Both the position numbers and the translations under genes were made by a program. Below the pieces are notes generated by a model. It ran no database searches and had not been told where the DNA came from. It saw nothing but the letters and a program-made list of their open reading frames with translations. From Actinomyces sp. AC-20-1 (lineage in GTDB: Bacteria > Actinomycetota > Actinomycetes > Actinomycetales > Actinomycetaceae), in NCBI RefSeq assembly GCF_023369555.1, contig NZ_JACJVC010000006.1, positions 62,001 to 126,000 of the forward strand: a DNA stretch of 64,000 nt, read 5' to 3'. Position 1 is the stretch's first letter. Every line of letters starts with the position of its first letter. Positions 1 to 64,000 of this stretch are shown in pieces.

Positions 1-1051
1 GGCTGCGGGCCGCCTGGAGCGCGGCAGCGGCCTGCTCCCCCGTCAGCTGGCTGGTAACGGCGCGCGCGGGCAGGGCCGTGCACACCTGGCCGGCGGTGGC
101 GGCGTGCTCGTCCAGCAACCCGAGCTCATCCAGGCCAACGGCGTCAACGGTGCCGAGGAGTCGGACGCCGTCGGAGACGAGCACGAGCCGGGCGCCGTCG
201 GACAGGATGGCACGCACCCGGCTCACGGGTGCTGCAGCATTGACGGTGGCGACGGGCTGAAGGAGGCGGCGCAGGTCGAGGCGCGCTGCGGCACGGCTCC
301 GGCGCCCCAGCCCCAGGACCCTCCAGCAGGTGGAGGCGATGGGCCAGGCCACGAGGACGACGAGCATGAGGTTGAAGGCCTCCGGCTGGCGGTGCAGGAG
401 CACCAGGGGGCGCAGCACCCAGTACCAGGCGATGAGGGCGACGACGCCGAGCCCGCCCCAGGCGGCGGCCCGCAGACCCAGACGACGGCGTCCGCTCACC
501 TGCTCCACCAGCGCGGCCAGGGCGTGCCCGCCGTCGAGCGGAAGCCCGGGCAGGGCGTTGAAGACCGCCAGGGCGAGGTTGACCCAGGTCAGGGCCCACA
601 GGGTGAAGGAGATCCCCAGGGGCAGGTCGAGGGACCGCTGGGCCCAACCGCACAGGGCCCACAGCACGAGGTTGGTCGCCGGCCCCGCCAGGGAGGTCAG
701 CGCGTCCTTCCAGGGCCGCCAGCCGGTGGCGGCGCCGAAGGTCGTGCGCCCGCCCCACAGGTGCAGCTGGTACAGGACCGGACGGCGGCCCAGGAGGGTG
801 CCGGTCAGCCCGTGCGCGAGCTCGTGGAGCAGGACGCTCACGGCCACGCCCATGACGGTGAGGACGACGACGCCGATGACGGTGCCCCAGCCGAGCGCAC
901 CGAGGCTGGACTGGACCAGCGGCAGCCAGGAGCCGGCGAGGAGCAGTCCCAGCAGCAGGGAGGTGGGGGCGACGACGACGGGGGCCCCGCCGACCGTGCC
1001 GAGGACCCATCCCCGGGCGCTGGTTCGTGCGGGTCGCTGCGTGGAGGTCAT
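1..1051 (-). CDS. Site-2 protease family (M50) intramembrane metalloprotease, C-terminus beyond window
   Basis: About 350 residues are visible; the 3' end lies beyond the left edge. The protein would cleave membrane-embedded substrates. Membrane helices lie at about residues 15-40 and 56-80. The zinc motif HELAH is at 76-80, and the second conserved motif, with N165, P168 and the metal ligand D173 in NALPGLPLDGG, completes the M50 active site. The part after about residue 255 looks like a CBS-type sensing domain, common in this actinobacterial subfamily. The ATG at 1051 is chosen because a TAGGCT -10-like hexamer lies seven bases before it, suggesting a leaderless start. The gene diverges from the RecB-like nuclease gene. 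Family assignment is firm; the substrate is unknown. Confidence 0.9.
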   Translation of the reverse strand, partial: MTSTQRPARTSARGWVLGTVGGAPVVVAPTSLLLGLLLAGSWLPLVQSSLGALGWGTVIGVVVLTVMGVAVSVLLHELAHGLTGTLLGRRPVLYQLHLWGGRTTFGAATGWRPWKDALTSLAGPATNLVLWALCGWAQRSLDLPLGISFTLWALTWVNLALAVFNALPGLPLDGGHALAALVEQVSGRRRLGLRAAAWGGLGVVALIAWYWVLRPLVLLHRQPEAFNLMLVVLVAWPIASTCWRVLGLGRRSRAAARLDLRRLLQPVATVNAAAPVSRVRAILSDGARLVLVSDGVRLLGTVDAVGLDELGLLDEHAATAGQVCTALPARAVTSQLTGEQAAAALQAARS

Positions 1052-1058
1052 GACGGGG

Positions 1059-1064
1059 AGCCTA
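1059..1064 (-). promoter_or_regulatory. Putative -10 hexamer, M50 protease gene
   Basis: Reads TAGGCT on the minus strand, seven bases before the ATG at 1051; fits a leaderless promoter. Confidence 0.5.
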
Positions 1065-1206
1065 ATGGTGACACGGGCGGGACAGCCGCACCGGTCTGCC
1101 CGGGCCCCGCACCGGGCGAGCAAGGACGGGCGTGCGCCGGGCTCCACAGCAGCGCGGGGTGAGGCCGCGCACGCCCGGGCTGGGGAGCCGTGCCAGCGCG
1201 TCAGGA

Positions 1207-1212
1207 TAGGTT
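1207..1212 (+). promoter_or_regulatory. Putative -10 hexamer, RecB-like nuclease gene
   Basis: TAGGTT, six bases before the GTG at 1219; no Shine-Dalgarno sequence is present, so leaderless translation is likely. Confidence 0.5.
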
Positions 1213-1218
1213 CGTGGT

Positions 1219-2124
1219 GTGAGCACGACGAGCGAGACGACGAGCGACAGGCCCCGGGCCACCGGCCCCGGTGCCCGCAGACCCACGGCCCGCGGCCCGA
1301 GGCGCACCGCCCTGTCGCCGTCGCGGGCGAAGGACTTCCTGCAGTGCCCGCTCATGTTCCGTCTGCGCACGGTGGACCACCTGCCCGAGCCCGGCTCCCT
1401 GGCCACGCACAAGGGCACGCTCGTGCACGCGGTGCTGGAGCGGCTCTACGACCTGCCCGCGCCCGAGCGCCGCCCGGAGGCGGCCCTGGGCATGCTGCCC
1501 GCGCAGTGGCAGGCCCACAGGGAGAGGAACCCTGTGGTCATGGACCTCTTCGAGTCCCCCGAGCAGGTCGAGCCGTGGCTGGAGGAGGCGCGGGCTCTCC
1601 TGCGCTCCTACTTCACGATGGAGAACCCCACACGGCTGGAGCCCGCCGAGCGCGAGCTCTTCGTCGAAGTCGAGACCGAGGGGGGCCTGCTGCTGCGGGG
1701 CTTCGTCGACCGCCTGGACGTCGCCCCAGACGGGGCGATGCGCGTGGTCGACTACAAGACCGGCCGCTCCCCCGCGCCGCGCTTCCAGGAGGAGGCGCTG
1801 TTCCAGATGCGCTTCTACGCGCTCGTGCTGCTGCGCCTGCGCGGCCAGGCGCCCCGGCGCCTCCAGCTGCTCTACCTGCGCGACGGGCGCACCCTCACCC
1901 ACGACCCGCGCCCGGGCGAGCTCGACTCGGCGCAGACACGCCTGGAGCGCATCTGGGACGAGGTCGAGGACTGCGCCTCACGGGGCGAGTTCGCGCCGCA
2001 GCGCTCACGACTGTGCGACTGGTGCGCCTTCCAGTCCTCCTGCCCGCTCTTCGGGGGCACGACCCCGCCCCTGCCCGAGGAGGGCGTCGCGCAGCTGCTC
2101 ACGGCGCGCCGCCCGGCCGCCTGA
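1219..2124 (+). CDS. RecB family PD-(D/E)XK exonuclease with Fe-S cysteines
   Basis: A 301-residue nuclease of the Cas4/AddB-like class, probably acting on DNA ends. H70 (GTLVH), D165 (GFVDRLD), D178 and K180 (VVDYKTG) and the FQMRFYAL helix form the PD-(D/E)XK core. Four cysteines, C43 in the LQCPLMF segment and C266, C269 and C275 near the C-terminus, are spaced as in RecB-family proteins that hold a 4Fe-4S cluster. The GTG start follows a TAGGTT hexamer with no ribosome binding site. The gene stands next to the M50 protease gene, a neighbour pair also seen in other actinobacteria. Its exact role in repair is not known. Confidence 0.9.
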   Translation: MSTTSETTSDRPRATGPGARRPTARGPRRTALSPSRAKDFLQCPLMFRLRTVDHLPEPGSLATHKGTLVHAVLERLYDLPAPERRPEAALGMLPAQWQAHRERNPVVMDLFESPEQVEPWLEEARALLRSYFTMENPTRLEPAERELFVEVETEGGLLLRGFVDRLDVAPDGAMRVVDYKTGRSPAPRFQEEALFQMRFYALVLLRLRGQAPRRLQLLYLRDGRTLTHDPRPGELDSAQTRLERIWDEVEDCASRGEFAPQRSRLCDWCAFQSSCPLFGGTTPPLPEEGVAQLLTARRPAA

Positions 2125-2150
2125 TCGGCCGGGGAGCGCCGCCACTCGCC

Positions 2151-2156
2151 TACGGT
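2151..2156 (+). promoter_or_regulatory. Putative -10 hexamer, aldo/keto reductase gene
   Basis: TACGGT, six bases before the ATG at 2163; fits the leaderless pattern of this window. Confidence 0.45.
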
Positions 2157-2162
2157 GGGCCC

Positions 2163-3122
2163 ATGGAGCATCGCAGACTGGGCCGTACCGGCCTGAGGGT
2201 CTCGTCGGTCGGCCTGGGCACGATGACCTGGGGGCGGGACACGGACGAGATCGAGGCCCGTGACCAGCTCGACGTCTTCCTCGACGCGGGCGGCACGCTC
2301 CTGGACACGGCCGCCTCCTACTGCGAGGGCCTGAGTGAGGAGGTCATCGGCTCGCTCCTGCGCGAGCACGTCGACCGCCAGGACGTCGTGCTCGTGTCGA
2401 AGGCCGGCGTGCGCACCTGGCGCACCGGGGACCGGCCCGCGGCCGCGGACGCCTCGCGCGGCACCCTGCTGGACACGCTCGACGCCTCCCTGCGCCGTCT
2501 GGGCACCGACCACCTCGACCTGTGGCTCGTGCAGGTGCCGGACGCCACCACCCCGATGGAGGAGACGGTGGACGCCCTGCGCCTGGCGGTGTCCTCGGGC
2601 CGTGCCCGTTACGTGGGCGTGTCGAACCACCCGGCCTGGGCCAGCGTGCACGCGGCGGACCTGCTGCGCGAGCACACGGGTCCCGGCATGGCGGCGGTGG
2701 AGGTCGAGCACTCGCTGCTGGCGCGCGGCGCCGAGCGCGAGATCCTGCCCGCGGCCGGAGCCCTGGGCTTCGGGGTCATCGGCTACGCCCCGCTGGGGCG
2801 CGGGGTCCTGTCCGGCAAGTACCGGGCGACGGTCCCGGCGGACTCGCGCGGAGCCTCACCGCACCTGCGCTCCTACGTGGCCCCCTACCTCCAGCCCGGA
2901 CGCGAGGGCGTGGTCGAGGCCGTGGCGACGGCGGCGGCGGGCCTGGACCGCAAGCCCGTGGAGGTGGCACTGGCCTGGGCCCGCGAGGCCCCGGGGGTCG
3001 CCTCGACCGTCGTCGGGGCCCGCACGCCCGCCCAGCTGCAGGGGGCGCTGGCGTCCGAGGACCTGGTGCTTCCCGCGCAGATCCGCCACGCGCTCGACGA
3101 CGTCACCGCCCTGCCTGCCTGA
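2163..3122 (+). CDS. Aldo/keto reductase
   Basis: 319 residues, a (beta/alpha)8 NADPH-dependent oxidoreductase acting on an unknown carbonyl substrate. The N-terminus MEHRRLGRTGLRVSSVGLGT is typical of the family. D48, Y53 and K80 of the catalytic tetrad are in place. The fourth residue, normally His in a DLYxxHxPD-like segment, is Gln124 here (DLWLVQVPD), which may lower reductase activity or change specificity. The ATG at 2163 is preferred over much longer in-frame extensions: it gives the normal family length and has a -10-like hexamer six bases upstream. The gene is single and is followed by a terminator hairpin. Confidence 0.92.
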   Translation: MEHRRLGRTGLRVSSVGLGTMTWGRDTDEIEARDQLDVFLDAGGTLLDTAASYCEGLSEEVIGSLLREHVDRQDVVLVSKAGVRTWRTGDRPAAADASRGTLLDTLDASLRRLGTDHLDLWLVQVPDATTPMEETVDALRLAVSSGRARYVGVSNHPAWASVHAADLLREHTGPGMAAVEVEHSLLARGAEREILPAAGALGFGVIGYAPLGRGVLSGKYRATVPADSRGASPHLRSYVAPYLQPGREGVVEAVATAAAGLDRKPVEVALAWAREAPGVASTVVGARTPAQLQGALASEDLVLPAQIRHALDDVTALPA

Positions 3123-3184
3123 CCTGTCCCAGGCGGTCAGCGGCGTGCCCGCGGGGCGGGCGGCCCCGCCGCGCCGGGTGACAG

Positions 3185-3219
3185 CTGAGGGGCCCGCACC
3201 GATGGTGCGGACCCCTCAG
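3185..3219. terminator. Bidirectional terminator hairpin
   Basis: Arms 3185-3200 and 3204-3219 pair over 16 positions with one mismatch around a three-base loop. It lies between two convergent genes. Confidence 0.7.
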
Positions 3220-3239
3220 GTCAGGACGGGCGCGTGGGC

Positions 3240-3509
3240 TCAGTCCTCGTCGTCGTAGTCCTCGTCCTCATCATCGTCGTAGTCGGCGTCGTCGTAGTCG
3301 TCGTCCTCGTCGGCGTCGACGATGTCGAAGGGCAGCTCGATGCCGTGGGCCGTGAAGAGGGCGTCGTCGTATGTGAAGAAGGCGTCCTGGAGGGTGTTCT
3401 CCGCGGCGACGACCGCGGGTGAGAGCTCATCGCCTGCGGCTGCGGCGTCCAGGTGCGCCTCGAAGGCGGCGATGAGTCGGTTGAGCGCGGACCGCGGGTC
3501 ATTCGTCAT
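3240..3509 (-). CDS. Small acidic-tailed hypothetical protein
   Basis: 89 residues. The first 60 or so are a helical soluble region that begins MTNDPRSALNRLIAAFEAHL. The last 25 are almost only Asp, Glu and Tyr in repeating short blocks, giving a very acidic tail. I do not recognise a named function. The start at 3509 is supported by a TATTCT hexamer six bases upstream; the longer reading to 3635 would add a Pro/Arg-rich extension with no such support. It is convergent with the aldo/keto reductase gene and downstream of a flavoprotein gene on the same strand. The acidic tail could serve in protein or nucleic-acid competition, but this is only a guess. Confidence 0.75.
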   Translation of the reverse strand: MTNDPRSALNRLIAAFEAHLDAAAAGDELSPAVVAAENTLQDAFFTYDDALFTAHGIELPFDIVDADEDDDYDDADYDDDEDEDYDDED

Positions 3510-3515
3510 GCCGTC

Positions 3516-3521
3516 AGAATA
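3516..3521 (-). promoter_or_regulatory. Putative -10 hexamer, acidic protein gene
   Basis: Reads TATTCT on the minus strand, six bases before the ATG at 3509. Confidence 0.5.
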
Positions 3522-3631
3522 CCGGCACGAGCGCCGCCCGCGTCCAGACCAGGGGTCCGGGCACGGGCGGCGGGGCACCGGGGCCGGGCGCACACCCCGA
3601 CGGCGCTCAGCCGTCAGCGCGCCCAGCGGGC

Positions 3632-4729
3632 TCACTCCTCGAGCCCGAGCTCCTTGGTGATGTAGCCCAGGAACAGGTCCTCGCCCTTGAAGCGGGCGGT
3701 CTCCTCGGGGCCGACGACGACACGCACGCCGTCGCGCAGGACCTGGGAGGCGCCGCCGTCGGGGCCCAGCGGCAGCACGACGAGCTCGGGCTGGGGCTGG
3801 TAGGTGGCCGTGGCCTCACCGCCGGCGATGAGGGAGCGAATGTTCTCGGCCACGACCTTGGCGTGGGCGCGGGCGGCGTCAGCGCGCTTGGACTCGCGCA
3901 CGTCGGTGATGTCGCCGACGGCCCACACGCCCGGGTGGTCGACGACGCGCAGGTGGTCGTCCACGCGGATCGTGCCGTTGTAGTGGCGGATGTCGTCGTA
4001 GTCGTCGCCGAGGAAGCCCGTGGCGGCGGACGAGCCCCAGGCGCGGAACCACATGTCCGCCTCGAGACGACGCCCCCCGGTGGTGGGCACGCGGAACGGG
4101 GAGAGCACGCCCGGGTCCACCGGGGGCAGGGCGGCGAGCGTCTGGCCGGTGAGGACCTCGACCCCGCGCTGCTCGAGCTGGAAGCGGATGGCCTGGCGCA
4201 GCTCGGGCTTGTAGTCCTTGGCAGCGAGGATGTCCTCGGCGGCCTCGAGGAGGATGACCTCGACGTCGGGGAAGGCGGAGGTGATCTCGCCGACGAGCTC
4301 GATGCCGACGTCGCCGCCGCCGACGACGAGGACACGGCCGGCCTGCTCGAGGTTGGTGTGCATGCGCTCGATGCGGGCCTTGGCGACCACGGAGGAGGAC
4401 TCCAGGTGCTTTGCCGGGAAGGGGTAGACGGTGCCGGTGGCCAGGACGAGGTGGTCGGCCTCGATGGGGCCGACTCCCCCGGAGACCTCAACGGTGGTGC
4501 CCTTGACGGCCAGGGCGGTGCCGTGGACGACGCGGCCGCGGGTCAGCAGGCGGTCGTAGGGCATGAAGATCTTCTCGGCCCACTCGCGGTCCACGGCGGC
4601 GCGCAGGGCGGCGGCGTGGTTGACGAAGGTGTCCTTCTGCTCGACGAGGGTGACCTCGGCGACGTCGTCGAGGGCCTTGGCGACGGTGATTCCGCCGTAG
4701 CCGCCTCCGACGATGGTGACGCGAACCAT
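3632..4729 (-). CDS. NAD(P)/FAD-dependent oxidoreductase, NDH-2/AIFM2-like
   Basis: 365 residues with two dinucleotide-binding folds. VTIVGGGYGGITVAKAL at the N-terminus binds FAD, and VLVVGGGDVGIELVGEI near residue 135 binds NAD(P)H. VWAVGDITDV in the C-terminal third is the second FAD contact. The layout matches type II NADH dehydrogenases and AIFM2/FSP1-like enzymes, which pass electrons to quinones or other acceptors at the membrane; no clear membrane anchor is visible. A GGAAGG ribosome binding site precedes the ATG at 4729. It stands alone, upstream of the acidic protein gene. Electron acceptor unknown. Confidence 0.88.
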   Translation of the reverse strand: MVRVTIVGGGYGGITVAKALDDVAEVTLVEQKDTFVNHAAALRAAVDREWAEKIFMPYDRLLTRGRVVHGTALAVKGTTVEVSGGVGPIEADHLVLATGTVYPFPAKHLESSSVVAKARIERMHTNLEQAGRVLVVGGGDVGIELVGEITSAFPDVEVILLEAAEDILAAKDYKPELRQAIRFQLEQRGVEVLTGQTLAALPPVDPGVLSPFRVPTTGGRRLEADMWFRAWGSSAATGFLGDDYDDIRHYNGTIRVDDHLRVVDHPGVWAVGDITDVRESKRADAARAHAKVVAENIRSLIAGGEATATYQPQPELVVLPLGPDGGASQVLRDGVRVVVGPEETARFKGEDLFLGYITKELGLEE

Positions 4730-4876
4730 GGTGTTCCTTCCAGTCCTGGGCTGAGATCGTGGTCCTGGTGGCGCGCACGCCGCGCGTGCGGGCAGGGCCG
4801 GTCCGGGCGACAGTGTAGCCGGGACCTTCTTCCTATACAGCGTCCCGGGTGCCCCGGTTCGCGGGGTCCCGTCGGC

Positions 4877-6049
4877 TCAGTCCCCCAGGCCGAGCACCCC
4901 GGCGACGTCCGGCTGGAAGAAGCCGGGGCCCTTGAGGACCTTGCCGTCCTCACGGTAGATCGGCCGGCCGTCCTCACCGAGCTTGGACATGTTCGAGCGC
5001 TGGACCTCGGTGAGCACGGCCGCCAGGTCGATGCCGGTCTCCAGGGCCATGCCGTAGATGACGTAGACGAGGTCCGCCAGGGCGTCGGCCGCCTCGACGG
5101 TGTCGCGGGTGCCGTCGTCGGCGGCCACGGCCCGCGCGTAGGCCTGCTCGACCTCGCGGCGGGCGCAGCGGCCGTAGACCGCGCCGGTGAGCTCGGCGAA
5201 CTCCTCGGCGATGAGGCTCATGCGCATGCCCAGGCTCGGGCGGTCCAGGCTCGGCCCGTCGGTGCGGATCGGCAGGCCGTAGACCCGGTGGAAGCGGCGC
5301 ACGAGGGCCTCAGGGTCGTCCCCCTCGCGCCGTCCCACGCCGTCCTGGGCGACGAGCGGGGTCGCGTCGCCCTGGGTGTTGGCCGAGCCGTGGCCCCGGC
5401 CGGTGGGCTCGGGCGAGACCGGGGCCGGGCCGTCCCAGGGGGCCTGGGGCTCGCGCGGGTCCGTGGGCAGGAGGGTGGCGCGCAGGGAGTCGACGAGCTC
5501 GCCACCCTGCGCGAGGGCGGCGCGGGTGCGCCCGTCGGAGACGAAGCCGAGGCGCCAGGCCACGCGCCAGGAGGCCCAGTTGGGCACGCCGTCGTGGATG
5601 TCGCAGGCCCAGCCGAGCGCCTTGACCGGGAAGGGGCCGATGGGGTCGAGGACGACGTCGATGAGGGCGCGCACGGCCCGCAGGATCGTGCCGCGCCCGC
5701 GCGCCTCGGGAGCGAGCCAGTAGCCGACCTCTCCGCGGCCGCCGCCGTCGCGCCGGACGTCGACCATGCCGACGAGCACGCTGCTGCCGCCGTCGGCCGG
5801 GACCTCGCGCACAGCGAGGGTGGCGCCGGTGCTGCTGGCCCAGCCGGGCTCGACGGCCGTCTCGATGAAGGCGACGGCGTCCTCGCGCCGGTAGGGCGAG
5901 GGGACCATGGTCCAGGCCTGGATGGCGGGGTCCTGGCAGATCTCGGTGACACGGTCGACGTCGGCGGCGGTGGGGGTGCTCAGGAGGAGCTCGGGCAGGG
6001 TGTTGCCGTCGTGGGTGGCGGCCGGCACGCGGATCTCGAAGGGCTGCAT
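4877..6049 (-). CDS. GNAT acetyltransferase fused to a MazG/PRA-PH-like nucleotide pyrophosphohydrolase
   Basis: 390 residues in two domains. Residues about 19-190 are a RimJ/RimL-like GNAT fold, with GEVGYWLAPEARGRG (106-120) as the acetyl-CoA loop. A Pro/Gly-rich linker (195-245) leads to an all-alpha NTP pyrophosphatase domain (about 246-385). Its metal site is E282, E283 and E286 in AEEFAEL, then E319, D322 and D326. The C-terminal RSNMSKLGEDGRPIYREDGK segment is typical of the phosphoribosyl-ATP pyrophosphohydrolase-like branch often found as a single-domain protein. Fusion of the two activities is uncommon to my knowledge. A TAGCAT hexamer lies eight bases upstream of the ATG. The acetylated substrate and the hydrolysed nucleotide are both unknown. 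Confidence 0.85.
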   Translation of the reverse strand: MQPFEIRVPAATHDGNTLPELLLSTPTAADVDRVTEICQDPAIQAWTMVPSPYRREDAVAFIETAVEPGWASSTGATLAVREVPADGGSSVLVGMVDVRRDGGGRGEVGYWLAPEARGRGTILRAVRALIDVVLDPIGPFPVKALGWACDIHDGVPNWASWRVAWRLGFVSDGRTRAALAQGGELVDSLRATLLPTDPREPQAPWDGPAPVSPEPTGRGHGSANTQGDATPLVAQDGVGRREGDDPEALVRRFHRVYGLPIRTDGPSLDRPSLGMRMSLIAEEFAELTGAVYGRCARREVEQAYARAVAADDGTRDTVEAADALADLVYVIYGMALETGIDLAAVLTEVQRSNMSKLGEDGRPIYREDGKVLKGPGFFQPDVAGVLGLGD

Positions 6050-6057
6050 GGCTTCCG

Positions 6058-6063
6058 ATGCTA
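6058..6063 (-). promoter_or_regulatory. Putative -10 hexamer, GNAT-MazG-like gene
   Basis: Reads TAGCAT on the minus strand, eight bases before the ATG at 6049. Confidence 0.4.
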
Positions 6064-6094
6064 GTCCAGCCCGGTGGGCGCCCGGCCGTGCGCC

Positions 6095-7372
6095 TCAGGC
6101 GGTCGGCAGCGTGCTCTCCCGCCTGCCACGGCGCAGAACGGGCCAGCTCAGGGCCAGGATGAGCCCACCGGACAGGCCGTAGACAAGAGCCACCCAGGTG
6201 CCGTGGGCGTCAGCGAACCAGCCGACGACCGGCGGGGCCACGAGCATGATGACCCGGGCGAGCCAGGAGACGATCGTCAGTCCCAGCCCCGGCCTGAGGC
6301 CGGGGATGTCGTCCGCGGCGGCGTAGGCCACGGGAACGGCCACAGAGCAGCCCGCCCCGGCCACCACCATGCCCAGCAGCGTGCCCGCCACCGAGCCGGT
6401 CACCAGGGCGATGCTCATCCCGGCGGCGACCAGGGCGCCTCCGCCGGCGATGACGACGCGCGAGCCCAGCCGGTCGATGACCGCGTCCCCCACCAGCCGT
6501 CCGACGATCATCGTCGTCTGGAGGGCCACCAGGCCCATGCCGCGCAGCGAGGGGTGGACGCCCTGCTCGGTCAGGAGCAGTGAGGACCAGCTGGCGGCGA
6601 CGTCCTCGGGGAACATGGCGGCGGCGCACATGATGCCCAGCACGAGCGTGACGCAGGCGGTCATGAGCCTGCCGAGTACTGCGTCGGCCCTGGGGGCCGC
6701 CCCGCTGCCCCTGCCGCCGTCCGCGCTGTTGGCAGGCCCTGCGATGTCGGCCGGGACCGGGCTGCCCGCACGCTGGTCGTCACGGTCCGGTCCCTTGATC
6801 GTCATGGGCAGGGCCGCCAGGCAGACGGTGGCGAGCAGCGCCAGGGTCAGCAGCATGTGCACGCGCACCGGCACACCCCACCCGGCCAGTGCCTGCCCCA
6901 TGGTGGCGCCCGTGACGGCGCCCAGGCTCCAGGCGGCGTGGAAGGAGGTGATGATCGAGCTGCCCCACCGCCGCTCGACACGCAGTCCGTGGGCGTTCTG
7001 AGCGACGTCGACGATGGCGTCGGAGCCGCCGATCCACGCCAGGCTCAGGGCGAGGCCCAGCCAGGTGTCGGTGACGCCCGCGCCCACCAGGCCCAGGCCC
7101 AGGCCCACCATCCCCAGGCTGGCGACCCGGGCGGAGGTGAAGCGGTCCACGAGCCAGGAGGCGGCCAGCCCGGCCACCAGGGCGCCCACCGAGCTGAACA
7201 TGATGGCTTGGCCGAAGGCGGCCTTGGTGATGCCCAGGTGCTCGAGGACCTCGGGGTAGCGCGGGACGAGGTTGGAGAACCCGAGGCCGTTGGCGAAGAA
7301 GGTGAGGTAGACGGCGACGCGGGCGCGCACCAGGGCGGGTGGGTGCCGGCGGGCAGCAGTGCCAACGGTCAC
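6095..7372 (-). CDS. MFS transporter
   Basis: 425 residues with about twelve hydrophobic segments and a central hydrophilic loop near residues 195-235, as expected of a major facilitator permease in the cytoplasmic membrane. The N-terminal half contains a weak family loop signature (ASWLVDRFTSARVASLG) between the second and third helices. The protein resembles fucose/YbjJ-type MFS members, but the substrate cannot be told from sequence. A GTG start is read at 7372; an upstream ATG in another frame is not used. The gene is not in an obvious operon and lies next to tRNA-Leu on the same strand, separated by a terminator. Confidence 0.85.
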   Translation of the reverse strand: MTVGTAARRHPPALVRARVAVYLTFFANGLGFSNLVPRYPEVLEHLGITKAAFGQAIMFSSVGALVAGLAASWLVDRFTSARVASLGMVGLGLGLVGAGVTDTWLGLALSLAWIGGSDAIVDVAQNAHGLRVERRWGSSIITSFHAAWSLGAVTGATMGQALAGWGVPVRVHMLLTLALLATVCLAALPMTIKGPDRDDQRAGSPVPADIAGPANSADGGRGSGAAPRADAVLGRLMTACVTLVLGIMCAAAMFPEDVAASWSSLLLTEQGVHPSLRGMGLVALQTTMIVGRLVGDAVIDRLGSRVVIAGGGALVAAGMSIALVTGSVAGTLLGMVVAGAGCSVAVPVAYAAADDIPGLRPGLGLTIVSWLARVIMLVAPPVVGWFADAHGTWVALVYGLSGGLILALSWPVLRRGRRESTLPTA

Positions 7373-7465
7373 GGGGAAGCCGCCTTGTCATCGGGAGAGA
7401 CCTGCCCGCCGGAATCTACCAGGTGGCTGTCGTCGAGTCGGTACGGGGTCGGGGTGCTGCCATGA

Positions 7466-7498
7466 CGAAGGCCCCGACCATGCTGGTCGGGGCCTTCG
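7466..7498. terminator. Perfect 15-bp terminator hairpin
   Basis: Arms 7466-7480 and 7484-7498 are exact inverse complements around a three-base loop. It lies just 3' of tRNA-Leu on the minus strand and upstream of the MFS gene. Confidence 0.8.
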
Positions 7499-7505
7499 CG
7501 CCGGG

Positions 7506-7593
7506 TGTCCGAGGGGGGACTTGAACCCCCACGCCCGTTTAATAAGGCACTAGCACCTCAAGCTAGCGCGTCTACCTATTCCGCCACTCGGAC
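7506..7593 (-). tRNA. tRNA-Leu (anticodon GAG)
   Basis: 88 bases with a seven-pair acceptor stem (7587-7593 with 7507-7513), discriminator A at 7506, a GGTAGACGCG D-arm, a class II long variable arm and a GGTTCAAGTCC T-arm. The anticodon loop CTTGAGG gives GAG, reading CTC and CTT leucine codons; CTC is heavily used in this genome. The CCA end is not encoded. A perfect hairpin terminator follows. Confidence 0.97.
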
Positions 7594-7742
7594 ATTGTCT
7601 CCGCCACCGCCGGGTCCTCAACCCCGCTGGCGACGGAGAGAAACTTAGCACGGTCCCCGCTGAGCCGGGCAAATCGGCTGCCGGTGCGGTGCGTCACAGG
7701 AACCCGGGCCCGCGCCGCACCGGGGAGCCTCACCAGCGTGCC

Positions 7743-8612
7743 TCAGCCGAGCGGCTCGACGACGACGCGCGTGCCGACGGACAGGGCCTGACCGGGTGCG
7801 AGCACGGCCTCGTTGCCCTTGATGACCGCGTTCTCCACGCACACGAAGGTGGGCCACTCGTCGTCGGCGAGGTCCGTCATGGCCCCGATGGTCTCGCTCC
7901 CGGGGTTCCAGACGACCGCGTTGGGCGTGTCCTGTCCGGCGATGAGGAGGCGGCGGCCCTTGGCCGGGTCGTTGACCGTGATCGTGTGGCCCGTGGCGGG
8001 CACGTCGTAGACGCGGTCCGTCAGCCCGCGCAGGACCACCGTGCCGGGCAGGTGCTGGCCCGGGCCCTCGGCACGCGTCCAGAACACGCGGTCCTCAAGG
8101 CCGTCGATGGTGACCGCGGTGACGTCGCCGACGCTGTAGTAGGTGTGCAGCGCCATCTCGACGGTCCTCGGGGCGCCGCCGCTGTTGCGCGCCGACAGCG
8201 ACAGGGTGAGCTCCTCGCCCACCCCGACCTCGTAGAGCCAGCTGAGCCCGTCGGCCTCGAGACCGAGCAGGGCGTCGACCCCGCCGTCGGGACGGGAGGT
8301 GACACTGCGCAGCTGCCACTGGGCCAGTCGGACCGTGCCGTGCATGGGCTGCTTGTCCTCCTGGGGCCCGGTGGAGAACCAGGGGGCGCACAGCGGCACC
8401 CCACCGCGGATCGCGCGGACCCCGTCGAAGACGGCGTCGCGCGAGAGGAAGAGGACCTCGCTGCCTCCGCGCGGGCGCCAGGAGGCCAGGTGCGCGCCGT
8501 GGAGGTAGATCTCGGCGGAGCCGGCCGGGGCGTCGATGAGAAGACGGGGCTGGCCCCCTCGTCCGGCGCTGAGGGCGGCGGTGCGGGGAAGGGACACGTT
8601 CGTGTGGTGCAC
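7743..8612 (-). CDS. D-hexose-6-phosphate mutarotase (aldose 1-epimerase family, YeaD-like)
   Basis: 289 residues of the galactose mutarotase-like beta-sandwich fold. It would interconvert alpha and beta anomers of glucose-6-phosphate or a related sugar phosphate in the cytoplasm. Family segments are visible: LHGAHLASWRP near the start, GVPLCAPWF around residue 80, ALHTYYSVGD holding the catalytic-region His, and VWNPGSETIGAMTDLADDEW with VCVENAVI near the C-terminus. A GGAAGCACC ribosome binding site precedes the GTG at 8612. It diverges from the HAD phosphatase gene; a shared role in sugar phosphate handling is possible but unproved. Confidence 0.9.
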   Translation of the reverse strand: MHHTNVSLPRTAALSAGRGGQPRLLIDAPAGSAEIYLHGAHLASWRPRGGSEVLFLSRDAVFDGVRAIRGGVPLCAPWFSTGPQEDKQPMHGTVRLAQWQLRSVTSRPDGGVDALLGLEADGLSWLYEVGVGEELTLSLSARNSGGAPRTVEMALHTYYSVGDVTAVTIDGLEDRVFWTRAEGPGQHLPGTVVLRGLTDRVYDVPATGHTITVNDPAKGRRLLIAGQDTPNAVVWNPGSETIGAMTDLADDEWPTFVCVENAVIKGNEAVLAPGQALSVGTRVVVEPLG

Positions 8613-8728
8613 GGTGCTTCCTTGTCGTCGGGTGCCGGGGCACGCGCCCCGCGGCAGGTGGTCGGGGGCCCGGGACCACCCTAGTAGTCTGTGACGCGTA
8701 TCCGAGGCTCAAGCAGGAGGAGACGCGC

Positions 8729-9454
8729 GTGGACGCCCTGAGACCACCCGGGCCCCTGCCGACGCCGGTGACGGCCGTGCTCCTGGACCTGGACGGCACG
8801 CTCATCGACTCCGGCCCCACGATCCTCGACGCCTTCAGCCGCACACTGACCGACCTGGGCCTGCCCGTGGGCAGCCGCGAGGAGCTGGGCGTGTTCATCG
8901 GCCCGCCCCTGCACGAGGGCTTCCGCCTGCACGCGGGCCTGGAGGGTGAGGCCGTGGACGAGGCAGTGCGCGTCTACCGCTCCCACTACACCGGGCACAT
9001 GCACGAGGCCCCGGTCTACGACGGCGTGCCCGGGCTGCTCGACGACCTCGCCGCCGCGGGCGTGCCCACCTGCCTTGCGACCTCGAAGCGGGAGGACCTC
9101 GCGGTGAGGATCCTTGAGCGCAATGGGCTCGTCTCCCGCCTGACAGCCACGGCGGGCGCGGACCTGGCGGACCGGGGAGGGCGCAAGGCCGAGGTCATCG
9201 CCACCGCGCGACGGCGCCTTGCCGAGGCTGGGGCGGACACCTCGCGCCTGGTGCACGTGGGTGACCGCGCGCACGACGTCGAGGGCGCCCACGAGGCCGG
9301 GGTGGAGTGCGTCGGGGTCCTGTGGGGCTACGGGGACGCCGCGGAGCTGGCCGAGGCCGAGTGGCTCGTCGGCTCCCCCGCACAGCTGCGCCACCTGCTC
9401 GCCCGGCTGACCGGCCTGCCCCTGGGTGAGGCCTCCCCGGAGGCGGGGCAGTGA
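8729..9454 (+). CDS. HAD family hydrolase, phosphoglycolate phosphatase-like
   Basis: 241 residues. Motif I DLDGTLIDSG carries the nucleophile and acid/base aspartates; CLATSKRE is motif II and VGDRAHDVEGA is motif IV, with K in the GGRKAEV segment as motif III. The alpha-helical cap between motif I and II (about residues 20-85) is of the phosphoglycolate phosphatase/PpaX class. The GTG start has a strong AGGAGGAG ribosome binding site. The stop overlaps the start of the AI-2E family gene by four bases, so the two are co-transcribed. The substrate is a small phosphomonoester of unknown identity. Confidence 0.9.
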   Translation: MDALRPPGPLPTPVTAVLLDLDGTLIDSGPTILDAFSRTLTDLGLPVGSREELGVFIGPPLHEGFRLHAGLEGEAVDEAVRVYRSHYTGHMHEAPVYDGVPGLLDDLAAAGVPTCLATSKREDLAVRILERNGLVSRLTATAGADLADRGGRKAEVIATARRRLAEAGADTSRLVHVGDRAHDVEGAHEAGVECVGVLWGYGDAAELAEAEWLVGSPAQLRHLLARLTGLPLGEASPEAGQ

Positions 9455-10872
9455 GCGCCGGGCCCCGGGAGGGCGTCGGCGGGGCCTCCGCCGAGGGAGG
9501 TCCTGCTGCGCAGCCGGCGGCCTCCGGCTCCGTGCCCCCTGTGCCCGCTCCCGCACGGCCGGGGAACGGTCTTCCCCACCTGCTGCGTCGTGCCCGGCGC
9601 ACCCTCAGGGCCCAGATCGACCGGGCGGAGCAGCGCCGTGAGGAGCGCCGTCAGGTCGTGCTGCGGCTCGAGCCGGGCACGGTCATCGCCCCGGCCTCCA
9701 TGGCCGTCGCCCAGCCGGAGCCTTCCCCCGACCGCCCCGTCGAGGAGCCCGACGGCGCCGAGCCCCGAACCTCGCCACTGGACTCGCTGCCCTCCTGGCT
9801 CGTGCGCGGTGGCATCGGCGCCTGGCTCCTGCTGGGCATCCTCATCGTCGTCAGCCTCGCGGTCTTCGCGACCTCGCAGATTGTGCCGGTCTTCATCGGG
9901 ATCTTCATCGCGCTCGTCGTGACCTCCCTGCTTGAGCCGGTCGTCGACCTGCTGGCGCGGGTGATGCCCCGCTACCCGGCGACCTTCCTGGCCCTGCTGG
10001 GCGCGCTCGGCGTCGTCGCGGGCCTGGTCACCTACGTCGTCACCTCGGTGACGAACCAGTGGTCCTCGCTGGCCCGGCAGTTCTCCAGCGGTGTCACGAC
10101 GATCCTCGACTTCCTGGAGAACGGGCCCCTGCCGCTGCACCTGACCCAGCAGGAGCTCGTCAACCAGTTCCACTCGTGGCTCGAGAAGGGCCAGCGCTAC
10201 GTGGAGTCGAACGCGCCGACGCTGGCCAGTGAGGTCCTGTCCAACGCGGGCACGGTCGTGGAGGTGTTCACGGTCCTGGCCCTGGCCCTGTTCTGCACGA
10301 TCTTCTTCCTGGCCTCCGGCGGGCGCATGTGGCGCTGGTTCCTCAACGAGATGCCGACGGCGATGCGCCCGCGGGTGCACCGGGCCGCCGGGGCCGGCTG
10401 GTACACCTTCGCCGGCTACGCGCGCGGCACGATGATCGTGGCGCTGACGGACGCGATGATGGCGGGCGCTTTCCTGCAGGTCATCGGGATCCCGCTCGCG
10501 GCGCCCCTGGCGGTGCTCGTGTTCATCGGGGCCTTCATCCCCATCGTGGGAGCCCCGGCCGCCATGATCGTGGCGATGATCGTGGCGCTGGCCTCCAAGG
10601 GGCTCGTCATGGCGATCGTCGTGGGCCTGGGAGTGGCGGGGATCGGCCAGATCGAGGGGCACATCCTCCAGCCGCTCATCATGGGCCGGCAGGTGTCCCT
10701 GCACCCGGTGGTCGTCATCATCGCGGTGGCCGTGGGGACCTACGCGGCCGGGCTGCTGGGCGCGATCGTCGCGGTCCCGGTGGTGAGCGTGGCGTGGTCG
10801 GTGTACTCGGTGCTGCACACGAAGGACGCGCCGGTTCAGGGCGAGCTGCCTCGTTTCCAGGCGCCGCGCTAG
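9451..10872 (+). CDS. AI-2E family transporter (PerM-like membrane protein)
   Basis: 473 residues with a long, proline-rich cytoplasmic N-terminus (about 100 residues) before eight predicted membrane segments. The arrangement of a hydrophobic block, a soluble stretch around residues 190-260 and a second hydrophobic block with GAFIPIVGAPAAM and IGQIEGHILQPLIMGR is the PF01594 signature. Despite the family name, members include antiporters and autoinducer-2 exporters, so transport of AI-2 is not established here. The GTG start overlaps the HAD gene stop (GTGA), indicating translational coupling. A large dyad element follows the gene. Confidence 0.88.
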   Translation: MSAGPREGVGGASAEGGPAAQPAASGSVPPVPAPARPGNGLPHLLRRARRTLRAQIDRAEQRREERRQVVLRLEPGTVIAPASMAVAQPEPSPDRPVEEPDGAEPRTSPLDSLPSWLVRGGIGAWLLLGILIVVSLAVFATSQIVPVFIGIFIALVVTSLLEPVVDLLARVMPRYPATFLALLGALGVVAGLVTYVVTSVTNQWSSLARQFSSGVTTILDFLENGPLPLHLTQQELVNQFHSWLEKGQRYVESNAPTLASEVLSNAGTVVEVFTVLALALFCTIFFLASGGRMWRWFLNEMPTAMRPRVHRAAGAGWYTFAGYARGTMIVALTDAMMAGAFLQVIGIPLAAPLAVLVFIGAFIPIVGAPAAMIVAMIVALASKGLVMAIVVGLGVAGIGQIEGHILQPLIMGRQVSLHPVVVIIAVAVGTYAAGLLGAIVAVPVVSVAWSVYSVLHTKDAPVQGELPRFQAPR

Positions 10873-10893
10873 GTTCCGCCTCTCCCCGTCCCT

Positions 10894-10963
10894 CGACCTC
10901 CTCGGTTTGCGCTCGAAACCACGGGGATCTCCCAGGGAGTTCGGACGCAAACCGAGGAGGTCG
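10894..10963. repeat. Large intergenic dyad with 18-bp perfect arms
   Basis: Arms 10894-10911 and 10946-10963 are exact inverse complements. Inside, 10913-10917 can pair with 10940-10944, and 10929-10933 with 10935-10939 form a small inner hairpin. It lies between two convergent genes. It may act as a bidirectional terminator, but its branched form and lack of a short loop are unlike the simple hairpins elsewhere in the window; a REP-type repeat is an alternative. Confidence 0.6.
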
Positions 10964-11035
10964 GCGGCACAAAGGCGCACCGGGGCCATAAGTACGCATC
11001 CCCGCCACGTCACGGGCCCACCCACCACAACCGGC

Positions 11036-14000
11036 TCAGGCCCAGTCCCGGCTGCCGGTGGCAGGGACGCCTCCCAGGGCCTCGAGGCGGTCGGCCCGCA
11101 GGGCGGTGACGCCTTCGGCGCTCTCGACGGTGCCGGTGACGACGACGGCCACGGCCCTGTGCCCGACGCCGCGGTAGCGCCTCCACATGCCGGCGCTGCA
11201 GATGACGTTGAGCAGTCCGGTCTCGTCCTCGATGTTGAGGAAGATGGTGCCTGCTGCGGTGTGGGGACGCTGGCGGTGCGTGATGACGCCCGCCGCCCGC
11301 ACCCGGTCGCCGTGGAGGGCGGTGCCGCCTCGGGTGAGCGCGTCGGCGCTCAGGACGCCGTCGGCCTGCAGCAGGGGGCGCAGGAAGGCCAGGGGGTGGG
11401 TGGAGGTGGACACGCCGGTCAGGCGCAGGTCGGCGACGTGCTCCTCGTAGGCGCTCATGCCCCTCAGCTGCGGGGCCCGGGCGCCGGGCGTGGTCCCGGG
11501 AAGGGTGGGCTGGTACCAGGCGGCGGGCGGCTCGGTGCCGGGGCCCGGGGCGTCGGTCCCGAACCGCCGGGCCGGACGCGCGGCGTGCCGGGTCCCGTGC
11601 TCGCCGGCCAGGGCACCGGCGGCCCACAGGGCCTCGCGGCGGCCGGCCCCGAGGCTGGTGAGGGCCCCGGCGGCGGCCAGGTTCTCCAGGCGTGCGCGGC
11701 TGAGCCTCACACGGCGGGCGAGGTCGGCGACGTCCCGGTAGGGTCCGTGGGCCTCGCGCTCGCTGACGATCTCCTGAGCGGCGCCCTCACCGATGCCCTT
11801 GACGGGCGCCAGGCCCAGGCGCACCGCAAGGTCCGGGTGGACGTCGAGGGGGCTGAGGGCGGAGGGGGCGGGGCCGGCGGGGCGGATGGCGCCGTCGGGA
11901 ACCCGCTCCACGCCGGCCTGGACGCCGGAGCGGTTGACGTCAGCGGGCTCGACGCGCACCCCGTGACGGCGGGCGTCGCCGACGAGGGTCTGCGGCGACC
12001 AGAAGCCCATGGGCTGGGCGGCGAGGACCCCGGCATAGAAGTCCTCGGGGCGGCGGACCTTGAGCCAGGCGGAGGCGTAGACGAGGTAGGCGAAGGAGAA
12101 GGCGTGGGACTCGGGGAAGCCGAAGTCGGCGAAGGCGCACAGCTTGTCGTAGACGGCCTCGGCGGTGGGGGCGTCCACACCCCGCCGGACCATGCCCTCC
12201 ACAAGCCGGGAGCGCAGCGCCTCCATGCGCGCGTGGGAGCGTTTGGAGCCCATGGCCTGGCGCAGGGCGTCAGCCTCGGCGGGGGTGAATCCGGCGGTGT
12301 CGACGGCGATCTGCATGAGCTGCTCCTGGAAGAGCGGCACGCCGAGGGTCTTGGCGAGGGCCGGCTCGAGCAGGGGGTGCAGGTAGGTGACGGGCTCCTG
12401 CCCCAGCCGGCGGCGGATGTAGGGGTTGACGGCGTCGCCCTGGATGGGGCCGGGGCGGATGAGGGCCACCTCGACGACGATGTCGTAGAAGGTCGAGGGG
12501 CGCAGGCGCGGCAGGGTCGCCATCTGGGCGCGGGACTCGACCTGAAAGACACCGACGGTGTCCGCGGCGCTCAGGAGGCGGTAGACGGCGGGGTCCTCCT
12601 CGGGCAGGGTGTGCAGGCCCCAGGGGCGGCCGGTCTGAGCGGGGCGCACGGTGCCGTCGGCCTCACGGGTGAGCTCGGGGACCGTCTCGCTGCGCTCGGC
12701 GAGCGTGGTGAAGGCCAGGCGCAGGGCGGTGAGCATGCCCAGGCCGAGGAGGTCGAACTTGACCAGGCCGGCGGCGGCGCAGTCGTCCTTGTCCCACTGC
12801 AGGACGGTGCGCCCCTCCCGGGCGGCCCAGCGCACGGGGCAGACCTCGGTGACGGGTTGGGCGGCGAGCACCATGCCGCCGGAGTGGATGCCGAGGTGAC
12901 GGGGCAGGAGCAGCAGGCGCTCGGCGACGTCGAGGACCTGCTCGGGCGGCTCGTCGTCCAGGGGCTGGGCAGCGGTGTCGCGCACCCGGGACCAGTGGTG
13001 CCCGAGGGACCGGGTCCAGGCGTCGATCACCCCAGGTGGGTGGCCCAGGGCGCGGGCGGCGTCGCGCACGGCGGAGCGGGGCCGGTAGGAGATGACGTTG
13101 GCGACCTGGGCGGCGCAGTCGCGCCCGTAACGGGCGTAGACGTGCTGGATGACCTCCTCGCGGCGGCAGGCCTCGATGTCGAGGTCGATGTCCGGGTAGC
13201 CGGACCGGCCGGGCGACAGGAAGCGCTCGAAGAGCATCCGGTGGCGCACGGCGTCGACGGCGGTGATGCCCAGTGCGTAGCAGACGGCGGAGTTGGCGGC
13301 GCTGCCCCGGCCCTGGCAGAGGATGCCGGCCTTCTCGCAGAAGTCGACGACGCTGCGCACGATGAGGAAGTAGCCGGGGAAGCCCAGGGACTCGATGACG
13401 TCGAGCTCGTGGGACAGGACCCTCCAGGCCTGCGGGTCCTGCTCCTCGGTGCCGTAGCGCTGCCGGGCGCCCCGGTGGGTGAGCTCGCGCAGCCAGGTGG
13501 CGGGGGTGTGCCCGTCGGGGACCTCGGGTGCGGGCAGGTCGGGGGCGACGAGAGACAGGTCGAAGGCGAGGTCGGCGGCGACCTCGGCGGTGGCGTCGAC
13601 GGCGTGCGGGGCGCGCCGGTGCAGGCGGGCCATGTCGGCGGGGCCGCGCAGCCAGCGGCCGAGGGCCGGAAGGTGGCTGCGGGCACCCTCGAGGTCGGTG
13701 CGCAGGCGGGTGGCGGTGAGGACGTCGGCGAGGCGGGCGTCGGCGGGGCGGGCGCAGCGCACGGCGCCGGTGGCGAGCAGCGGGAGCCTGTGCGCGGTGG
13801 CAAGGCGGGTGAGGGCGTCGGTCAGGACCGCGTCGGTGGGGCCGCCGTCGAGGGTGATCTCGACGGCGACGCCCTCGGCGCCGAAGAGGTCGGTGAGGCG
13901 GCCGAGGGCGGCGTCGGCGGCGCGGTGGTCCCAGGTGGCGGGGTCCCGGGGGTTGCCCAGGGCGCGGCGCAGGGGCCCGTTGGCGGTGCCGGTGAGGACG

Positions 14001-14482
14001 AGGACGGGTGGGGTGGAGCCTGCCCCGTGGCGTGGACCGGGTCCCTCGCCCTGCGGGCCGCCCGTCAGGGGCGCGCTGCCCTCTCTCAGGGCGGTGGCGA
14101 GGTCGGCCAGGTGGTGGGCGGGCTCGGTGCGGTGCCCGGCAGCGAGATTGTGGTGGGAGACGACGGCGGACAGGCGCCGGTAGCCCAGGGGGCTGCGGGC
14201 GAGGACCGGCAGGTGGGAGCCGTCCGCGAGGGTGAGCTCGGTGCCGTGGACCGTGGGCAGTGCGTGCCTGCGCCCAGCCTCGGCGTGCTTGACGATGCCG
14301 GGCATGCCGTCGTGGTCGGTGAGGGCCAGGGCCTCGAGGCTGAGCTCGGCGGCGGCCGCGGCGAGGTCCTCGGGCTCGTTGGCGCCGTCGAGGAAGGAGT
14401 AGGCGGAGTGGGCGTGCAGCTCGGCGTATCGGTGCGTGCGGGTGAGGAGCGCACCCCCACCCTTCCCAACCGTCTCGAACAT
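11036..14482 (-). CDS. dnaE2: Error-prone DNA polymerase III alpha subunit DnaE2 (ImuC)
   Basis: 1148 residues, the usual DnaE2 length. The N-terminal PHP domain starts RYAELHAHSAYSFLDGA. The palm holds catalytic aspartates in YPDIDLDIE and a third in VKFDLLGLGML. The thumb and fingers follow, then helix-hairpin-helix (VKGIGEGAAQEI) and an OB-fold (RAAGVITHRQRPH). It performs translesion synthesis in the SOS response together with ImuA and ImuB, encoded 5 kb away on the same strand. The start ATG at 14482 has a TATCCT hexamer six bases upstream, and a degenerate LexA-type dyad spans the start codon, so transcription is probably leaderless and damage-inducible. Confidence 0.95.
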   Translation of the reverse strand: MFETVGKGGGALLTRTHRYAELHAHSAYSFLDGANEPEDLAAAAAELSLEALALTDHDGMPGIVKHAEAGRRHALPTVHGTELTLADGSHLPVLARSPLGYRRLSAVVSHHNLAAGHRTEPAHHLADLATALREGSAPLTGGPQGEGPGPRHGAGSTPPVLVLTGTANGPLRRALGNPRDPATWDHRAADAALGRLTDLFGAEGVAVEITLDGGPTDAVLTDALTRLATAHRLPLLATGAVRCARPADARLADVLTATRLRTDLEGARSHLPALGRWLRGPADMARLHRRAPHAVDATAEVAADLAFDLSLVAPDLPAPEVPDGHTPATWLRELTHRGARQRYGTEEQDPQAWRVLSHELDVIESLGFPGYFLIVRSVVDFCEKAGILCQGRGSAANSAVCYALGITAVDAVRHRMLFERFLSPGRSGYPDIDLDIEACRREEVIQHVYARYGRDCAAQVANVISYRPRSAVRDAARALGHPPGVIDAWTRSLGHHWSRVRDTAAQPLDDEPPEQVLDVAERLLLLPRHLGIHSGGMVLAAQPVTEVCPVRWAAREGRTVLQWDKDDCAAAGLVKFDLLGLGMLTALRLAFTTLAERSETVPELTREADGTVRPAQTGRPWGLHTLPEEDPAVYRLLSAADTVGVFQVESRAQMATLPRLRPSTFYDIVVEVALIRPGPIQGDAVNPYIRRRLGQEPVTYLHPLLEPALAKTLGVPLFQEQLMQIAVDTAGFTPAEADALRQAMGSKRSHARMEALRSRLVEGMVRRGVDAPTAEAVYDKLCAFADFGFPESHAFSFAYLVYASAWLKVRRPEDFYAGVLAAQPMGFWSPQTLVGDARRHGVRVEPADVNRSGVQAGVERVPDGAIRPAGPAPSALSPLDVHPDLAVRLGLAPVKGIGEGAAQEIVSEREAHGPYRDVADLARRVRLSRARLENLAAAGALTSLGAGRREALWAAGALAGEHGTRHAARPARRFGTDAPGPGTEPPAAWYQPTLPGTTPGARAPQLRGMSAYEEHVADLRLTGVSTSTHPLAFLRPLLQADGVLSADALTRGGTALHGDRVRAAGVITHRQRPHTAAGTIFLNIEDETGLLNVICSAGMWRRYRGVGHRAVAVVVTGTVESAEGVTALRADRLEALGGVPATGSRDWA

Positions 14483-14489
14483 GCGTACA
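14476..14489 (-). promoter_or_regulatory. Degenerate LexA-type box spanning the dnaE2 start
   Basis: On the minus strand the site reads TGTACGCATGTTCG, matching 8 of 10 defined positions of the Gram-positive CGAAC-N4-GTTCG SOS box. It overlaps the start codon and the putative -10, so LexA bound here would block initiation. Confidence 0.5.
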
Positions 14490-14494
14490 GGATA
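14489..14494 (-). promoter_or_regulatory. Putative -10 hexamer, dnaE2
   Basis: Reads TATCCT on the minus strand, six bases before the ATG at 14482. Confidence 0.45.
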
Positions 14495-14639
14495 GGGGGT
14501 GGGGGCGACACGTTAATCCCCGCGACTTTCCCGGTCCGGCACAGAGGAACCCGGCGGTGCGCACGTCCGCCAGCCAAGCCAGTACCCGCACCGCCGACAT
14601 GCGGCCGCCCGCGGCGACTGGCGACACCCGAACGGCACC

Positions 14640-14655
14640 ACCATCACAAGATGGT
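14640..14655. promoter_or_regulatory. Candidate operator dyad of the XRE-ImmA module
   Basis: ACCATC (14640-14645) and GATGGT (14650-14655) form a perfect six-base dyad with a four-base spacer. It abuts the TATATT hexamer upstream of the first gene. A site in this place would suit autorepression by the XRE protein encoded second. Confidence 0.5.
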
Positions 14656-14660
14656 ATATT
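14655..14660 (+). promoter_or_regulatory. Putative -10 hexamer of the XRE-ImmA module
   Basis: TATATT, seven bases before the ATG at 14668, in an AT-rich patch unlike the surroundings. No Shine-Dalgarno sequence is seen. Confidence 0.55.
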
Positions 14661-14667
14661 TTCCGGT

Positions 14668-15285
14668 ATGAATGACGCACTGTTTCCGACGGCCGAGGAG
14701 GTCACTGACGACCTCGCCGACGTGACCCCCCTCTTCGGTGCGGCCTACTCGGAGATGACGAAGGAGTACGCGCGGCTGCGAAGGGAGGAGGCCGGACTGA
14801 TCACTCGACTCTCCAAGCGGACAGTGGCCGGGATCCTGCACAACCTGCTGTGGTCCTCGTTCAGCGCTCGGGTCGCCGCCCTCCCCCGGGTGATGGCGAT
14901 TGACGAGGAGCCGGTGCACCAGGTGGGCATCGGCCTGCGCTACAGGGTCCGGATCAAGCGTCATCGGCCGGACGAGAGGATCGCGTTCTACCCGACGCGG
15001 GCAGCGATGGAGTTCTGGGCGTCAGCACAGGGGACATTCTCCGGGCTCAGAGGTTGCTCGCTTGCCTTCGGGTACGTGTGGGACCCGGACCTGCGGGCGC
15101 CGGTCGACGCCGCGATCTCCCTTCAGGACGGGCGTGACGGCGCGGTCTGGATGATCCGCCTTGCGCCGGACGAGGACGCTGTCCACGGGTTCTCGTTCGA
15201 GCACGTGCCGCCATCCCTGCCAGGCCTGGACCTCAGCGCGGTGCTGTGGGAGGCCGCCGGTGACGAGGGGCGGGATCTCGCATGA
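14668..15285 (+). CDS. Hypothetical protein, partner of an XRE-ImmA protein (possible toxin)
   Basis: 205 residues; I recognise no named family. It is soluble, mixed alpha/beta and lacks a signal peptide. The first 70 residues look helical (SEMTKEYARLRREEAGLITRL), followed by a predicted beta-rich part from about residue 80 with VGIGLRYRVRIKRHRPDER and SLAFGYVWDPDL. The stop overlaps the next gene's ATG by four bases, so the two proteins are probably made together. Two-gene operons of an unknown protein plus an XRE/ImmA-type partner are known as toxin-antitoxin or anti-phage modules (for example RosmerTA, where the ImmA-like protein is the antitoxin). By position this protein would be the toxin; that is inference only. 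Confidence 0.75.
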   Translation: MNDALFPTAEEVTDDLADVTPLFGAAYSEMTKEYARLRREEAGLITRLSKRTVAGILHNLLWSSFSARVAALPRVMAIDEEPVHQVGIGLRYRVRIKRHRPDERIAFYPTRAAMEFWASAQGTFSGLRGCSLAFGYVWDPDLRAPVDAAISLQDGRDGAVWMIRLAPDEDAVHGFSFEHVPPSLPGLDLSAVLWEAAGDEGRDLA

Positions 15286-16340
15286 GGGGCTCCATGATCG
15301 GGGAGGTCCTGCTGGTGCTGCGCCAGGCACGGGGCCTCACCCAGGCTGAGGTGGCTGGGCGTGTGGGCATCACCCAGGCGGCGCTCTCCCGCTACGAGGC
15401 GGATCTCCGCGTGCCGGACGAGGAGACGACGTCTGCCCTCGCGGATGTCCTCGGGGTGACGCAGGACTTCCTCACACATGACTTCCGCATGAGGGGCGCC
15501 GTGGCCGCGGACGCCCATATGCGCAGGAGGGCGACGGCGCGCCCATCGGACTGGAGGCGGGTGGAGGCAGGGCTGAACGAGCTGCGCATGCACTCGTCGT
15601 ACCTGCTCACCCGTGTCCCGATGGATCCCGACCTGCACGTACCGTCGCTGGACCCGTTCGAGGTCTCCCCTGCGGAGGCCGCTCGTCGGGTGCGGGCGCT
15701 GTGGAGGATGCCGATCGGCCCGGTGCGCCGCCTGGTCCGGTGGGTGGAGGCCGCCGGCGTGGTCGTGGTGGAGCAGAGGATGCCGTCTCAGCGGATTGAC
15801 GGCATGTCCCAGTGGTCAGGTGATCACGCGGTCATCGTGCTCAACGCGGACATGCCGAGGGACCGGCGCCGGTGGACCGTCGCGCATGAGCTCGGGCACC
15901 TCGTCCTGCACGACTCCTACGTGGAGCCGGATGTGGAGGACCAGGCGAACGAGTTCGCCGCCGAGCTCCTGATGCCGGCCGAGGTGATCCGTCCGCAGCT
16001 GAAGGACGTGAGCCTTGGCGCTCTTGTGGACCTCAAGGCGGAGTGGGGCTGCTCGATGCGGGCGGTCTTCGAGCGCGCCCTGGACCTGGGTACGGCTGAG
16101 CGCTCCGAGCGGGATCGCTTCTACCGTCGTTTGCGGGAGAAGGGCTGGAAGGTCACCGAGCCTGGCAGTGACACGCTCCCGCCCGAGGTGCCGGAGCTCG
16201 CAGCCTCGGTGGGCCAACGGATGCTCGATGCGGGCCTCACGCGCGATGAGGTCGCGGAGATCATCGGGATAGCCCCCGGGGCCGAGAGCCCGTTCCTTCC
16301 CAAGCCCGCACCAGCCACGCACCTGAGGCGGGTCATATGA
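15282..16340 (+). CDS. XRE regulator fused to ImmA/IrrE-type metallopeptidase
   Basis: 352 residues. An HTH of the XRE class occupies about residues 7-63 (ARGLTQAEVAGRVGITQAAL). A linker is followed by a COG2856 peptidase domain with the zinc motif HELGH at 202-206 and the downstream NEFAAELLMP segment at 223-232 that supplies the third ligand. Such proteins bind their own promoter and may cleave a partner or repressor after a signal, as ImmA and IrrE do. The ATG at 15282 overlaps the previous stop; the ATG at 15294 is an alternative. Codon use is less GC-biased than in the flanking genes, hinting at acquisition. It lies inside the split mutasome locus, so SOS-linked control is conceivable but not shown. 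Confidence 0.88.
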   Translation: MRGSMIGEVLLVLRQARGLTQAEVAGRVGITQAALSRYEADLRVPDEETTSALADVLGVTQDFLTHDFRMRGAVAADAHMRRRATARPSDWRRVEAGLNELRMHSSYLLTRVPMDPDLHVPSLDPFEVSPAEAARRVRALWRMPIGPVRRLVRWVEAAGVVVVEQRMPSQRIDGMSQWSGDHAVIVLNADMPRDRRRWTVAHELGHLVLHDSYVEPDVEDQANEFAAELLMPAEVIRPQLKDVSLGALVDLKAEWGCSMRAVFERALDLGTAERSERDRFYRRLREKGWKVTEPGSDTLPPEVPELAASVGQRMLDAGLTRDEVAEIIGIAPGAESPFLPKPAPATHLRRVI

Positions 16341-16442
16341 GCACCCCCATCACTGCCAGCTCCATGCGAGACTCGTGATGCCCGAAGCCGCCGGCCAGCC
16401 GTGGGACCACTGAGCAGCGGAGGACCGCCCGCACGGCTGAGC

Positions 16443-16489
16443 GCTCCCGGGGTGCTCACCTGGGCCGCGGACCACGGCACCCCGGGAGC
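16443..16489. terminator. Inverted repeat between convergent genes
   Basis: Arms 16443-16455 and 16477-16489 are perfect 13-base complements with a 21-base loop. The position between the XRE-ImmA gene and the convergent DUF3307-like gene suits a bidirectional terminator. Confidence 0.55.
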
Positions 16490-16500
16490 CCGCGCCCTCC

Positions 16501-17223
16501 TCAGCCGATGCCGAGGGCGCGCAGGAGGAGGTAGGCCCCGGCGGCCAGGAGCCAGGAGGTGAAGGAGCCGACGAGGAACTCCTCGGCCTTGGCCCCGCCG
16601 TGCGCTCCCGTCCCCGCGTCCCGGCTGATCTCGGGGAAGCGGATGACCCCCTTGGCGGCGACGACGGCGGCCACGGCGGCGGGCGCGTCCGAGAAGGCGA
16701 GGACGAGCACGAGCAGGCGCTCGAGGGCGCCGATCCAGCGTCCCCCGCGCAGGAGGGCGCCACCGTCCTCGCCGGGACCAGGGGCGCCAGCGGCTGCGCC
16801 GCCCTCGCGGACGAGTGAGAGCAGGGCGGCCACGACGTCGTTGGCGGGCCCGCCCATGAGCAGGCCGGCGCCGACGACGGCGAGGACCCTCTCCCACGTC
16901 GTCGGCGCGGGTGCGAGCAGGACCAGGGGCGTCAGCGAGAGCGCGAGGGCGGCCGCGAGCACCGCCGCCCGGGCGAGCAGGCCCCGACCGCCGGGCAGGA
17001 CCCGGGGCCAGGCGAGCCAGAGGGCCGGGGAGAGCAGAGCGGGCAGGAGGCCCGGTACCCCCAGGTCGAGCACCGCGAGGCCGAGCAGGGCCACCAGAGC
17101 CGTGACGGCGGCGCCCCCGCCCCACAACAGGGCGGTCGGTGCGCCGGAGGCGGGGCCTCGCCGTCGGACGCACGAGTCCAGGGCCGCGGCGAGCCCTGCG
17201 GACAGGAGCAGGAGAGCGCTCAC
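16501..17223 (-). CDS. DUF3307-like membrane protein, partner of SatD
   Basis: 240 residues with about seven hydrophobic segments. The C-terminal part has the DUF3307 pattern: an ERLLVLVLAF helix, an Ala-rich helix ending AAKGVIRFPEI, then EEFLVGSFTSWLL. The family is found next to SatD in Firmicutes and actinobacteria; its function is unknown. The GTG start overlaps the satD-like stop by four bases, so the pair is one operon. The middle section (about 135-160) is a Gly/Ala-rich loop. I assign the family from this C-terminal pattern only. Confidence 0.7.
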   Translation of the reverse strand: MSALLLLSAGLAAALDSCVRRRGPASGAPTALLWGGGAAVTALVALLGLAVLDLGVPGLLPALLSPALWLAWPRVLPGGRGLLARAAVLAAALALSLTPLVLLAPAPTTWERVLAVVGAGLLMGGPANDVVAALLSLVREGGAAAGAPGPGEDGGALLRGGRWIGALERLLVLVLAFSDAPAAVAAVVAAKGVIRFPEISRDAGTGAHGGAKAEEFLVGSFTSWLLAAGAYLLLRALGIG

Positions 17224-17879
17224 GCCCCCACCTCCTTCCGCCTGGCCCCGACGGCCGTCTCGAGGAGGCGCTGGGCCTCGAGGAGCCCGGCGCCGCTGCC
17301 CCTGACGACGGAGGAGACGGCGGACTGGCTCACACCCTCCTGGGCGGCGGCCTCCACCTGGGTGGCCCCACCCAGGAGGGCGGCGAGCATGCGCCGGGGC
17401 CGCTCCTGGAGCCGGGCGACCGCCTGGTCCCTGAGCACGAGCATCGCGTTGAGCACGGCCGAGCCCTCGGCGTCGTCGAGGACGGCGCGGGTGCGCACGA
17501 AGCCGGTGCGCTGCTGCGCCTCGTGGGCGGCGTCAACGGCCTCGCGGGCCCGCCACCAGGCGGGTCCGTCCTGGATGGGGGCGGCCGCGCCGTCGGAGCC
17601 GTCGGAGACGGTGCGGGCCTCGCCCTGACCGATGCCGAAGCGCAGCTCAAGGCCCTGGGGCAGGAGGAGCTGAGCGCGCAGGGTGAGCAGGAGCGCGCCG
17701 CGCAGCGTGGGCGCGAGGGCCTGGAACTCGTCACCGACGGTGGCGTAGGGCTCCCGGAGAAGGTCGAGCCCCTGGGAGGCGCGCGCCAGGACGTCGAGGA
17801 GGGCCCTCTGCGCACCGGGCCGGTCGGCGAGGCTCCTGGAGCCGACGATGTCGGCGAGGATCGCGTACGAGACAGTCAT
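17220..17879 (-). CDS. SatD family protein with C-terminal helix-turn-helix
   Basis: 219 residues. The start MTVSYAILADIVGSRSL and the LREPYATVGDEFQAL segment are the SatD family core, which resembles nucleotide cyclase folds. The C-terminal 45 residues hold a clear HTH (GATQVEAAAQEGVSQSAVSS), so this SatD is likely a DNA-binding regulator. In streptococci sat genes affect acid tolerance and secretion; whether this holds here is unknown. The ATG at 17879 is preferred to the TTG at 17885 because TATACT lies eight bases upstream of it. That -10 sits inside the palindrome AAGTATACTT, an obvious candidate for self-repression. Confidence 0.85.
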   Translation of the reverse strand: MTVSYAILADIVGSRSLADRPGAQRALLDVLARASQGLDLLREPYATVGDEFQALAPTLRGALLLTLRAQLLLPQGLELRFGIGQGEARTVSDGSDGAAAPIQDGPAWWRAREAVDAAHEAQQRTGFVRTRAVLDDAEGSAVLNAMLVLRDQAVARLQERPRRMLAALLGGATQVEAAAQEGVSQSAVSSVVRGSGAGLLEAQRLLETAVGARRKEVGA

Positions 17880-17886
17880 ACTCAAG

Positions 17887-17896
17887 AAGTATACTT
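17887..17896. promoter_or_regulatory. Perfect palindrome AAGTATACTT over the satD -10
   Basis: A ten-base perfect palindrome in an AT-rich patch. It contains the putative -10 TATACT (17888-17893, minus strand). The downstream SatD protein carries an HTH, so the palindrome may be its operator. Confidence 0.55.
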
Positions 17897-17998
17897 ATAT
17901 CCGTCGAAAAAGAAGGACATCTCTTGATTGCCTCTCAGGCCATCCTCTTGTACACCCACGGGTACAGCTCTTCCTCTTGAGCTCGGGGCCACTGGGCC

Positions 17999-18622
17999 TC
18001 ACTCGCCCGCGAGCGCCCCGCCCGCTGCGAGGTAGCACTTGCCGCACAAGGACTCGTAGGTGACGTCCTGCCCGTCGATGGCGATCTGGTCGCCGTCGAA
18101 GACGAAGCGCTCCCCCACCTTGCGGGCGTTGAAGATCGCCTTGCGCCCGCACCGGCAGATCGTCTTGAGCTCCTCCAGGGAGTGGGCGATCTCCAGCAGG
18201 CGGCGCGAGCCTGGGAAGGACACGGTGCGGAAGTCCGTGCGGATGCCGTAGGCGAGGACGGGCACATCGTCGATGAGCACGAGAGCCATGAGCTGGTCCA
18301 CCTGGAGGGGCGTGAGGAACTGGGCCTCGTCCACGAGGACGCAGTCCACCGCCTCGCGCACGCTCACGGCCTCATCCGAGGCCCGCCGCCCCAGCGCTCG
18401 CTCGCGCACGAGGGCGCGCAGGTCGTCACTGGCGGAGACGAGCAGGTCCACCCTGCGCACCATGCCCAGGCGTGAGACGACCGTGTCGTCGCCCTTGGTG
18501 TCGACGCCCGCCTTGACGAGCAGGACGCTCTGCCCGCGCTCCTCGTAGTTGTAGGCGGTCTGCAGCAAGCCGGTCGTCTTGCCCGAGTTCATCGCGCCGT
18601 AGCGGAAGTAGAGCTTGGCCAT
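17999..18622 (-). CDS. tdk: Thymidine kinase
   Basis: 207 residues, type II thymidine kinase. It phosphorylates thymidine to dTMP in the salvage pathway. The P-loop FRYGAMNSGKT is at the N-terminus, DEAQFL carries the base that activates the nucleoside, and the lasso region follows. The C-terminal zinc site is seen as CRCG and CGKC. MAKLYFRYGAMNSGKTTGLL is the standard family start, with a GAGGAG ribosome binding site upstream of the ATG at 18622. It is a single gene between satD and the divergent PAP2 gene. Confidence 0.96.
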   Translation of the reverse strand: MAKLYFRYGAMNSGKTTGLLQTAYNYEERGQSVLLVKAGVDTKGDDTVVSRLGMVRRVDLLVSASDDLRALVRERALGRRASDEAVSVREAVDCVLVDEAQFLTPLQVDQLMALVLIDDVPVLAYGIRTDFRTVSFPGSRRLLEIAHSLEELKTICRCGRKAIFNARKVGERFVFDGDQIAIDGQDVTYESLCGKCYLAAGGALAGE

Positions 18623-18693
18623 CGTGCGCGCCTCTCCTCGGGGACCGGGCGGCGCCGCAGCAGGGCGCCCTCCGGGATGCTACCGGCCCCCGC

Positions 18694-18699
18694 TACTGT
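18694..18699 (+). promoter_or_regulatory. Putative -10 hexamer, PAP2 gene
   Basis: TACTGT, seven bases before the ATG at 18707; supports this start over the upstream in-frame ATG at 18677. Confidence 0.45.
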
Positions 18700-18706
18700 C
18701 TCCCCC

Positions 18707-19414
18707 ATGCCTGCGACACCCTCGACCTCCGCCGGACCCTTCCCGCACCGCCGGCTCGTGCCCGCGCTCCTGGCGGCAGGGGCCGTCGGGCTGGTGCTGT
18801 TCGCCGCGGTCGCCCTCCAGGTGGTCACGGGCAGCGCGCTGTCGGTCTATGACCCGACGGCGACGGCGCACGCCGTGGGCCTGCGGCGCCCGTGGCTCAC
18901 GCAGGTCGCCTGGGTGGTGACGCACCTGGGCGGGACGACGGGCCTGACGCTGCTGACCCTTCTGTGCTGCGCGGTGCTGGCAGTGCGCGGCCGCCGGCTC
19001 CAGGCGGGGGTGCTGGCGGCGACGATGGCGGGCTCGGCCGTGCTCACCATGCTGCTCAAGCTCGCCTTCGGCCGCGAGCGCCCCTCGGTCTCCCTGCTGC
19101 TCGGTCAGCCGTCCTCCTCCTTCGCCTTCCCCTCGGGGCACTCCTTCAACACGGCGGTGCTCGTCGGGGCCCTCGCCGGGGTCGTGCTGCTGTCCGGCGC
19201 ACCCCGGGCCCGCAAGGCGGTGGCGGTCCTGGCGGCCGTGGTGGCCGCCCTCCTCGTGGGGCTGTCGCGGGTGTACCTGGCCTACCACTGGACGACGGAC
19301 GTGCTCGCCGGCTGGTCGCTGGCCGTGGCGTGGCTGTCGCTGGTGGCGGTGACGGTGCTGACGGCGCGCGGGCGCCGGGAGGCCCGGGCAGAGCGGGGCC
19401 GGACTCAGGAGTAG
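18707..19414 (+). CDS. PAP2 family phosphatase, membrane-bound
   Basis: 235 residues with about six membrane helices. The three phosphatase motifs are complete: KLAFGRERP, PSGHSFN and SRVYLAYHWTTD, the last carrying the nucleophilic His and the Asp. Likely substrates are undecaprenyl pyrophosphate or phosphatidyl glycerol phosphate type lipids, at the outer face of the membrane. The ATG at 18707 is chosen over 18677 because the hexamer TACTGT lies seven bases before it and the shorter protein starts just before the first helix. The gene end overlaps the convergent imuB end by ten bases. Confidence 0.92.
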   Translation: MPATPSTSAGPFPHRRLVPALLAAGAVGLVLFAAVALQVVTGSALSVYDPTATAHAVGLRRPWLTQVAWVVTHLGGTTGLTLLTLLCCAVLAVRGRRLQAGVLAATMAGSAVLTMLLKLAFGRERPSVSLLLGQPSSSFAFPSGHSFNTAVLVGALAGVVLLSGAPRARKAVAVLAAVVAALLVGLSRVYLAYHWTTDVLAGWSLAVAWLSLVAVTVLTARGRREARAERGRTQE

Positions 19415-21135
19415 AGGCCCTCGAGCCACCAGCCTGAGCGACGCACGAGCAGCAGGGCGGGCCCGTCCTGCGGGACGAGCTGCAGGTAGGCGCGGCGCGA
19501 GGCCCCTGCGGGCCGCCACCACCCCTCGTCCACGGGCCACGGACCGGCCCAGGAGCGCACCCGCAGCCGCCCCGTGGGCCCGGGCCCTCCGGTCACCAGG
19601 ACCTGCCAGGGCGTGCGCGTGAGCTGCCCCTGGGCGTCGACAAGGACCTCGCCGTCCTGGGCGTCGAGCAGGACCGCCGGCGCCGGCTCGGCCAGGACGA
19701 GTGAGGGCGACGGCGAGGGCAGGGCCCCCACCCAGGTCGCCCGGCCGTCGTCGGCCACCGCGCCCCGTCCCGGCTCCGCACGGGCAGGACTGCCGGGGCC
19801 GCGCTGGTCCCAGGGCACGAGCCGTGCCCGCGAGCGCGGGTCCCAGCCCTCGTCCAGGACGGGCGTGCTCACGCTGCCAGCCCCCAGCAGGGACTCGACG
19901 CGCTCGGCGGCACGCGCGGCACGGCGTCGCCCCCTCTCCCCCGGGGAGGCCCACAGACCCGTCTGGGAGGTGGCGGCGGAGGAGGTCTCGAGGGCGAGCA
20001 GGCGCAGACGGACGAGGGCGCGGGCCGGGCGGGCTCCCGGGCGCGAGGCGAGCCAGCCCTCGATCTGCCAGCGCACCCTGTCGGTGAGGTCGGCGGGGCT
20101 GGGGACGGTCTCGAGGGCCCAGGAGCGCGACAGGAGGCGGCCGTCCTCGCACTCGGCCTCGACGAGGAGCCTGCCTGCGGCCAGGCCGTGGGCCACGAGG
20201 GAGAAGGAGAGCCTCTCGGCGAGGGTCCGGGAGGCGAAGGCGGCGGCGTCGGCGCACTCCACGGGCGGGTCGAGCGCGAGGGCGGCCTCGAGGTCCGCGG
20301 TGGGGCGTGGGCAGGAGGGGACCTGCCACGCCTCGCCTGTGGCGAGTCGGTGCGCCCGCTCGCCTGCGGGGCCGAAACGGGCGGTGACGTCCGCGCGGGG
20401 CAGGGCGGTCAGGTCCCCGAGAGTGCGCACCCCGAGGCGTGCCAGCGCCTCAAGGACGGGCTCGGTGCTCGCCCGCTCACGCTCGGTGGGCAGGGCGGCC
20501 AGGACGCGGCGCAGGTCCCATGGCGAGAGGAAGGGTGCGGACTGCCCCTCGGGGACGAGGACCCCGTTGCGGGCGGCGAGGACGGCGGCCAGGAGGGAGT
20601 CGGCGCCTCCGACCAGGCACTCGACGCCGACGTCCCGGGCGACGGCCTCGACGAGCGCGGCCGCGACCTCCTCCTCGCCTCCGAGCCAGCGGGCGGGGCC
20701 GCGGGCGCCGGACAGGGCGAGGCCGGGGCGGGCGACAACGGGCTCGGCCAGGACGGTGCTCAGGGCGTCCATGACGGGCTCGAAGGCGCGGGCCTCGCGC
20801 GCAGGGTCCGGCGCCAGGACGATGAGCTCCGGGCACAGGCAGCGGGCCAGGCGCAGCCTCATGCCGCGGCGCACCCCGGCGGCGCGGGCGGGGGCGGAGG
20901 CGGCCTGGACGCCGTGGGCACCGACGACGGCGACGGGCTCGAGGGCGGGGTCCGGCGGGGCGGTGCGCCCGGCGCGGGGGCCGGCGCCTACGTCCCGGTG
21001 GCGCTGCTCGAGGGTGAGGGCGACGACGGGCCAGTCGGGGACCCAGAGGGCGAGCAGCCGGGGCACGGAGGGGACGGGGCCCGTGGCGGCGGGCCGGGCG
21101 GCGGGCCGCCCAGGGACCTGGTGCGTCCCGCTCAC
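19405..21135 (-). CDS. imuB: ImuB-like Y-family polymerase homologue (inactive scaffold)
   Basis: 576 residues. Y-family fold with palm, fingers, thumb and little-finger parts (LALWVPDWPVVALTLE at the start; helix-hairpin-helix around RLGVRTLGDLTALPRADV). The catalytic acids are missing: the first motif is WVPDWPV instead of DFDxFF-like, and the second reads LALSGARGPARWLGGEE in place of SIDE. This is typical of ImuB, which bridges DnaE2 to the beta clamp instead of making DNA. The start overlaps the imuA stop by four bases. Damage-inducible expression is expected from the LexA box before imuA. I did not find an obvious clamp-binding pentapeptide. Confidence 0.88.
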   Translation of the reverse strand: MSGTHQVPGRPAARPAATGPVPSVPRLLALWVPDWPVVALTLEQRHRDVGAGPRAGRTAPPDPALEPVAVVGAHGVQAASAPARAAGVRRGMRLRLARCLCPELIVLAPDPAREARAFEPVMDALSTVLAEPVVARPGLALSGARGPARWLGGEEEVAAALVEAVARDVGVECLVGGADSLLAAVLAARNGVLVPEGQSAPFLSPWDLRRVLAALPTERERASTEPVLEALARLGVRTLGDLTALPRADVTARFGPAGERAHRLATGEAWQVPSCPRPTADLEAALALDPPVECADAAAFASRTLAERLSFSLVAHGLAAGRLLVEAECEDGRLLSRSWALETVPSPADLTDRVRWQIEGWLASRPGARPARALVRLRLLALETSSAATSQTGLWASPGERGRRRAARAAERVESLLGAGSVSTPVLDEGWDPRSRARLVPWDQRGPGSPARAEPGRGAVADDGRATWVGALPSPSPSLVLAEPAPAVLLDAQDGEVLVDAQGQLTRTPWQVLVTGGPGPTGRLRVRSWAGPWPVDEGWWRPAGASRRAYLQLVPQDGPALLLVRRSGWWLEGLYS

Positions 21136-22208
21136 GGCAGGCCTCCGGGCAGGACGGTGAGCGCGGGGACCGTCCGGTGGGTCTCCTGGAGGACCCGGCC
21201 CGTCAGGACGACCACCCCGTGGGGGCCGCAGCGCAGGAGGCTGGCGGCCGGACCCCGCTGCGGCTCGGTGAGCTCCCAGTCGAGGTGACGCAGGTAGCCC
21301 GCGGGCGCCTCCACCGGCGCCATTGCGTCCTCAGGCGCGAGTGAGCGCGCGGGAGGAGGGGCGGGCGGGTCCCCCTGCCCAGGGCTGTGGGTCATCGGGC
21401 GCAGCGGCAGGACGCGCGCACCCCCGGCCTGCGGGACGTCGTCGGGCTCCCGACCCGCCTGGCCCGCGTCCTCGAGGCGGGTGCCCACGCCCCGGGGGCG
21501 GGCCCACAGGAGGCGCGCCCCCTCCCAGGGCTCGTCGAGCAGGACGAGGCAGCCCCGCTCGCGGGCGCGGGCGGTGACGGTCCGCTGCTGCCGCGCGGTG
21601 AGCAGCCGGGCGGTCCCGTCCGTGAGCAGGACGACGTCGAGGCCATCGACCAGGGCGGTGACGACGGCGGGCAGGGCGGCCGAGGCGAGGTCCCGGGCCG
21701 GCACGACGAGGACGCGCGAGAGGTCGAGGCCGGCCTCCGCGGCGGCGCACCAGCCCAGGTCCTCGCCTCCGACGACGGCGCACCAGCCCCGAGCGCCCTG
21801 GCGGCGGGCGGCGGCCGCGAGCAGGAGGGTCATGGAGCCTGTGAGGGACAGGGCGCCGGTGGCGTCGGGGCTGACGGCCTCCCAGGGCCCCGGGCTCTCG
21901 GGGACGCGCTCGAGGGTCCCGGGAGCCGGGGAGGGAAGGACGGGCAGGGCAGTGGCAGTGGCAGCGGCAAGAGTGCCGGGCGCGGGCCGCGAGGCGCCCA
22001 CCGCAGCAGCGGTCCGAGGCCCAGCGGGCAGCGGGGCGCGCAGGCCGGTGCGGGCCTCGGCCTGCGCGAGGGCGGCGCGGGCCGCGGCCAGGCGCGACGG
22101 CCCTCCGGGGACGCCGGCCCCGGGGACGTCCGCGCGGAGCAGCACGTCAGCCCGGGCGGGCACGGCCGTCTCCGCCACCTCAGCTGCCGCGATCTCCCGC
22201 ACCTGCAC
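21132..22208 (-). CDS. imuA: ImuA-like mutasome protein
   Basis: 358 residues. The C-terminal half is a degenerate RecA-like domain (SLTGSMTLLLAAAARRQG, VVGGEDLGWC, GLDVVLLTD), while the first 130 residues are Ala/Pro-rich. ImuA-type proteins recruit ImuB and DnaE2 to stalled forks. The GTG start at 22208 has a GGAGGGAGGG purine tract just upstream. A perfect LexA box centres about 40 bases before the start. imuA and imuB form an operon; dnaE2 is separated by five genes. The actinobacterial ImuA group diverges strongly, so the name rests on position and fold. Confidence 0.85.
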   Translation of the reverse strand: MQVREIAAAEVAETAVPARADVLLRADVPGAGVPGGPSRLAAARAALAQAEARTGLRAPLPAGPRTAAAVGASRPAPGTLAAATATALPVLPSPAPGTLERVPESPGPWEAVSPDATGALSLTGSMTLLLAAAARRQGARGWCAVVGGEDLGWCAAAEAGLDLSRVLVVPARDLASAALPAVVTALVDGLDVVLLTDGTARLLTARQQRTVTARARERGCLVLLDEPWEGARLLWARPRGVGTRLEDAGQAGREPDDVPQAGGARVLPLRPMTHSPGQGDPPAPPPARSLAPEDAMAPVEAPAGYLRHLDWELTEPQRGPAASLLRCGPHGVVVLTGRVLQETHRTVPALTVLPGGLP

Positions 22209-22241
22209 CCCTCCCTCCTCTCACCACCCGGCACACACAGG

Positions 22242-22257
22242 TCGAACAGGTGTTCGA
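22242..22257. promoter_or_regulatory. Perfect LexA (SOS) box upstream of imuA
   Basis: TCGAACAGGTGTTCGA is a perfect dyad fitting the actinobacterial and Gram-positive LexA consensus TCGAAC-N4-GTTCGA. It lies 34 bases before the imuA start, so imuAB is almost certainly in the SOS regulon. Confidence 0.9.
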
Positions 22258-22487
22258 CCCTGCACCAGGGTAGCGCCGAGCAAGGACACGTGGCACCGCC
22301 AGAGGTCCCCCTCACGTCCTCGAGCAGGGCCTGCGCACACGACCGCGTCGCCCGGCCACAGGCCCACGCCCCACGGGTCCTCCGGGGCGGCGCCGTCGTC
22401 AACCGGCCGCAGCCGCTCACCGCCGTCTACAGTGGTGCACCTCACCAGATGAGCACCACAGGCCGTACCCGCACCCAGGAGACGAAC

Positions 22488-23084
22488 GTGACCGCCGACG
22501 TCAGCCGCCCACGCAGCCCCTTCCCCTACGACCTGCTCCCCCAGGCCCCCGCCTTCACCCTGGCCTCCGACGACGTCACCGAGGGCGAGCGCATGGAGGA
22601 CCGGTTCACCGCCGTCCACGACAACATCTCCCCCGAGCTGCACTGGAGCGGGGCGCCGGAGGGCACGAGGTCCTTCGTCGTGTCCTGCTTCGACCCCGAC
22701 GCCCCGAGCCCCTCGGGCTTCTGGCACTGGACCGTCCTGGACCTGGACGCCTCCACCACAGCCCTGCCCCGTGGGGCGGGCGAGTCCGACCTGCTCCTGG
22801 ACGGCGCCGCCGTGCACGTGCGCAACGACGCCGGCACGCACGCCTGGTACGGCCCCTACCCGCCCGACGGCGACGGTGAGCACCGCTACGTCTTCGCGGT
22901 GCACGCCCTCGATGTCGACACCCTCGGCCTGGACGACGAGGCCTCAGCGGCCGCCGTCGCCTGCCAGGTCTCCTTCCACACCCTGGGCCGCGCCCTGCTC
23001 ACCGCCACGTACTCGATGCCCGGGCCACGGACCCCGCTCGCCCGCGCAGCGCTCGACCCGGCCACCGGCGCGGGCGAGCGGTAG
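22488..23084 (+). CDS. YbhB/YbcL family Raf kinase inhibitor-like protein (PEBP)
   Basis: 198 residues. PEBP fold: SPFPYDLLPQAPAFTL, then LHWSGAPEGTRSFVVSCFDPDAP with the conserved DPDAP ligand loop, and GFWHWTVLDL. The AHDP/HYP-type loop appears as GTHAWYGPYPPDGDGEHRY. Bacterial members are cytoplasmic and of unclear function. The GTG at 22488 is preferred over the ATG at 22449 because a CAGGAGACG ribosome binding site lies just before it and it gives the family's usual length. The gene is single, divergent from imuA. Confidence 0.9.
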   Translation: MTADVSRPRSPFPYDLLPQAPAFTLASDDVTEGERMEDRFTAVHDNISPELHWSGAPEGTRSFVVSCFDPDAPSPSGFWHWTVLDLDASTTALPRGAGESDLLLDGAAVHVRNDAGTHAWYGPYPPDGDGEHRYVFAVHALDVDTLGLDDEASAAAVACQVSFHTLGRALLTATYSMPGPRTPLARAALDPATGAGER

Positions 23085-23200
23085 CCGCCTCACGCCAAGG
23101 CCCCTGCGGGGACCGGACAGGAGCCTCCGACCCCGCCGAGGAGCCGTACGGGACCGGCGAGGTCCCACCCCTCGGCCCGCTCAGGTAACCGCTCGGGTGC

Positions 23201-23668
23201 TCAGTGCCCGCCGGGGAAGCCGAGGCTGTGCCAGGCGTGGTACAGGCCGATGGCGGCGGAGTTGGCGAGGTTGAGGGAGCGGTTGCCCTCGACCATGGGG
23301 ATGCGCACGAGCGCGTCCACCCGCGGGTGATCCATGATCTCCTGCGGCAGCCCCGTGGGCTCCGGGCCGAAGAGGAGGGCGTCGTCGCCGCGCCAGTCGA
23401 CCTCGGTGTAGAGCGTGTCCGTGTGAGCCGTGAAGGCGAGGATCCTGCCCGGCACCTGCTCCAGGCACTCCTGCCAGGTGGCGTGCACGCGGGTGAGGGC
23501 GAGGTCGTGGTAGTCCAGGCCCGCCCGGCGCAGCCTCGCGTCATCCATCTCGAAGAGCGGGTCCACCAGGTGCAGCATCGAGCCCGTGTTGGCCGACAGG
23601 CGGATCGCCGCCCCGGAGTTGCCGGGGATCCGGGGCTCGAAGAAGATCACGTGCAGCACGGCGCACAT
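23201..23668 (-). CDS. tRNA (cytidine/uridine-2'-O-)-methyltransferase TrmL-type SPOUT enzyme
   Basis: 155 residues. SPOUT family: HVIFFEPRIPGNSGAAIRL at the start with the catalytic Arg, LLFGPEPTGLP and IPMVEGNRSLNLANSAAI forming the AdoMet knot. It would 2'-O-methylate the wobble base of a tRNA-Leu species. Length equals E. coli TrmL. The ATG at 23668 is used, though the GTG at 23659 (starting VLHVIFFEP) would match family starts more closely. Single gene between YbhB and the flavin reductase. Confidence 0.9.
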   Translation of the reverse strand: MCAVLHVIFFEPRIPGNSGAAIRLSANTGSMLHLVDPLFEMDDARLRRAGLDYHDLALTRVHATWQECLEQVPGRILAFTAHTDTLYTEVDWRGDDALLFGPEPTGLPQEIMDHPRVDALVRIPMVEGNRSLNLANSAAIGLYHAWHSLGFPGGH

Positions 23669-23739
23669 CCTGCCACGGCACTGCCCGCTCCCCGTCCTCA
23701 GCCGGCCGGTCCCGCGCGCGGGCGGGCCCGGGCCCGCCC

Positions 23740-25212
23740 TCAGCCGAGGGTGTCGAGGACGATGTTGAGCCCCTCCGCCATCGTCGGGTGGGTGATGACG
23801 GCGTCGCGCAGCTGACGCCAGGTCAGGTGCCCGAGCATCGCCATCTGCACGCTGGTGACGACCTCGCTGGCACCGTCGCCGATGACGGCGGCGCCCAGGA
23901 CCTCCTCGGTCCGGGCGTCGACGACCACCTTGTAGAAGCCCTCGGTGCGGCCCGTGGTCCTGGCGCGGGGCACGGCCGCGGTGGGCGTCGTGGCGACGAG
24001 GACCTCGTGCCCGGCCCGGCGGGCCTCGGCCTCGGTCATCCCGACGTGACCGAGCTCCGGGGTGGTGAACACGGCCCAGGGCACCAGGCGTCCGGCCGTC
24101 GTCGCCTCCCGGCCGTCCAGGAGGTCGCGCAGCACCCGGAAGTCGTTCCAGGAGGCGTGGGTGAACTGCGGGGAGCCGGCGACGTCGCCCGCGGCGTACA
24201 CCCCGGGCGCGGTGGTCTCGAGGCGCTCGTTGACGCGCACGAACCCCTGGTCGGTGAGCTCGACGCCCGCGGCCTCGAGCCCGAGCCCCTGCGTGACGGG
24301 GGCGCGCCCCAGGGCGAGGAGCAGGTGGCTGCCGCTGACCCGGCGCCCGTCCTCGGTGACGACGACGGTGCGCTCGCCGTCCCGGCTCACGCCCTGGGCG
24401 CGGGCGCCGGTGAGCACGGTGACTCCCAGCGCCTCCAGGCCACGTGCGACCTCGGCGGCGACGTCGGCGTCCTCACGGTCCAGGACGTGCTCACCGGAGT
24501 GGATGAGGGTGACGCTCACGCCGAGCATCCCCATGAGCGAGGCCATCTCCACGCCGATGACGCCACCGCCCAGGACGAGCAGGTGCTCGGGCAGCTCCGG
24601 CAGGGTGAGCAGGTCCTCGCTGGTCCAGCAGGGCACGCTCTCCAGGCCCGGGACCGCGGGGACGGCGGGCGTGGTCCCGGTGTTGATGAGGACCGTCGCA
24701 CCGCGCACGCGGCGGGTGCGTCCGTCGTCCAGGGCGACCTCCACCGTGCGCTCGCCCGTGAAGCGGGCGGTGCCGCGCAGCAGCTCCAGGCCCGAGCCGG
24801 GGAACAGGACGTTCTCGTGGGCGGCGACCATCCCACCGACCACCGCCTCCTTGCGCTCGCGCAGGGCGTCCAGGTCCGTGCGCGCCCGGGCCAGCAGCCC
24901 GGTGGCGTCGGAGCCGTCCGGCTCGGCCAGGCGCACGCCGCTGGAGGCTGCTCCCTGGACCTCTCGCAGGACCCGGGCCGCGGAGATGAGCGTCTTGGTG
25001 GGGATGCAGGCGACGTTGACGCAGGTGCCCCCGATCTTGTCGCGCTCGACCATGACGACCCGCTCACCCTTCTTGGCGCGCAGCATGGCCAGTGACTTGC
25101 CGGCCTTTCCTCCGCCGACGACGAGCAGGTCGACGTCCTGGACAGCATCCTGGGGCGCGGTGGGCGCAGTGGGCACAGTGTTCTCCTGAGGGTCTGGGGC
25201 AGTGGTGGTCAC
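23740..25212 (-). CDS. FAD-dependent pyridine nucleotide-disulfide oxidoreductase (MerA/RclA-like)
   Basis: 490 residues, class I flavin disulfide reductase. DVDLLVVGGGKAGKSLAM binds FAD, GGTCVNVACIPTK carries the redox CX4C pair, and LLVLGGGVIGVEMASLMGML binds NAD(P)H. The C-terminal interface has TPELGHVGMTEAEA and ends with the VITHPTMAEGLN segment that provides the His-Glu pair. The enzyme is in the mercuric reductase-like/RclA group and lacks the N-terminal heavy-metal domain. The terminal CC pair of MerA is absent, so mercury reduction is unlikely. It may detoxify oxidants or metals. ATG at 25212; single gene. Confidence 0.9.
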   Translation of the reverse strand: MTTTAPDPQENTVPTAPTAPQDAVQDVDLLVVGGGKAGKSLAMLRAKKGERVVMVERDKIGGTCVNVACIPTKTLISAARVLREVQGAASSGVRLAEPDGSDATGLLARARTDLDALRERKEAVVGGMVAAHENVLFPGSGLELLRGTARFTGERTVEVALDDGRTRRVRGATVLINTGTTPAVPAVPGLESVPCWTSEDLLTLPELPEHLLVLGGGVIGVEMASLMGMLGVSVTLIHSGEHVLDREDADVAAEVARGLEALGVTVLTGARAQGVSRDGERTVVVTEDGRRVSGSHLLLALGRAPVTQGLGLEAAGVELTDQGFVRVNERLETTAPGVYAAGDVAGSPQFTHASWNDFRVLRDLLDGREATTAGRLVPWAVFTTPELGHVGMTEAEARRAGHEVLVATTPTAAVPRARTTGRTEGFYKVVVDARTEEVLGAAVIGDGASEVVTSVQMAMLGHLTWRQLRDAVITHPTMAEGLNIVLDTLG

Positions 25213-25285
25213 CTGGCACAGGGGCCAACACGGCGAGGGCCGGGGGCATTCCGGCCGGCTCTCGACGCGTGGGCGCGGATCTTCC

Positions 25286-25291
25286 TAGCAT
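25286..25291 (+). promoter_or_regulatory. Putative -10 hexamer, variant-LRR protein gene
   Basis: TAGCAT, six bases before the ATG at 25298. Confidence 0.5.
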
Positions 25292-25297
25292 CGGCCC

Positions 25298-27028
25298 ATG
25301 AGCACTCCCCCACTGCCTCCCTCCTCCGACGCCCAGGCCGGCCCGGACCCCGACCTCCTGGCCGCGCTGTCCGCCAGCACGCCGCCCCTGGAGCTGCAGC
25401 GGATCGCCGCCGAGCGCCCGGACCTGCACGCCCTCCTGGCCGCCAACCCGGCCACCTACCCCGAGCTGTTGGAGTGGCTGCGCGCCTCTGAGGACCCGGC
25501 GGTCCTGGCCTCTCTCGTCAACCGTGCGCCCGCTCAGCCCACCGCCGCACCCGCGGCCGCAGCCCCGACGGCGCCGGCCGAGGCGCCGGCACCGCTGCCA
25601 CCGGCGGAGCCCACGGCGGGCTCCGCACCCGTGGCCGGCTCAGCCCCCACCGTCGTCTCCGCACCGGTGGCCGTCTCAGCGCCTTCTGCGGCCTACCCGC
25701 AGCCCGCCCCGGCGCCGGCCACCCACCCCTCCCAGTCCCCTGCGACCGGGGCACCGGCCAGCCCGGCCGCCCCGGCGCCGCCGCGCAGGCGCGCCGTGTG
25801 GGTCATCGGCGCCGCCGTCGTCGTGGTCGTGGTCCTGGCCGCTGCCGGTCTCGGCGTGCGGGCGCTGCTGGGCCGGGGCGGCGCCCCGTCCTCGGCGACC
25901 GCCACCGTCCAGGAGGTCTCCGCCGGCTGGGCCGAGGGCAGCCACAAGCTCTGGAAGCTCGATGTCGACGAGGAGGCGGTGATCGACGTCAACGGCGACC
26001 AGATGGTCGTCGGCACCCGCAACAGCAGCTATGAGCTCACCCGTGTGACCGCTTACGACGTCTCCGGCTCCGAGCCCGAGGAGCAGTGGGAGATGAGGGT
26101 CGACCAGGAGTACGGGTACGTCAGGTACTGGGGGAACTGGGTCCACCTCGGCGGCAGCCAGCTGCTCAGGGCCTCCGACGGCACCCTGGCGGAGGCCGGC
26201 TGGGACGAGGACGACTTCCCCACCCTCATCGGCGCCTACGCCCTGACCTGCGACGAGCACGACCACTGCGCCGGCTGGTCCGCCTCCGACCCCACCGCGC
26301 CCCTGTGGGAGCAGGACATCACCGGCTCCGTCTACTGGATGGAGGCCGCCTACCACGGCTGGGCGGTGCACGACGGCTCACTGGTCACCCTCGCCGCCCG
26401 GGACACCGTCGTCCGGCTCGAGGACGGCGCTCTCACCGACCTCAAGATCAACGACGAGGAGAGCGTCATCCCTCTGACCGACGGCTGGCTCGTCGTCAAC
26501 TACGTCGATGAGGAGTACCGGGTCCTGTCCCCCTCGGGTGAGCAGGTCGACTCCTTCGAGGGCGCCTGGCCCGGCTACGACGAGGAGACGTACCTGCGCC
26601 TGTTCGAGTCGCCCCGCCCCACGGCCGCGCAGATGCGCGCCCTCGTCGTCGACGGGGACCTGTCCTGGGCGACCGTGACGTCCCGCAACGACCCGGACGA
26701 GAAGGACGACTGCTCCCTCACCCTGACCATCGGCGAGCGGGCCCTCGTTCCGGCCCGGGAGGACGGCCAGTGCGTCTACGGCACTGAGAGCTCCTGGTAC
26801 GCCCTGTCCTCCGACGGCTCCCTGCTCATGCACGTCGAGGGCAGCCCCGCCCAGACGAGCGTGTCGGTGTCGCTGTCGGGGATGTGGTCCGTGGCCGACG
26901 GCGAGCCTGTGGCCTTCGCGGGCTCCGACCCGGGCGAGCAGCTCATGTGGCTGGTCGACCCCGGGCTCGTCATCACCTTCGACCGGGAGGACGGGCAGGT
27001 CACCGCCTACGCACCCGGCAAGAAGTGA
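25298..27028 (+). CDS. Variant leucine-rich-repeat membrane protein with extracytoplasmic domain
   Basis: 576 residues in four parts. Residues about 15-75 are short helical repeats of the variant leucine-rich type (LDLLAAL, LQRIAAERPDLHALLAANP, YPELLEWLRASEDPAVLASL). A Pro/Ala/Ser linker (76-165) is followed by one membrane helix at about 168-190 (VWVIGAAVVVVVVLAAAGLG). The remaining 370 residues are outside the cell, rich in Trp, Asp, Glu and Tyr, with repeated beta-strand patterns that suggest a beta-propeller. Actinomycetes encode several proteins with such an N-terminal vLRR domain. The function is unknown. ATG at 25298 follows a -10-like hexamer. A strong hairpin terminator ends the unit. 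Confidence 0.8.
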   Translation: MSTPPLPPSSDAQAGPDPDLLAALSASTPPLELQRIAAERPDLHALLAANPATYPELLEWLRASEDPAVLASLVNRAPAQPTAAPAAAAPTAPAEAPAPLPPAEPTAGSAPVAGSAPTVVSAPVAVSAPSAAYPQPAPAPATHPSQSPATGAPASPAAPAPPRRRAVWVIGAAVVVVVVLAAAGLGVRALLGRGGAPSSATATVQEVSAGWAEGSHKLWKLDVDEEAVIDVNGDQMVVGTRNSSYELTRVTAYDVSGSEPEEQWEMRVDQEYGYVRYWGNWVHLGGSQLLRASDGTLAEAGWDEDDFPTLIGAYALTCDEHDHCAGWSASDPTAPLWEQDITGSVYWMEAAYHGWAVHDGSLVTLAARDTVVRLEDGALTDLKINDEESVIPLTDGWLVVNYVDEEYRVLSPSGEQVDSFEGAWPGYDEETYLRLFESPRPTAAQMRALVVDGDLSWATVTSRNDPDEKDDCSLTLTIGERALVPAREDGQCVYGTESSWYALSSDGSLLMHVEGSPAQTSVSVSLSGMWSVADGEPVAFAGSDPGEQLMWLVDPGLVITFDREDGQVTAYAPGKK

Positions 27029-27080
27029 GGGTGCTCGGTGTCCCGGCAGCGTCCCCGGGCCACCCAGCGGCGTACGCGTG

Positions 27081-27122
27081 ACGGCGGGCCCTGACCGGGC
27101 TGATCCGGTCAGGGCCCGCCGT
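27081..27122. terminator. Bidirectional terminator with 18-bp perfect stem
   Basis: Arms 27081-27098 and 27105-27122 are perfect complements around a six-base loop. It lies between convergent genes. Confidence 0.85.
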
Positions 27123-27188
27123 CGTCACGCCGTGCCGCGCGCTGCCGCACGGCGGGCGCTCAGCCGGTAGGCGCCCGCCGCTCGCCCC

Positions 27189-29879
<2,691 letters not shown>

Positions 29880-30031
29880 CGTCGCTCCTAGCGGTCAGAA
29901 GTCGTCAGTGCTCCGCCCACACCGTAGACGACGCCCCGTCACGGGACGGGAACATCGCGCGCCACCGGGCGGGCGGCAGGAGCGCGCCCGGCGCGTTTAC
30001 GTCACGCCCGGGTTGCCCAACGGCGCCCGGC

Positions 30032-31438
30032 TCAGGAGCGGTCGAGGACCGCGACGGTCTCGAAGTGGTGGGTGTGCGGGAACATGTCCAGCGCCCGCAC
30101 CCCGCCGACCGTGTAGCCCGAGCGCAGCAGGGAGCCCAGGTCGCGGGCCAGGGCGGCCGGGTCGCAGGCGACGAGCACCACCCGGCGCGGGCCGAGGGCC
30201 GCGATGGCGTCGATGACCTCCCGGCCTGCGCCCTGGCGGGGCGGGTCGAGGACGACGACGTCGGGCGCCGCGGAGTCCAGGCGCCCGAGCTCGTCCACCG
30301 CCCGGGCGCTCACGCGCCCGGTGCGCAGGCTCACCGCGTCGTGGCCGTGCAGGGTGCGCCGGGCGTCCCCGACGGCCTGGGCGGAGCCCTCCAGGCTGAC
30401 GACGCGGGCCCCGGCGACGGCCAGCGGCAGGGTGAGCAGGCCGGCACCGGAGTACAGCTCGAGGACGCTGGTCCCGGCCGCCCGGCCCGCGGCCGGCGAG
30501 GAGCCGCCGCCCGAGGGCGAGCCGGTGACGACGGCGCGCACGACGGCGTCGACCAGGGCGGCCGGCGCGTCCTCGTGGACCTGCCAGAAGCCGTCGGCGT
30601 GCACGCTGTAGCGCAGCTCGCCCATGCCCAGGCCGGAGGCGTCCACCACCTCGTCGACGCGGCGGCGGCTGGTGGCGCGCCCCTCGGCGGTGAGGACCTG
30701 GCCGTCGATGAGGACCAGTGGCTCGCCCGCGGAGGGGGCCACGGCCTCCAGGCGGCTGCCGGGCCGGGCGTGCCTGCGCCACAGGGCGCGCTCGGTCAGG
30801 CCCAGGTCGCGGATGGCCGCCACGGCCAGCGGCAGGCGGCCGGGGTCCAGGACGGTGGAGGAGCGGAAGGCGTGCATGCCGAAGCGGCCCCGCTCGTCGG
30901 CCGTCAGGGCCAGGCGGGTGCGGGTGCCGGTCCCGGCCAGGGCGCGGGTGCGGGCGTCTGGCGAGGCCTCGGCGCGGGCCTCGGAGGGCAGGGGCTCGAC
31001 ACTGACAGCGGTGCCGCCTGCCGCCTCGGTGACGGCCCGGGCGACGTCCTCACCGCCGATGCGGCGCAGGCAGTCGGCGAGCACCCACCGCTTCCAGGTG
31101 CGCTGGGCGGCCAGCGCCACGTGGGAGAGCTCTCCCCCGCCCACCCCGCCGGCACCGGCCTGGGGCCACGCGGGCTCCACCCGGTCCGGGGAGGCGGAGA
31201 TGACCTCGACGGCGTCGGCGCGCCAGATCTTGGCGGTCTTCTGGGTCAGGACCGCACGGACCCGCTCGCCGGGCAGGGCGTGGCGCACGAAGATGACGCG
31301 CCCGGAGGGGTCGTCGGTGGTGCGGGCGACGCAGTGCCCGCCGTGGGCGGGGGCGCCGACGTCGAGCACGACCTCCTCGTGGGCGGTGGGGCGGGCGGCC
31401 CCGGGGCGGGGGCTCCTGCGTGCGGGGCGGGTGGTCAT
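30032..31438 (-). CDS. Class I SAM-dependent RNA methyltransferase, TrmA/RlmD (RumA) family
   Basis: 468 residues. A TRAM domain lies at about 20-90 (VLDVGAPAHGGHCVAR, FVRHALPGERVRA). The Rossmann domain has VLELYSGAGLLTLPLAVAGA as the AdoMet site, VVLDPPRQGAG, and VACDPAALARDL with the catalytic Cys. The Fe-S cysteines of RumA-type enzymes are missing in the region after the TRAM domain, as in many actinobacterial members. It should methylate uridine C5 in tRNA or rRNA. The ATG overlaps the stop of the upstream permease gene by four bases. This is the equivalent of mycobacterial Rv2689c in a conserved block. Confidence 0.9.
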   Translation of the reverse strand: MTTRPARRSPRPGAARPTAHEEVVLDVGAPAHGGHCVARTTDDPSGRVIFVRHALPGERVRAVLTQKTAKIWRADAVEVISASPDRVEPAWPQAGAGGVGGGELSHVALAAQRTWKRWVLADCLRRIGGEDVARAVTEAAGGTAVSVEPLPSEARAEASPDARTRALAGTGTRTRLALTADERGRFGMHAFRSSTVLDPGRLPLAVAAIRDLGLTERALWRRHARPGSRLEAVAPSAGEPLVLIDGQVLTAEGRATSRRRVDEVVDASGLGMGELRYSVHADGFWQVHEDAPAALVDAVVRAVVTGSPSGGGSSPAAGRAAGTSVLELYSGAGLLTLPLAVAGARVVSLEGSAQAVGDARRTLHGHDAVSLRTGRVSARAVDELGRLDSAAPDVVVLDPPRQGAGREVIDAIAALGPRRVVLVACDPAALARDLGSLLRSGYTVGGVRALDMFPHTHHFETVAVLDRS

Positions 31439-33522
31439 CGGGCCTCCTGGCTGTCCTGCTCACGCTGGCCGTGCGGGTTGTGCTGGCGGTCGGCTGCGGC
31501 GTCGCGCGCGGCCTGGTCGGCGTCGATGATGCCGGTCGGGGAGGTCTGGCGCACCCCTCGGTGGATGAGCCGCTCTCCCGGCAGGCCGAGCTGCCAGGGG
31601 ACGGAGGCGACGACGACGCCGGGGGTGAACAGCAGGGCCGTCTTGAGCCTGAGGGCGGTCTGGTTGTGCAGGGCCTGCTGCCACCAGTGGCGCACGAGGT
31701 ACTCGGGCAGGAAGACGACGACGAGGTCGCGGGGGGACTCGCGGCGCACGCTGCGCACGTAGGAGACGATCGGCCGGGTGATGTCGCGGAAGGGCGAGTC
31801 CAGGACCGTCAGCGCCACGGGCAGCTCGGCGTCCTCCCATGCCTCCAGGAGGGCGTCGGCGCCGCCGTCGCCGGTGTCGACGGTGACGGCCTCGATGGAG
31901 GTCGGGTGCGTGGACTGGGCGTAGGTCAGGGCGCGCAGGGTCGGCTGGTGCAGGCGCGAGGCCAGGACGATGGCGTGCACGTGGGCGGGCAGGACGCGCG
32001 CGTCGTGCAGGTCGGCGACGGCGATCTCCTGGGTGACCCGGCGGTAGTGGCGGCGCACGGCGGTCATGACGAGGTAGATGACGGCCATGATCGTCAGCGT
32101 GATCCAGGCTCCGCGCGTGAGCTTGGTGGCCAGCACGATAAGCAGGACGAGGCCGGTGCCGGCCAGGCCGATGAGGTTGACGACGCGCGAGCGGCGCATG
32201 CGGGCGCGCTCGCGCGCGTCGGTGGCGGTGGCCAGCGCACGGGTCCAGTGGCGCACCATGCCCACCTGGGACAGCGTGAAGGAGATGAACACGCCGACGA
32301 TGTAGAGCTGGATGAGACGGTTGGTGCTGGCCCCGAAGCCGACGATGAAGGCGGTGGCCCCCAGCCACAGGACGAGGATGCCGTTGGAGTAGGCCAGGCG
32401 GTCGCCGCGCTGGGAGAGCTGGCGGGGCAGGAACTCGTCGCGGGCCAGGACGCTGGCGAGCACCGGGAAGCCGTTGAAGGCCGTGTTGGCCGCCAGGACG
32501 AGGATGAGCCCGGTGACGGTGGTGACGAGGTAGAACATCGGGGTGAAGCCGGCGAAGACGGTGGCGGCGATCTGGCCGATGACGGGGTCCTGGTGGTAGC
32601 CCTCGCCCAGCGGGGCGCCGTGGTTGAGCAGCTGCGTGGCGGGGTCCTCGACCATGCGCACGCCGGTGGCTCCCGCCAGGTGGATGATGCTCAGCAGCAT
32701 GGCGGCGGCGATGGCGCCCAGGAGCAGCAGCGTGGTGGCCGCGTTCCTGGACTTGGGGCGCCGGAAGGAGGGCACCCCGTTGGAGATGGCCTCGACGCCG
32801 GTGAGGGCGGCGCAGCCGGAGGAGAAGGCCCGCAGGACGAGGAAGGCGCCGGCCAGGCCGGTCAGCCCGTGCTCCCAGCCGCCCTGGGCGACCACCTCGT
32901 AGGCGGCGCTGGGGGCCCGGCCCAGGGTGCCGGTGGCCTCCTGGACGAGGCCGGCCACGGCCATGGCCCCGATGGCCGCCATGTAGAGGTAGGTGGGGAT
33001 GGCGAAGGCACTGCCCGACTCACGTGAGCCGCGCAGGTTGAGCAGGGCCAGCAGGGTGACGACGCCGACGGCGACCTCCACCTTGTAGGGGGCCAGGGCG
33101 GGCACGGCCGCCGCGAGGTAGCCGGCGCCGGAGGAGACGGACACGGCGACGGTCAGGACGTAGTCCACGAGGAGGGAGGAGGCGACGAGCAGCCCGGCCC
33201 GGGGGCCGAGGTTGGTGGTGACGACCTCGTAGTCGCCACCGCCGGAGGGGTAGGCGTGGACGGTCTGGCGGTAGGAGGCGACCACGACGACGAGGACGGC
33301 GACGACGGCCAGGGCGATCCACGGCGACAGGGCCGTGGCGGCCACGCCGGCGACGGCGAGGGTGACGAGCACCTCGTCGGGGGCGTAGCCGACCGAGGAC
33401 AGGGCGTCGGAGGCGAACACCGGCAGGGCGATCCGCTTGGGCAGAAGTGTCTCGCCGAGGGCCTTGCTGGGCACCGGGCGCCCGACGAGGACACGCTTGA
33501 GGCGGTCTGCGAAGTCACGCAT
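31435..33522 (-). CDS. APC-superfamily permease, KimA-like potassium transporter
   Basis: 695 residues. It begins with a cytoplasmic stretch and then LPVFASDALSSVGYAPDE, the signature of the KimA (YdaO) branch of the APC superfamily. Twelve membrane helices fill residues about 30-480, and a 200-residue cytoplasmic C-terminal domain with a universal-stress-like fold follows (AHVHAIVLASRLHQPTLRA; DLVVVFLPEYLVRHWW). KimA is a high-affinity K+/H+ symporter controlled by c-di-AMP. Two TrkA-type regulatory genes start divergently next door, as in mycobacterial Rv2690c-ceoB-ceoC, which supports a potassium role. TAGGCT lies eight bases upstream of the ATG at 33522. Confidence 0.85.
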   Translation of the reverse strand: MRDFADRLKRVLVGRPVPSKALGETLLPKRIALPVFASDALSSVGYAPDEVLVTLAVAGVAATALSPWIALAVVAVLVVVVASYRQTVHAYPSGGGDYEVVTTNLGPRAGLLVASSLLVDYVLTVAVSVSSGAGYLAAAVPALAPYKVEVAVGVVTLLALLNLRGSRESGSAFAIPTYLYMAAIGAMAVAGLVQEATGTLGRAPSAAYEVVAQGGWEHGLTGLAGAFLVLRAFSSGCAALTGVEAISNGVPSFRRPKSRNAATTLLLLGAIAAAMLLSIIHLAGATGVRMVEDPATQLLNHGAPLGEGYHQDPVIGQIAATVFAGFTPMFYLVTTVTGLILVLAANTAFNGFPVLASVLARDEFLPRQLSQRGDRLAYSNGILVLWLGATAFIVGFGASTNRLIQLYIVGVFISFTLSQVGMVRHWTRALATATDARERARMRRSRVVNLIGLAGTGLVLLIVLATKLTRGAWITLTIMAVIYLVMTAVRRHYRRVTQEIAVADLHDARVLPAHVHAIVLASRLHQPTLRALTYAQSTHPTSIEAVTVDTGDGGADALLEAWEDAELPVALTVLDSPFRDITRPIVSYVRSVRRESPRDLVVVFLPEYLVRHWWQQALHNQTALRLKTALLFTPGVVVASVPWQLGLPGERLIHRGVRQTSPTGIIDADQAARDAAADRQHNPHGQREQDSQEAR

Positions 33523-33530
33523 GGAGCAGG

Positions 33531-33536
33531 AGCCTA
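33531..33536 (-). promoter_or_regulatory. Putative -10 hexamer, KimA-like gene
   Basis: Reads TAGGCT on the minus strand, eight bases before the ATG at 33522. Confidence 0.4.
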
Positions 33537-33568
33537 CGTCCGCTGCCCGGCGCGGGCCACACGGGGAG

Positions 33569-33574
33569 TACCGT
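33569..33574 (+). promoter_or_regulatory. Putative -10 hexamer, trkA pair
   Basis: TACCGT, seven bases before the GTG at 33582. Confidence 0.45.
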
Positions 33575-33581
33575 TCCGCTC

Positions 33582-34247
33582 GTGCACTTCGTCATCATGG
33601 GCTGCGGCCGCGTGGGAGCCACTATGGCGACCCAGCTGGACCGCAGGGGCCACTCGGTGGCCGTCATCGACCAGAACCCGGACGCGTTCCGGCGCCTGCC
33701 CTCGGGCTTCCAGGGCCGTAAGGTCAAGGGCATCGGCTTCGACCGTGACGCCCTTGAGCAGGCCGGCATCGACGAGGCCTACGCCTTCGCCGCCGTGTCC
33801 TCGGGGGACAACTCGAACATCGTCGCGGCCCGTGTGGCCCGCGAGACCTTCGGGGTCGAGCACGTCGTCGCGCGCATCTACGACGCGCGCCGTGCGGACG
33901 TCTACGAGCGTCTGGGCATCCCGACGGTCGCGACCGTGCGCGAGACGGCCGAGCAGATGATGCGCCGGGTCCTGCCCGGTGTGACCGTGAGGGAGGCGGA
34001 GGACCCCTCGGGGGCCGTCGCCCTCGTGCAGCCGGACGTGTCGTCCGCCTGGGTGGGCACGAGCGTCGCGGTCCTGGAGGAGCGCCTCGAGGTGCGTGTG
34101 GCGTGGGTCTCGCGCGCCTCCTCCGCGCTCGTGCCGACGGCGTCGACGATCCTGCAGGAGCACGACCGCCTCCACGTGGTGGTGCCCGCGGACCGTCTGC
34201 CCGCGGTGCAGCGAGCCCTGTCCCGTCTCCCTGTGCAGGAGGCCTGA
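33582..34247 (+). CDS. TrkA family potassium uptake regulator (CeoB-like)
   Basis: 221 residues. RCK-N Rossmann fold: HFVIMGCGRVGATMATQL binds NAD(H) and the ligand acid follows in VAVIDQNPDAF. RCK-C lies after about residue 135. It would gate a potassium transporter by nucleotide binding. The GTG start at 33582 follows a -10-like hexamer without a ribosome binding site. The stop is three bases before the next trkA gene, so they form an operon. It is the counterpart of CeoB (Rv2691). Confidence 0.93.
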   Translation: MHFVIMGCGRVGATMATQLDRRGHSVAVIDQNPDAFRRLPSGFQGRKVKGIGFDRDALEQAGIDEAYAFAAVSSGDNSNIVAARVARETFGVEHVVARIYDARRADVYERLGIPTVATVRETAEQMMRRVLPGVTVREAEDPSGAVALVQPDVSSAWVGTSVAVLEERLEVRVAWVSRASSALVPTASTILQEHDRLHVVVPADRLPAVQRALSRLPVQEA

Positions 34248-34250
34248 GCC

Positions 34251-34967
34251 ATGAAGGTCCTCATCGCCGGTGCCGGCTCCGTCGGCCGCTCCATCGCCCA
34301 CGAGCTCATCTCCCACGGCCACGAGGTCACGCTCGTGGACCGCTCCCCTGAGGCCATGCGCGTGGCCTCGGTGGCGGACGCCGAGTGGCTGCTGGCGGAC
34401 GCCTGCGACGTCGACGCCCTGGCGCAGGCCGGCGCGGGTGACGCCGACGTCGTGGTCTCCGCCACCGGTGACGACAAGGCGAACCTCGTCGTCTCGCTGC
34501 TGGCCAAGACGGAGTACGGCGTGCCGAGGACGGTGGCGCGCGTGAACAACCCGAAGAACGAGTGGCTGTTCGATGAGACCTGGGGCGTGGACGTGTCCGT
34601 GTCCACCCCGCGCATCATGACGGCCCTGGTGGAGGAGGCGGTGAGCGTCGGCTCGCTCGTGTCGGTCTTCCGCTTCCACCAGTCGGGCGCGCACATGCAC
34701 GAGCTGACCCTGCCGGACGACTCGCCCGTCATCGGTGAGCTCGTCAGCCAGGTGCCGCTGCCCCCGCACACGGTGCTGTCGGCGATCCTGCGCGACTACC
34801 GGCCGATCACGCCGGACGCGGACGAGCGCTTCGAGCGCGGCGACGAGCTGCTGTTCCTCACGGCGAAGGAGGGTGAGAGCGCCCTGGCGGAGATCCCGTT
34901 GATCTTCACCGCCCAGGACGAGCCGGTCCCCCAGGGCGCTGAGGAGCAGGCGCCGGCTCTCGGCTGA
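34251..34967 (+). CDS. TrkA family potassium uptake regulator (CeoC-like)
   Basis: 238 residues. MKVLIAGAGSVGRSIAHEL is the NAD-binding RCK-N start, with DRSPEAM giving the ribose-binding acid; ARVNNPKNEWLF and a C-terminal RCK-C domain (DSPVIGELVSQVPLPPHTVL) follow. It probably pairs with the previous gene's product to form a heteromeric ring controlling the neighbouring KimA-like permease or an unlinked TrkH channel. No trkH gene is in the window. Counterpart of CeoC (Rv2692). Confidence 0.93.
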   Translation: MKVLIAGAGSVGRSIAHELISHGHEVTLVDRSPEAMRVASVADAEWLLADACDVDALAQAGAGDADVVVSATGDDKANLVVSLLAKTEYGVPRTVARVNNPKNEWLFDETWGVDVSVSTPRIMTALVEEAVSVGSLVSVFRFHQSGAHMHELTLPDDSPVIGELVSQVPLPPHTVLSAILRDYRPITPDADERFERGDELLFLTAKEGESALAEIPLIFTAQDEPVPQGAEEQAPALG

Positions 34968-35028
34968 GGGCCGGACCGGGCCCGCGGCTCCTGCCGCTGG
35001 CTCGCCCTGCTGGGCGGGGCCGGCGGGC

Positions 35029-35820
35029 TCAGGGGCGGTGGGCGGGCCTGACGAGCAGCCAGACGAACCACAGGGTGACGGCGAACAGCGGCACCCCCAG
35101 GACGAGGCGCGCGACACCCAGGGCGCTGACGGCCTCCTGGCCCGCGAGGTAGAGCGGGACCTCCACGACCAGGCGCAGGGCGAACATCGCGCTGAGCACG
35201 ACGGTGCCGAGCGCGTAGCGTCGGCGGTCCGCGGCCCGACCGGGGTCCGTGCGCCAGGCGGACCAGCCGGGTGGGGCGGCCTGCCCGTCCGGCGCGCCAC
35301 CGGGCGCCGCGCCGTCGGCACCACCGGTGAGGGTCCCCGTGCCGGGGGCGTCCTCCGGCTCAGGGGGCTGCTGGGCGCTGGCGCGCCACAGCTCCATGAG
35401 CACGCCCACCAGCGGCCACCGCACCGCGAGGGAGGCGAGGCAGCCGGTGAGCCACACGGTGTTGATGAGCAGGCCGGTGGCGTAGAAGTTCGACGCCTGG
35501 CCACTGCGCCAGGCCCACACGGCGCTGACAAGGGCGAGGACGGCACCGCCCAGGGCCTGGGTCAGTGGCTGGCGCTGGGCCAGGCGCGCCGCGGTGGCCA
35601 GCGCGCTCAGGGCGAGTGAGGCCGCCACGGCCGCCACGAGCGCCGTCGGGCGCAGGGCCATGACGACGACGAAGACGAGTGTCGGCAGGACGGACTCCGT
35701 CACGCCCCGCCAGCCGCCCACCGCGGCGGCGGCGTCGAAGCGCTCGCCGCTGATCGCGCCGAGGCCGGTGCGCGCTCCGGCGGGGTGCTTGCCGGTGCTG
35801 TCCTGTGAGGTGCCGGTCAC
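35029..35820 (-). CDS. DUF3159 family membrane protein
   Basis: 263 residues with five or six membrane segments. VLPTLVFVVVMALRPTALVAAV and the final LGVPLFAVTLWFVWLLVRP match the actinobacterial DUF3159 family, the counterpart of Rv2693c, of unknown function. A hydrophilic Pro/Gly loop lies between helices three and four. The GTG at 35820 overlaps the OB-fold gene stop (GTGA), which decides the start against a much longer run-in reading frame. Last gene of a four-gene conserved block. Confidence 0.85.
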   Translation of the reverse strand: MTGTSQDSTGKHPAGARTGLGAISGERFDAAAAVGGWRGVTESVLPTLVFVVVMALRPTALVAAVAASLALSALATAARLAQRQPLTQALGGAVLALVSAVWAWRSGQASNFYATGLLINTVWLTGCLASLAVRWPLVGVLMELWRASAQQPPEPEDAPGTGTLTGGADGAAPGGAPDGQAAPPGWSAWRTDPGRAADRRRYALGTVVLSAMFALRLVVEVPLYLAGQEAVSALGVARLVLGVPLFAVTLWFVWLLVRPAHRP

Positions 35821-36191
35821 CGGTCCTCCCCCAGGAGCTCGTAGGCGGGGTTGTAGATCGTGGGGCGCGTGCGGCCGGCGGCCACCACGCCCTCGGCGCG
35901 CAGGTGGACGCCTGGGCGGATGCCGGCGATCGAGCGGCGCCCGATCCACACCAGGTCGATGCTGCCGGTGCCGTCGTAGAGCTGGCCGGTGAGCACGGGC
36001 TTGGCGGTCGCGGGCCCGTAGGTGACGGCCCTGAGGACGCCTGAGACGGTGGTGCGGGTGCGGGGCACGACCTGGCCGACGGGCGTCGTGCCCCGGCGTG
36101 CGGCGGTGCGGGCCTCGTCGTCGGCGTCGATCTGCTCCCGGCTGGGGCTCAGGGCCGCCACCGCCTGGGACAGCCGGGACAGCAGTCTCAT
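35817..36191 (-). CDS. OB-fold nucleic acid-binding protein (Rv2694c-like)
   Basis: 124 residues. A short helical N-terminus leads to an OB-fold of the tRNA-anticodon type: VSGVLRAVTYGPATAKPVLT, LYDGTGSIDLVWIGRRSIAGI and GVHLRAEGVVA. The family is conserved in actinobacteria between DUF3159 and DUF3710 genes. Nucleic acid binding is inferred from fold only. Start and stop both overlap their neighbours by four bases, indicating tight translational coupling. Confidence 0.88.
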   Translation of the reverse strand: MRLLSRLSQAVAALSPSREQIDADDEARTAARRGTTPVGQVVPRTRTTVSGVLRAVTYGPATAKPVLTGQLYDGTGSIDLVWIGRRSIAGIRPGVHLRAEGVVAAGRTRPTIYNPAYELLGEDR

Positions 36192-36898
36192 CGGACCTCG
36201 GCGATGGTCGGGCCGGGCTCAATCGGGTCGAGGCCGGGCAGGTCGTGCGCGGCGGGGGCCGGGGCGGCGCCGGGCACGTGCAGGGGCAGGACCTCGCGGG
36301 GCGGGCGGGCCTGGCCGTCACGGACGACGACGACGCCGTCGAGGACCTCGCGCAGGGCGGCAGCGGCCTCGTCATCGGTGGCGGCACGCCCCTGCAGGAC
36401 GCCGCGCAGGAACCAGCGGGAGCCGTCGACGCCGATGAAGCGGACGGGGACGCTGGCCCTGTCCCCCTCGGGGCTGGGCACGGGCACCTGTGCCAGCAGC
36501 TCGGTGCCGTGGGGTCCTTGGACCACCTTGAGGCTGGCCTTGGCGCGGGTGAGCTCGGCGGTGATGTCGGCGCGCAGCTCCTCCCAGATGCCGGCGGTGC
36601 GGGGGGCGGCGAAGGCGCGCAGCTCGAGGGTGGATCCGCCCAGGGCGAGGACGACGGCGACGGGGGCGGCGCCCTCGCGGGGCGGGTCCAGGCGCATCTG
36701 CATGCCGTCGACGGCGGGCACGCGCAGGGAGCCGAGGTCGATGCGGGGGGCGTCGGGCGCGTCGGCGACGTCCCACGGGCCCGTGGCGCTCTGAGGCTGC
36801 TCGTCGGTCCCGGCGGCCTCGTCGGCCTCCGCCGCGGTGTCCTCCTCGTGCGAGTCGGCGGTGCGCACGTCGTCGCGCCGGCGGGAGAACAGGCCCAT
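36188..36898 (-). CDS. DUF3710 family protein
   Basis: 236 residues. A charged N-terminus (MGLFSRRRDD, then Glu/Asp/Ala-rich to about residue 50) is followed by the conserved domain: LGSLRVPAVDGMQMRLD, LELRAFAAPRTAGIWEELR and RFIGVDGSRWFLRGVLQGRA. Counterpart of Rv2696c; function unknown. It heads the DUF3710-OB-fold-DUF3159 operon. In mycobacteria dut lies next to this gene, but no dUTPase gene is present here. Confidence 0.92.
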   Translation of the reverse strand: MGLFSRRRDDVRTADSHEEDTAAEADEAAGTDEQPQSATGPWDVADAPDAPRIDLGSLRVPAVDGMQMRLDPPREGAAPVAVVLALGGSTLELRAFAAPRTAGIWEELRADITAELTRAKASLKVVQGPHGTELLAQVPVPSPEGDRASVPVRFIGVDGSRWFLRGVLQGRAATDDEAAAALREVLDGVVVVRDGQARPPREVLPLHVPGAAPAPAAHDLPGLDPIEPGPTIAEVR

Positions 36899-36994
36899 GG
36901 GAGCTCCTCTGGTGGGACCGGTCGGTCCCAGGTTCTGTGGTTGTCAGGGTGCGGCGGTGGCGGTCCCGCTCACGGGGCAGCGCGGGTGCCGGTC

Positions 36995-37300
36995 TCAGCC
37001 GGCGCAGTCGGTGCACACGGGCAGGCCCGTGGCGTCGTCGACGTAGGCGAGCTGGCTGCGGTGGTGGACGAGGAAGCACTCGGAGCAGGTGAACTCGTCC
37101 TCGAGCTGGGGCACCACGTGGACGCTGAGCTCCTCACGGGACAGGTCCGCACCCGGAAGCTCGAAGCCCTCGGCGACCTCGTTCTCGTCCTCCTCGATGG
37201 CCTCCGAGGAGTGGTCCTTCTGCCGGGCGGTGAGCTCCTCGATAGAGTCGGCCTCGGGCTCGTCGTCGTTCTTGCGCGGGGCGTCGTAGTCAGTCGCCAT
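36995..37300 (-). CDS. DUF4193 family protein
   Basis: 101 residues. MATDYDAPRKNDDE and an acidic helix precede a zinc-ribbon-like end with CSEC at about residue 71 and CTDC at 97, plus the FLVHHRSQLA segment between. Counterpart of Rv2699c, found in nearly all actinobacteria, of unknown function. A GAGAGAGTGACGAGCC tract holds a possible ribosome binding site before the ATG. It is transcribed away from sepH across a 325-base gap. Confidence 0.93.
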   Translation of the reverse strand: MATDYDAPRKNDDEPEADSIEELTARQKDHSSEAIEEDENEVAEGFELPGADLSREELSVHVVPQLEDEFTCSECFLVHHRSQLAYVDDATGLPVCTDCAG

Positions 37301-37625
37301 GGCTCGTCACTCTCTCCTCGTGGACGGCGGTCGCTGCGGCTTGAGCGGCACTGGGCCGCCGGGGTTCCGTCCCGCCCGTGGGGACGAGCCGGAACGCCCC
37401 TGTGGGCAGGGCACGCGCACCATAGCACCACCGCACCGGTGTCGGAACACCCTGTCGTGACACGGACGTGACACGGTCGTGAGCCCTCGCGCGCACCGGC
37501 TCACACGGCTCACCGGGCCCGCCTCCCGGGCGGTCGGGCCCTGAGGTGGCAGTCTGGGCGCGCAGGGCACCGGTGGCACCCGGAGCCCTGCGGGACCGCT
37601 GAAGGGCACTGAGGAGGCCGACCCC
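37301..37625. other. Intergenic region between DUF4193 and sepH genes
   Basis: This 325-base gap carries divergent promoters for the flanking genes. The decamer CGTGACACGG occurs twice, at 37456-37465 and 37467-37476, with a further CGTGA at 37478-37482. No RNA gene or open frame with coding character is seen. A GAGGAGG ribosome binding site for sepH is at the right end. Confidence 0.5.
37456..37476. repeat. Tandem CGTGACACGG decamers
   Basis: Two exact copies separated by one base, giving an 11-base period close to one DNA turn. The location between divergent genes suits a regulator binding in tandem on one face of the helix. Confidence 0.45.
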
Positions 37626-38813
37626 ATGATCGAGCTCGAGCTGCTGGGCGCCGACGGCGACCGCGTCGTCATGACGGACCGGGACGGGCAGCGGTACGCG
37701 ATCATCGTCGACGACGCCCTGCGCGCTGCCGTGCGCCGGGCCCGCCCGGCGGCGCTGGCCCCTGCGCCCGAGCCTCCCGCGCCCGGCACGGTCGTGCGCC
37801 CGCGCGACCTTCAGGCCCTCATGCGTGCGGGCGCCTCCGCCGAGGAGGTCGCCCAGGCCGCCGGGATGGACGTCGAGCACGTGCGCCGCTTCGAGGGCCC
37901 GGTGGTCGCCGAGCGCGCCTGGGCCGTGTCCCAGGCGCAGACCTGCCGCATCGGCTGGGAGAAGGACTCCCCCGTGCTGGGCGAGCTCGTCGTCGACCGT
38001 CTGGCCACGCGCGGGGTGGAGCCCTCCAGCCTGCAGTGGGACGCGCTGCGCGAGGGCCGTGAGCCGTGGCAGGTGGTCCTCACCTTCGTGCAGGGCGCTG
38101 AGGAGAAGCAGGCCCGGTGGGAGCTCGACCTCGCCGCCCGCTCGGTGTCCGCGATGGACGACGAGTCGCGCTGGCTCACCGAGGCGGCTGCCGCCCCGCG
38201 GATGGCGGAGGTCTTCGACCAGGACTCCTCGGCCGTGCGGGCCGCCTCCCGCCCGCGGGCGGCGGCACCGGTGGCGGAGGAGCCGGGCCGGGCGGATGAG
38301 TCCCCGCACGCCCCCGGGCACGACCGTCCCGCCCCGGAGTCCTCCTCTGAGCCGGGTGCCCCGGCGCCGGCCGGTGGCCAGGCGGGTCCTGCGGCCTCTC
38401 CGACGGAGGCCCTGCTGGCGGACCTCGCCTCGAGCCGCGGCCGGCGCGCCGAGGTCGTCTCACCGGTTGAGGACGAGGAGGAGGCCGGGGCGGCCGGGCC
38501 CGTCACCTCGCCCTACGGGCACGCCCAGGTGGTCTCCATGCAGGAGCGTCGCCGGGCCCTGACCGGCAACCACCCGGCGGGCTCCCGCCTGCCCCGTGCG
38601 GGGTCCACTGCCTCCGCTGCCTCGCCGGTGTCGGCGTCCTCACCCGGGTCCGCGCCCGCCGAGCCCGAGACGGTCTCCGAGACCTCCGGGGAGGGGGCGA
38701 GGCAGGACGCCCTGCCGGACATGCCCGCGACGCCGGAGCCCAGGCCGAGGCGGCGGGCCCGCCGCTCGGTGCCCTCCTGGGACGAGATCGTCTTCGGCTC
38801 CAAGCCGGAGTGA
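37626..38813 (+). CDS. sepH: Septation protein SepH (DUF3071)
   Basis: 395 residues. The N-terminal 170 residues are the SepH domain: MIELELLGADGDRVVMTDRD, then RPRDLQALMRAGASAEEVAQ with a helix-turn-helix-like core, and HVRRFEGPVVAERAWAVSQA. The rest is Pro/Ala/Glu-rich and disordered. In Streptomyces and mycobacteria SepH binds FtsZ and stimulates its assembly at division septa. A GAGGAGG ribosome binding site precedes the ATG. Single gene, convergent with the phosphodiesterase gene. Confidence 0.93.
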   Translation: MIELELLGADGDRVVMTDRDGQRYAIIVDDALRAAVRRARPAALAPAPEPPAPGTVVRPRDLQALMRAGASAEEVAQAAGMDVEHVRRFEGPVVAERAWAVSQAQTCRIGWEKDSPVLGELVVDRLATRGVEPSSLQWDALREGREPWQVVLTFVQGAEEKQARWELDLAARSVSAMDDESRWLTEAAAAPRMAEVFDQDSSAVRAASRPRAAAPVAEEPGRADESPHAPGHDRPAPESSSEPGAPAPAGGQAGPAASPTEALLADLASSRGRRAEVVSPVEDEEEAGAAGPVTSPYGHAQVVSMQERRRALTGNHPAGSRLPRAGSTASAASPVSASSPGSAPAEPETVSETSGEGARQDALPDMPATPEPRPRRRARRSVPSWDEIVFGSKPE

Positions 38814-38827
38814 GGCGCCCGGCCCGC

Positions 38828-40123
38828 TCAGGCGCGGGTGACGAGCAGGGGGATGGTCGTCTCCTGCGCGGTGAGTGAGCCGTGCACCCCGGGCATGGCG
38901 ATGGCCTCGGGAGAGTGCACGCGCGGGTCCACGAGCACCCAGGATCCGGCCATCGCGACCACGACGTCGCCCACGACCGAGTGGGCCCGCTCGCTCAGCG
39001 GCCCGAGCAGCGTGTGGGCCTCGTCGCGCGTGCCCACCCACAGGGCCCTGTCCCCCAGCCGCTCGCGCCACCGGGCGGCGGTCTCGGCGGCGACGGCGGG
39101 GGCCGCTGCGGTGACGTGCAGGTGCGTGAAACGGGGCTCCCCGGCGACCGCGACGACGTCACGCGCCAGCACCGGGTCCGCTGACAGGTCCACACGGTGG
39201 TCGGCGTCGGTGTCCACCATGCCGTGGTCGGCGGTGAGCAGGACGCGGGTGCCGCGCGGGACGCGGCGCACCAGCTCGCTGAGCACGGCGTCGAGCCGCT
39301 CGAGCTGGGTGAGCCACTGGGCTGAGCGCCAGCCGTGGGCGTGGCCGGCGTGGTCGAGCTCGCCGACGTACAGGTAGACCAGCGGCACGCCCTGGGCGAG
39401 GGCGCGCACGGCGAGGCCGGGCCGGTCCTCCATGCGGTCGGCCCCCCGGTGGGCGGCGCCGCGCAGGCCGGCCAGGGTGAGCCCGGAGCCGGCGAAGCGG
39501 GCGGGGCCGATGGTGACGGCGAGCGGTGCGCTCTGGCCGTCGGTGCGCCGGGGCCTGCCGGGGTCGCGCTCGAGGCGCTCGAAGACGGTGGGCACGTCCT
39601 GCCAGGCGCGGGGGTCGAGGCCGTGCCCCTCCCAGCTGATGAGGCTCAGCTGGTCCTCGCGGCAGGGCCGGCGCCCGGCCAGGCGCTCGCGTGCCGCCAG
39701 GGGGCTGAGGACGCTGTAGCCGACCATGCCGGTGGTGCCGGGCAGGGCACCGGTGCCCAGCGTGCTGAGGGCCGCGGCGGTGGTGGAGGGCAGGCAGGTG
39801 CGGGCCTCGGGGCCGGGTGCGCCGGCGTCGGCCTCGGCGCCGGACAGCCAGGAGCGCAGTGTGGGGGCGTGGCCCTTGCGGGCGCGCAGGTTCTCCAGCC
39901 CGAGGCCGTCGACGAGGACGACGACGGTGCCTCCGCCCGCGCGGGGGCCGCGGTCGTCGTCGGGAAGGATCCCCCAGGCCGCGGCGGTGGCAGCGGCCTC
40001 CTCCTGGCTCAGGGCGCCCGCCGCGGTGGGCCGGCGCAGGCGCAGACCGGCGCTGACGGCGGCCGCGCCCAGTACCTGGCGCAGGTGGGACGTGCCGTCC
40101 TGGCCGGGCCCGGCGGTGCTCAC
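38828..40123 (-). CDS. Alkaline phosphatase superfamily protein, nucleotide pyrophosphatase/phosphodiesterase type
   Basis: 431 residues of the type I phosphodiesterase/nucleotide pyrophosphatase group. VVVLVDGLGLENLRAR gives the first metal Asp, CLPSTTAAALSTLGTG the nucleophilic Thr, ELDHAGHAHG an Asp-His-His set, and LLTADHGMVDT the Asp-His pair of the second metal site. No signal peptide is seen, so the enzyme is probably cytoplasmic. Substrate unknown. The GTG start overlaps the stop of the upstream DUF5998 gene by four bases. Confidence 0.9.
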   Translation of the reverse strand: MSTAGPGQDGTSHLRQVLGAAAVSAGLRLRRPTAAGALSQEEAAATAAAWGILPDDDRGPRAGGGTVVVLVDGLGLENLRARKGHAPTLRSWLSGAEADAGAPGPEARTCLPSTTAAALSTLGTGALPGTTGMVGYSVLSPLAARERLAGRRPCREDQLSLISWEGHGLDPRAWQDVPTVFERLERDPGRPRRTDGQSAPLAVTIGPARFAGSGLTLAGLRGAAHRGADRMEDRPGLAVRALAQGVPLVYLYVGELDHAGHAHGWRSAQWLTQLERLDAVLSELVRRVPRGTRVLLTADHGMVDTDADHRVDLSADPVLARDVVAVAGEPRFTHLHVTAAAPAVAAETAARWRERLGDRALWVGTRDEAHTLLGPLSERAHSVVGDVVVAMAGSWVLVDPRVHSPEAIAMPGVHGSLTAQETTIPLLVTRA

Positions 40124-40716
40124 ACCAGGCCCTGGGAGTGCAGGGACGAGCGCGCGGTGGCGCGCGACAGCGCGATGGCGAAGGCCTCGGCGCGGGCGAG
40201 GGCCTGGTCCCCCTCGACGCCGAGGGCGACGCGCACGACGATGTCGTCCGGCATGGACACACCGGTCAGGCCGTGGTCCGCCTGGCAGTCGGGGTCCGGG
40301 CAGGTGGCGGGCTCCAGGTCGATGCGGCGCACGGCGCCCCAGGACAGGGCGATGGTCATCTCGGTGAGCCGGCCGCCGTCGGCGGCGGGCATGCTCACGC
40401 CGTGGGTGAGGGCCACGGAGGAGATGCGTCCGACGGGCACGGCCTCGCTGGTGGCGACGGCCGCGGGTGAGCCGTCCTCGCGCAGGGCGTCGTCGACGTG
40501 GATGATGACGAGCCGTCCGGGCGTGAGCGCCAGGACCGTGAGGTGGCGGTGGACGGCCTCGTCGAAGGTGGTCTCCGCCTGGACGAGGCTCGCGACGGGC
40601 TCCTCGCCGGCGAGCGCGGTGCGCAGCGTGCCGAGCACGAGCTCGGGGTAGTAGCCGGCGCGAGTGACCTCGTCCGTCAGGGTTGTCATCTCGGGCTGGG
40701 TCATGGGAGCGATCAT
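40120..40716 (-). CDS. DUF5998 family protein
   Basis: 198 residues from the ATG at 40716, or 194 from the ATG at 40704. The core starts [52 protein letters not shown] and [14 protein letters not shown] are conserved family features. The single CxxxxC segment may bind a metal. The function is unknown; the gene commonly accompanies the phosphodiesterase gene in actinobacteria and overlaps it by four bases. The purine-rich GAGGGCGGG before 40716 favours the longer form. It diverges from parC. Confidence 0.85.
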
Positions 40717-40801
40717 GCCACCCGCCCTCGACACGAACGAGCGCACGCCGTCGTCCTGCTCACGCCCGGGTGTCGCTGTGCGGCAGGCCGCGCCCGGCCG
40801 G

Positions 40802-40807
40802 GACAAT
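40802..40807 (+). promoter_or_regulatory. Putative -10 hexamer, parC
   Basis: GACAAT, six bases before the ATG at 40814; a TANNNT variant with G in the first position. Confidence 0.4.
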
Positions 40808-40813
40808 GCGCAC

Positions 40814-43339
40814 ATGCCGATGCCCACCCAGACGCCTCCCCCGGTTGACGGCGAGATCGTGGAGATGGACCTCTCCACGGAGATGAGGACGTCCTTCCTC
40901 GAGTACGCCTACTCCGTCATCTACGCGCGTGCCCTGCCGGACGCCCGCGACGGCCTCAAGCCCGTCCAGCGCCGCATCCTGTTCCAGATGGACCGCATGG
41001 GCCTGCGCCCGGACCGCCCGCACGTGAAGTCCTCGCGCGTCGTCGGCGACGTCATGGGCCGCCTGCACCCCCACGGGGACGTCGCCATCTACGAGGCCCT
41101 GGTGCGCCTGGCCCAGCCCTTCACCATGCGCCTGCCGCTGGTCGACGGCCACGGCAACTTCGGCTCCCTCGACGACGGCCCCGCCGCCCCCCGCTACACC
41201 GAGGCGCGCCTGGCCGCCCCGGCGCTCGCGCTGACCGCCGACATCGACGAGGACACGGTCGACTTCAGCCCCAACTACGACTACACCCTCACCGAGCCCG
41301 AGGTCCTGCCCGCCGCCTTCCCCAACCTGCTCGTCAACGGCGCCTCCGGCATCGCCGTCGGCATGGCGACGAACATGGCGCCGCACAACCTCGTGGAGGT
41401 CGTCGGCGCGGCCCGCCACCTGCTCGAGCACCCCGAGGCGAGCCTCGAGGACCTCATGGCCTTCGTGCCCGGGCCGGACCTGCCCGCCGGCGGCATGATC
41501 GTGGGCCTGGACGGCATCCGGGAGGCCTACCGCACGGGGCGCGGCAAGTTCCTCACCCGCGCCACCGCGCGCATCGAGAACATCACGCCGCGCAAGAAGG
41601 GCATCGTCGTCACCGAGCTGCCCTACCTCGTGGGCCCGGAGAAGGTCATCGCCCGCATCAAGGAGACGGTCGCCTCCAAGAAGCTCCAGGGCATCACCGA
41701 CGTCGCGGACCTCACCGACCGCAAGAACGGCACCCGCCTGGTCATCAGCGTCAAGAACGGTTACAACCCCGAGGCCGTCCTCGCCCAGCTGTACAAGCAC
41801 ACGCCGCTGGAGGACTCCTTCGGCATCAACAACGTGTGCCTCGTGGACGGCCAGCCGCGCACCCTGGGACTGCGCGAGCTGCTCAAGGTCTTCGTGCGCC
41901 ACCGCCTCACGGTCGTCGAGCGGCGCACGCGCTTCCGCCTGGCCCGGCGGCGTGAGCGCCAGCACCTGGTCGAGGGCCTGCTCATCGCCATCCTCGACAT
42001 CGACGAGGTCATCCAGGTCGTCCGCTCCAGCGAGGACGCGGCCACGGCCCGCACCCGGCTCATGCAGGTCTTCGACCTGTCCGAGGCCCAGGCCTCCTAC
42101 ATCCTCGAGCTGCAGCTGCGGCGCCTGACGAGGTTCTCGGTCATCGAGCTGGAGAAAGAGCGCGACGCGCTCGCGAAGGAGATCGCCGAGCTGGAGGCGG
42201 TCCTGGCCGACGAGGCCCTGCTGCGCGGGGTGGTCTCGCGCGAGCTGGCCCTGGTTGCTGAGCAGTACGGCACGCCGCGGCGCACCGTGCTGCTCGAGGC
42301 CGCGGGCGCCGGGGCCGGGGCGCTCACGGGCGGCAGTGGAGCGCCCGGCGGGGCGGGAGCCTCCAGCGCCATGAGCGAGGCGATCGCCGCCAGCGCCCTG
42401 GTGGGCGCCGGCGACGTGCCCCTCACCGTCCCCGACGACCCCTGCCGGGTGCTGCTGTCCGCCACGGGCCTGGTGGCCCGGGTCAGCGGCGCCGAGCCGG
42501 TCTCCCGCTCGGGGGCCCGCCAGCGCCACGACGCGCTCACGAGCCAGGTGGCGACGACGGCGCGCGGGCGGGTCGGCGCCGTGACGGACACCGGCAGACT
42601 CGTCCTCATGGACGTGCTCGCCACCCCCGAGGTGCCGCGCCTGGAGGGCGCGCCCTCCGTCGCCGGCGGCCAGCCCTCCCACCTGCTCGTGGACCTCGAG
42701 GCCGGGGAGCGGGTCGTGGGGCTCGTGCCCGTGGGCGAGGGCGCCTCGGTGCCGGTCGTGCTGGCCACGGCCCAGGGGGTCATCAAGCGCGTCAAGCCCG
42801 GTGACGAGCCGGTGCGCGGCGACTCCTGGGAGGTCATCAGCCTGTCCGACAGCGACCGGGTGGTCTTCGCGGGCACGGCCGCGGACACGGACATGCTCGT
42901 GCTCATCACCTCCGACGCCCAGCTGCTGCGCTTCGAGGCGTCGAGGGTGCGCCCGCAGGGGCGCGGCGCCGGCGGCATGGCGGGCATCAGCCTGCGTGAG
43001 GGGGCGACGGTCCTGTCCGGGGCCGCGGTCCCGGAGCCGCTGCTGGCCGAGGCCGTCGTCGTCACGGTCGCGGACGCCACCGAGGCGCTGCCGGGGATGG
43101 GCTCCGGCTCGGTCAAGGTCACGCCCCTGGACCGCTACCCGGCCAAGGGCCGCGCCACCGGTGGTGTGCGCGCCCAGCGCTTCCTGCGCGGTGAGGACCG
43201 GCTGGTGCTCGCCTGGGTGGGGGTCGGCCCGGCGCGGGCGGTCGGCTCCGGGGGCCAGGAGGTGGCGCTGCCCGAGGTGGATGAGCGCCGCGACGCCTCC
43301 GGCACGCCGCTGGCCGCCCCGGTCGCCGGCATCGGCTGA
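40814..43339 (+). CDS. parC: DNA topoisomerase IV subunit A
   Basis: 841 residues, type IIA topoisomerase A subunit. The catalytic tyrosine is Y128 in [27 protein letters not shown] and the coiled tower ([20 protein letters not shown]) are typical. A Gly/Ala-rich insert near residue 500-530 joins the C-terminal beta-pinwheel domain. The GyrA box is absent, and parE lies nearby, so this is topoisomerase IV, the chromosome decatenase. In the quinolone pocket the position equal to GyrA Ser83 is Val90 ([10 protein letters not shown]). The ATG at 40814 is chosen from its -10-like hexamer; 40820 is an alternative. Confidence 0.93.
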
Positions 43340-43380
43340 GGTCGCTGGTGATGTACGCGCTGCGCTCGGGAACGCCTCGG

Positions 43381-43644
43381 CTACGCGGACAGCAGGCTCT
43401 GTGACAGGGCCTGGCGCGCGTACTCACTCACCGTCATCCCCTTGGCCCTCGCCGCCCTCTCGACGAGCTCCCACAGGCCCGCAGGCACGCGCAGGCTGTG
43501 CGTCTCCATGGGGCCGCTCGCGCGCCACGGCACCTGGGCGCGTGTCAGCTCAGCCCCCGCCAGCCCGGCCTCCGCCTGAGCGGCCCAACGCTCGACGTCG
43601 TCGTCGTCGAAGACCCGGCCGTTCTCAGCAATGCACGTGGTCAT
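43381..43644 (-). CDS. Ribbon-helix-helix antitoxin-like protein
   Basis: 87 residues. The N-terminus ENGRVFDDDDVERWAAQAEA is the type seen in CopG/BrnA-like antitoxins, and the C-terminus METHSLRVPAGLWELVERAA with GMTVSEYARQAL forms a ribbon-helix-helix DNA-binding unit. No toxin gene is adjacent: the upstream 105 bases are non-coding and the downstream gene is parC on the other strand. It may be an orphan antitoxin or a simple regulator. A GAAAGGAGGG ribosome binding site precedes the ATG. A 52-base dyad lies just upstream and is a candidate self-operator. Confidence 0.85.
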   Translation of the reverse strand: MTTCIAENGRVFDDDDVERWAAQAEAGLAGAELTRAQVPWRASGPMETHSLRVPAGLWELVERAARAKGMTVSEYARQALSQSLLSA

Positions 43645-43667
43645 CGAGCCCTCCTTTCTCGCTCACC

Positions 43668-43719
43668 CGCGAGGTCGGACTTGAGGACACGAGCTCGCGT
43701 CCTAAGGTGCGATCTCGCG
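43668..43719. repeat. 52-base imperfect dyad upstream of the RHH gene
   Basis: The sequence is symmetrical about 43693/43694: 21 Watson-Crick and 2 G-T pairs out of 26 positions, with only three mismatches. The centre is 43684-43703, with CGAGCTCG at 43690-43697 apart from one mismatched edge. It may be the operator of the RHH protein, a terminator of the GNAT gene, or a REP-type element. Confidence 0.65.
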
Positions 43720-43749
43720 AAGGACAAGGCCAGGTAGGAGGCAGAGACC

Positions 43750-44802
43750 TCAGACGTCGAGGGAGTACAGGACCGAGCCGCGCGTGGGCGTGTAGCCGAG
43801 CTCGCGGTACAGGTCCACGGCCCCCGTCGGGTTGTCCGAGTCCACACCCGTCGCCGCGAACTGCATGCCGTCACGCGCGTAGGCCCTCATGGCGGCCACC
43901 AGCAGGGCCTCGCCCACCTGCCGGCCGCGGTACTCGGCCCTCACGCCGAGCATGTCCGTGTAGCCCTCGCGCCAGCCCAGCGCCTCCCAGTCCTGCTCGT
44001 AGCGCCCCGAGCGCAGGTAGCCGGCCACCCGGGCCCGGTCCCCCGAGCGGTCCACCGTCACGAAGCTCCAGGCGGGCGCGAAGTACGCCCGGCCGGAGGC
44101 CCACTCCTCCGCGCTCATGGGCGTCTGGCCGGTGGAGTCGGACAGGGCCTCGTTGTGGGCGCGGCGGGCCGCGTCGTCGAGCTCCTCGCTCCACGGCTCG
44201 ACCGTGAGGAACCCGTCGAGGTCGACGTCGGGCACCGGCACGGACAGGTCGCGGCGCAGCTCGCGGTACCAGCGCCGCGGCTCGAAGCTGAGCTCGGCCA
44301 GGTGCTGCATCATCCGCTCATCGCCCTCGAGGACGGTCGTCACCACGTGCGCCGCGACCCCGGCCTGGCTCGAGCCGGCCGCCGCGGCACGCTCGACGCC
44401 GATGAGGTGGCGGGCCCTCTCGACCTGCCAGTGCAGCAGGGCCCCGCCGATGCCACGACGGCGCCACAGCGGGTCCACGATGCCGACGATGGAGGCGTAC
44501 ACCTCCGCCGCCGGGCGCAGCCGCACGAGCCCGAAGGCGCGCATGACGCCCTCGGCGTCGCGCCCGGCGACCCCCGAGTAGGTGGGGTCGACGAAGTACT
44601 CGGCCGTCTCCTGCGCCGTCGTGCGGTAGGGAGGGTTGTCCACCGCCTCCGCCCGGTGCAGCAGCTCCGCCAGGTCCTGGTTGTCCGCGGGACCGAGCGG
44701 CAGCCAGGCCAGGTCCCGAGGCAGCGCGGAGCGCGGGCCGGGGCGCATCATGCCCCACAGCCCGTTGGCGCCGGCGTGCCGGGTGGATCCGTAGACGGCC
44801 AC
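43750..44802 (-). CDS. Tandem GNAT N-acetyltransferase
   Basis: 350 residues with two GNAT folds, as in mycothiol synthase MshD and related actinobacterial enzymes. The N-terminal copy has the acetyl-CoA loop DPLWRRRGIGGALL at about residue 110-123; the C-terminal copy has VRAEYRGRQVGEALLVAAM at about 288-306 followed by NPTGAVDLYRELGY. The C-terminal copy appears the more complete and is probably the active one. The substrate is unknown; identity with mshD is not claimed. It lies 14 bases downstream of parE on the same strand and is probably co-transcribed with it. Confidence 0.87.
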   Translation of the reverse strand: MAVYGSTRHAGANGLWGMMRPGPRSALPRDLAWLPLGPADNQDLAELLHRAEAVDNPPYRTTAQETAEYFVDPTYSGVAGRDAEGVMRAFGLVRLRPAAEVYASIVGIVDPLWRRRGIGGALLHWQVERARHLIGVERAAAAGSSQAGVAAHVVTTVLEGDERMMQHLAELSFEPRRWYRELRRDLSVPVPDVDLDGFLTVEPWSEELDDAARRAHNEALSDSTGQTPMSAEEWASGRAYFAPAWSFVTVDRSGDRARVAGYLRSGRYEQDWEALGWREGYTDMLGVRAEYRGRQVGEALLVAAMRAYARDGMQFAATGVDSDNPTGAVDLYRELGYTPTRGSVLYSLDV

Positions 44803-44816
44803 TGGTCCCTCCTGTC

Positions 44817-47042
44817 TCAGGCGTCGATGCGCTCGCGGTCGATGTCGTGCGCCCCCTCGATGATGAAGTCGCGCCGCGGCTCCACGCTCTGGCCCATGAG
44901 GAGCTCGAAGACGTTCTCCGCGGCCAGCAGCTCGGCCTCGTCACCCAGGGTGATACGACGCAGGGTACGGTGCTCGGGCTCCATCGTCGTCTCCGCGAGC
45001 TGGTGGGCGTCCATCTCGCCCAGGCCCTTGTAGCGCTGGGGCTCCTTGAAGGAGCGGCCCTGCTTCTCGAGCCTGCGCAGGGTGCGCACGAGCTCGTCGT
45101 CGGAGTAGGTGTAGATGATCTCCTTCTTGCGCCGCCCCTGCGCCGAGACCTCGATGCGGTGCAGCGGCGGGACGGCCGCGTAGACCCTCCCGGCCTCGAT
45201 CATGGGGCGCATGTAGCGGAAGAAGAGGGTGAGCAGGAGGGTGCGGATGTGGGCGCCGTCGACGTCGGCGTCCGTCATGAGGATGACCTTGCCGTAGCGG
45301 GCCGCGTCCAGGTCGAAGGTGCGCCCGGAGCCGGCGCCGACCACCTGGATGATGGCCGAGCACTCGGCGTTGCGCAGCATGTCCGCCTGGGAGGCCTTCT
45401 GGACGTTGAGGATCTTGCCGCGGATGGGCAGCAGCGCCTGGAACTCGGAGTTGCGGGCGTTCTTGGCGGTGCCCAGCGCGGAGTCGCCCTCGACGATGAA
45501 CAGCTCGGAGGCCGAGACGTCGTCGCTGCGGCAGTCGGCGAGCTTGGCGGGCAGGGTCGAGGTCTCCAGGGCCGTCTTGCGGCGCGTGAGCTCCTTGTGC
45601 ATGCGGGCGCTGACACGCGCGCGCATCTCCCCGACGATCTTCTCCTGCAGGGCCCGCGACTGGGTCTTGAGGTCGCGCTTGGAGGAGCTCAGCAGGGCAC
45701 CGAGCTCGGTCTCGACGACCTTCGCGACGATCTGGCGCACGGGCGCGGTGCCCAGCACCTCCTTGGTCTGCCCCTCGAACTGGGGCTCGGGCACGCGCAC
45801 CGTCACCACGGCGGTCAGGCCCGCGAGGATGTCGTCCTTCTCGATGCGCGCGTCACGGGCGGTGACCTTGAGGGCGCGGGCGTTGGTGTCGATCTGCTTG
45901 CGCAGGACCTTGGTGACGGCCTGCTCGAAGCCGGTCAGGTGCGTGCCGCCCATGGGGGTGGCGATGATGTTGACGAAGGAGCGCTCGAGCGTGTCGTAGC
46001 CGATGCCCCAGCGCAGGGCGACGTCGACGGCGCAGGTGCGCTCGACCTCGACGGGGCGCAGGTGGCCCGAGCGCTTGTCGAGCTGCTGGACGGTCTCGGT
46101 GTAGGTGCCCTGGCCGGTGAGGCGGAAGGTGTCGGTGACGGAGGCGTCGGTGGCGAGGAAGTCGACGAAGTCGCGGGTGCCGCCCTTGGCGAGGAAGGTC
46201 TCGACGCCGTCGTCCCCGCTGGTACCGAACAGGTCCCCGGCCTCCTCGGTGGCGCCGCGGGCGCCGGTCCGCTGGGCGAGCCCGTCGGTGCCGGAGCCCG
46301 ACGACGGCGTGCGCTCGGCCCGTGCGGCCTCCTCGGCGGGGCGCTCGTCGGCCAGGGTCAGGGTCAGGCCCGGCACGAGGAAGCTGGTCTGGCGCAGGCG
46401 CGCGCGCAGAGCGGAGGCGTCGTACTCGGTGGGGCGGGGGAAGATCTGCGGGTCGGCCCAGTAGCGCACCCGGGTCCCGGTGACGCCGCGGCGGACCTTG
46501 CCGACCACGCGCAGCCCGGAGGCCTCGGTGAACTCGGTGAAGGGGGCCTCAGGGGTGGGGGCCCTGCCGCCGTCGTCGAAGACGCCGGGCACGCCGCGGT
46601 GGAAGCTCATGGCGTAGGTCCTGCCGCCGCGGTCCACCTCGACATCCATGCGCACGCTCAGGGCGTTGACGACGCTGGCGCCCACGCCGTGCAGGCCGCC
46701 CGCGGCTCCGTAGGAGCCGCCGCCGAACTTCCCGCCCGCGTGGAGCTTGGTGTAGACGAGCTCGACGCCGGTCAGGCCCGAGGCGGGCTCGACGTCGACG
46801 GGCACGCCGCGGCCGGTGTCGCGGACCTCGATGGAGCCGTCGGCGTGGACGACGACGGCGATGGAGGTGCCGTGGCCCTCGAGGGCCTCGTCGACGGCGT
46901 TGTCCACGATCTCCCAGACGCAGTGCATGAGCCCGCGCTGGTCGGTCGAGCCGATGTACATGCCGGGCCGCTTGCGCACGGCCTCGAGCCCCTCGAGGAC
47001 GGAGAGGTGGCGGGCGGAGTAGGAGTTCGAGCTCTCGGACAC
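44817..47042 (-). CDS. parE: DNA topoisomerase IV subunit B
   Basis: 741 residues. GHKL ATPase domain: EIVDNAVDEAL, DTGRGVPVD and GLHGVGASVVNALS. Transducer and TOPRIM follow: EGDSALGTAKNARN, KVILMTDADVDGAHIRTLL, and the C-terminal YKGLGEMDAHQLAETTM. An insert at about 233-275, Gly/Ser/Ala/Glu-rich, lies in the transducer and is not typical. It pairs with ParC, encoded 3.5 kb away on the opposite strand, to decatenate chromosomes. The GTG start at 47042 has TAGGTT six bases upstream and no ribosome binding site. Confidence 0.94.
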   Translation of the reverse strand: MSESSNSYSARHLSVLEGLEAVRKRPGMYIGSTDQRGLMHCVWEIVDNAVDEALEGHGTSIAVVVHADGSIEVRDTGRGVPVDVEPASGLTGVELVYTKLHAGGKFGGGSYGAAGGLHGVGASVVNALSVRMDVEVDRGGRTYAMSFHRGVPGVFDDGGRAPTPEAPFTEFTEASGLRVVGKVRRGVTGTRVRYWADPQIFPRPTEYDASALRARLRQTSFLVPGLTLTLADERPAEEAARAERTPSSGSGTDGLAQRTGARGATEEAGDLFGTSGDDGVETFLAKGGTRDFVDFLATDASVTDTFRLTGQGTYTETVQQLDKRSGHLRPVEVERTCAVDVALRWGIGYDTLERSFVNIIATPMGGTHLTGFEQAVTKVLRKQIDTNARALKVTARDARIEKDDILAGLTAVVTVRVPEPQFEGQTKEVLGTAPVRQIVAKVVETELGALLSSSKRDLKTQSRALQEKIVGEMRARVSARMHKELTRRKTALETSTLPAKLADCRSDDVSASELFIVEGDSALGTAKNARNSEFQALLPIRGKILNVQKASQADMLRNAECSAIIQVVGAGSGRTFDLDAARYGKVILMTDADVDGAHIRTLLLTLFFRYMRPMIEAGRVYAAVPPLHRIEVSAQGRRKKEIIYTYSDDELVRTLRRLEKQGRSFKEPQRYKGLGEMDAHQLAETTMEPEHRTLRRITLGDEAELLAAENVFELLMGQSVEPRRDFIIEGAHDIDRERIDA

Positions 47043-47048
47043 GCACGC

Positions 47049-47054
47049 AACCTA
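47049..47054 (-). promoter_or_regulatory. Putative -10 hexamer, parE
   Basis: Reads TAGGTT on the minus strand, six bases before the GTG at 47042. Confidence 0.5.
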
Positions 47055-47209
47055 TCGGACAGATGTTCGCCGGCCACTTTCCCGCGCGGCCGCAGTGATG
47101 TGGTGTTCCTCCACCTTCCCGGGTTCGCCCAGGGCTCAGCGTCTGCGCCGGGGGCGGAAAGCGGCCCGTCGGCTGTCCCCGGGGGCTGCGCCGGTGGTGG
47201 AGTGGGGCC

Positions 47210-47473
47210 ATGAGTCAGATGAGTGCCCCCGCCGTCGCCGCCGAGGCGACCGTCCCTGCCGAGTCCGAGGTCGCCGTCGCGGGCACCTGCGAGCGCCCGC
47301 TGACGACCGCCGACCGTTGCGACGCCTGCGGCGCGCAGGCCTTCGTCCGCGCGGTCCTGGCCTCGGGCGAGCTGCTGCTGTGCGGCCACCACGCCCGTGC
47401 CCACATGCCGGCCCTGGAGCGTCAGGCGCTGTTCATCCAGGACGAGACCGCGGCCCTCGCCCCCGCCCGGTGA
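47210..47473 (+). CDS. Small zinc-ribbon-like actinobacterial protein (DUF7455-like)
   Basis: 87 residues. The conserved part starts at about residue 28: CERPLTTADRCDACGAQAF, then LASGELLLCGHHARAHMPAL. The CDAC pair with CGHH gives a possible Cys3His zinc site. The family is widespread in actinobacteria and usually stands near sigA or topoisomerase genes; its function is unknown. ATG at 47219 is an alternative start. The stop overlaps the next gene (GTGA), so this gene leads a three-gene operon with two YbjN genes. Confidence 0.85.
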   Translation: MSQMSAPAVAAEATVPAESEVAVAGTCERPLTTADRCDACGAQAFVRAVLASGELLLCGHHARAHMPALERQALFIQDETAALAPAR

Positions 47474-47961
47474 GCCCGGTGAGCACAGGCGAGGGCACCG
47501 TGCCGTTCTTGGGCGCGGTCCTTGCTGCGCCCGGGGTGCCGGCGCCGCTCACGCGTGAGCGCCTTCTCGTCCTGTGCTCGCAGGCCGGCTGGAGCCACCG
47601 TGTGGGACCGGAGGGCGAGCTGCGCGTGAGCCCCGGCCAGGACGAGGTCGCTCTGCACCAGCGCGGTGAGCGGGGCGAGGTCCTGCTCGTGCGCTCCACC
47701 TGGCACGTCAACCTGGACGTCGGCGTGCGGGAGACGGTGCGCCGCCTCATCGAGGACCACCACCGGCGCACCCCCTGGCCGCAGGCCCACCTCGACGTCC
47801 AGGACCAGGGCCTCCTGCTGGTGCGCACGGCCCAGGCCGTGGACCTCACCGAGGGGGTCACCGATGACCAGCTGCGCGCCCACGTGGCGGACGCCCTGGG
47901 TGCAGCGCAGTCCCTCTTCGGTGAGATCGCCGCCCTGCTGGGGCTAGGGGAGGTCTCATGA
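47470..47961 (+). CDS. YbjN domain-containing protein 1
   Basis: 163 residues. The fold resembles type III secretion chaperones: LTRERLLVLCSQAGWSHR, LLVRSTWHVNLDVGVRETVR and the C-terminal helix AHVADALGAAQSLFGEIAAL. YbjN proteins are small cytoplasmic proteins of unclear, possibly stress-related, function. The GTG at 47470 overlaps the preceding stop; the GTG at 47479 is possible. The stop overlaps the second YbjN gene by four bases. Confidence 0.85.
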   Translation: MSPVSTGEGTVPFLGAVLAAPGVPAPLTRERLLVLCSQAGWSHRVGPEGELRVSPGQDEVALHQRGERGEVLLVRSTWHVNLDVGVRETVRRLIEDHHRRTPWPQAHLDVQDQGLLLVRTAQAVDLTEGVTDDQLRAHVADALGAAQSLFGEIAALLGLGEVS

Positions 47962-48419
47962 GCGTGCTGTCGCACGAGCCCGACGGCGGGGCGCGGGTCC
48001 CGGGCCCGCTGGACCCCTCGCGCCTGGCCCGGGTGCTCGCCGGAGCCGGCGTCCGTGTGCGGCCCGCTCCTGACGGGGCCCTGGTGGGCCGCTGGGACGG
48101 CGTCGTCGTCCGGGTGACGGTCGGCGAGGGCCCGCCCGCCGTGCTCAACGTGGTGGGGCTGCTGCCCAAGTCCTTCCCGTCCTCGGCGCGGCCTAGGCTG
48201 CGCGAGGCGGTTGAGGAGCGTCACCGCAGCCACCCGTGGCCCACCTGCTTCCTCACCGAGCTTCCCGGTGAGGGGCCCGACGGCGGGATCCTGCTGGGTG
48301 GGGCCTGTGCCCTGGGCACCGGGGCCGGGGTGACGGACGCGCAGGTGCTGCGGCACGTGCGGGCCTCGGTCGTCTCCTTCCAGGAGGCCTTCGCCGAGCT
48401 GCGCGACGCCCTGCGCTGA
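47958..48419 (+). CDS. YbjN domain-containing protein 2
   Basis: 153 residues, related in layout to the preceding protein: LDPSRLARVLAGAGVRVRPA, VVRVTVGEGPPAVLNVVGLL, and a C-terminal helix ending EAFAELRDAL. The two proteins may form a heterodimer, as suggested by the coupled genes, but this is inference. A 23-base perfect inverted repeat follows and ends the operon against the convergent sigA gene. Confidence 0.85.
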   Translation: MSVLSHEPDGGARVPGPLDPSRLARVLAGAGVRVRPAPDGALVGRWDGVVVRVTVGEGPPAVLNVVGLLPKSFPSSARPRLREAVEERHRSHPWPTCFLTELPGEGPDGGILLGGACALGTGAGVTDAQVLRHVRASVVSFQEAFAELRDALR

Positions 48420-48421
48420 GC

Positions 48422-48469
48422 GCGTCTGGGGCCCGGGACCACCCGTGGGTGGTCCCGGGCCCCAGACGC
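48422..48469. terminator. Bidirectional terminator with 23-base perfect arms
   Basis: Arms 48422-48444 and 48447-48469 are exact inverse complements with a two-base centre. It lies between the YbjN operon and the convergent sigA gene. Confidence 0.88.
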
Positions 48470-48480
48470 TCAGGCGGCGG

Positions 48481-50148
48481 TCAGTCGAGGTAGTCACGCA
48501 GGACCTGGCTGCGCGAGGGGTGTCGCAGCTTGCTCATCGTCTTGGACTCGATCTGGCGGATCCGCTCGCGCGTGACGCCGTAGACCTTGCCGATCTCGTC
48601 CAGGGTCTTGGGCTGGCCGTCGGTGAGCCCGAAGCGCATGGACACGACGCCGGCCTCGCGCTCGGAGAGCGTGTCGAGCACCGCGTGCAGCTGCTCCTGC
48701 AGGAGCGTGAAGCTCACCGCGTCCGCCGGCACCACGGCCTCGGAGTCCTCGATGAGGTCACCGAACTCGCTGTCGCCGTCCTCACCCAGGGGCGTGTGCA
48801 GGCTGATGGGCTCGCGCCCGTACTTCTGGACCTCGATGACCTTCTCGGGCGTCATGTCGAGCTCGACGGCCAGCTCCTCCGGGGTGGGCTCGCGGCCCAG
48901 GTCCTGGAGCATCTGGCGCTGGACGCGGGCCAGCTTGTTGATGACCTCGACCATGTGGACGGGGATGCGGATCGTGCGGGCCTGGTCCGCCATGGCTCGG
49001 GTGATGGCCTGGCGGATCCACCAGGTCGCGTAGGTGGAGAACTTGAAGCCCTTGGTGTAGTCGAACTTCTCCACGGCCCGGATGAGGCCGAGGTTGCCCT
49101 CCTGGATGAGGTCGAGGAAGAGCATCCCGCGGCCCGTGTAGCGCTTGGCCAGGGACACGACCAGCCGCAGGTTCGCCTCGAGCAGGTGGTTCTTGGCCCG
49201 CTGGCCGTCGTTGGAGATCCACAGGAGCTCACGGCGGTGCTTGGCCTCGAGCTCGCCGTTGTCGCTGCTCAGCAGGTACTCGGCGTACATGCCGGCCTCG
49301 ATGCGCTTGGCGAGCTCGACCTCCTGCTCGGCGTTGAGGAGCGCGACCTTGCCGATCTGCTTGAGGTAGTCCTTGACCGGGTCCGCGGTGGCGCCGGCGG
49401 TGACGACCTTCTGCGCGGGCTCGTCGGCCTCGTCGGAGTCGGAGACCGTGTAGGAGCCGTCCTTGTCCTTGGAGGAGCGCGAGCGCTTGCCCGCCTTCTT
49501 GGCGGCGGCCCTCTCCGCCTCCTCGCGGCGCATGCGCTCGAGCTCACCGGTGAGGGCGGCGATGGAGGGCTCCATCTTGATGCCCTTGATGACCCAGCCG
49601 CGGAAGATGAAGCCGTTGCGGGTGAGGAAGTCGCGGGCGACGACGGGCTCCTCCTCGTCGGGCAGGACGAAGCGCGGCACGGGGCCGTGGCCGTAGGGGG
49701 CCAGGGTGATGGGGTTCTCGAGCGTGCCGTTGCCGGCGATCTCCAGGCCCTCGACCACGGTGCGCGAGCGCACGTAGAGGGTGGCGCCGGGGGCCAGGCG
49801 CACGCCCTTGAGGGAGGCCGTGGTGTTGAAAGGAGCGCGCTTGGAGCCGTCACCGTCCTCCTCGAGGCTCACGTCGAGGTAGTAGTCGCGCAGCTCCGGG
49901 GCGGGGCCCTCGTCCTCGCTCTCCTCGTCGCCGTCACCCGAGACGTCGTCGGAGTCCTCGTCCTCCTCGTCCAGGTCCTCGTCGTCGGAGTCGTCCAGGT
50001 CGTCGGAGTCCTCCGAGTCCTCGTCGTCCTCCTCGTCGTCGTCCGAGCCGTCGAGGTCGTCGAGGTCGAAGTCCTCGGTCTCCTCGACCTCGTCGATGTC
50101 GTCCTTGCGCGAGGAGGCGCGCTTGCGCGAGGCTGTGGAAGTGGCCAC
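48481..50148 (-). CDS. sigA: Principal RNA polymerase sigma factor with beta-helix-like N-terminal insert
   Basis: 555 residues. Regions 1.2 to 4 are standard from about residue 254 ([17 protein letters not shown]): region 2 has [20 protein letters not shown] and [13 protein letters not shown], region 3 [18 protein letters not shown], and region 4 [19 protein letters not shown]. Residues 15-83 are almost only Asp, Glu and Ser. Residues 88-193 are unexpected: the pattern [43 protein letters not shown] and GWVIKGIKM reads like the N-terminal cap and first turn of a right-handed beta-helix protein. The frame is open throughout and codon bias is unchanged. GTG start at 50148 with an AAAGGA ribosome binding site. 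Confidence 0.93.
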
Positions 50149-50322
50149 GGATGTCCTTTCACGTGGGGTGACGTCTCAGGCGGCGGTGCGCGCAGGGCGC
50201 ATGCCACCACCGACGCAGCAGGCAACCGCGCCATTGTAGCGTTTATTCCCGGGGGCCCTCGTGCGCCCATAGCCGCGGCCGATCAGCCCCGGGCCGGCCC
50301 CGGGCCCGTGCCCGGCGCCCGA

Positions 50323-50328
50323 TACGCT
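50323..50328 (+). promoter_or_regulatory. Putative -10 hexamer, polyprenyl synthase gene
   Basis: TACGCT, six bases before the ATG at 50335. Confidence 0.45.
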
Positions 50329-50334
50329 GCGCCC

Positions 50335-51564
50335 ATGAGCGCACCCGCCACCGGCTCCCTCCCCTGCCCCCGTCCCGGCGAGGACTCCCCGGGCCCGGCC
50401 GGTGGCGCCGCACCCGGTGCCGGCGAGCGCGTGCGCGCCGCCGTCGACGCCCGCCTGGCCCAGGTCCTCGAGGAGCACCGCGAGCGGTGGCGGGGTCTCG
50501 CGCCCGCCTGCGACGAGCTCCTCGACGCCGCCGCGGACCTGCTCAGCGGGGGCAAGCGCACCCGCGCCCTGCTCAGCGCGCTCGGCGCCGCCCTCCTGCT
50601 CGACGGCGACGACAGGGAGCGGGCGCTCACCTGCCCCGTGGTCGCGCGCACCGGCGCGGCCCTCGAGCTCTACCAGGCCAGCGCCCTCGTGCACGACGAC
50701 GTCATCGACTCGGCGCAGACCCGCCGGGGCATGCCGGCCGCGCACCGGCGCCTGGCGGCCCTGCACCGGGACTCCGGCTGGCTCGGGGACCCGGAGGCCT
50801 TCGGGCGCCACGGCGCCCTCCTCCTGGGGGACGTGCTGCTGTCCCTGGCGGCCGGGGAGATGAGCGCCCTCGCCGCCGACCGGCCTGCCGGGCCCGGCCC
50901 GGACGCCGCCCGCCGCGCCCTGGCCCGCAGCGCCTTCGACGCCATGACGGCGGAGGTCGCCGTCGGCCAGTACCTCGACATCCGCAGCGAGGTCACCCCC
51001 CTGTCCGCCCCGGGGGCGGAGCCTGCCGCCTCGGCGCAGGCCATGCACGAGCAGGCCCTCGCCGTCGTGCGCCACAAGTCCGCGCGCTACTCCGTCATGC
51101 ACCCCGTGCTCATCGGCGCGCTCCTGGCAGGCGTGGAGCCCGGCTCCGCCCTGCACGGGGCGCTGGCGCTGTTCGGGGAGGAGGTCGGTACCGCCTTCCA
51201 GCTGCGCGACGACGACCTCGGGGTCTTCGGCGACCCGCGGGTCACCGGCAAGCCCGCGGGTGACGACCTGCGCGAGGGCAAGCGGACCGTCCTGCTGTCC
51301 CTGGCCTGGCGGATGACCGACGAGGAGGGCCGCCGCGCCCTGCGGGCCGTCCTGGCCCGGCCCGGGGCCGGGCAGGCCGACCTGGCGGCCGCGGCCCGGG
51401 TCATCGAGGACTGCGGCGCGCGCGAGGCCCACGAGGCCGAGGTCGAGGCCCACCTGGCGGCCGGTCTGGCCGCCCTTGACGGCCTGGCGCCGGGCACGCT
51501 GCCCGAGGCCTCCTCACGCTCCCTGCGGGAGGCGGCGCTGGCCCTCACGCGCCGGCGCGCCTGA
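50335..51564 (+). CDS. Polyprenyl diphosphate synthase (trans-isoprenyl type)
   Basis: 409 residues. LVHDDVIDSAQTRRG (D121, D122, D125) is the first aspartate-rich motif, and FQLRDDDLGVFGD (292-300) the second; GGKRTR binds isopentenyl diphosphate. It condenses IPP with allylic diphosphates to make geranylgeranyl or longer chains for quinones and carrier lipids. The ATG at 50335 gives the normal length and has a -10-like hexamer six bases before it; longer run-in frames cross the antisense of sigA and are not real. Upstream of pknL, as in mycobacteria (Rv2173 near pknL). Confidence 0.93.
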   Translation: MSAPATGSLPCPRPGEDSPGPAGGAAPGAGERVRAAVDARLAQVLEEHRERWRGLAPACDELLDAAADLLSGGKRTRALLSALGAALLLDGDDRERALTCPVVARTGAALELYQASALVHDDVIDSAQTRRGMPAAHRRLAALHRDSGWLGDPEAFGRHGALLLGDVLLSLAAGEMSALAADRPAGPGPDAARRALARSAFDAMTAEVAVGQYLDIRSEVTPLSAPGAEPAASAQAMHEQALAVVRHKSARYSVMHPVLIGALLAGVEPGSALHGALALFGEEVGTAFQLRDDDLGVFGDPRVTGKPAGDDLREGKRTVLLSLAWRMTDEEGRRALRAVLARPGAGQADLAAAARVIEDCGAREAHEAEVEAHLAAGLAALDGLAPGTLPEASSRSLREAALALTRRRA

Positions 51565-51606
51565 GCGGCCGGGCGCGTTGGTTCCGGTGCGGGGCCCGCC
51601 CGCCCG

Positions 51607-51612
51607 TAGACT
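51607..51612 (+). promoter_or_regulatory. Putative -10 hexamer, pknL-like gene
   Basis: TAGACT, six bases before the GTG at 51619; the best match to TANNNT in the window. Confidence 0.55.
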
Positions 51613-51618
51613 GCCCGC

Positions 51619-53631
51619 GTGGTCACGGATCCCCTCATCGGACGCCTCGTCGACTCTCGTTACGAGATCGTCGACCGGGTGGCCCGTGGTGGCATGGCCA
51701 CGGTCTACAAGGCGCACGACCGCCGGCTCGAGCGCAGGGTGGCGCTCAAGCTCATGCACCCGCACCTGGCGGACTCCCCCGACTTCGTCTCCCGCTTCCG
51801 CCGTGAGGCGCGCGCCGCCGCCCGCCTGAGCAACCCGGGCGTGGTCGCCGTCTACGACCAGGGCAGCCTCGACGGCGTCGCCTACCTCGTCATGGAGCTC
51901 GTCGAGGGCCCCAACCTGCGTGACCTCATCACCACCGGGCCGCTGAGCGTCAAGGAGGCGCTGGGGCTCATCGCCCAGGTGCTGCGGCCCCTGGGCGCCG
52001 CGCACCGCGCCGGCCTCGTCCACCGTGACGTCAAGCCGGAGAACGTGCTCCTGCCCTCCGACGGCTCGGTCGCCAAGGTCGCCGACTTCGGGCTGGCGCG
52101 CGCCGTCACCGAGTCCGCGCAGACCACCACCGGCAACGTGCTCGGCACCGTCGCCTACCTCGCCCCCGAGCTCATCACCGCCGGCGTCTCCTCGCCGCGC
52201 GCCGACGTCTTCTCCGCCGGCGTCATCCTCTACGAGCTGCTCACCGGCGAGCAGCCCTTCGCGGCCGACACCCCCATCCAGATCGCCTTCCGCAACGTCC
52301 ACGAGGACGTGCCCCTGGTCTCCGCGCTCGTGCCGGAGGCGCCCGCGTGCGTCGACGTCCTGGTCGCGGACATGACCCGGCGTGAGCCGCGCGAGCGCCT
52401 GGCCGACGCCGACGAGGCCCTGGCGCGGCTGCGCGATGCCGTCGCCGGACTGTCCCCCAGTGAGATGAGCGTCAAGCGCGGGGGCGGCACCGGCTCCCTG
52501 CGCACGCAGGAGGTGCTGGCCGCCAACGCGGAGGCGGCCCGCCAGGCCGTGCGCCAGGAGCCCGAGGCCGACGACGAGGACGCGACCCCGGCCGCCGGCT
52601 TCAGGACCGTCTCCCTGCCCATCGGGTCCATCGGTGCTGAGGACTCGGGGGCCACGCGCTCCCTGGACCGCTCGACCGTGGCCGCCACGGACCAGGAGAC
52701 GACGTCGCTGGCCCGCCCGCGCCACCAGCGGGTGCGCCGTCGGACCGCCGTCGGCCTGGGGGCGCTGGCCGTCCTCGGCGCGGGCGGGGCCGGTGGGCTC
52801 TGGTGGTACACGCAGGCGGGGCCGGGGCGCCACGTCGACGTCCCCCAGGTCGTCGGGCTCGTCCAGGAGGAGGCGCAGGCCGCCGTCCTCGCCGTCGGCC
52901 TGGTGTGGGCGGCGCCCACCCGCGCCTACTCGGACACGGTCGCCTCGGGCTGCGTCATCTCCTGCGAGCCGGACCCGGGCTCCTCGGTGCGCTTGGGGGC
53001 TGCCGTCACGGCGGTCGTCTCGCGCGGCATCGAGCAGAAGCAGGTGCCCGACGTCGTCGGACGCACCCGGGAGGAGGCCACGACGGCGATCACCGAGGCC
53101 GGCCTGGCCGTCGGCGCCGTCACCCAGTCCTTCTCCGACTCCGTCCCCGAGGGGCAGGTGGTCTCCACCAGCCCGGCCGCCGGCGAGATGGTCGACCACT
53201 CCTCCGCCGTCGCCGTCGTCATCTCGAAGGGCCGCCAGCCCGCCACCGTGCCCGGGCTCGCCGGGCTGAACGAGCAGGAGGCCACCACCGCGCTGGAGAG
53301 CGCGGGCCTGGCCCTGGGCGAGGTGACGACCTCGTACCACGACACGGTGGAGGAGGGGCGTGTCATCTCCTCCAGCCCCGCGGCCGGCGCCGAGGACGTC
53401 TACGTCGGTGACAGCGTCGCTCTCGTGGTCTCGCTCGGCCCCGAGATGGTCACGGTCCCGGAGGTGACCGGCAAGAGCGAGACGGAGGCCGTCACCGCGC
53501 TGGAGGCGGCCAGCCTGGTCGTCACGGTCTCCTACGTGTGGGGCGGCCTGTTCGGCACGGCCCGCTCGACGGACCCGGCGGGCGGGGCGAGTGTGCGCAA
53601 GGGCTCGACGGTGACGCTGTACGTCGTCTGA
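51619..53631 (+). CDS. pknL: PASTA-domain serine/threonine protein kinase (PknL/StkP type)
   Basis: 670 residues. Hanks-type kinase domain, about residues 14-275: glycine loop VARGGMATVY, K43, HRDVKPEN (134-141) and DFGLAR (155-160). The juxtamembrane region is acidic. One membrane helix at about 373-400 (TAVGLGALAVLGAGGAGGLW) is followed by four external PASTA repeats, each with a VPxVxGxxxEEAxxAxxxAGL pattern. PASTA repeats sense muropeptides or lipid II, and the kinase would link cell-wall state to division and wall synthesis. The neighbours match mycobacterial pknL (polyprenyl synthase upstream, aroG convergent). GTG start at 51619 with a -10 hexamer six bases upstream. Confidence 0.93.
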   Translation: MVTDPLIGRLVDSRYEIVDRVARGGMATVYKAHDRRLERRVALKLMHPHLADSPDFVSRFRREARAAARLSNPGVVAVYDQGSLDGVAYLVMELVEGPNLRDLITTGPLSVKEALGLIAQVLRPLGAAHRAGLVHRDVKPENVLLPSDGSVAKVADFGLARAVTESAQTTTGNVLGTVAYLAPELITAGVSSPRADVFSAGVILYELLTGEQPFAADTPIQIAFRNVHEDVPLVSALVPEAPACVDVLVADMTRREPRERLADADEALARLRDAVAGLSPSEMSVKRGGGTGSLRTQEVLAANAEAARQAVRQEPEADDEDATPAAGFRTVSLPIGSIGAEDSGATRSLDRSTVAATDQETTSLARPRHQRVRRRTAVGLGALAVLGAGGAGGLWWYTQAGPGRHVDVPQVVGLVQEEAQAAVLAVGLVWAAPTRAYSDTVASGCVISCEPDPGSSVRLGAAVTAVVSRGIEQKQVPDVVGRTREEATTAITEAGLAVGAVTQSFSDSVPEGQVVSTSPAAGEMVDHSSAVAVVISKGRQPATVPGLAGLNEQEATTALESAGLALGEVTTSYHDTVEEGRVISSSPAAGAEDVYVGDSVALVVSLGPEMVTVPEVTGKSETEAVTALEAASLVVTVSYVWGGLFGTARSTDPAGGASVRKGSTVTLYVV

Positions 53632-53666
53632 GACGGGCTCGCAGCGCCCCAGCCGCCGCACGCGCC

Positions 53667-55010
53667 TCAGCCGCGCAGCATCTCCGCGACCTCGAAGGCC
53701 ATCTCGAGGGACTGCTGGTGGTTCAGTCGCGGGTCCACGAGCGTCTCGTAGCGCTCGGCCAGGCGCTCGGCGTCGATGTGCTCGCCGCCGCCCAGGACCT
53801 CGGTGACGTCGTCGCCCGTGAGCTCGACGTGGATGCCGCCGGGGACCGTGCCCAGGGCGCGGTGGACCTCGAAGAAGCCGCGGACCTCGTCCATGATCGT
53901 GTCGAACTCACGGGTCTTGTAGCCGGTCCCGGCCGTGATCGTGTTGCCGTGCATGGGGTCGGTCACCCAGGTGAGCGGGCGGCCGTCGGCCCTGACCGCC
54001 TCGATGAGCACCGGCAGGACCTCGCGGATGCGCCCGGCGCCCATGCGGGTGATGACCGTGAGCCTGCCGGCCTCGCCGTGGGGGTTGAGGTGGTCGATGA
54101 GGCGCAGGAGCTGGGCGGGGGTCGTCGTCGGACCGACCTTGACGCCCACGGGGTTGTGCACGCCCTCGAGCAGGGCCACGTGCGCGTCCTCGGCCCCACG
54201 GGTGCGCTCACCGATCCACAGCATGTGCGCGGAGGTGTCGTACAGGCGCCCGGAGCGCGAGTCCTCTCGCGTCATGGCGTCCTCGTACTCGAGCAGCAGG
54301 GCCTCGTGGGCGGCGTAGAAGTCGACCTGGCGCAGGGCGTCGAAGTCGACGCCGGCGGCGGCCATGAAGCGCATGGCCCGGTCGATCTCCTCCGCGAAGG
54401 ACTCGAAGCGCTTGTAGGCGGGGTTGGCGGTGAATCCGCGGTTCCAGGAGTGGACCTCGCGCAGGTCCGCGTAGCCGCCCATGGTGAAGGAGCGGATGAG
54501 GTTGAGGGTGGTGCCGGCGCGCAGGTAGGCGTCGAGCATGCGCTGGGGGTCCGGCACGCGCGCCTCGGCGGTGAAGGGGTGGCCGTTGACCGAGTCGCCC
54601 CGGTAGGAGGGCAGGGTGATCCCGTCGCGGGTCTCGGTGTCCGCGCTGCGGGGCTTGGCGTACTGCCCGGCCATGCGGCCGATCTTGACCACCGGGGTGG
54701 AGGCGCCGTAGGTGAGCACCGCAGCCATCTGGAGGATGGTCTGGAGCTTGAGGCGGATGTTCGTGGCCGTGTTGTCCTGGAAGGACTCGGCGCAGTCCCC
54801 GCCCATGAGGACGAAGGCGTCACCGCGCTCGGCCTTGGCCATCTGCTGGCGCAGGGAGTCGACCTCTCCGGCGAAGACGAGCGGGGGCCGGGTGCGCAGG
54901 TCCGCGGCGACCTCGGCAAGACGTCCGGCATCCGGGTAGGAGGGCTGCTGGGCGGCGGGGCGGTCGCGCCAGCTGGCGGGGGTCCGGGGGGCGTCGAGCT
55001 CGTTCATCAC
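53667..55010 (-). CDS. aroG: Class II DAHP synthase (3-deoxy-7-phosphoheptulonate synthase)
   Basis: 447 residues, first enzyme of the shikimate pathway. SWRDRPAAQQPSYPD, VFAGEVDSLRQQMA, LMGGDCAESFQDN with the metal Cys, and WVTDPMHGNT with the metal His are class II signatures. Reading starts at the GTG 55010, three bases before the ATG at 55007, because TATGAT lies six bases before the GTG; starting at the ATG gives 446 residues. Longer upstream frames are not used. Convergent with pknL, as in mycobacteria. Confidence 0.94.
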   Translation of the reverse strand: MMNELDAPRTPASWRDRPAAQQPSYPDAGRLAEVAADLRTRPPLVFAGEVDSLRQQMAKAERGDAFVLMGGDCAESFQDNTATNIRLKLQTILQMAAVLTYGASTPVVKIGRMAGQYAKPRSADTETRDGITLPSYRGDSVNGHPFTAEARVPDPQRMLDAYLRAGTTLNLIRSFTMGGYADLREVHSWNRGFTANPAYKRFESFAEEIDRAMRFMAAAGVDFDALRQVDFYAAHEALLLEYEDAMTREDSRSGRLYDTSAHMLWIGERTRGAEDAHVALLEGVHNPVGVKVGPTTTPAQLLRLIDHLNPHGEAGRLTVITRMGAGRIREVLPVLIEAVRADGRPLTWVTDPMHGNTITAGTGYKTREFDTIMDEVRGFFEVHRALGTVPGGIHVELTGDDVTEVLGGGEHIDAERLAERYETLVDPRLNHQQSLEMAFEVAEMLRG

Positions 55011-55016
55011 ACCGGC

Positions 55017-55022
55017 ATCATA
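55017..55022 (-). promoter_or_regulatory. Putative -10 hexamer, aroG
   Basis: Reads TATGAT on the minus strand, six bases before the GTG at 55010 and nine before the ATG at 55007. Confidence 0.45.
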
Positions 55023-55105
55023 CGGAGGGGGCAGGGCGGCCCCCGTGCCCGCCACCAGGCGGGACACGGGGGCCGTCGTCGTCGGCTCGCGTCAGTGCGC
55101 GGGGC

Positions 55106-56335
55106 TCAGTGCTCCGCGGAGGCCTCGGCGGGCTCGACGCGCTGGCCGATCTCGGCCATGAGCCCGGTGAACCAGGGCTGGGTGATGTCGAAGGCCTTGT
55201 GTCCGGCGATGCGCGGGAAGGCGATGAGGGTCAGCTCGTCGTCGTTGTCCTCGTCGTTGCCGATGACGCCGGACTCGCCCCTCAGGGCGCACTCGACGGC
55301 CAGGTCGCACATGGACTTGATGAGGTCCAGGTCCTCCTGGTTGGCGTTGGTGGCGCGCGAGTAGTAGCCGGACTTCTGGACCATGACCTTCTCGGCGCCG
55401 ATGAGGTGCGCGAACTGCTTGGCGAACCACTGGCCGGGGTTGATGGTGTCGAGCTTGACGTGGCCGAAGGGGTCGCGCTGGACCTCCTCGCCACGGGCCT
55501 CCATCTCCGCGATGATCTCGGGGACGCCGGCACCCTCGGACAGGAAGATGTTGACGTTGCCCTGCTCGTCCATGAGGGCCTTGAGGCGCTCGGCCTCGGC
55601 CTCGAGGTCGAGCCTCATCTCGGGCAGGAAGACGGCGTGGACGTCCCAGCGCTCGCGGGACAGGCCCAGCGACGGCGCCCAGCTCTTGGTCCCCAGCAGC
55701 TCGTGGTAGCGCTTGGCGGTCTCGGCGGTGAGGTAGCCGCAGTTGCGGCCCATGCACTCGTGGATGATGAGCATGCGCGGGTTGGAGCGGTGCTCGCCGA
55801 TGATGTTGAAGGCGAAGCCGGCGCCCTCCTCGGCGGCGGACCAGGCGCCCAGGGACTGGCGGATGGGCACGATGTCGTTGTCGATGGTCTTGGGCAGCCC
55901 GACGACGGTGAGGTCGTAGTCGTGCTCCTTGAGGTAGGCGGCCAGGTCCGCTGCGGTGGTGTTGGTGTCGTCGCCGCCGATGGTGTGCAGGACGTCGACG
56001 CCGTCCTTGCGCAGCTGCTCGGCCGCGAACTCGAGGGGGTTGACGCCCTCGGCGACGAGGCCGCGCTCGACGAGGTTCTTGGCGTTGGTGAGCTTGACGC
56101 GGGAGTTGCCGATCGGCGAGCCGCCGAACTCGCGCAGGATGCCGGCGTTCTTGCGGCCCTCGGCGTCGATGACGATGTAGTTGCCGGTGAGCAGGCCGTG
56201 GTAGCCGTACTGGTAGGCGATGATCTCGACCTCGGGAGCGACCTCGGCGTAGCGCTCGATGAGGTCGCCGACGGCGGCGGACAGGCAGGGGGCGAAACCG
56301 CCCGCGGTGAGCAGGGCGACGCGACGGATCGACAT
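55106..56335 (-). CDS. pfp: Pyrophosphate-dependent 6-phosphofructokinase
   Basis: 409 residues. The enzyme phosphorylates fructose-6-phosphate with pyrophosphate and is reversible. TIGGDDTNTTAADLA has Asp-Asp where ATP enzymes have GGDGS, and GLPKTIDNDI carries the lysine linked to pyrophosphate use. NIIGEHRSNPRMLIIHECMG and FLSEGAGVPEIIAEME are further family segments. Use of pyrophosphate in glycolysis is known for Actinomyces, which fits the organism. An AAAGGT-type tract lies before the ATG at 56335. Single gene between aroG and a small membrane protein gene. Confidence 0.93.
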   Translation of the reverse strand: MSIRRVALLTAGGFAPCLSAAVGDLIERYAEVAPEVEIIAYQYGYHGLLTGNYIVIDAEGRKNAGILREFGGSPIGNSRVKLTNAKNLVERGLVAEGVNPLEFAAEQLRKDGVDVLHTIGGDDTNTTAADLAAYLKEHDYDLTVVGLPKTIDNDIVPIRQSLGAWSAAEEGAGFAFNIIGEHRSNPRMLIIHECMGRNCGYLTAETAKRYHELLGTKSWAPSLGLSRERWDVHAVFLPEMRLDLEAEAERLKALMDEQGNVNIFLSEGAGVPEIIAEMEARGEEVQRDPFGHVKLDTINPGQWFAKQFAHLIGAEKVMVQKSGYYSRATNANQEDLDLIKSMCDLAVECALRGESGVIGNDEDNDDELTLIAFPRIAGHKAFDITQPWFTGLMAEIGQRVEPAEASAEH

Positions 56336-56502
56336 CGAGGACCTTTCAGGTTGGGTGCTTGCGGCCCGGTGCCGGGGGCGGGCCCGCCGGGGACCGGGGC
56401 GAGGGCGGCACGTGCCGTGCCTCGCCGCGCAGTCTACCCGCCGTGGCACGGGAGGACCGGGGCCCCGCGTCACCCGCCGCCCATCGCCTCGCCCGGTCCG
56501 GC

Positions 56503-56988
56503 TCAGAGCACGCCGGCCAGCAGCCAGAGCGCTGTGACCAGGTAGGCGACGGCGTAGCCGGAGTGGAACGGACGGTTGCGGCGCACGAAGCGGTCGACCA
56601 CCTGCTCGGGCACGTCCTCGGGGCCGCCCTCCGCCAGGTGCTCGTCGCGCGCGAAGCCGCTGGCGAAGTGAACGAGGCACCACAGCGGGAAGACCGCCAC
56701 CGCGAGGACCTGGGCGGCCAGGGGCAGCCGCCCGGCGTTCGCGACGAGGGAGGCCAGCGCCACGAGCACCTGGCCGTACAGCCAGGCGGCGTACGTGGTG
56801 TTGACGCGCTCGTCCCGGCTGAAGGGCAGCAGCAGCCGCTGCAGCTCGTGACGCCTGCCGTGGCTCAGCGCGTGGTCGAAGAACGCCCCGAAGGTCACCA
56901 CGTAGGAGATCATGAATCCCGCGAGCACGCAGGTGTAGACGATGGTGGCACCGTAGAGCACGTTGCTGAGAACCATGCCCACGAGCAT
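56503..56988 (-). CDS. Hypothetical membrane protein
   Basis: 161 residues with four predicted membrane helices: MVLSNVLYGATIVYTCVLAG at the start, then about 60-85 (AAWLYGQVLVALASLVANA), 90-110 and a C-terminal helix ending LVTALWLLAGVL. A soluble stretch (GRRHELQRLLLPFSRDERV) lies between the first two. I do not recognise the family. The ATG at 56988 is the first in the frame that precedes the first helix; the ATG at 56976 is also possible. No operon partner is clear. Confidence 0.7.
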   Translation of the reverse strand: MLVGMVLSNVLYGATIVYTCVLAGFMISYVVTFGAFFDHALSHGRRHELQRLLLPFSRDERVNTTYAAWLYGQVLVALASLVANAGRLPLAAQVLAVAVFPLWCLVHFASGFARDEHLAEGGPEDVPEQVVDRFVRRNRPFHSGYAVAYLVTALWLLAGVL

Positions 56989-57100
56989 GGCACGTGCCTG
57001 TACGCCGCCGACAGGGATGTCATCTCCTCGGGACCGGTGAGCGCCGTGACAGCTCGTGACGGCTCGCGCTCTCCCCGTCGGTGCCGACAGCGCCAGCGGC

Positions 57101-58003
57101 TCAGGCGTCGGCGGCGCCCGTCTCCCTGGGGCTCTCGTCGTCCCTGCTCCCGGGCTCCGCAGCCTCCTCCGCCTCTGCCGCCTCCACGGGCTCGGCCGGC
57201 GGCTCGGGGACCTCGACGTCGGGGGCCGGGCGGCCACCGGGGGCGTGCACGGGGGCGGCGGCGGGCCGCCGGGCGGCCCGCGCCTGGAGCATCTCGGTCA
57301 CGACCTCGTCAGCGCTCTTCTTCTCGGCGTCCATGGCCTTCTTGACGTCGGCCGCGTAGAGGTCGACGTACTCCTGACCGGACAGCGCCATGAGGGAGTA
57401 CATGATCTCGTCGGTGATGGAGCGCAGGACGAAGCGGTCGTTCTCCAGGCCCTTGTAGCGCGAGAAGTCCAGCGGCTCGCCGACGACGATGCCGACGCGG
57501 TGGCGGGTGGAGGGCACCACCTGGCCGATGGGCTGGGCGAGGTCCGAGCCGATCATCGCCACCGGGATGACGGAGGCGCCCGTGGCCAGGGCGATGCGGG
57601 CCACGCCCGTCTTGCCCCGGTACAGGCGCCCGTCGGGGCTGCGCGTGCCCTCCGGGTAGATCCCGAAGAGCTCGCCGGCGCGCAGACGGTCGATGCCGGC
57701 CTGCAGGGCCGCCTGGGAGGCCCGCCCGCCGGAGCGGTCCACGGGGATCGTGCCGACGGCGGTCATGAAGCTCTTGACCGCCCAGCCCTTGACGCCCTTG
57801 CCGGTGAAGTAGTCCGACTTGCCGATGAAGGCGACCTCGCGCTCGATGAGCAGCGGCAGGAAGAAGGAGTCGATGACGGCCAGGTGGTTCGAGGCGAGGA
57901 TGGCGGCCCCCTCGGAGGGGATGTTCTCCTCCCCGCGGATCCAGGGCTGGTAGAGCATCTCGAGAGCGGGGCCGACGGCCGTCTTGATGCCTCGGTATCC
58001 CAC
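57101..58003 (-). CDS. Lysophospholipid acyltransferase (PlsC type)
   Basis: 300 residues. The catalytic motif NHLAVID (HX4D) lies at about 40-46, FGIYPEGTRS at about 120 is the phosphate-binding motif, and PVAMIGSDLAQPIG follows. It would acylate lysophosphatidic acid to phosphatidic acid at the membrane. The C-terminal 70 residues are Pro/Glu/Ala-rich and probably disordered. The GTG at 58003 has a perfect AGGAGG ribosome binding site five bases upstream, which fixes the start. Divergent from the DnaQ/GIY-YIG nuclease gene. Confidence 0.92.
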   Translation of the reverse strand: MGYRGIKTAVGPALEMLYQPWIRGEENIPSEGAAILASNHLAVIDSFFLPLLIEREVAFIGKSDYFTGKGVKGWAVKSFMTAVGTIPVDRSGGRASQAALQAGIDRLRAGELFGIYPEGTRSPDGRLYRGKTGVARIALATGASVIPVAMIGSDLAQPIGQVVPSTRHRVGIVVGEPLDFSRYKGLENDRFVLRSITDEIMYSLMALSGQEYVDLYAADVKKAMDAEKKSADEVVTEMLQARAARRPAAAPVHAPGGRPAPDVEVPEPPAEPVEAAEAEEAAEPGSRDDESPRETGAADA

Positions 58004-58075
58004 GGGGACCTCCTGCGCCTGGGTTGAGCTCGTCTGGAGTGGGCGCGCGGGTGCACGCGGCCGCTCACCGGAGTC

Positions 58076-58081
58076 TAGCCT
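58076..58081 (+). promoter_or_regulatory. Putative -10 hexamer, DnaQ/GIY-YIG nuclease gene
   Basis: TAGCCT, six bases before the GTG at 58088. Confidence 0.45.
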
Positions 58082-58087
58082 CAACGT

Positions 58088-59821
58088 GTGCCCTCCCACG
58101 TCCCGCCCCGCCCCACGGGACCGGCGCGCGGGCAGGCGGTCCAGCCCGCCTTCGCGCAGATAGGGCTGGCGCTGAGCGAGACGGCCTTCGTCGTCGTCGA
58201 CCTGGAGACCACCGGCGGCGCCCCGGGGGCCCACGCCATCACGGAGATCGGGGCCGTGCGGGTGCGCGGCGGGCAGGTCGTGTCCGAGATGGGCACGCTC
58301 GTCAACCCCGGTGCCGTCATCCCCGCGCAGGTCACCGTGCTCACGGGCATCACGAACGCGATGGTCGTGGGCGCGCCCGTCGTGGCCGAGGCGCTGGAGC
58401 ACTTCCTCGGCTGGGCCCGCCTGGACGAGCCGGGGACGGTGCTGGTGGCCCACAACGCCCGCTTCGACGTCGGCCACCTGCGCGCCGCGGCCCGTGAGCT
58501 GGGCCTGGCGTGGCCGGAGCCGGTGGTGCTGGACACTCTGGCCCTGGCACGGAGGGTCTGGAGCCGGACGGACGTGCCCAACCACAGGCTCTCCACCCTC
58601 GCCTCCTTCGTCGGCTCCCCCACGCGCCCCACCCACCGGGCACTGGACGACGCGCGCGCCACGGTGGACGTGCTGCACGCCGTCCTGGAGGCGCTGGCGC
58701 CCCTGGGCGTGACCCACCTGGAGGACCTGGCGACGGCGACCGACCCGGTCCCGCCGCGTCGCCGGGCCAAGAGCCGCCTGGCCCAGGGCCTGCCCTCGAC
58801 CCCGGGCGTCTACGAGCTCCTGTCCGCCACCGGCCAGGTGCTCTACGTGGGCTCGGCCGTGGACCTGCGCCGGCGGGTGCGCTCCTACTTCACGGCGGCC
58901 GAGAAGCGTCCGAGGGTGGCGCAGGTGCTCGACACGACGGTGGACGTGCGCGTCATCCCGACGCCGACCGAGGTCGAGGCCCGGGTGCGCGAGCTGCGCC
59001 TCATCGCCGAGCTCGACCCTCCGGCCAACCGTCGCTCGCGACGCCCGCGCCGCCAGCCGTGGCTGCGCCTGGTGGGCGGGGACGAGCCGCGGCTGGCGTC
59101 CACGACGGCGCTGGCGACCGAGGAGGTGGGCTGCGCGGTGGGGCCCTTCGCCTCGCGCAGCGCGCTGCTCGACGCCCAGCGGGCCGCGAAGTCGGTGCTG
59201 CGCCTGCGCTCGTGGGACGCTCACGGCGCCGCCGGCCTGGCCCCGCAGGGCGGGCTCTCGCAGCGGGTGGACCTGGCCCGCCGGGCCCTGTCCGGCGAGT
59301 GCGACCTCGTGGCGGGGCCCCTGCTGGAGCGGGTGGCGGCGCTGGCGGCTGCGGAGCGCTTCGAGGAGGCGGGCCTGTGGACGGCGCGGCTGCGGTCCTT
59401 CCTGCTGGCCTCGCGGCGCGCGGAGGCCGTGCGGCCGCTGCTGGCCTGTGCGCACCTCGTGGCCGCCCGGCGTCGTGAGGGCGGTGGATGGGAGCTCGTG
59501 GCGGTGCGCTGGGGGTGCCTGGCGGGCAGCGCGGTGACGCCGCCGGGCGCGGACCCCCGTCCGGCGGTGGCGGCGCTGCGGGCGACGGCGCAGGTGGTCC
59601 AGCGCCCGGACAGGGTCGGTCAGACGACGAGCGCCGAGGAGACGCTGCTGCTGGCAGAGTGGGTGCTCGACTCCGGGGCGAGGCTCGTGGAGGTCGGTGC
59701 CGAGGGCGGCGGGGACGCTGACGGCAGCGGCGCCGCTGGCGGGGCGGAGGAGGACGTGTGCGCGGCCCTCACCTGGCCGGTGGGGGCAGCAGCGCGCCAC
59801 CGGCGGGTGCTGCGGGCCTAG
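58088..59821 (+). CDS. DEDD 3'-5' exonuclease fused to a GIY-YIG (UvrC-like) nuclease
   Basis: 577 residues. The DnaQ-like domain, about 32-200, has VVVDLETTGG, VAHNARFDVGHL and THRALDDARAT, the DEDDh set. A UvrC-type GIY-YIG domain follows at about 236-315: PGVYELLSATGQVLYVGSA and RRVRSYFTAAEKR, with the catalytic Tyr, Arg and a downstream Glu. The rest is an actinobacterial extension of unknown role. The architecture is the same as Rv2191. It should act in DNA repair, with incision and exonuclease steps in one chain. GTG at 58088 is taken; the GTG at 58086 is out of frame. Confidence 0.92.
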   Translation: MPSHVPPRPTGPARGQAVQPAFAQIGLALSETAFVVVDLETTGGAPGAHAITEIGAVRVRGGQVVSEMGTLVNPGAVIPAQVTVLTGITNAMVVGAPVVAEALEHFLGWARLDEPGTVLVAHNARFDVGHLRAAARELGLAWPEPVVLDTLALARRVWSRTDVPNHRLSTLASFVGSPTRPTHRALDDARATVDVLHAVLEALAPLGVTHLEDLATATDPVPPRRRAKSRLAQGLPSTPGVYELLSATGQVLYVGSAVDLRRRVRSYFTAAEKRPRVAQVLDTTVDVRVIPTPTEVEARVRELRLIAELDPPANRRSRRPRRQPWLRLVGGDEPRLASTTALATEEVGCAVGPFASRSALLDAQRAAKSVLRLRSWDAHGAAGLAPQGGLSQRVDLARRALSGECDLVAGPLLERVAALAAAERFEEAGLWTARLRSFLLASRRAEAVRPLLACAHLVAARRREGGGWELVAVRWGCLAGSAVTPPGADPRPAVAALRATAQVVQRPDRVGQTTSAEETLLLAEWVLDSGARLVEVGAEGGGDADGSGAAGGAEEDVCAALTWPVGAAARHRRVLRA

Positions 59822-59903
59822 GGCTGAGGGCGGCGCCCTGGGTGCGGGCCGACGGCGGGAGCCGGCCCGGCAGCAGCGGACCCGTCCGGCGGGGTCCCGG
59901 CGC

Positions 59904-60347
59904 TCAGCCGGCGGCGACGACGGCGCCGCGGCGGGCGCTCAGCGCGGTGGTGACGGCCTCCTGCAGGGCCATGGGGTCCAGGGGGCGGGGGACGACGGCC
60001 TGGGCCTTGGCCCAGGCGGACAGCCAGGCGTCCTGGGGGCGGGCGGTGAGCAGCACCACCGGGGGGCGCTGGTCGAGCTCGACCAGGAGCTCGTGGGCCA
60101 GGCCCATGCCGCCCAGTCCCTTGGCCTCGGCGTCGAGGACGAGCACGTCGAAGGGGGCCCGCCCCTCGGCCGCACGGTCCTTGAGGGCCAGGCGCACGCC
60201 CTCGGCGGTGGCGCACTCGGTCCAGCGCACGAGGGGCAGGCCCTTGGCGGGACGTCGTCCAACACCGGTGATGACCTCCTGACGCACGTTGGCGTCGTCG
60301 GAGAAGACGAGGAGGTCGAGGCGGGGGCTGGCGGCCTGGTCAGTCAT
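59904..60347 (-). CDS. Stand-alone receiver-like protein with altered switch lysine
   Basis: 147 residues. The receiver fold is recognisable: [13 protein letters not shown] with the acidic pair, [15 protein letters not shown] with the phospho-acceptor Asp, and [12 protein letters not shown] with the Thr. The conserved Lys of the KP motif is Arg (VVPRPLDP), so phosphorylation may be weak or absent. There is no output domain and no histidine kinase nearby. It might act as a protein-protein adapter. ATG at 60347. Single gene. Confidence 0.75.
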
Positions 60348-60478
60348 GGGTCCTCCGTGCGATCGGACGTGCGTGGCAGGGCCGGTCGTCGTCCGGGATC
60401 GTCCGGGTGGGGCGCGGCTGGCGCTGCGCCGTCAGTGTAATCACAGCGGTCCCCCTGGCGAAGCCTTAGATCAGAGGA

Positions 60479-60484
60479 TACGAT
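60479..60484 (+). promoter_or_regulatory. Putative sodA -10 region
   Basis: TACGAT in an AT-richer patch; the leader to the TTG at 60568 would be about 77 bases, unlike the leaderless genes. Confidence 0.35.
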
Positions 60485-60567
60485 CAATGATGTCCAGGAC
60501 CTCGGTTCTCACTATGAGCCGTCGTCGACGCGCCGGGCCTCCCGGCCAGCACGAAAGGCACCCGCAC

Positions 60568-61191
60568 TTGGCCGTGTACACGCTTCCCGAGCTCCCCTAC
60601 GACTACGCCGCCCTCGAGCCCCACGTCTCCGCCAAGATCATGGAGCTCCACCACGACAAGCACCACGCCGCCTACGTCGCCGGCGCCAACGCCGCCCTCG
60701 AGCAGCTCGAGGCCGCCCGCGAGTCCGGCGACCACGCCGCCATCAACCTCCTCGAGAAGAACCTCTCCTTCAACCTCGGCGGCCACATCAACCACTCGAT
60801 CTTCTGGAAGAACCTCTCCCCCAACGGCGGCGGCCGGCCCGAGGGCGAGCTCGCCGAGGCCATCAAGGACTCCTTCGGCTCCTTCGAGAAGCTCCAGGCC
60901 CAGTTCACCGCCAACGCGCTGGGCATCCAGGGCTCCGGCTGGTCCGTCCTCGCCTGGGACTCCGTCTCCGGCAGGCTCGTGACCTTCCAGCTCCTCAACC
61001 AGCAGGACAACGTCCCGGTCGGAACCATCCCGCTGTTCCAGGTCGACATGTGGGAGCACGCCTTCTACCTCGACTACCTCAACGTCAAGGCCGACTACGT
61101 CAAGGCCATCTGGAACATCGCCAACTGGCAGGACGTCTCCGAGCGCCTGGCCGCCGCGAGGACCCAGGCCCCGGGCCTCATCGTCCGCTGA
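60568..61191 (+). CDS. sodA: Superoxide dismutase (Mn/Fe)
   Basis: 207 residues. It converts superoxide to oxygen and peroxide. Metal ligands: H28 (LHHDKHH), H76 (NHSIFW), D160 and H164 (VDMWEHAFY). [18 protein letters not shown] is the actinobacterial start. The start codon is TTG at 60568: a GAAAGG ribosome binding site is nine bases before it, while the in-frame GTG at 60574 would be too far. Metal type cannot be decided from sequence. A hairpin terminator follows. Translation from TTG should lower the yield. Confidence 0.96.
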
Positions 61192-61255
61192 GCGGAGCCG
61201 GTCCGGGCCGCAACCGTCCCCGGGCCGCCCCTCACAGCCGGACGGCCTCAGCACA

Positions 61256-61290
61256 GCGCCCCGGCCACCCTCCACGGGTGGCCGGGGCGC
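61256..61290. terminator. Bidirectional terminator with 15-bp perfect stem
   Basis: Arms 61256-61270 and 61276-61290 are perfect complements with a five-base loop, between convergent sodA and the FKBP gene. Confidence 0.85.
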
Positions 61291-61340
61291 GTCGACATCG
61301 AGACTGGTCGGACCCGTCAGGGCCGCGGCGCGAGCACGTG

Positions 61341-62309
61341 TCAGAGGATCGCGGCGATGTCCAGGACGTAGGCGAAGGCGGGGACGGCCTCACCCGAGGA
61401 GCCCGTGCCCGCGGGCATGAGGACGACCACCCGCGAGCCCGCCGGGACCCCGACGAGCCCGCTCAGGCCCGGGGCCTGAGCCATCGTCACGTACTGCGGG
61501 CTCGCCTGCTCCCAGGAGGACTGGCTGACCGAGCCGTCCCAGGAGGTGAAGGCCATGTTGAGGCCGATCGTGTCCTCGGCGGTGATGGCGGCGCCCGTCC
61601 CCCGGGCCAGGACGATGACCTCCGTCTGCGTGGGCTCGGCGGCGCCCTCACTCACGCTGACCGACGCGGCGGCGCCGAGCTCGCCGGTCACCGTGACGCC
61701 GCGGTCGGCCAGGGCCTGCTCCCCCTCGACGGTCGCGCCGGCGGTGGTGCCGATGGCCTTGATCTCGACGACGAAGACGAGAGGACCGGTCGGGCTGCCG
61801 TTGGTCGAGGTCTCGCCGTAGGCGTACTGGGAGGGCACGCTCATGAGCACCCTGTCGCCCACCTTGTGACCGGCCAGGCCGCAGCGCCACCCGGTGATGA
61901 CGCCCTGCAGGCTGAAGGTCGTCGGCTTGGCGCGGTCGTAGGAGGAGTCGAAGGTCGCGTCGCTGTCCCACTTCCAGCCCGCGTAGGACACGCTGATGAA
62001 GTCGGACTCCGTGACCGTCGGGCCGTCGCCCTCCTCGAGGGTGGCGACCGTGAGGTTGGTGGGGGCGGCCTCACCCGTCCACGTGGGCGTCGGGGTGGTA
62101 CCCGCCTCACCGGCGAGCGTCGGCAGGGCGGTGGAGGACTCGTCGACGGTGAGGTCGGAGCAGACCACGTTGGTGGCCACGCCCGAGGTCGTGGCGCTCG
62201 GCGTCGCGGAGGCCGTCGCGTCTCCCCCCTCGGAGGAGCCGCAGGCGGCGAGGACGAGGCTGGACGTGAGCACGAGGGCGCTCAGGGCGAGGTGGTGACG
62301 GCGCAACAT
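61341..62309 (-). CDS. FKBP-type peptidyl-prolyl isomerase lipoprotein with two FKBP units
   Basis: 322 residues. A lipoprotein signal peptide (ALVLTSSLVLAACG) ends at the lipobox Cys, so the mature protein is tethered outside the membrane. The first FKBP domain, about 90-195, has SVSYAGWKWDSDATFDSSYD, GWRCGLAGHKVGDR and PLVFVVEIKAI. A second FKBP-like unit, about 215-322, is degenerate (GLNMAFTSWDGSV; FAYVLDIAAIL). It should assist folding of secreted proteins. An AAGGAG ribosome binding site precedes the ATG at 62309, which is preferred over a longer reading. Single gene. Confidence 0.9.
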   Translation of the reverse strand: MLRRHHLALSALVLTSSLVLAACGSSEGGDATASATPSATTSGVATNVVCSDLTVDESSTALPTLAGEAGTTPTPTWTGEAAPTNLTVATLEEGDGPTVTESDFISVSYAGWKWDSDATFDSSYDRAKPTTFSLQGVITGWRCGLAGHKVGDRVLMSVPSQYAYGETSTNGSPTGPLVFVVEIKAIGTTAGATVEGEQALADRGVTVTGELGAAASVSVSEGAAEPTQTEVIVLARGTGAAITAEDTIGLNMAFTSWDGSVSQSSWEQASPQYVTMAQAPGLSGLVGVPAGSRVVVLMPAGTGSSGEAVPAFAYVLDIAAIL

Positions 62310-62420
62310 GGTCTCCTTGGCGGGCTGTCTGGGCGTGTGGCGGACGAGGCGTGCGACGGCCGCCGTGCGCACGGGCACAGCGGCCGTGGTGAGGTCCGGG
62401 CGGGCCGGACCTCGCGCCCC

Positions 62421-62810
62421 TCAGTGGAAGGACTCGCCGCAGGCGCAGGAGCCCGAGGCGTTCGGGTTGTCGATGGTGAAGCCCTGCTTCTCGATGGAGT
62501 CCGCGAAGTCGATGGTCGCGCCGGACAGGTACGGCACGCTCATGCGGTCGACGACCACCTCGACGGCGGCCATCTCCTCGGAGCCGGTCTCGAAGGAGCG
62601 CACGGCGTCGCCGTCGAGCAGGCGCTCGTCGAAGTAGAGCTGGTAGACCAGGCCGGAGCAGCCCCCAGGCTGGACCGCCACGCGCAGACGCAGGTCGTCC
62701 CGGCCCTCCTGGGTGAGCAGGGCGGCGACCTTGGCGGCGGCGGCCTCGGTGAGGAGCACCTCGTGCTCGGGGACGGCCGTCGTCTGGTCTGTCAGGGTGG
62801 TCTCAGCCAT
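62421..62810 (-). CDS. erpA: Iron-sulfur cluster insertion protein ErpA
   Basis: 129 residues, A-type Fe-S carrier. Three conserved cysteines are seen: QPGGCSGLVYQL and the C-terminal SGSCACGESF. It passes clusters to apo-proteins; aconitase and the RecB-like nuclease in this window are possible clients. The ATG at 62810 has an AGGAG site just upstream and gives the usual size; the longer frame to 62870 is unlikely. Next to the ABC-F gene on the same strand, but 170 bases away. Confidence 0.95.
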   Translation of the reverse strand: MAETTLTDQTTAVPEHEVLLTEAAAAKVAALLTQEGRDDLRLRVAVQPGGCSGLVYQLYFDERLLDGDAVRSFETGSEEMAAVEVVVDRMSVPYLSGATIDFADSIEKQGFTIDNPNASGSCACGESFH

Positions 62811-62980
62811 GTGAGTCTCCTCGTTCGTGGGCCAGCCGGGCCCGGGGTGCGGTTGCGCGGGCTCCAACACCCAGGTCGGACAGGTTGTTCCCCGTCAGCC
62901 TACGTCCATCCCCGCCCGGCACCGTTGTGGCGGCACTCACCGAGCGGGGACGGCGCCGCCGGGTGCGGCGCCCGGGTCCC

Positions 62981-64000
62981 TCAGGCGAGGGTGACGAACT
63001 CAAGGTACTCCTCGCCCCACAGGTCCTCGTCGCCGTCGGGAAGGAGCAGGACACGGTCCGGCTCAAGGGCCTCAACGGCCCCCTCGTCGTGGGTCACGAG
63101 GACGACGGCGCCCTCGAAGGTGCCCAGCGCGCGCAGGATCTCCTCACGGCTGGCCGGGTCGAGGTTGTTCGTCGGCTCGTCCAGCAGGAGGACGTTGGCG
63201 CTGGAGACCACGAGGATCGCGAGCGCCAGGCGGGTCTTCTCCCCACCGGAGAGCACGCGGGCGGGCTTGTCGGCGTCGGCGCCGGAGAACAGGAAGGAGC
63301 CCAGCACGCTGCGCACCTGGGTGTCGTCCATGTCCGGCGCGGCGCTGCGCAGGTTCTCCACGACCGTGCGGTCGGTGTCGATGGTCTCGTGCTCCTGGGC
63401 GTAGTAGCCGATCTTGAGCCCGTGACCGGGCACGACCTCACCGGAGTCGGGGGTCTCGACGCCGGCGAGGATGCGCAGCATCGTCGTCTTGCCCGCGCCG
63501 TTGAGGCCCAGGACGACGACGCGGCTGCCGCGGTCGATGGCCAGGTCCACGCCGGAGAAGACCTCGAGGGAGCCGTAGGCCTTGCTCAGGCGCGAGGCCC
63601 TCAGAGGGGTCTTGCCGCAGGGGGCGGGGTCTGGGAAGCGCAGGTGGGCGACCTTCTCGGCCGCGCGCTGCTCGTCCAGGCCCTCGAGAAGGCGCTCGGC
63701 CCGGCGCAGCATCTGCTGCGCGGCGACGGCCTTGGTGGCCTTGGCCCGCATCTTCTCGCCCTGGGCGCGCAGCGCCGCCGCCTTCTTCTCCGCGTTGGCG
63801 CGCTCCTTGCGGCGGCGCGCCTCGTCCTCGGCGCGCTGGCGGAGGTAGGCGTCCCAGCCCAGGTGGTAGACGTCCAGGACGCCCCGGTTGGCGTCGAGGT
63901 ACATGATCTGGTTGACGGTGTCGCGCAGGAGCTCGACATCGTGGGAGATGACGATGAAGCCGCCGGCGTAGGTGCGCAGGTGGTCGCGCAGCCACAGCAC
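62981..64000 (-). CDS. ABC-F family ATPase, 5' end beyond window
   Basis: 339 residues of the C-terminal half are visible. The first nucleotide-binding domain ends with GGFIVISHDVELLRD at the edge. The linker, about 55-115, is Lys/Arg/Ala-rich and helical. The second domain has Walker A LGLNGAGKTTML, the signature LSGGEKTRLALA, and Walker B NVLLLDEPTNNLDP followed by VLVTHDEGAVEA. ABC-F proteins act on the ribosome, either as EttA-like translation factors or as antibiotic-protection factors; neither can be chosen here. No membrane segments. Confidence 0.93.
   Translation of the reverse strand: MLWLRDHLRTYAGGFIVISHDVELLRDTVNQIMYLDANRGVLDVYHLGWDAYLRQRAEDEARRRKERANAEKKAAALRAQGEKMRAKATKAVAAQQMLRRAERLLEGLDEQRAAEKVAHLRFPDPAPCGKTPLRASRLSKAYGSLEVFSGVDLAIDRGSRVVVLGLNGAGKTTMLRILAGVETPDSGEVVPGHGLKIGYYAQEHETIDTDRTVVENLRSAAPDMDDTQVRSVLGSFLFSGADADKPARVLSGGEKTRLALAILVVSSANVLLLDEPTNNLDPASREEILRALGTFEGAVVLVTHDEGAVEALEPDRVLLLPDGDEDLWGEEYLEFVTLA

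What the first reader, a model, noticed from the sequence alone, without database searches (positions are those of the whole stretch)
49570..49893. Beta-helix-like segment inside the N-terminus of the principal sigma factor
Residues about 86-193 of SigA do not look like any sigma region. Their order of motifs ([66 protein letters not shown]) follows the N-terminal cap and first coil of right-handed parallel beta-helix proteins such as secreted polysaccharide lyases. It sits between a 70-residue acidic run and region 1.2. A carbohydrate-enzyme-like module in the housekeeping sigma factor would be very unusual and could be a sensing or autoinhibitory domain. The reading frame is open and codon bias is unbroken, so it is not a frameshift artefact.
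Basis: partly seen in the sequence, partly recalled or inferred. Interest (0 to 1): 0.78.

Follow-up and report, generated by a model that had tools for sequence, protein, structure and literature searches.

The report
Sugar-enzyme module inside housekeeping sigma factor
In Actinomyces bacteria, the protein that starts most gene transcription carries a folded module related to part of secreted sugar-cutting enzymes; what it does there is unknown.

Summary
The window encodes a 555-aa principal sigma factor; no Pfam model covers residues 85-192. That segment is homologous to the N-cap and first coil of right-handed parallel beta-helix enzymes: its profile hits PDB lacto-N-biosidases, and profile comparisons give 99.5% and 98.1% against at most 2.1% for 42 scrambled controls. 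AlphaFold2 with a diverse alignment gives pLDDT 84.9; SigA rows alone fail. Nearest relatives are one-coil modules of GH29 fucosidases in the same family. The segment is in 49 of 49 genus genomes, 28 of 28 named loci are Actinomyces, and 0 of 19 sister-genus SigA N-termini read have it. Selection is purifying: pN/pS 0.29, against 0.69 in the acidic tail and 0.074 in the core. It is the genome's only sigma with region 1.2. So a module of an extracellular enzyme was adopted, most likely once, by the housekeeping sigma of a genus. Catalysis is very unlikely. I favour a docking or regulatory surface; sensing and autoinhibition are untested.

The parts
48481..50148 (-). sigA, principal (group 1) sigma factor, 555 aa, GTG start, stop included
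   Evidence: only match to the region 1.2 model in the genome
49900..50103 (-). acidic low-complexity N-terminal tail, residues about 16-83, variable within the genus
   Evidence: sequence; pN/pS 0.69 for residues 1-83
49573..49896 (-). one-coil beta-helix module, residues 85-192
49489..49569 (-). conserved predicted helix directly after the module, residues 194-220 ([17 protein letters not shown]), absent from the relatives
   Evidence: helix at residues 196-220; pN/pS 0.21 for residues 193-214
49429..49488 (-). basic then acidic linker, residues 221-240, leading to the part shared with sister genera (SDSD..DEP.Q.V)
   Evidence: pN/pS 0.59 for residues 215-240
49282..49383 (-). sigma region 1.2, residues 256-289
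   Evidence: Pfam PF00140
48973..49185 (-). sigma region 2, residues 322-392
   Evidence: Pfam PF04542
48718..48948 (-). sigma region 3, residues 401-477
   Evidence: Pfam PF04539
48520..48681 (-). sigma region 4, residues 490-543
   Evidence: Pfam PF04545

Best explanation
The segment is a small folded module, the N-terminal cap plus first coil of a right-handed parallel beta-helix. It descends from a one-coil accessory module that also sits in GH29 alpha-L-fucosidases of the same bacterial family. It entered the disordered N-terminal tail of sigA, most likely once, before Actinomyces radiated, and has been kept since (this much about 0.95). It has no part that carries an enzyme active site. 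The most likely role (inferred, not shown; about 0.5) is a docking or regulatory surface: the module, the conserved helix after it and the acidic tail form a rebuilt sigma N-terminus that binds core polymerase, a transcription factor or another cytoplasmic partner and tunes holoenzyme formation or promoter opening at housekeeping promoters.
For: Homology: PDB profile hits to lacto-N-biosidases; SigA modules against fucosidase modules 99.5%, E 1.2e-22 over 102 columns; against caps of longer beta-helices 98.1%, E 1.3e-13 over 96 columns; 40 column shuffles (max 2.1%) and two reversals (0.1%, 0.6%). The fucosidase module as query finds SigA in 49 of 49 genus genomes. Fold: pLDDT 84.9, pTM 0.73; best Foldseek hits 7v6m, 6kqt, 6kqs, 7v6i. 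Origin: 23 SigA rows form one group (100/99) that joins 11 fucosidase modules against 28 beta-helix caps (100/95); 8 of the 11 one-coil proteins were given to Pfam and 8 of 8 are GH29. Range: 49 of 49 genus genomes; 28 of 28 named loci Actinomyces; 0 of 19 sister SigA N-termini read. Constraint: pN/pS 0.29 module, 0.21 helix, 0.69 acidic tail, 0.59 linker, 0.074 core. Residues invariant in 23 SigA rows but rare in relatives. Only sigma with region 1.2 in the genome. Precedent that the tail matters: removing 179 but not 132 N-terminal residues of M. tuberculosis SigA stops in vitro transcription (PMC10011835, section read).
Against: There is no functional datum. The good structure model used an alignment that holds beta-helix rows, so it is not independent of the homology call; the SigA-only alignment gave pLDDT 46.8, and the best Foldseek hit has only TM 0.45 over the query. 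RpoB and RpoC of 3 Actinomyces against 18 sister genomes show no genus-specific insert beyond single residues and about nine extra residues at the RpoC end. The module's pN/pS is about four times that of the core and could reflect fold stability alone. Nesting inside the fucosidase modules rests on weak support (92/91) and a long branch of 1.43, and the bootstrap had not settled.
Confidence: 0.5

Rival explanations
1. The module is a structural passenger: it folds, and is conserved because misfolding in an essential sigma is harmful, but it only spaces or shields the disordered tail (stability, solubility, protease protection).
For: 19 sister SigA N-termini do without it. The polymerase shows no matching insert. 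Constraint on the module is much weaker than on the core.
Against: Present in 49 of 49 genus genomes. Many residues are invariant in 23 SigA rows but rare in relatives, among them H154, V157, R159, R172, K188 and K191, and so is much of the helix that follows (whose printed numbers are one lower).
Confidence: 0.3
2. The module senses a sugar, sugar nucleotide or cell-wall precursor and couples it to housekeeping transcription or autoinhibition. This overlaps in part with the best explanation.
For: The relatives sit in glycan-acting proteins: GH29 enzymes beside F5/8 C domains and lacto-N-biosidases.
Against: I found no known ligand for the one-coil modules. GH136 catalysts D568 and D575 (PMC7335108, passages) lie about 200 residues beyond the homologous stretch, 251-349 of the chain. 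One coil offers no long substrate groove (inference).
Confidence: 0.14
3. The module has become a region 1.1-like gate that occupies the main channel or masks the DNA-binding parts of free sigma. This is a special case of the best explanation, so the two odds overlap.
For: It lies where region 1.1 would be, beside an acidic tail, and no region 1.1 model is hit.
Against: It is not helical like region 1.1 (recalled) and its mean net charge over the first 105 residues is about -2, so it is a poor DNA mimic by itself.
Confidence: 0.12
4. Artefact: misassembly, frameshift or chance likeness.
For: No hmmscan or phmmer search with the window sequence alone is strong.
Against: Unbroken module in 49 of 49 genomes; 28 named loci; scrambled controls.
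Confidence: 0.01

Closest known systems
One-coil modules of GH29 alpha-L-fucosidases of the same family (no Pfam model matched the module in the 8 proteins scanned)
   Same: 102-column span, 99.5% profile probability; shared end segment with [GNH][WF]
   Different: Sit behind GH29 and F5/8 C domains in secreted-looking enzymes; lack the K.GIKM end and the following helix; the SigA copy is in a sigma factor, hence cytoplasmic (inference)
GH136 lacto-N-biosidases (7v6m, 6kqs/6kqt, 5gqc, 7v6i)
   Same: N-cap and first coil by sequence and fold
   Different: Longer beta-helix with catalytic residues; SigA has about one coil and none of the catalytic part
PL6 alginate lyases and rhamnogalacturonan lyase 5olr (its PL9 label is recalled)
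   Same: Same fold start, weaker hits
   Different: No catalytic part in SigA
Principal sigma factors of sister genera
   Same: Regions 1.2-4 and the SDSD..DEP.Q.V join
   Different: No module in 19 N-termini read; tails look disordered by eye
ECF41 sigma factors with a fused C-terminal regulatory domain (PMC3426412, abstract and outline seen)
   Same: A sigma factor with a fused non-sigma domain that governs activity
   Different: Alternative ECF sigma with a C-terminal extension; here the housekeeping sigma, N-terminal, beta-helix module, role untested

Membership tests
Group 1 sigma-70 factor | Regions 1.2, 2, 3, 4 over Pfam cut-offs | tested here: met
Group 1 sigma-70 factor | Principal sigma of its genome | tested here: met
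   only match to the region 1.2 model in the genome; essentiality not tested
Sigma region 1.1 | Match to a region 1.1 model | tested here: not met
   no region 1.1 model among Pfam hits up to E 1
Right-handed parallel beta-helix, N-cap and first coil | Sequence homology above controls | tested here: met
Right-handed parallel beta-helix, N-cap and first coil | Predicted fold | tested here: met
   the alignment included beta-helix rows and the best TM over the query is 0.45, so the support is partial; SigA-only alignment failed
Right-handed parallel beta-helix, whole fold | Several stacked coils | tested here: not met
   about one coil, then a helix and region 1.2
GH136 lacto-N-biosidases | Catalytic residues | tested here: not met
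   homologous stretch ends near 349 of 6kqs; catalysts D568, D575; no matching part in SigA
PL6 and PL9 lyases | Catalytic residues | not tested
   only the first-coil likeness was seen
Fucosidase-type one-coil module | Groups with these modules, apart from caps of longer beta-helices | tested here: met
   split 100/95; root at midpoint, long branches, few columns
Fucosidase-type one-coil module | Same biochemical role | not testable with these tools
   the role of the module in the fucosidases is unknown here

The most novel reading that the evidence does not exclude
The only housekeeping sigma of a whole genus carries a ligand- or partner-sensing module taken from secreted glycan enzymes, so that a sugar or cell-envelope signal acts directly on housekeeping transcription without an anti-sigma factor.
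Probability: 0.1. Interest if true: 0.92.

Novelty: new variant of a known kind. Interest (0 to 1): 0.7.

Why it matters
Housekeeping sigma factors are among the most conserved regulators, and fused regulatory domains are described for alternative ECF sigmas (abstract of PMC3426412); I know of none in a principal sigma (recall). A module of an extracellular enzyme fixed in the principal sigma of a genus shows that the sigma N-terminus can take up and keep a foreign fold. Presence in Actinomyces and absence in the sister genera read makes a clean comparison for asking what the actinobacterial sigma N-terminus does.

Tried and rejected
Single-sequence searches of the segment gave only weak hits: Pfam GlutR_dimer E 0.056, phmmer 7v6m E 0.0069, NCBIfam PelN E 0.045 and PRK06195 E 0.069. 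Over 30 SigA rows, GlutR_dimer is hit by 22, PRK06195 by 17 and PelN by 6, all with best E between 0.018 and 0.045. GlutR_dimer and PRK06195 cover the helix and linker and are taken as chance. The PDB profile search also listed two unrelated chains, 3g0k E 0.052 and 4zya E 0.2.

AlphaFold2 with SigA rows only failed, pLDDT 46.8.

Genus-specific inserts in RpoB or RpoC were sought and not found (3 Actinomyces against 18 others). Loss of RbpA as a reason for the module was rejected: RbpA is in 39 of 39 genomes.

Charge of the module says nothing: mean net charge -2.0 in SigA, -3.3 in fucosidase modules, -1.9 in beta-helix caps.

Literature: searches gave no paper on such a module; this is open-licence PMC only, searches listed 15 of 19 and 10 of 18 papers, and only titles and starts of abstracts were seen. 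Searches returned no paper.

Full report
What is there. The minus-strand ORF 48481..50148 encodes a 555-aa sigma factor. Pfam finds regions 1.2, 2, 3 and 4 at residues 256-289, 322-392, 401-477 and 490-543, no region 1.1, and nothing above cut-off in residues 1-255. It is the only match to the region 1.2 model in the genome, so I take it as the principal sigma. Residues 16-83 are an acidic tail. A conserved predicted helix follows at about residues 194-220.

Homology. The segment alone gives only phmmer E 0.0069 to 7v6m. A profile of 30 SigA segments gives 6kqs E 4.8e-4, 7v6m E 8.1e-4 and the PL6 lyase 7dmk E 0.0081; two unrelated chains follow at 0.052 and 0.2. A full-length SigA search of the genus also hit, at E 3.8e-6 and 29% identity, another protein of one genome, G043. 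It is a GH29 alpha-L-fucosidase. Its module, used as query, finds the SigA segment in 49 of 49 genus genomes and matches in 22 of the other 164 family genomes. Against 296 phylum genomes it matches in 10: the own SigA; six genomes with open frames that look like secreted beta-helix proteins by eye; one with a stop inside (G426); and two in 49-residue frames (G298, G330) that I take as chance.

Two classes of relatives. I read 20 regions chosen, plus L039. Eleven of the 21 hold a one-coil module that ends after [GNH][WF] and is followed by a linker or another domain. Ten continue in beta-helix-like sequence. Of the 11, eight were given to Pfam and all eight are GH29 enzymes with no beta-helix hit. 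Of the 10, six were given to Pfam: five hit Beta_helix, two above and three below its cut-off, and one, L129, showed only an LPXTG anchor. Profile comparison of SigA modules with the one-coil class gives 99.5% and E 1.2e-22 over 102 columns, end segment included. Against the longer-helix class it gives 98.1% and E 1.3e-13 over 96 columns. Two reversed profiles gave 0.1% and 0.6%, and 40 column-shuffled ones at most 2.1%.

Tree. I cut 62 rows to their first 112 residues; 118 columns were kept. The 23 SigA rows form one group (100/99). They join the 11 one-coil modules, and the 28 caps of longer beta-helices lie on the other side (100/95). Inside that set SigA lies among the fucosidase modules (92/91, branch 1.43). 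The program warns of few columns, meeting long branches and an unsettled bootstrap, and the root is at the midpoint. The exact donor is therefore open; the joint group is well supported.

Structure. With SigA rows only, AlphaFold2 fails (pLDDT 46.8). With 62 diverse rows it gives pLDDT 84.9 and pTM 0.73: about 90 for residues 85-184 and 77 for 185-194. It has strands at residues 88-91, 123-127, 131-133, 147-152, 159-161 and 185-187, and a long helix at 196-220 of lower confidence. Foldseek against PDB has one hit below 0.001, 7v6m (8.7e-4, TM 0.45 over the query), then 6kqt, 6kqs, 7v6i, rhamnogalacturonan lyase and PL6 enzymes. Against viral models nothing is below 0.001; two of the first five hits are named right-handed beta helix. 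The alignment contains beta-helix rows, so the model shows that the sequence fits this fold and is not independent evidence.

Range and age. The profile finds the whole module in 49 of 49 genomes of the genus. In a scan of genome contigs, 51 stretches matched the patterns, 28 were confirmed, and 28 of 28 carry the name Actinomyces; the patterns are SigA-type, so distant copies would be missed. Full-length SigA against 200 family genomes matches from residue 197 or later in every listed non-genus row, while genus rows start at residues 2-41 (the list is cut). I fetched 20 sister SigA regions and read 19 N-termini (L176 gave none): none has the module, and the best score of the broad profile is E 0.47. 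In 394 class genomes, 36 match the combined profile, own included. From 44 loci segments were read, three places twice, and the only one whose frame holds the sigma motif is the window's own; matches without a locus were not read. The module was thus most likely gained once before the genus radiated. That the window itself is an Actinomyces is an inference from these names.

Constraint. Of 58 loci 56 gave a coding sequence; after merging identical proteins 37 remained. pN/pS is 0.69 in residues 1-83, 0.29 in 84-192, 0.21 in 193-214, 0.59 in 215-240 and 0.074 in 241-555. The module is under real purifying selection, less than the core. Core positions are shared with the relatives (for example G99, G101, G121, G139, G141, G153, W185). 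A second set is invariant in 23 SigA rows and rare in relatives (for example H154, V157, R159, F160, R172, K188, K191), together with much of the helix (that script's numbers are one lower than the true residue numbers used here).

How it may work. Catalysis is very unlikely: the homologous stretch of the E. ramulus GH136 enzyme ends near residue 349 of the chain, while its catalytic residues are D568 and D575 (PMC7335108, passages). The position suggests action on the sigma N-terminus. In M. tuberculosis SigA, removal of 179 but not 132 N-terminal residues stops transcription in vitro, and the authors point to acidic residues 132-179 (PMC10011835, section read). Actinomyces also keeps an acidic stretch next to region 1.2 (DSDEADEP) and has the module upstream of it. 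I judge a docking or regulatory surface most likely, a passive spacer next, and ligand sensing or a region 1.1-like gate less likely; the last two overlap with the first. A search for a partner feature in RpoB and RpoC (3 genus genomes against 18 others) found none, and RbpA is present in 39 of 39 relatives searched.

Known or new. My searches found no paper describing this (open-licence PMC only, listings seen). Fused regulatory domains exist in ECF41 sigmas (PMC3426412, abstract). A principal sigma with a module of glycan enzymes is a new variant of a known kind.

Noticed in passing
L039:4097-4429 and the modules listed: GH29 alpha-L-fucosidases of the same family carry a one-coil beta-helix module that no Pfam model matched in the 8 proteins scanned; its role is unknown.
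   Followed up: partly
window 51619..53631: A 670-aa protein near sigA looks by eye like a serine/threonine kinase with PASTA repeats; M. tuberculosis SigA is phosphorylated in its N-terminal region (PMC10011835, abstract), so a link could be tested.
   Followed up: no
window 48445..51564: A 1039-aa plus-strand open frame runs antisense through sigA; its first part is probably a by-product of high GC content, its last part reads by eye like a polyprenyl synthetase.
   Followed up: no
L184, L185, L186 (RpoC C-terminus): RpoC of three Actinomyces ends in a slightly longer aromatic and acidic tail than in 18 sister genomes.
   Followed up: partly
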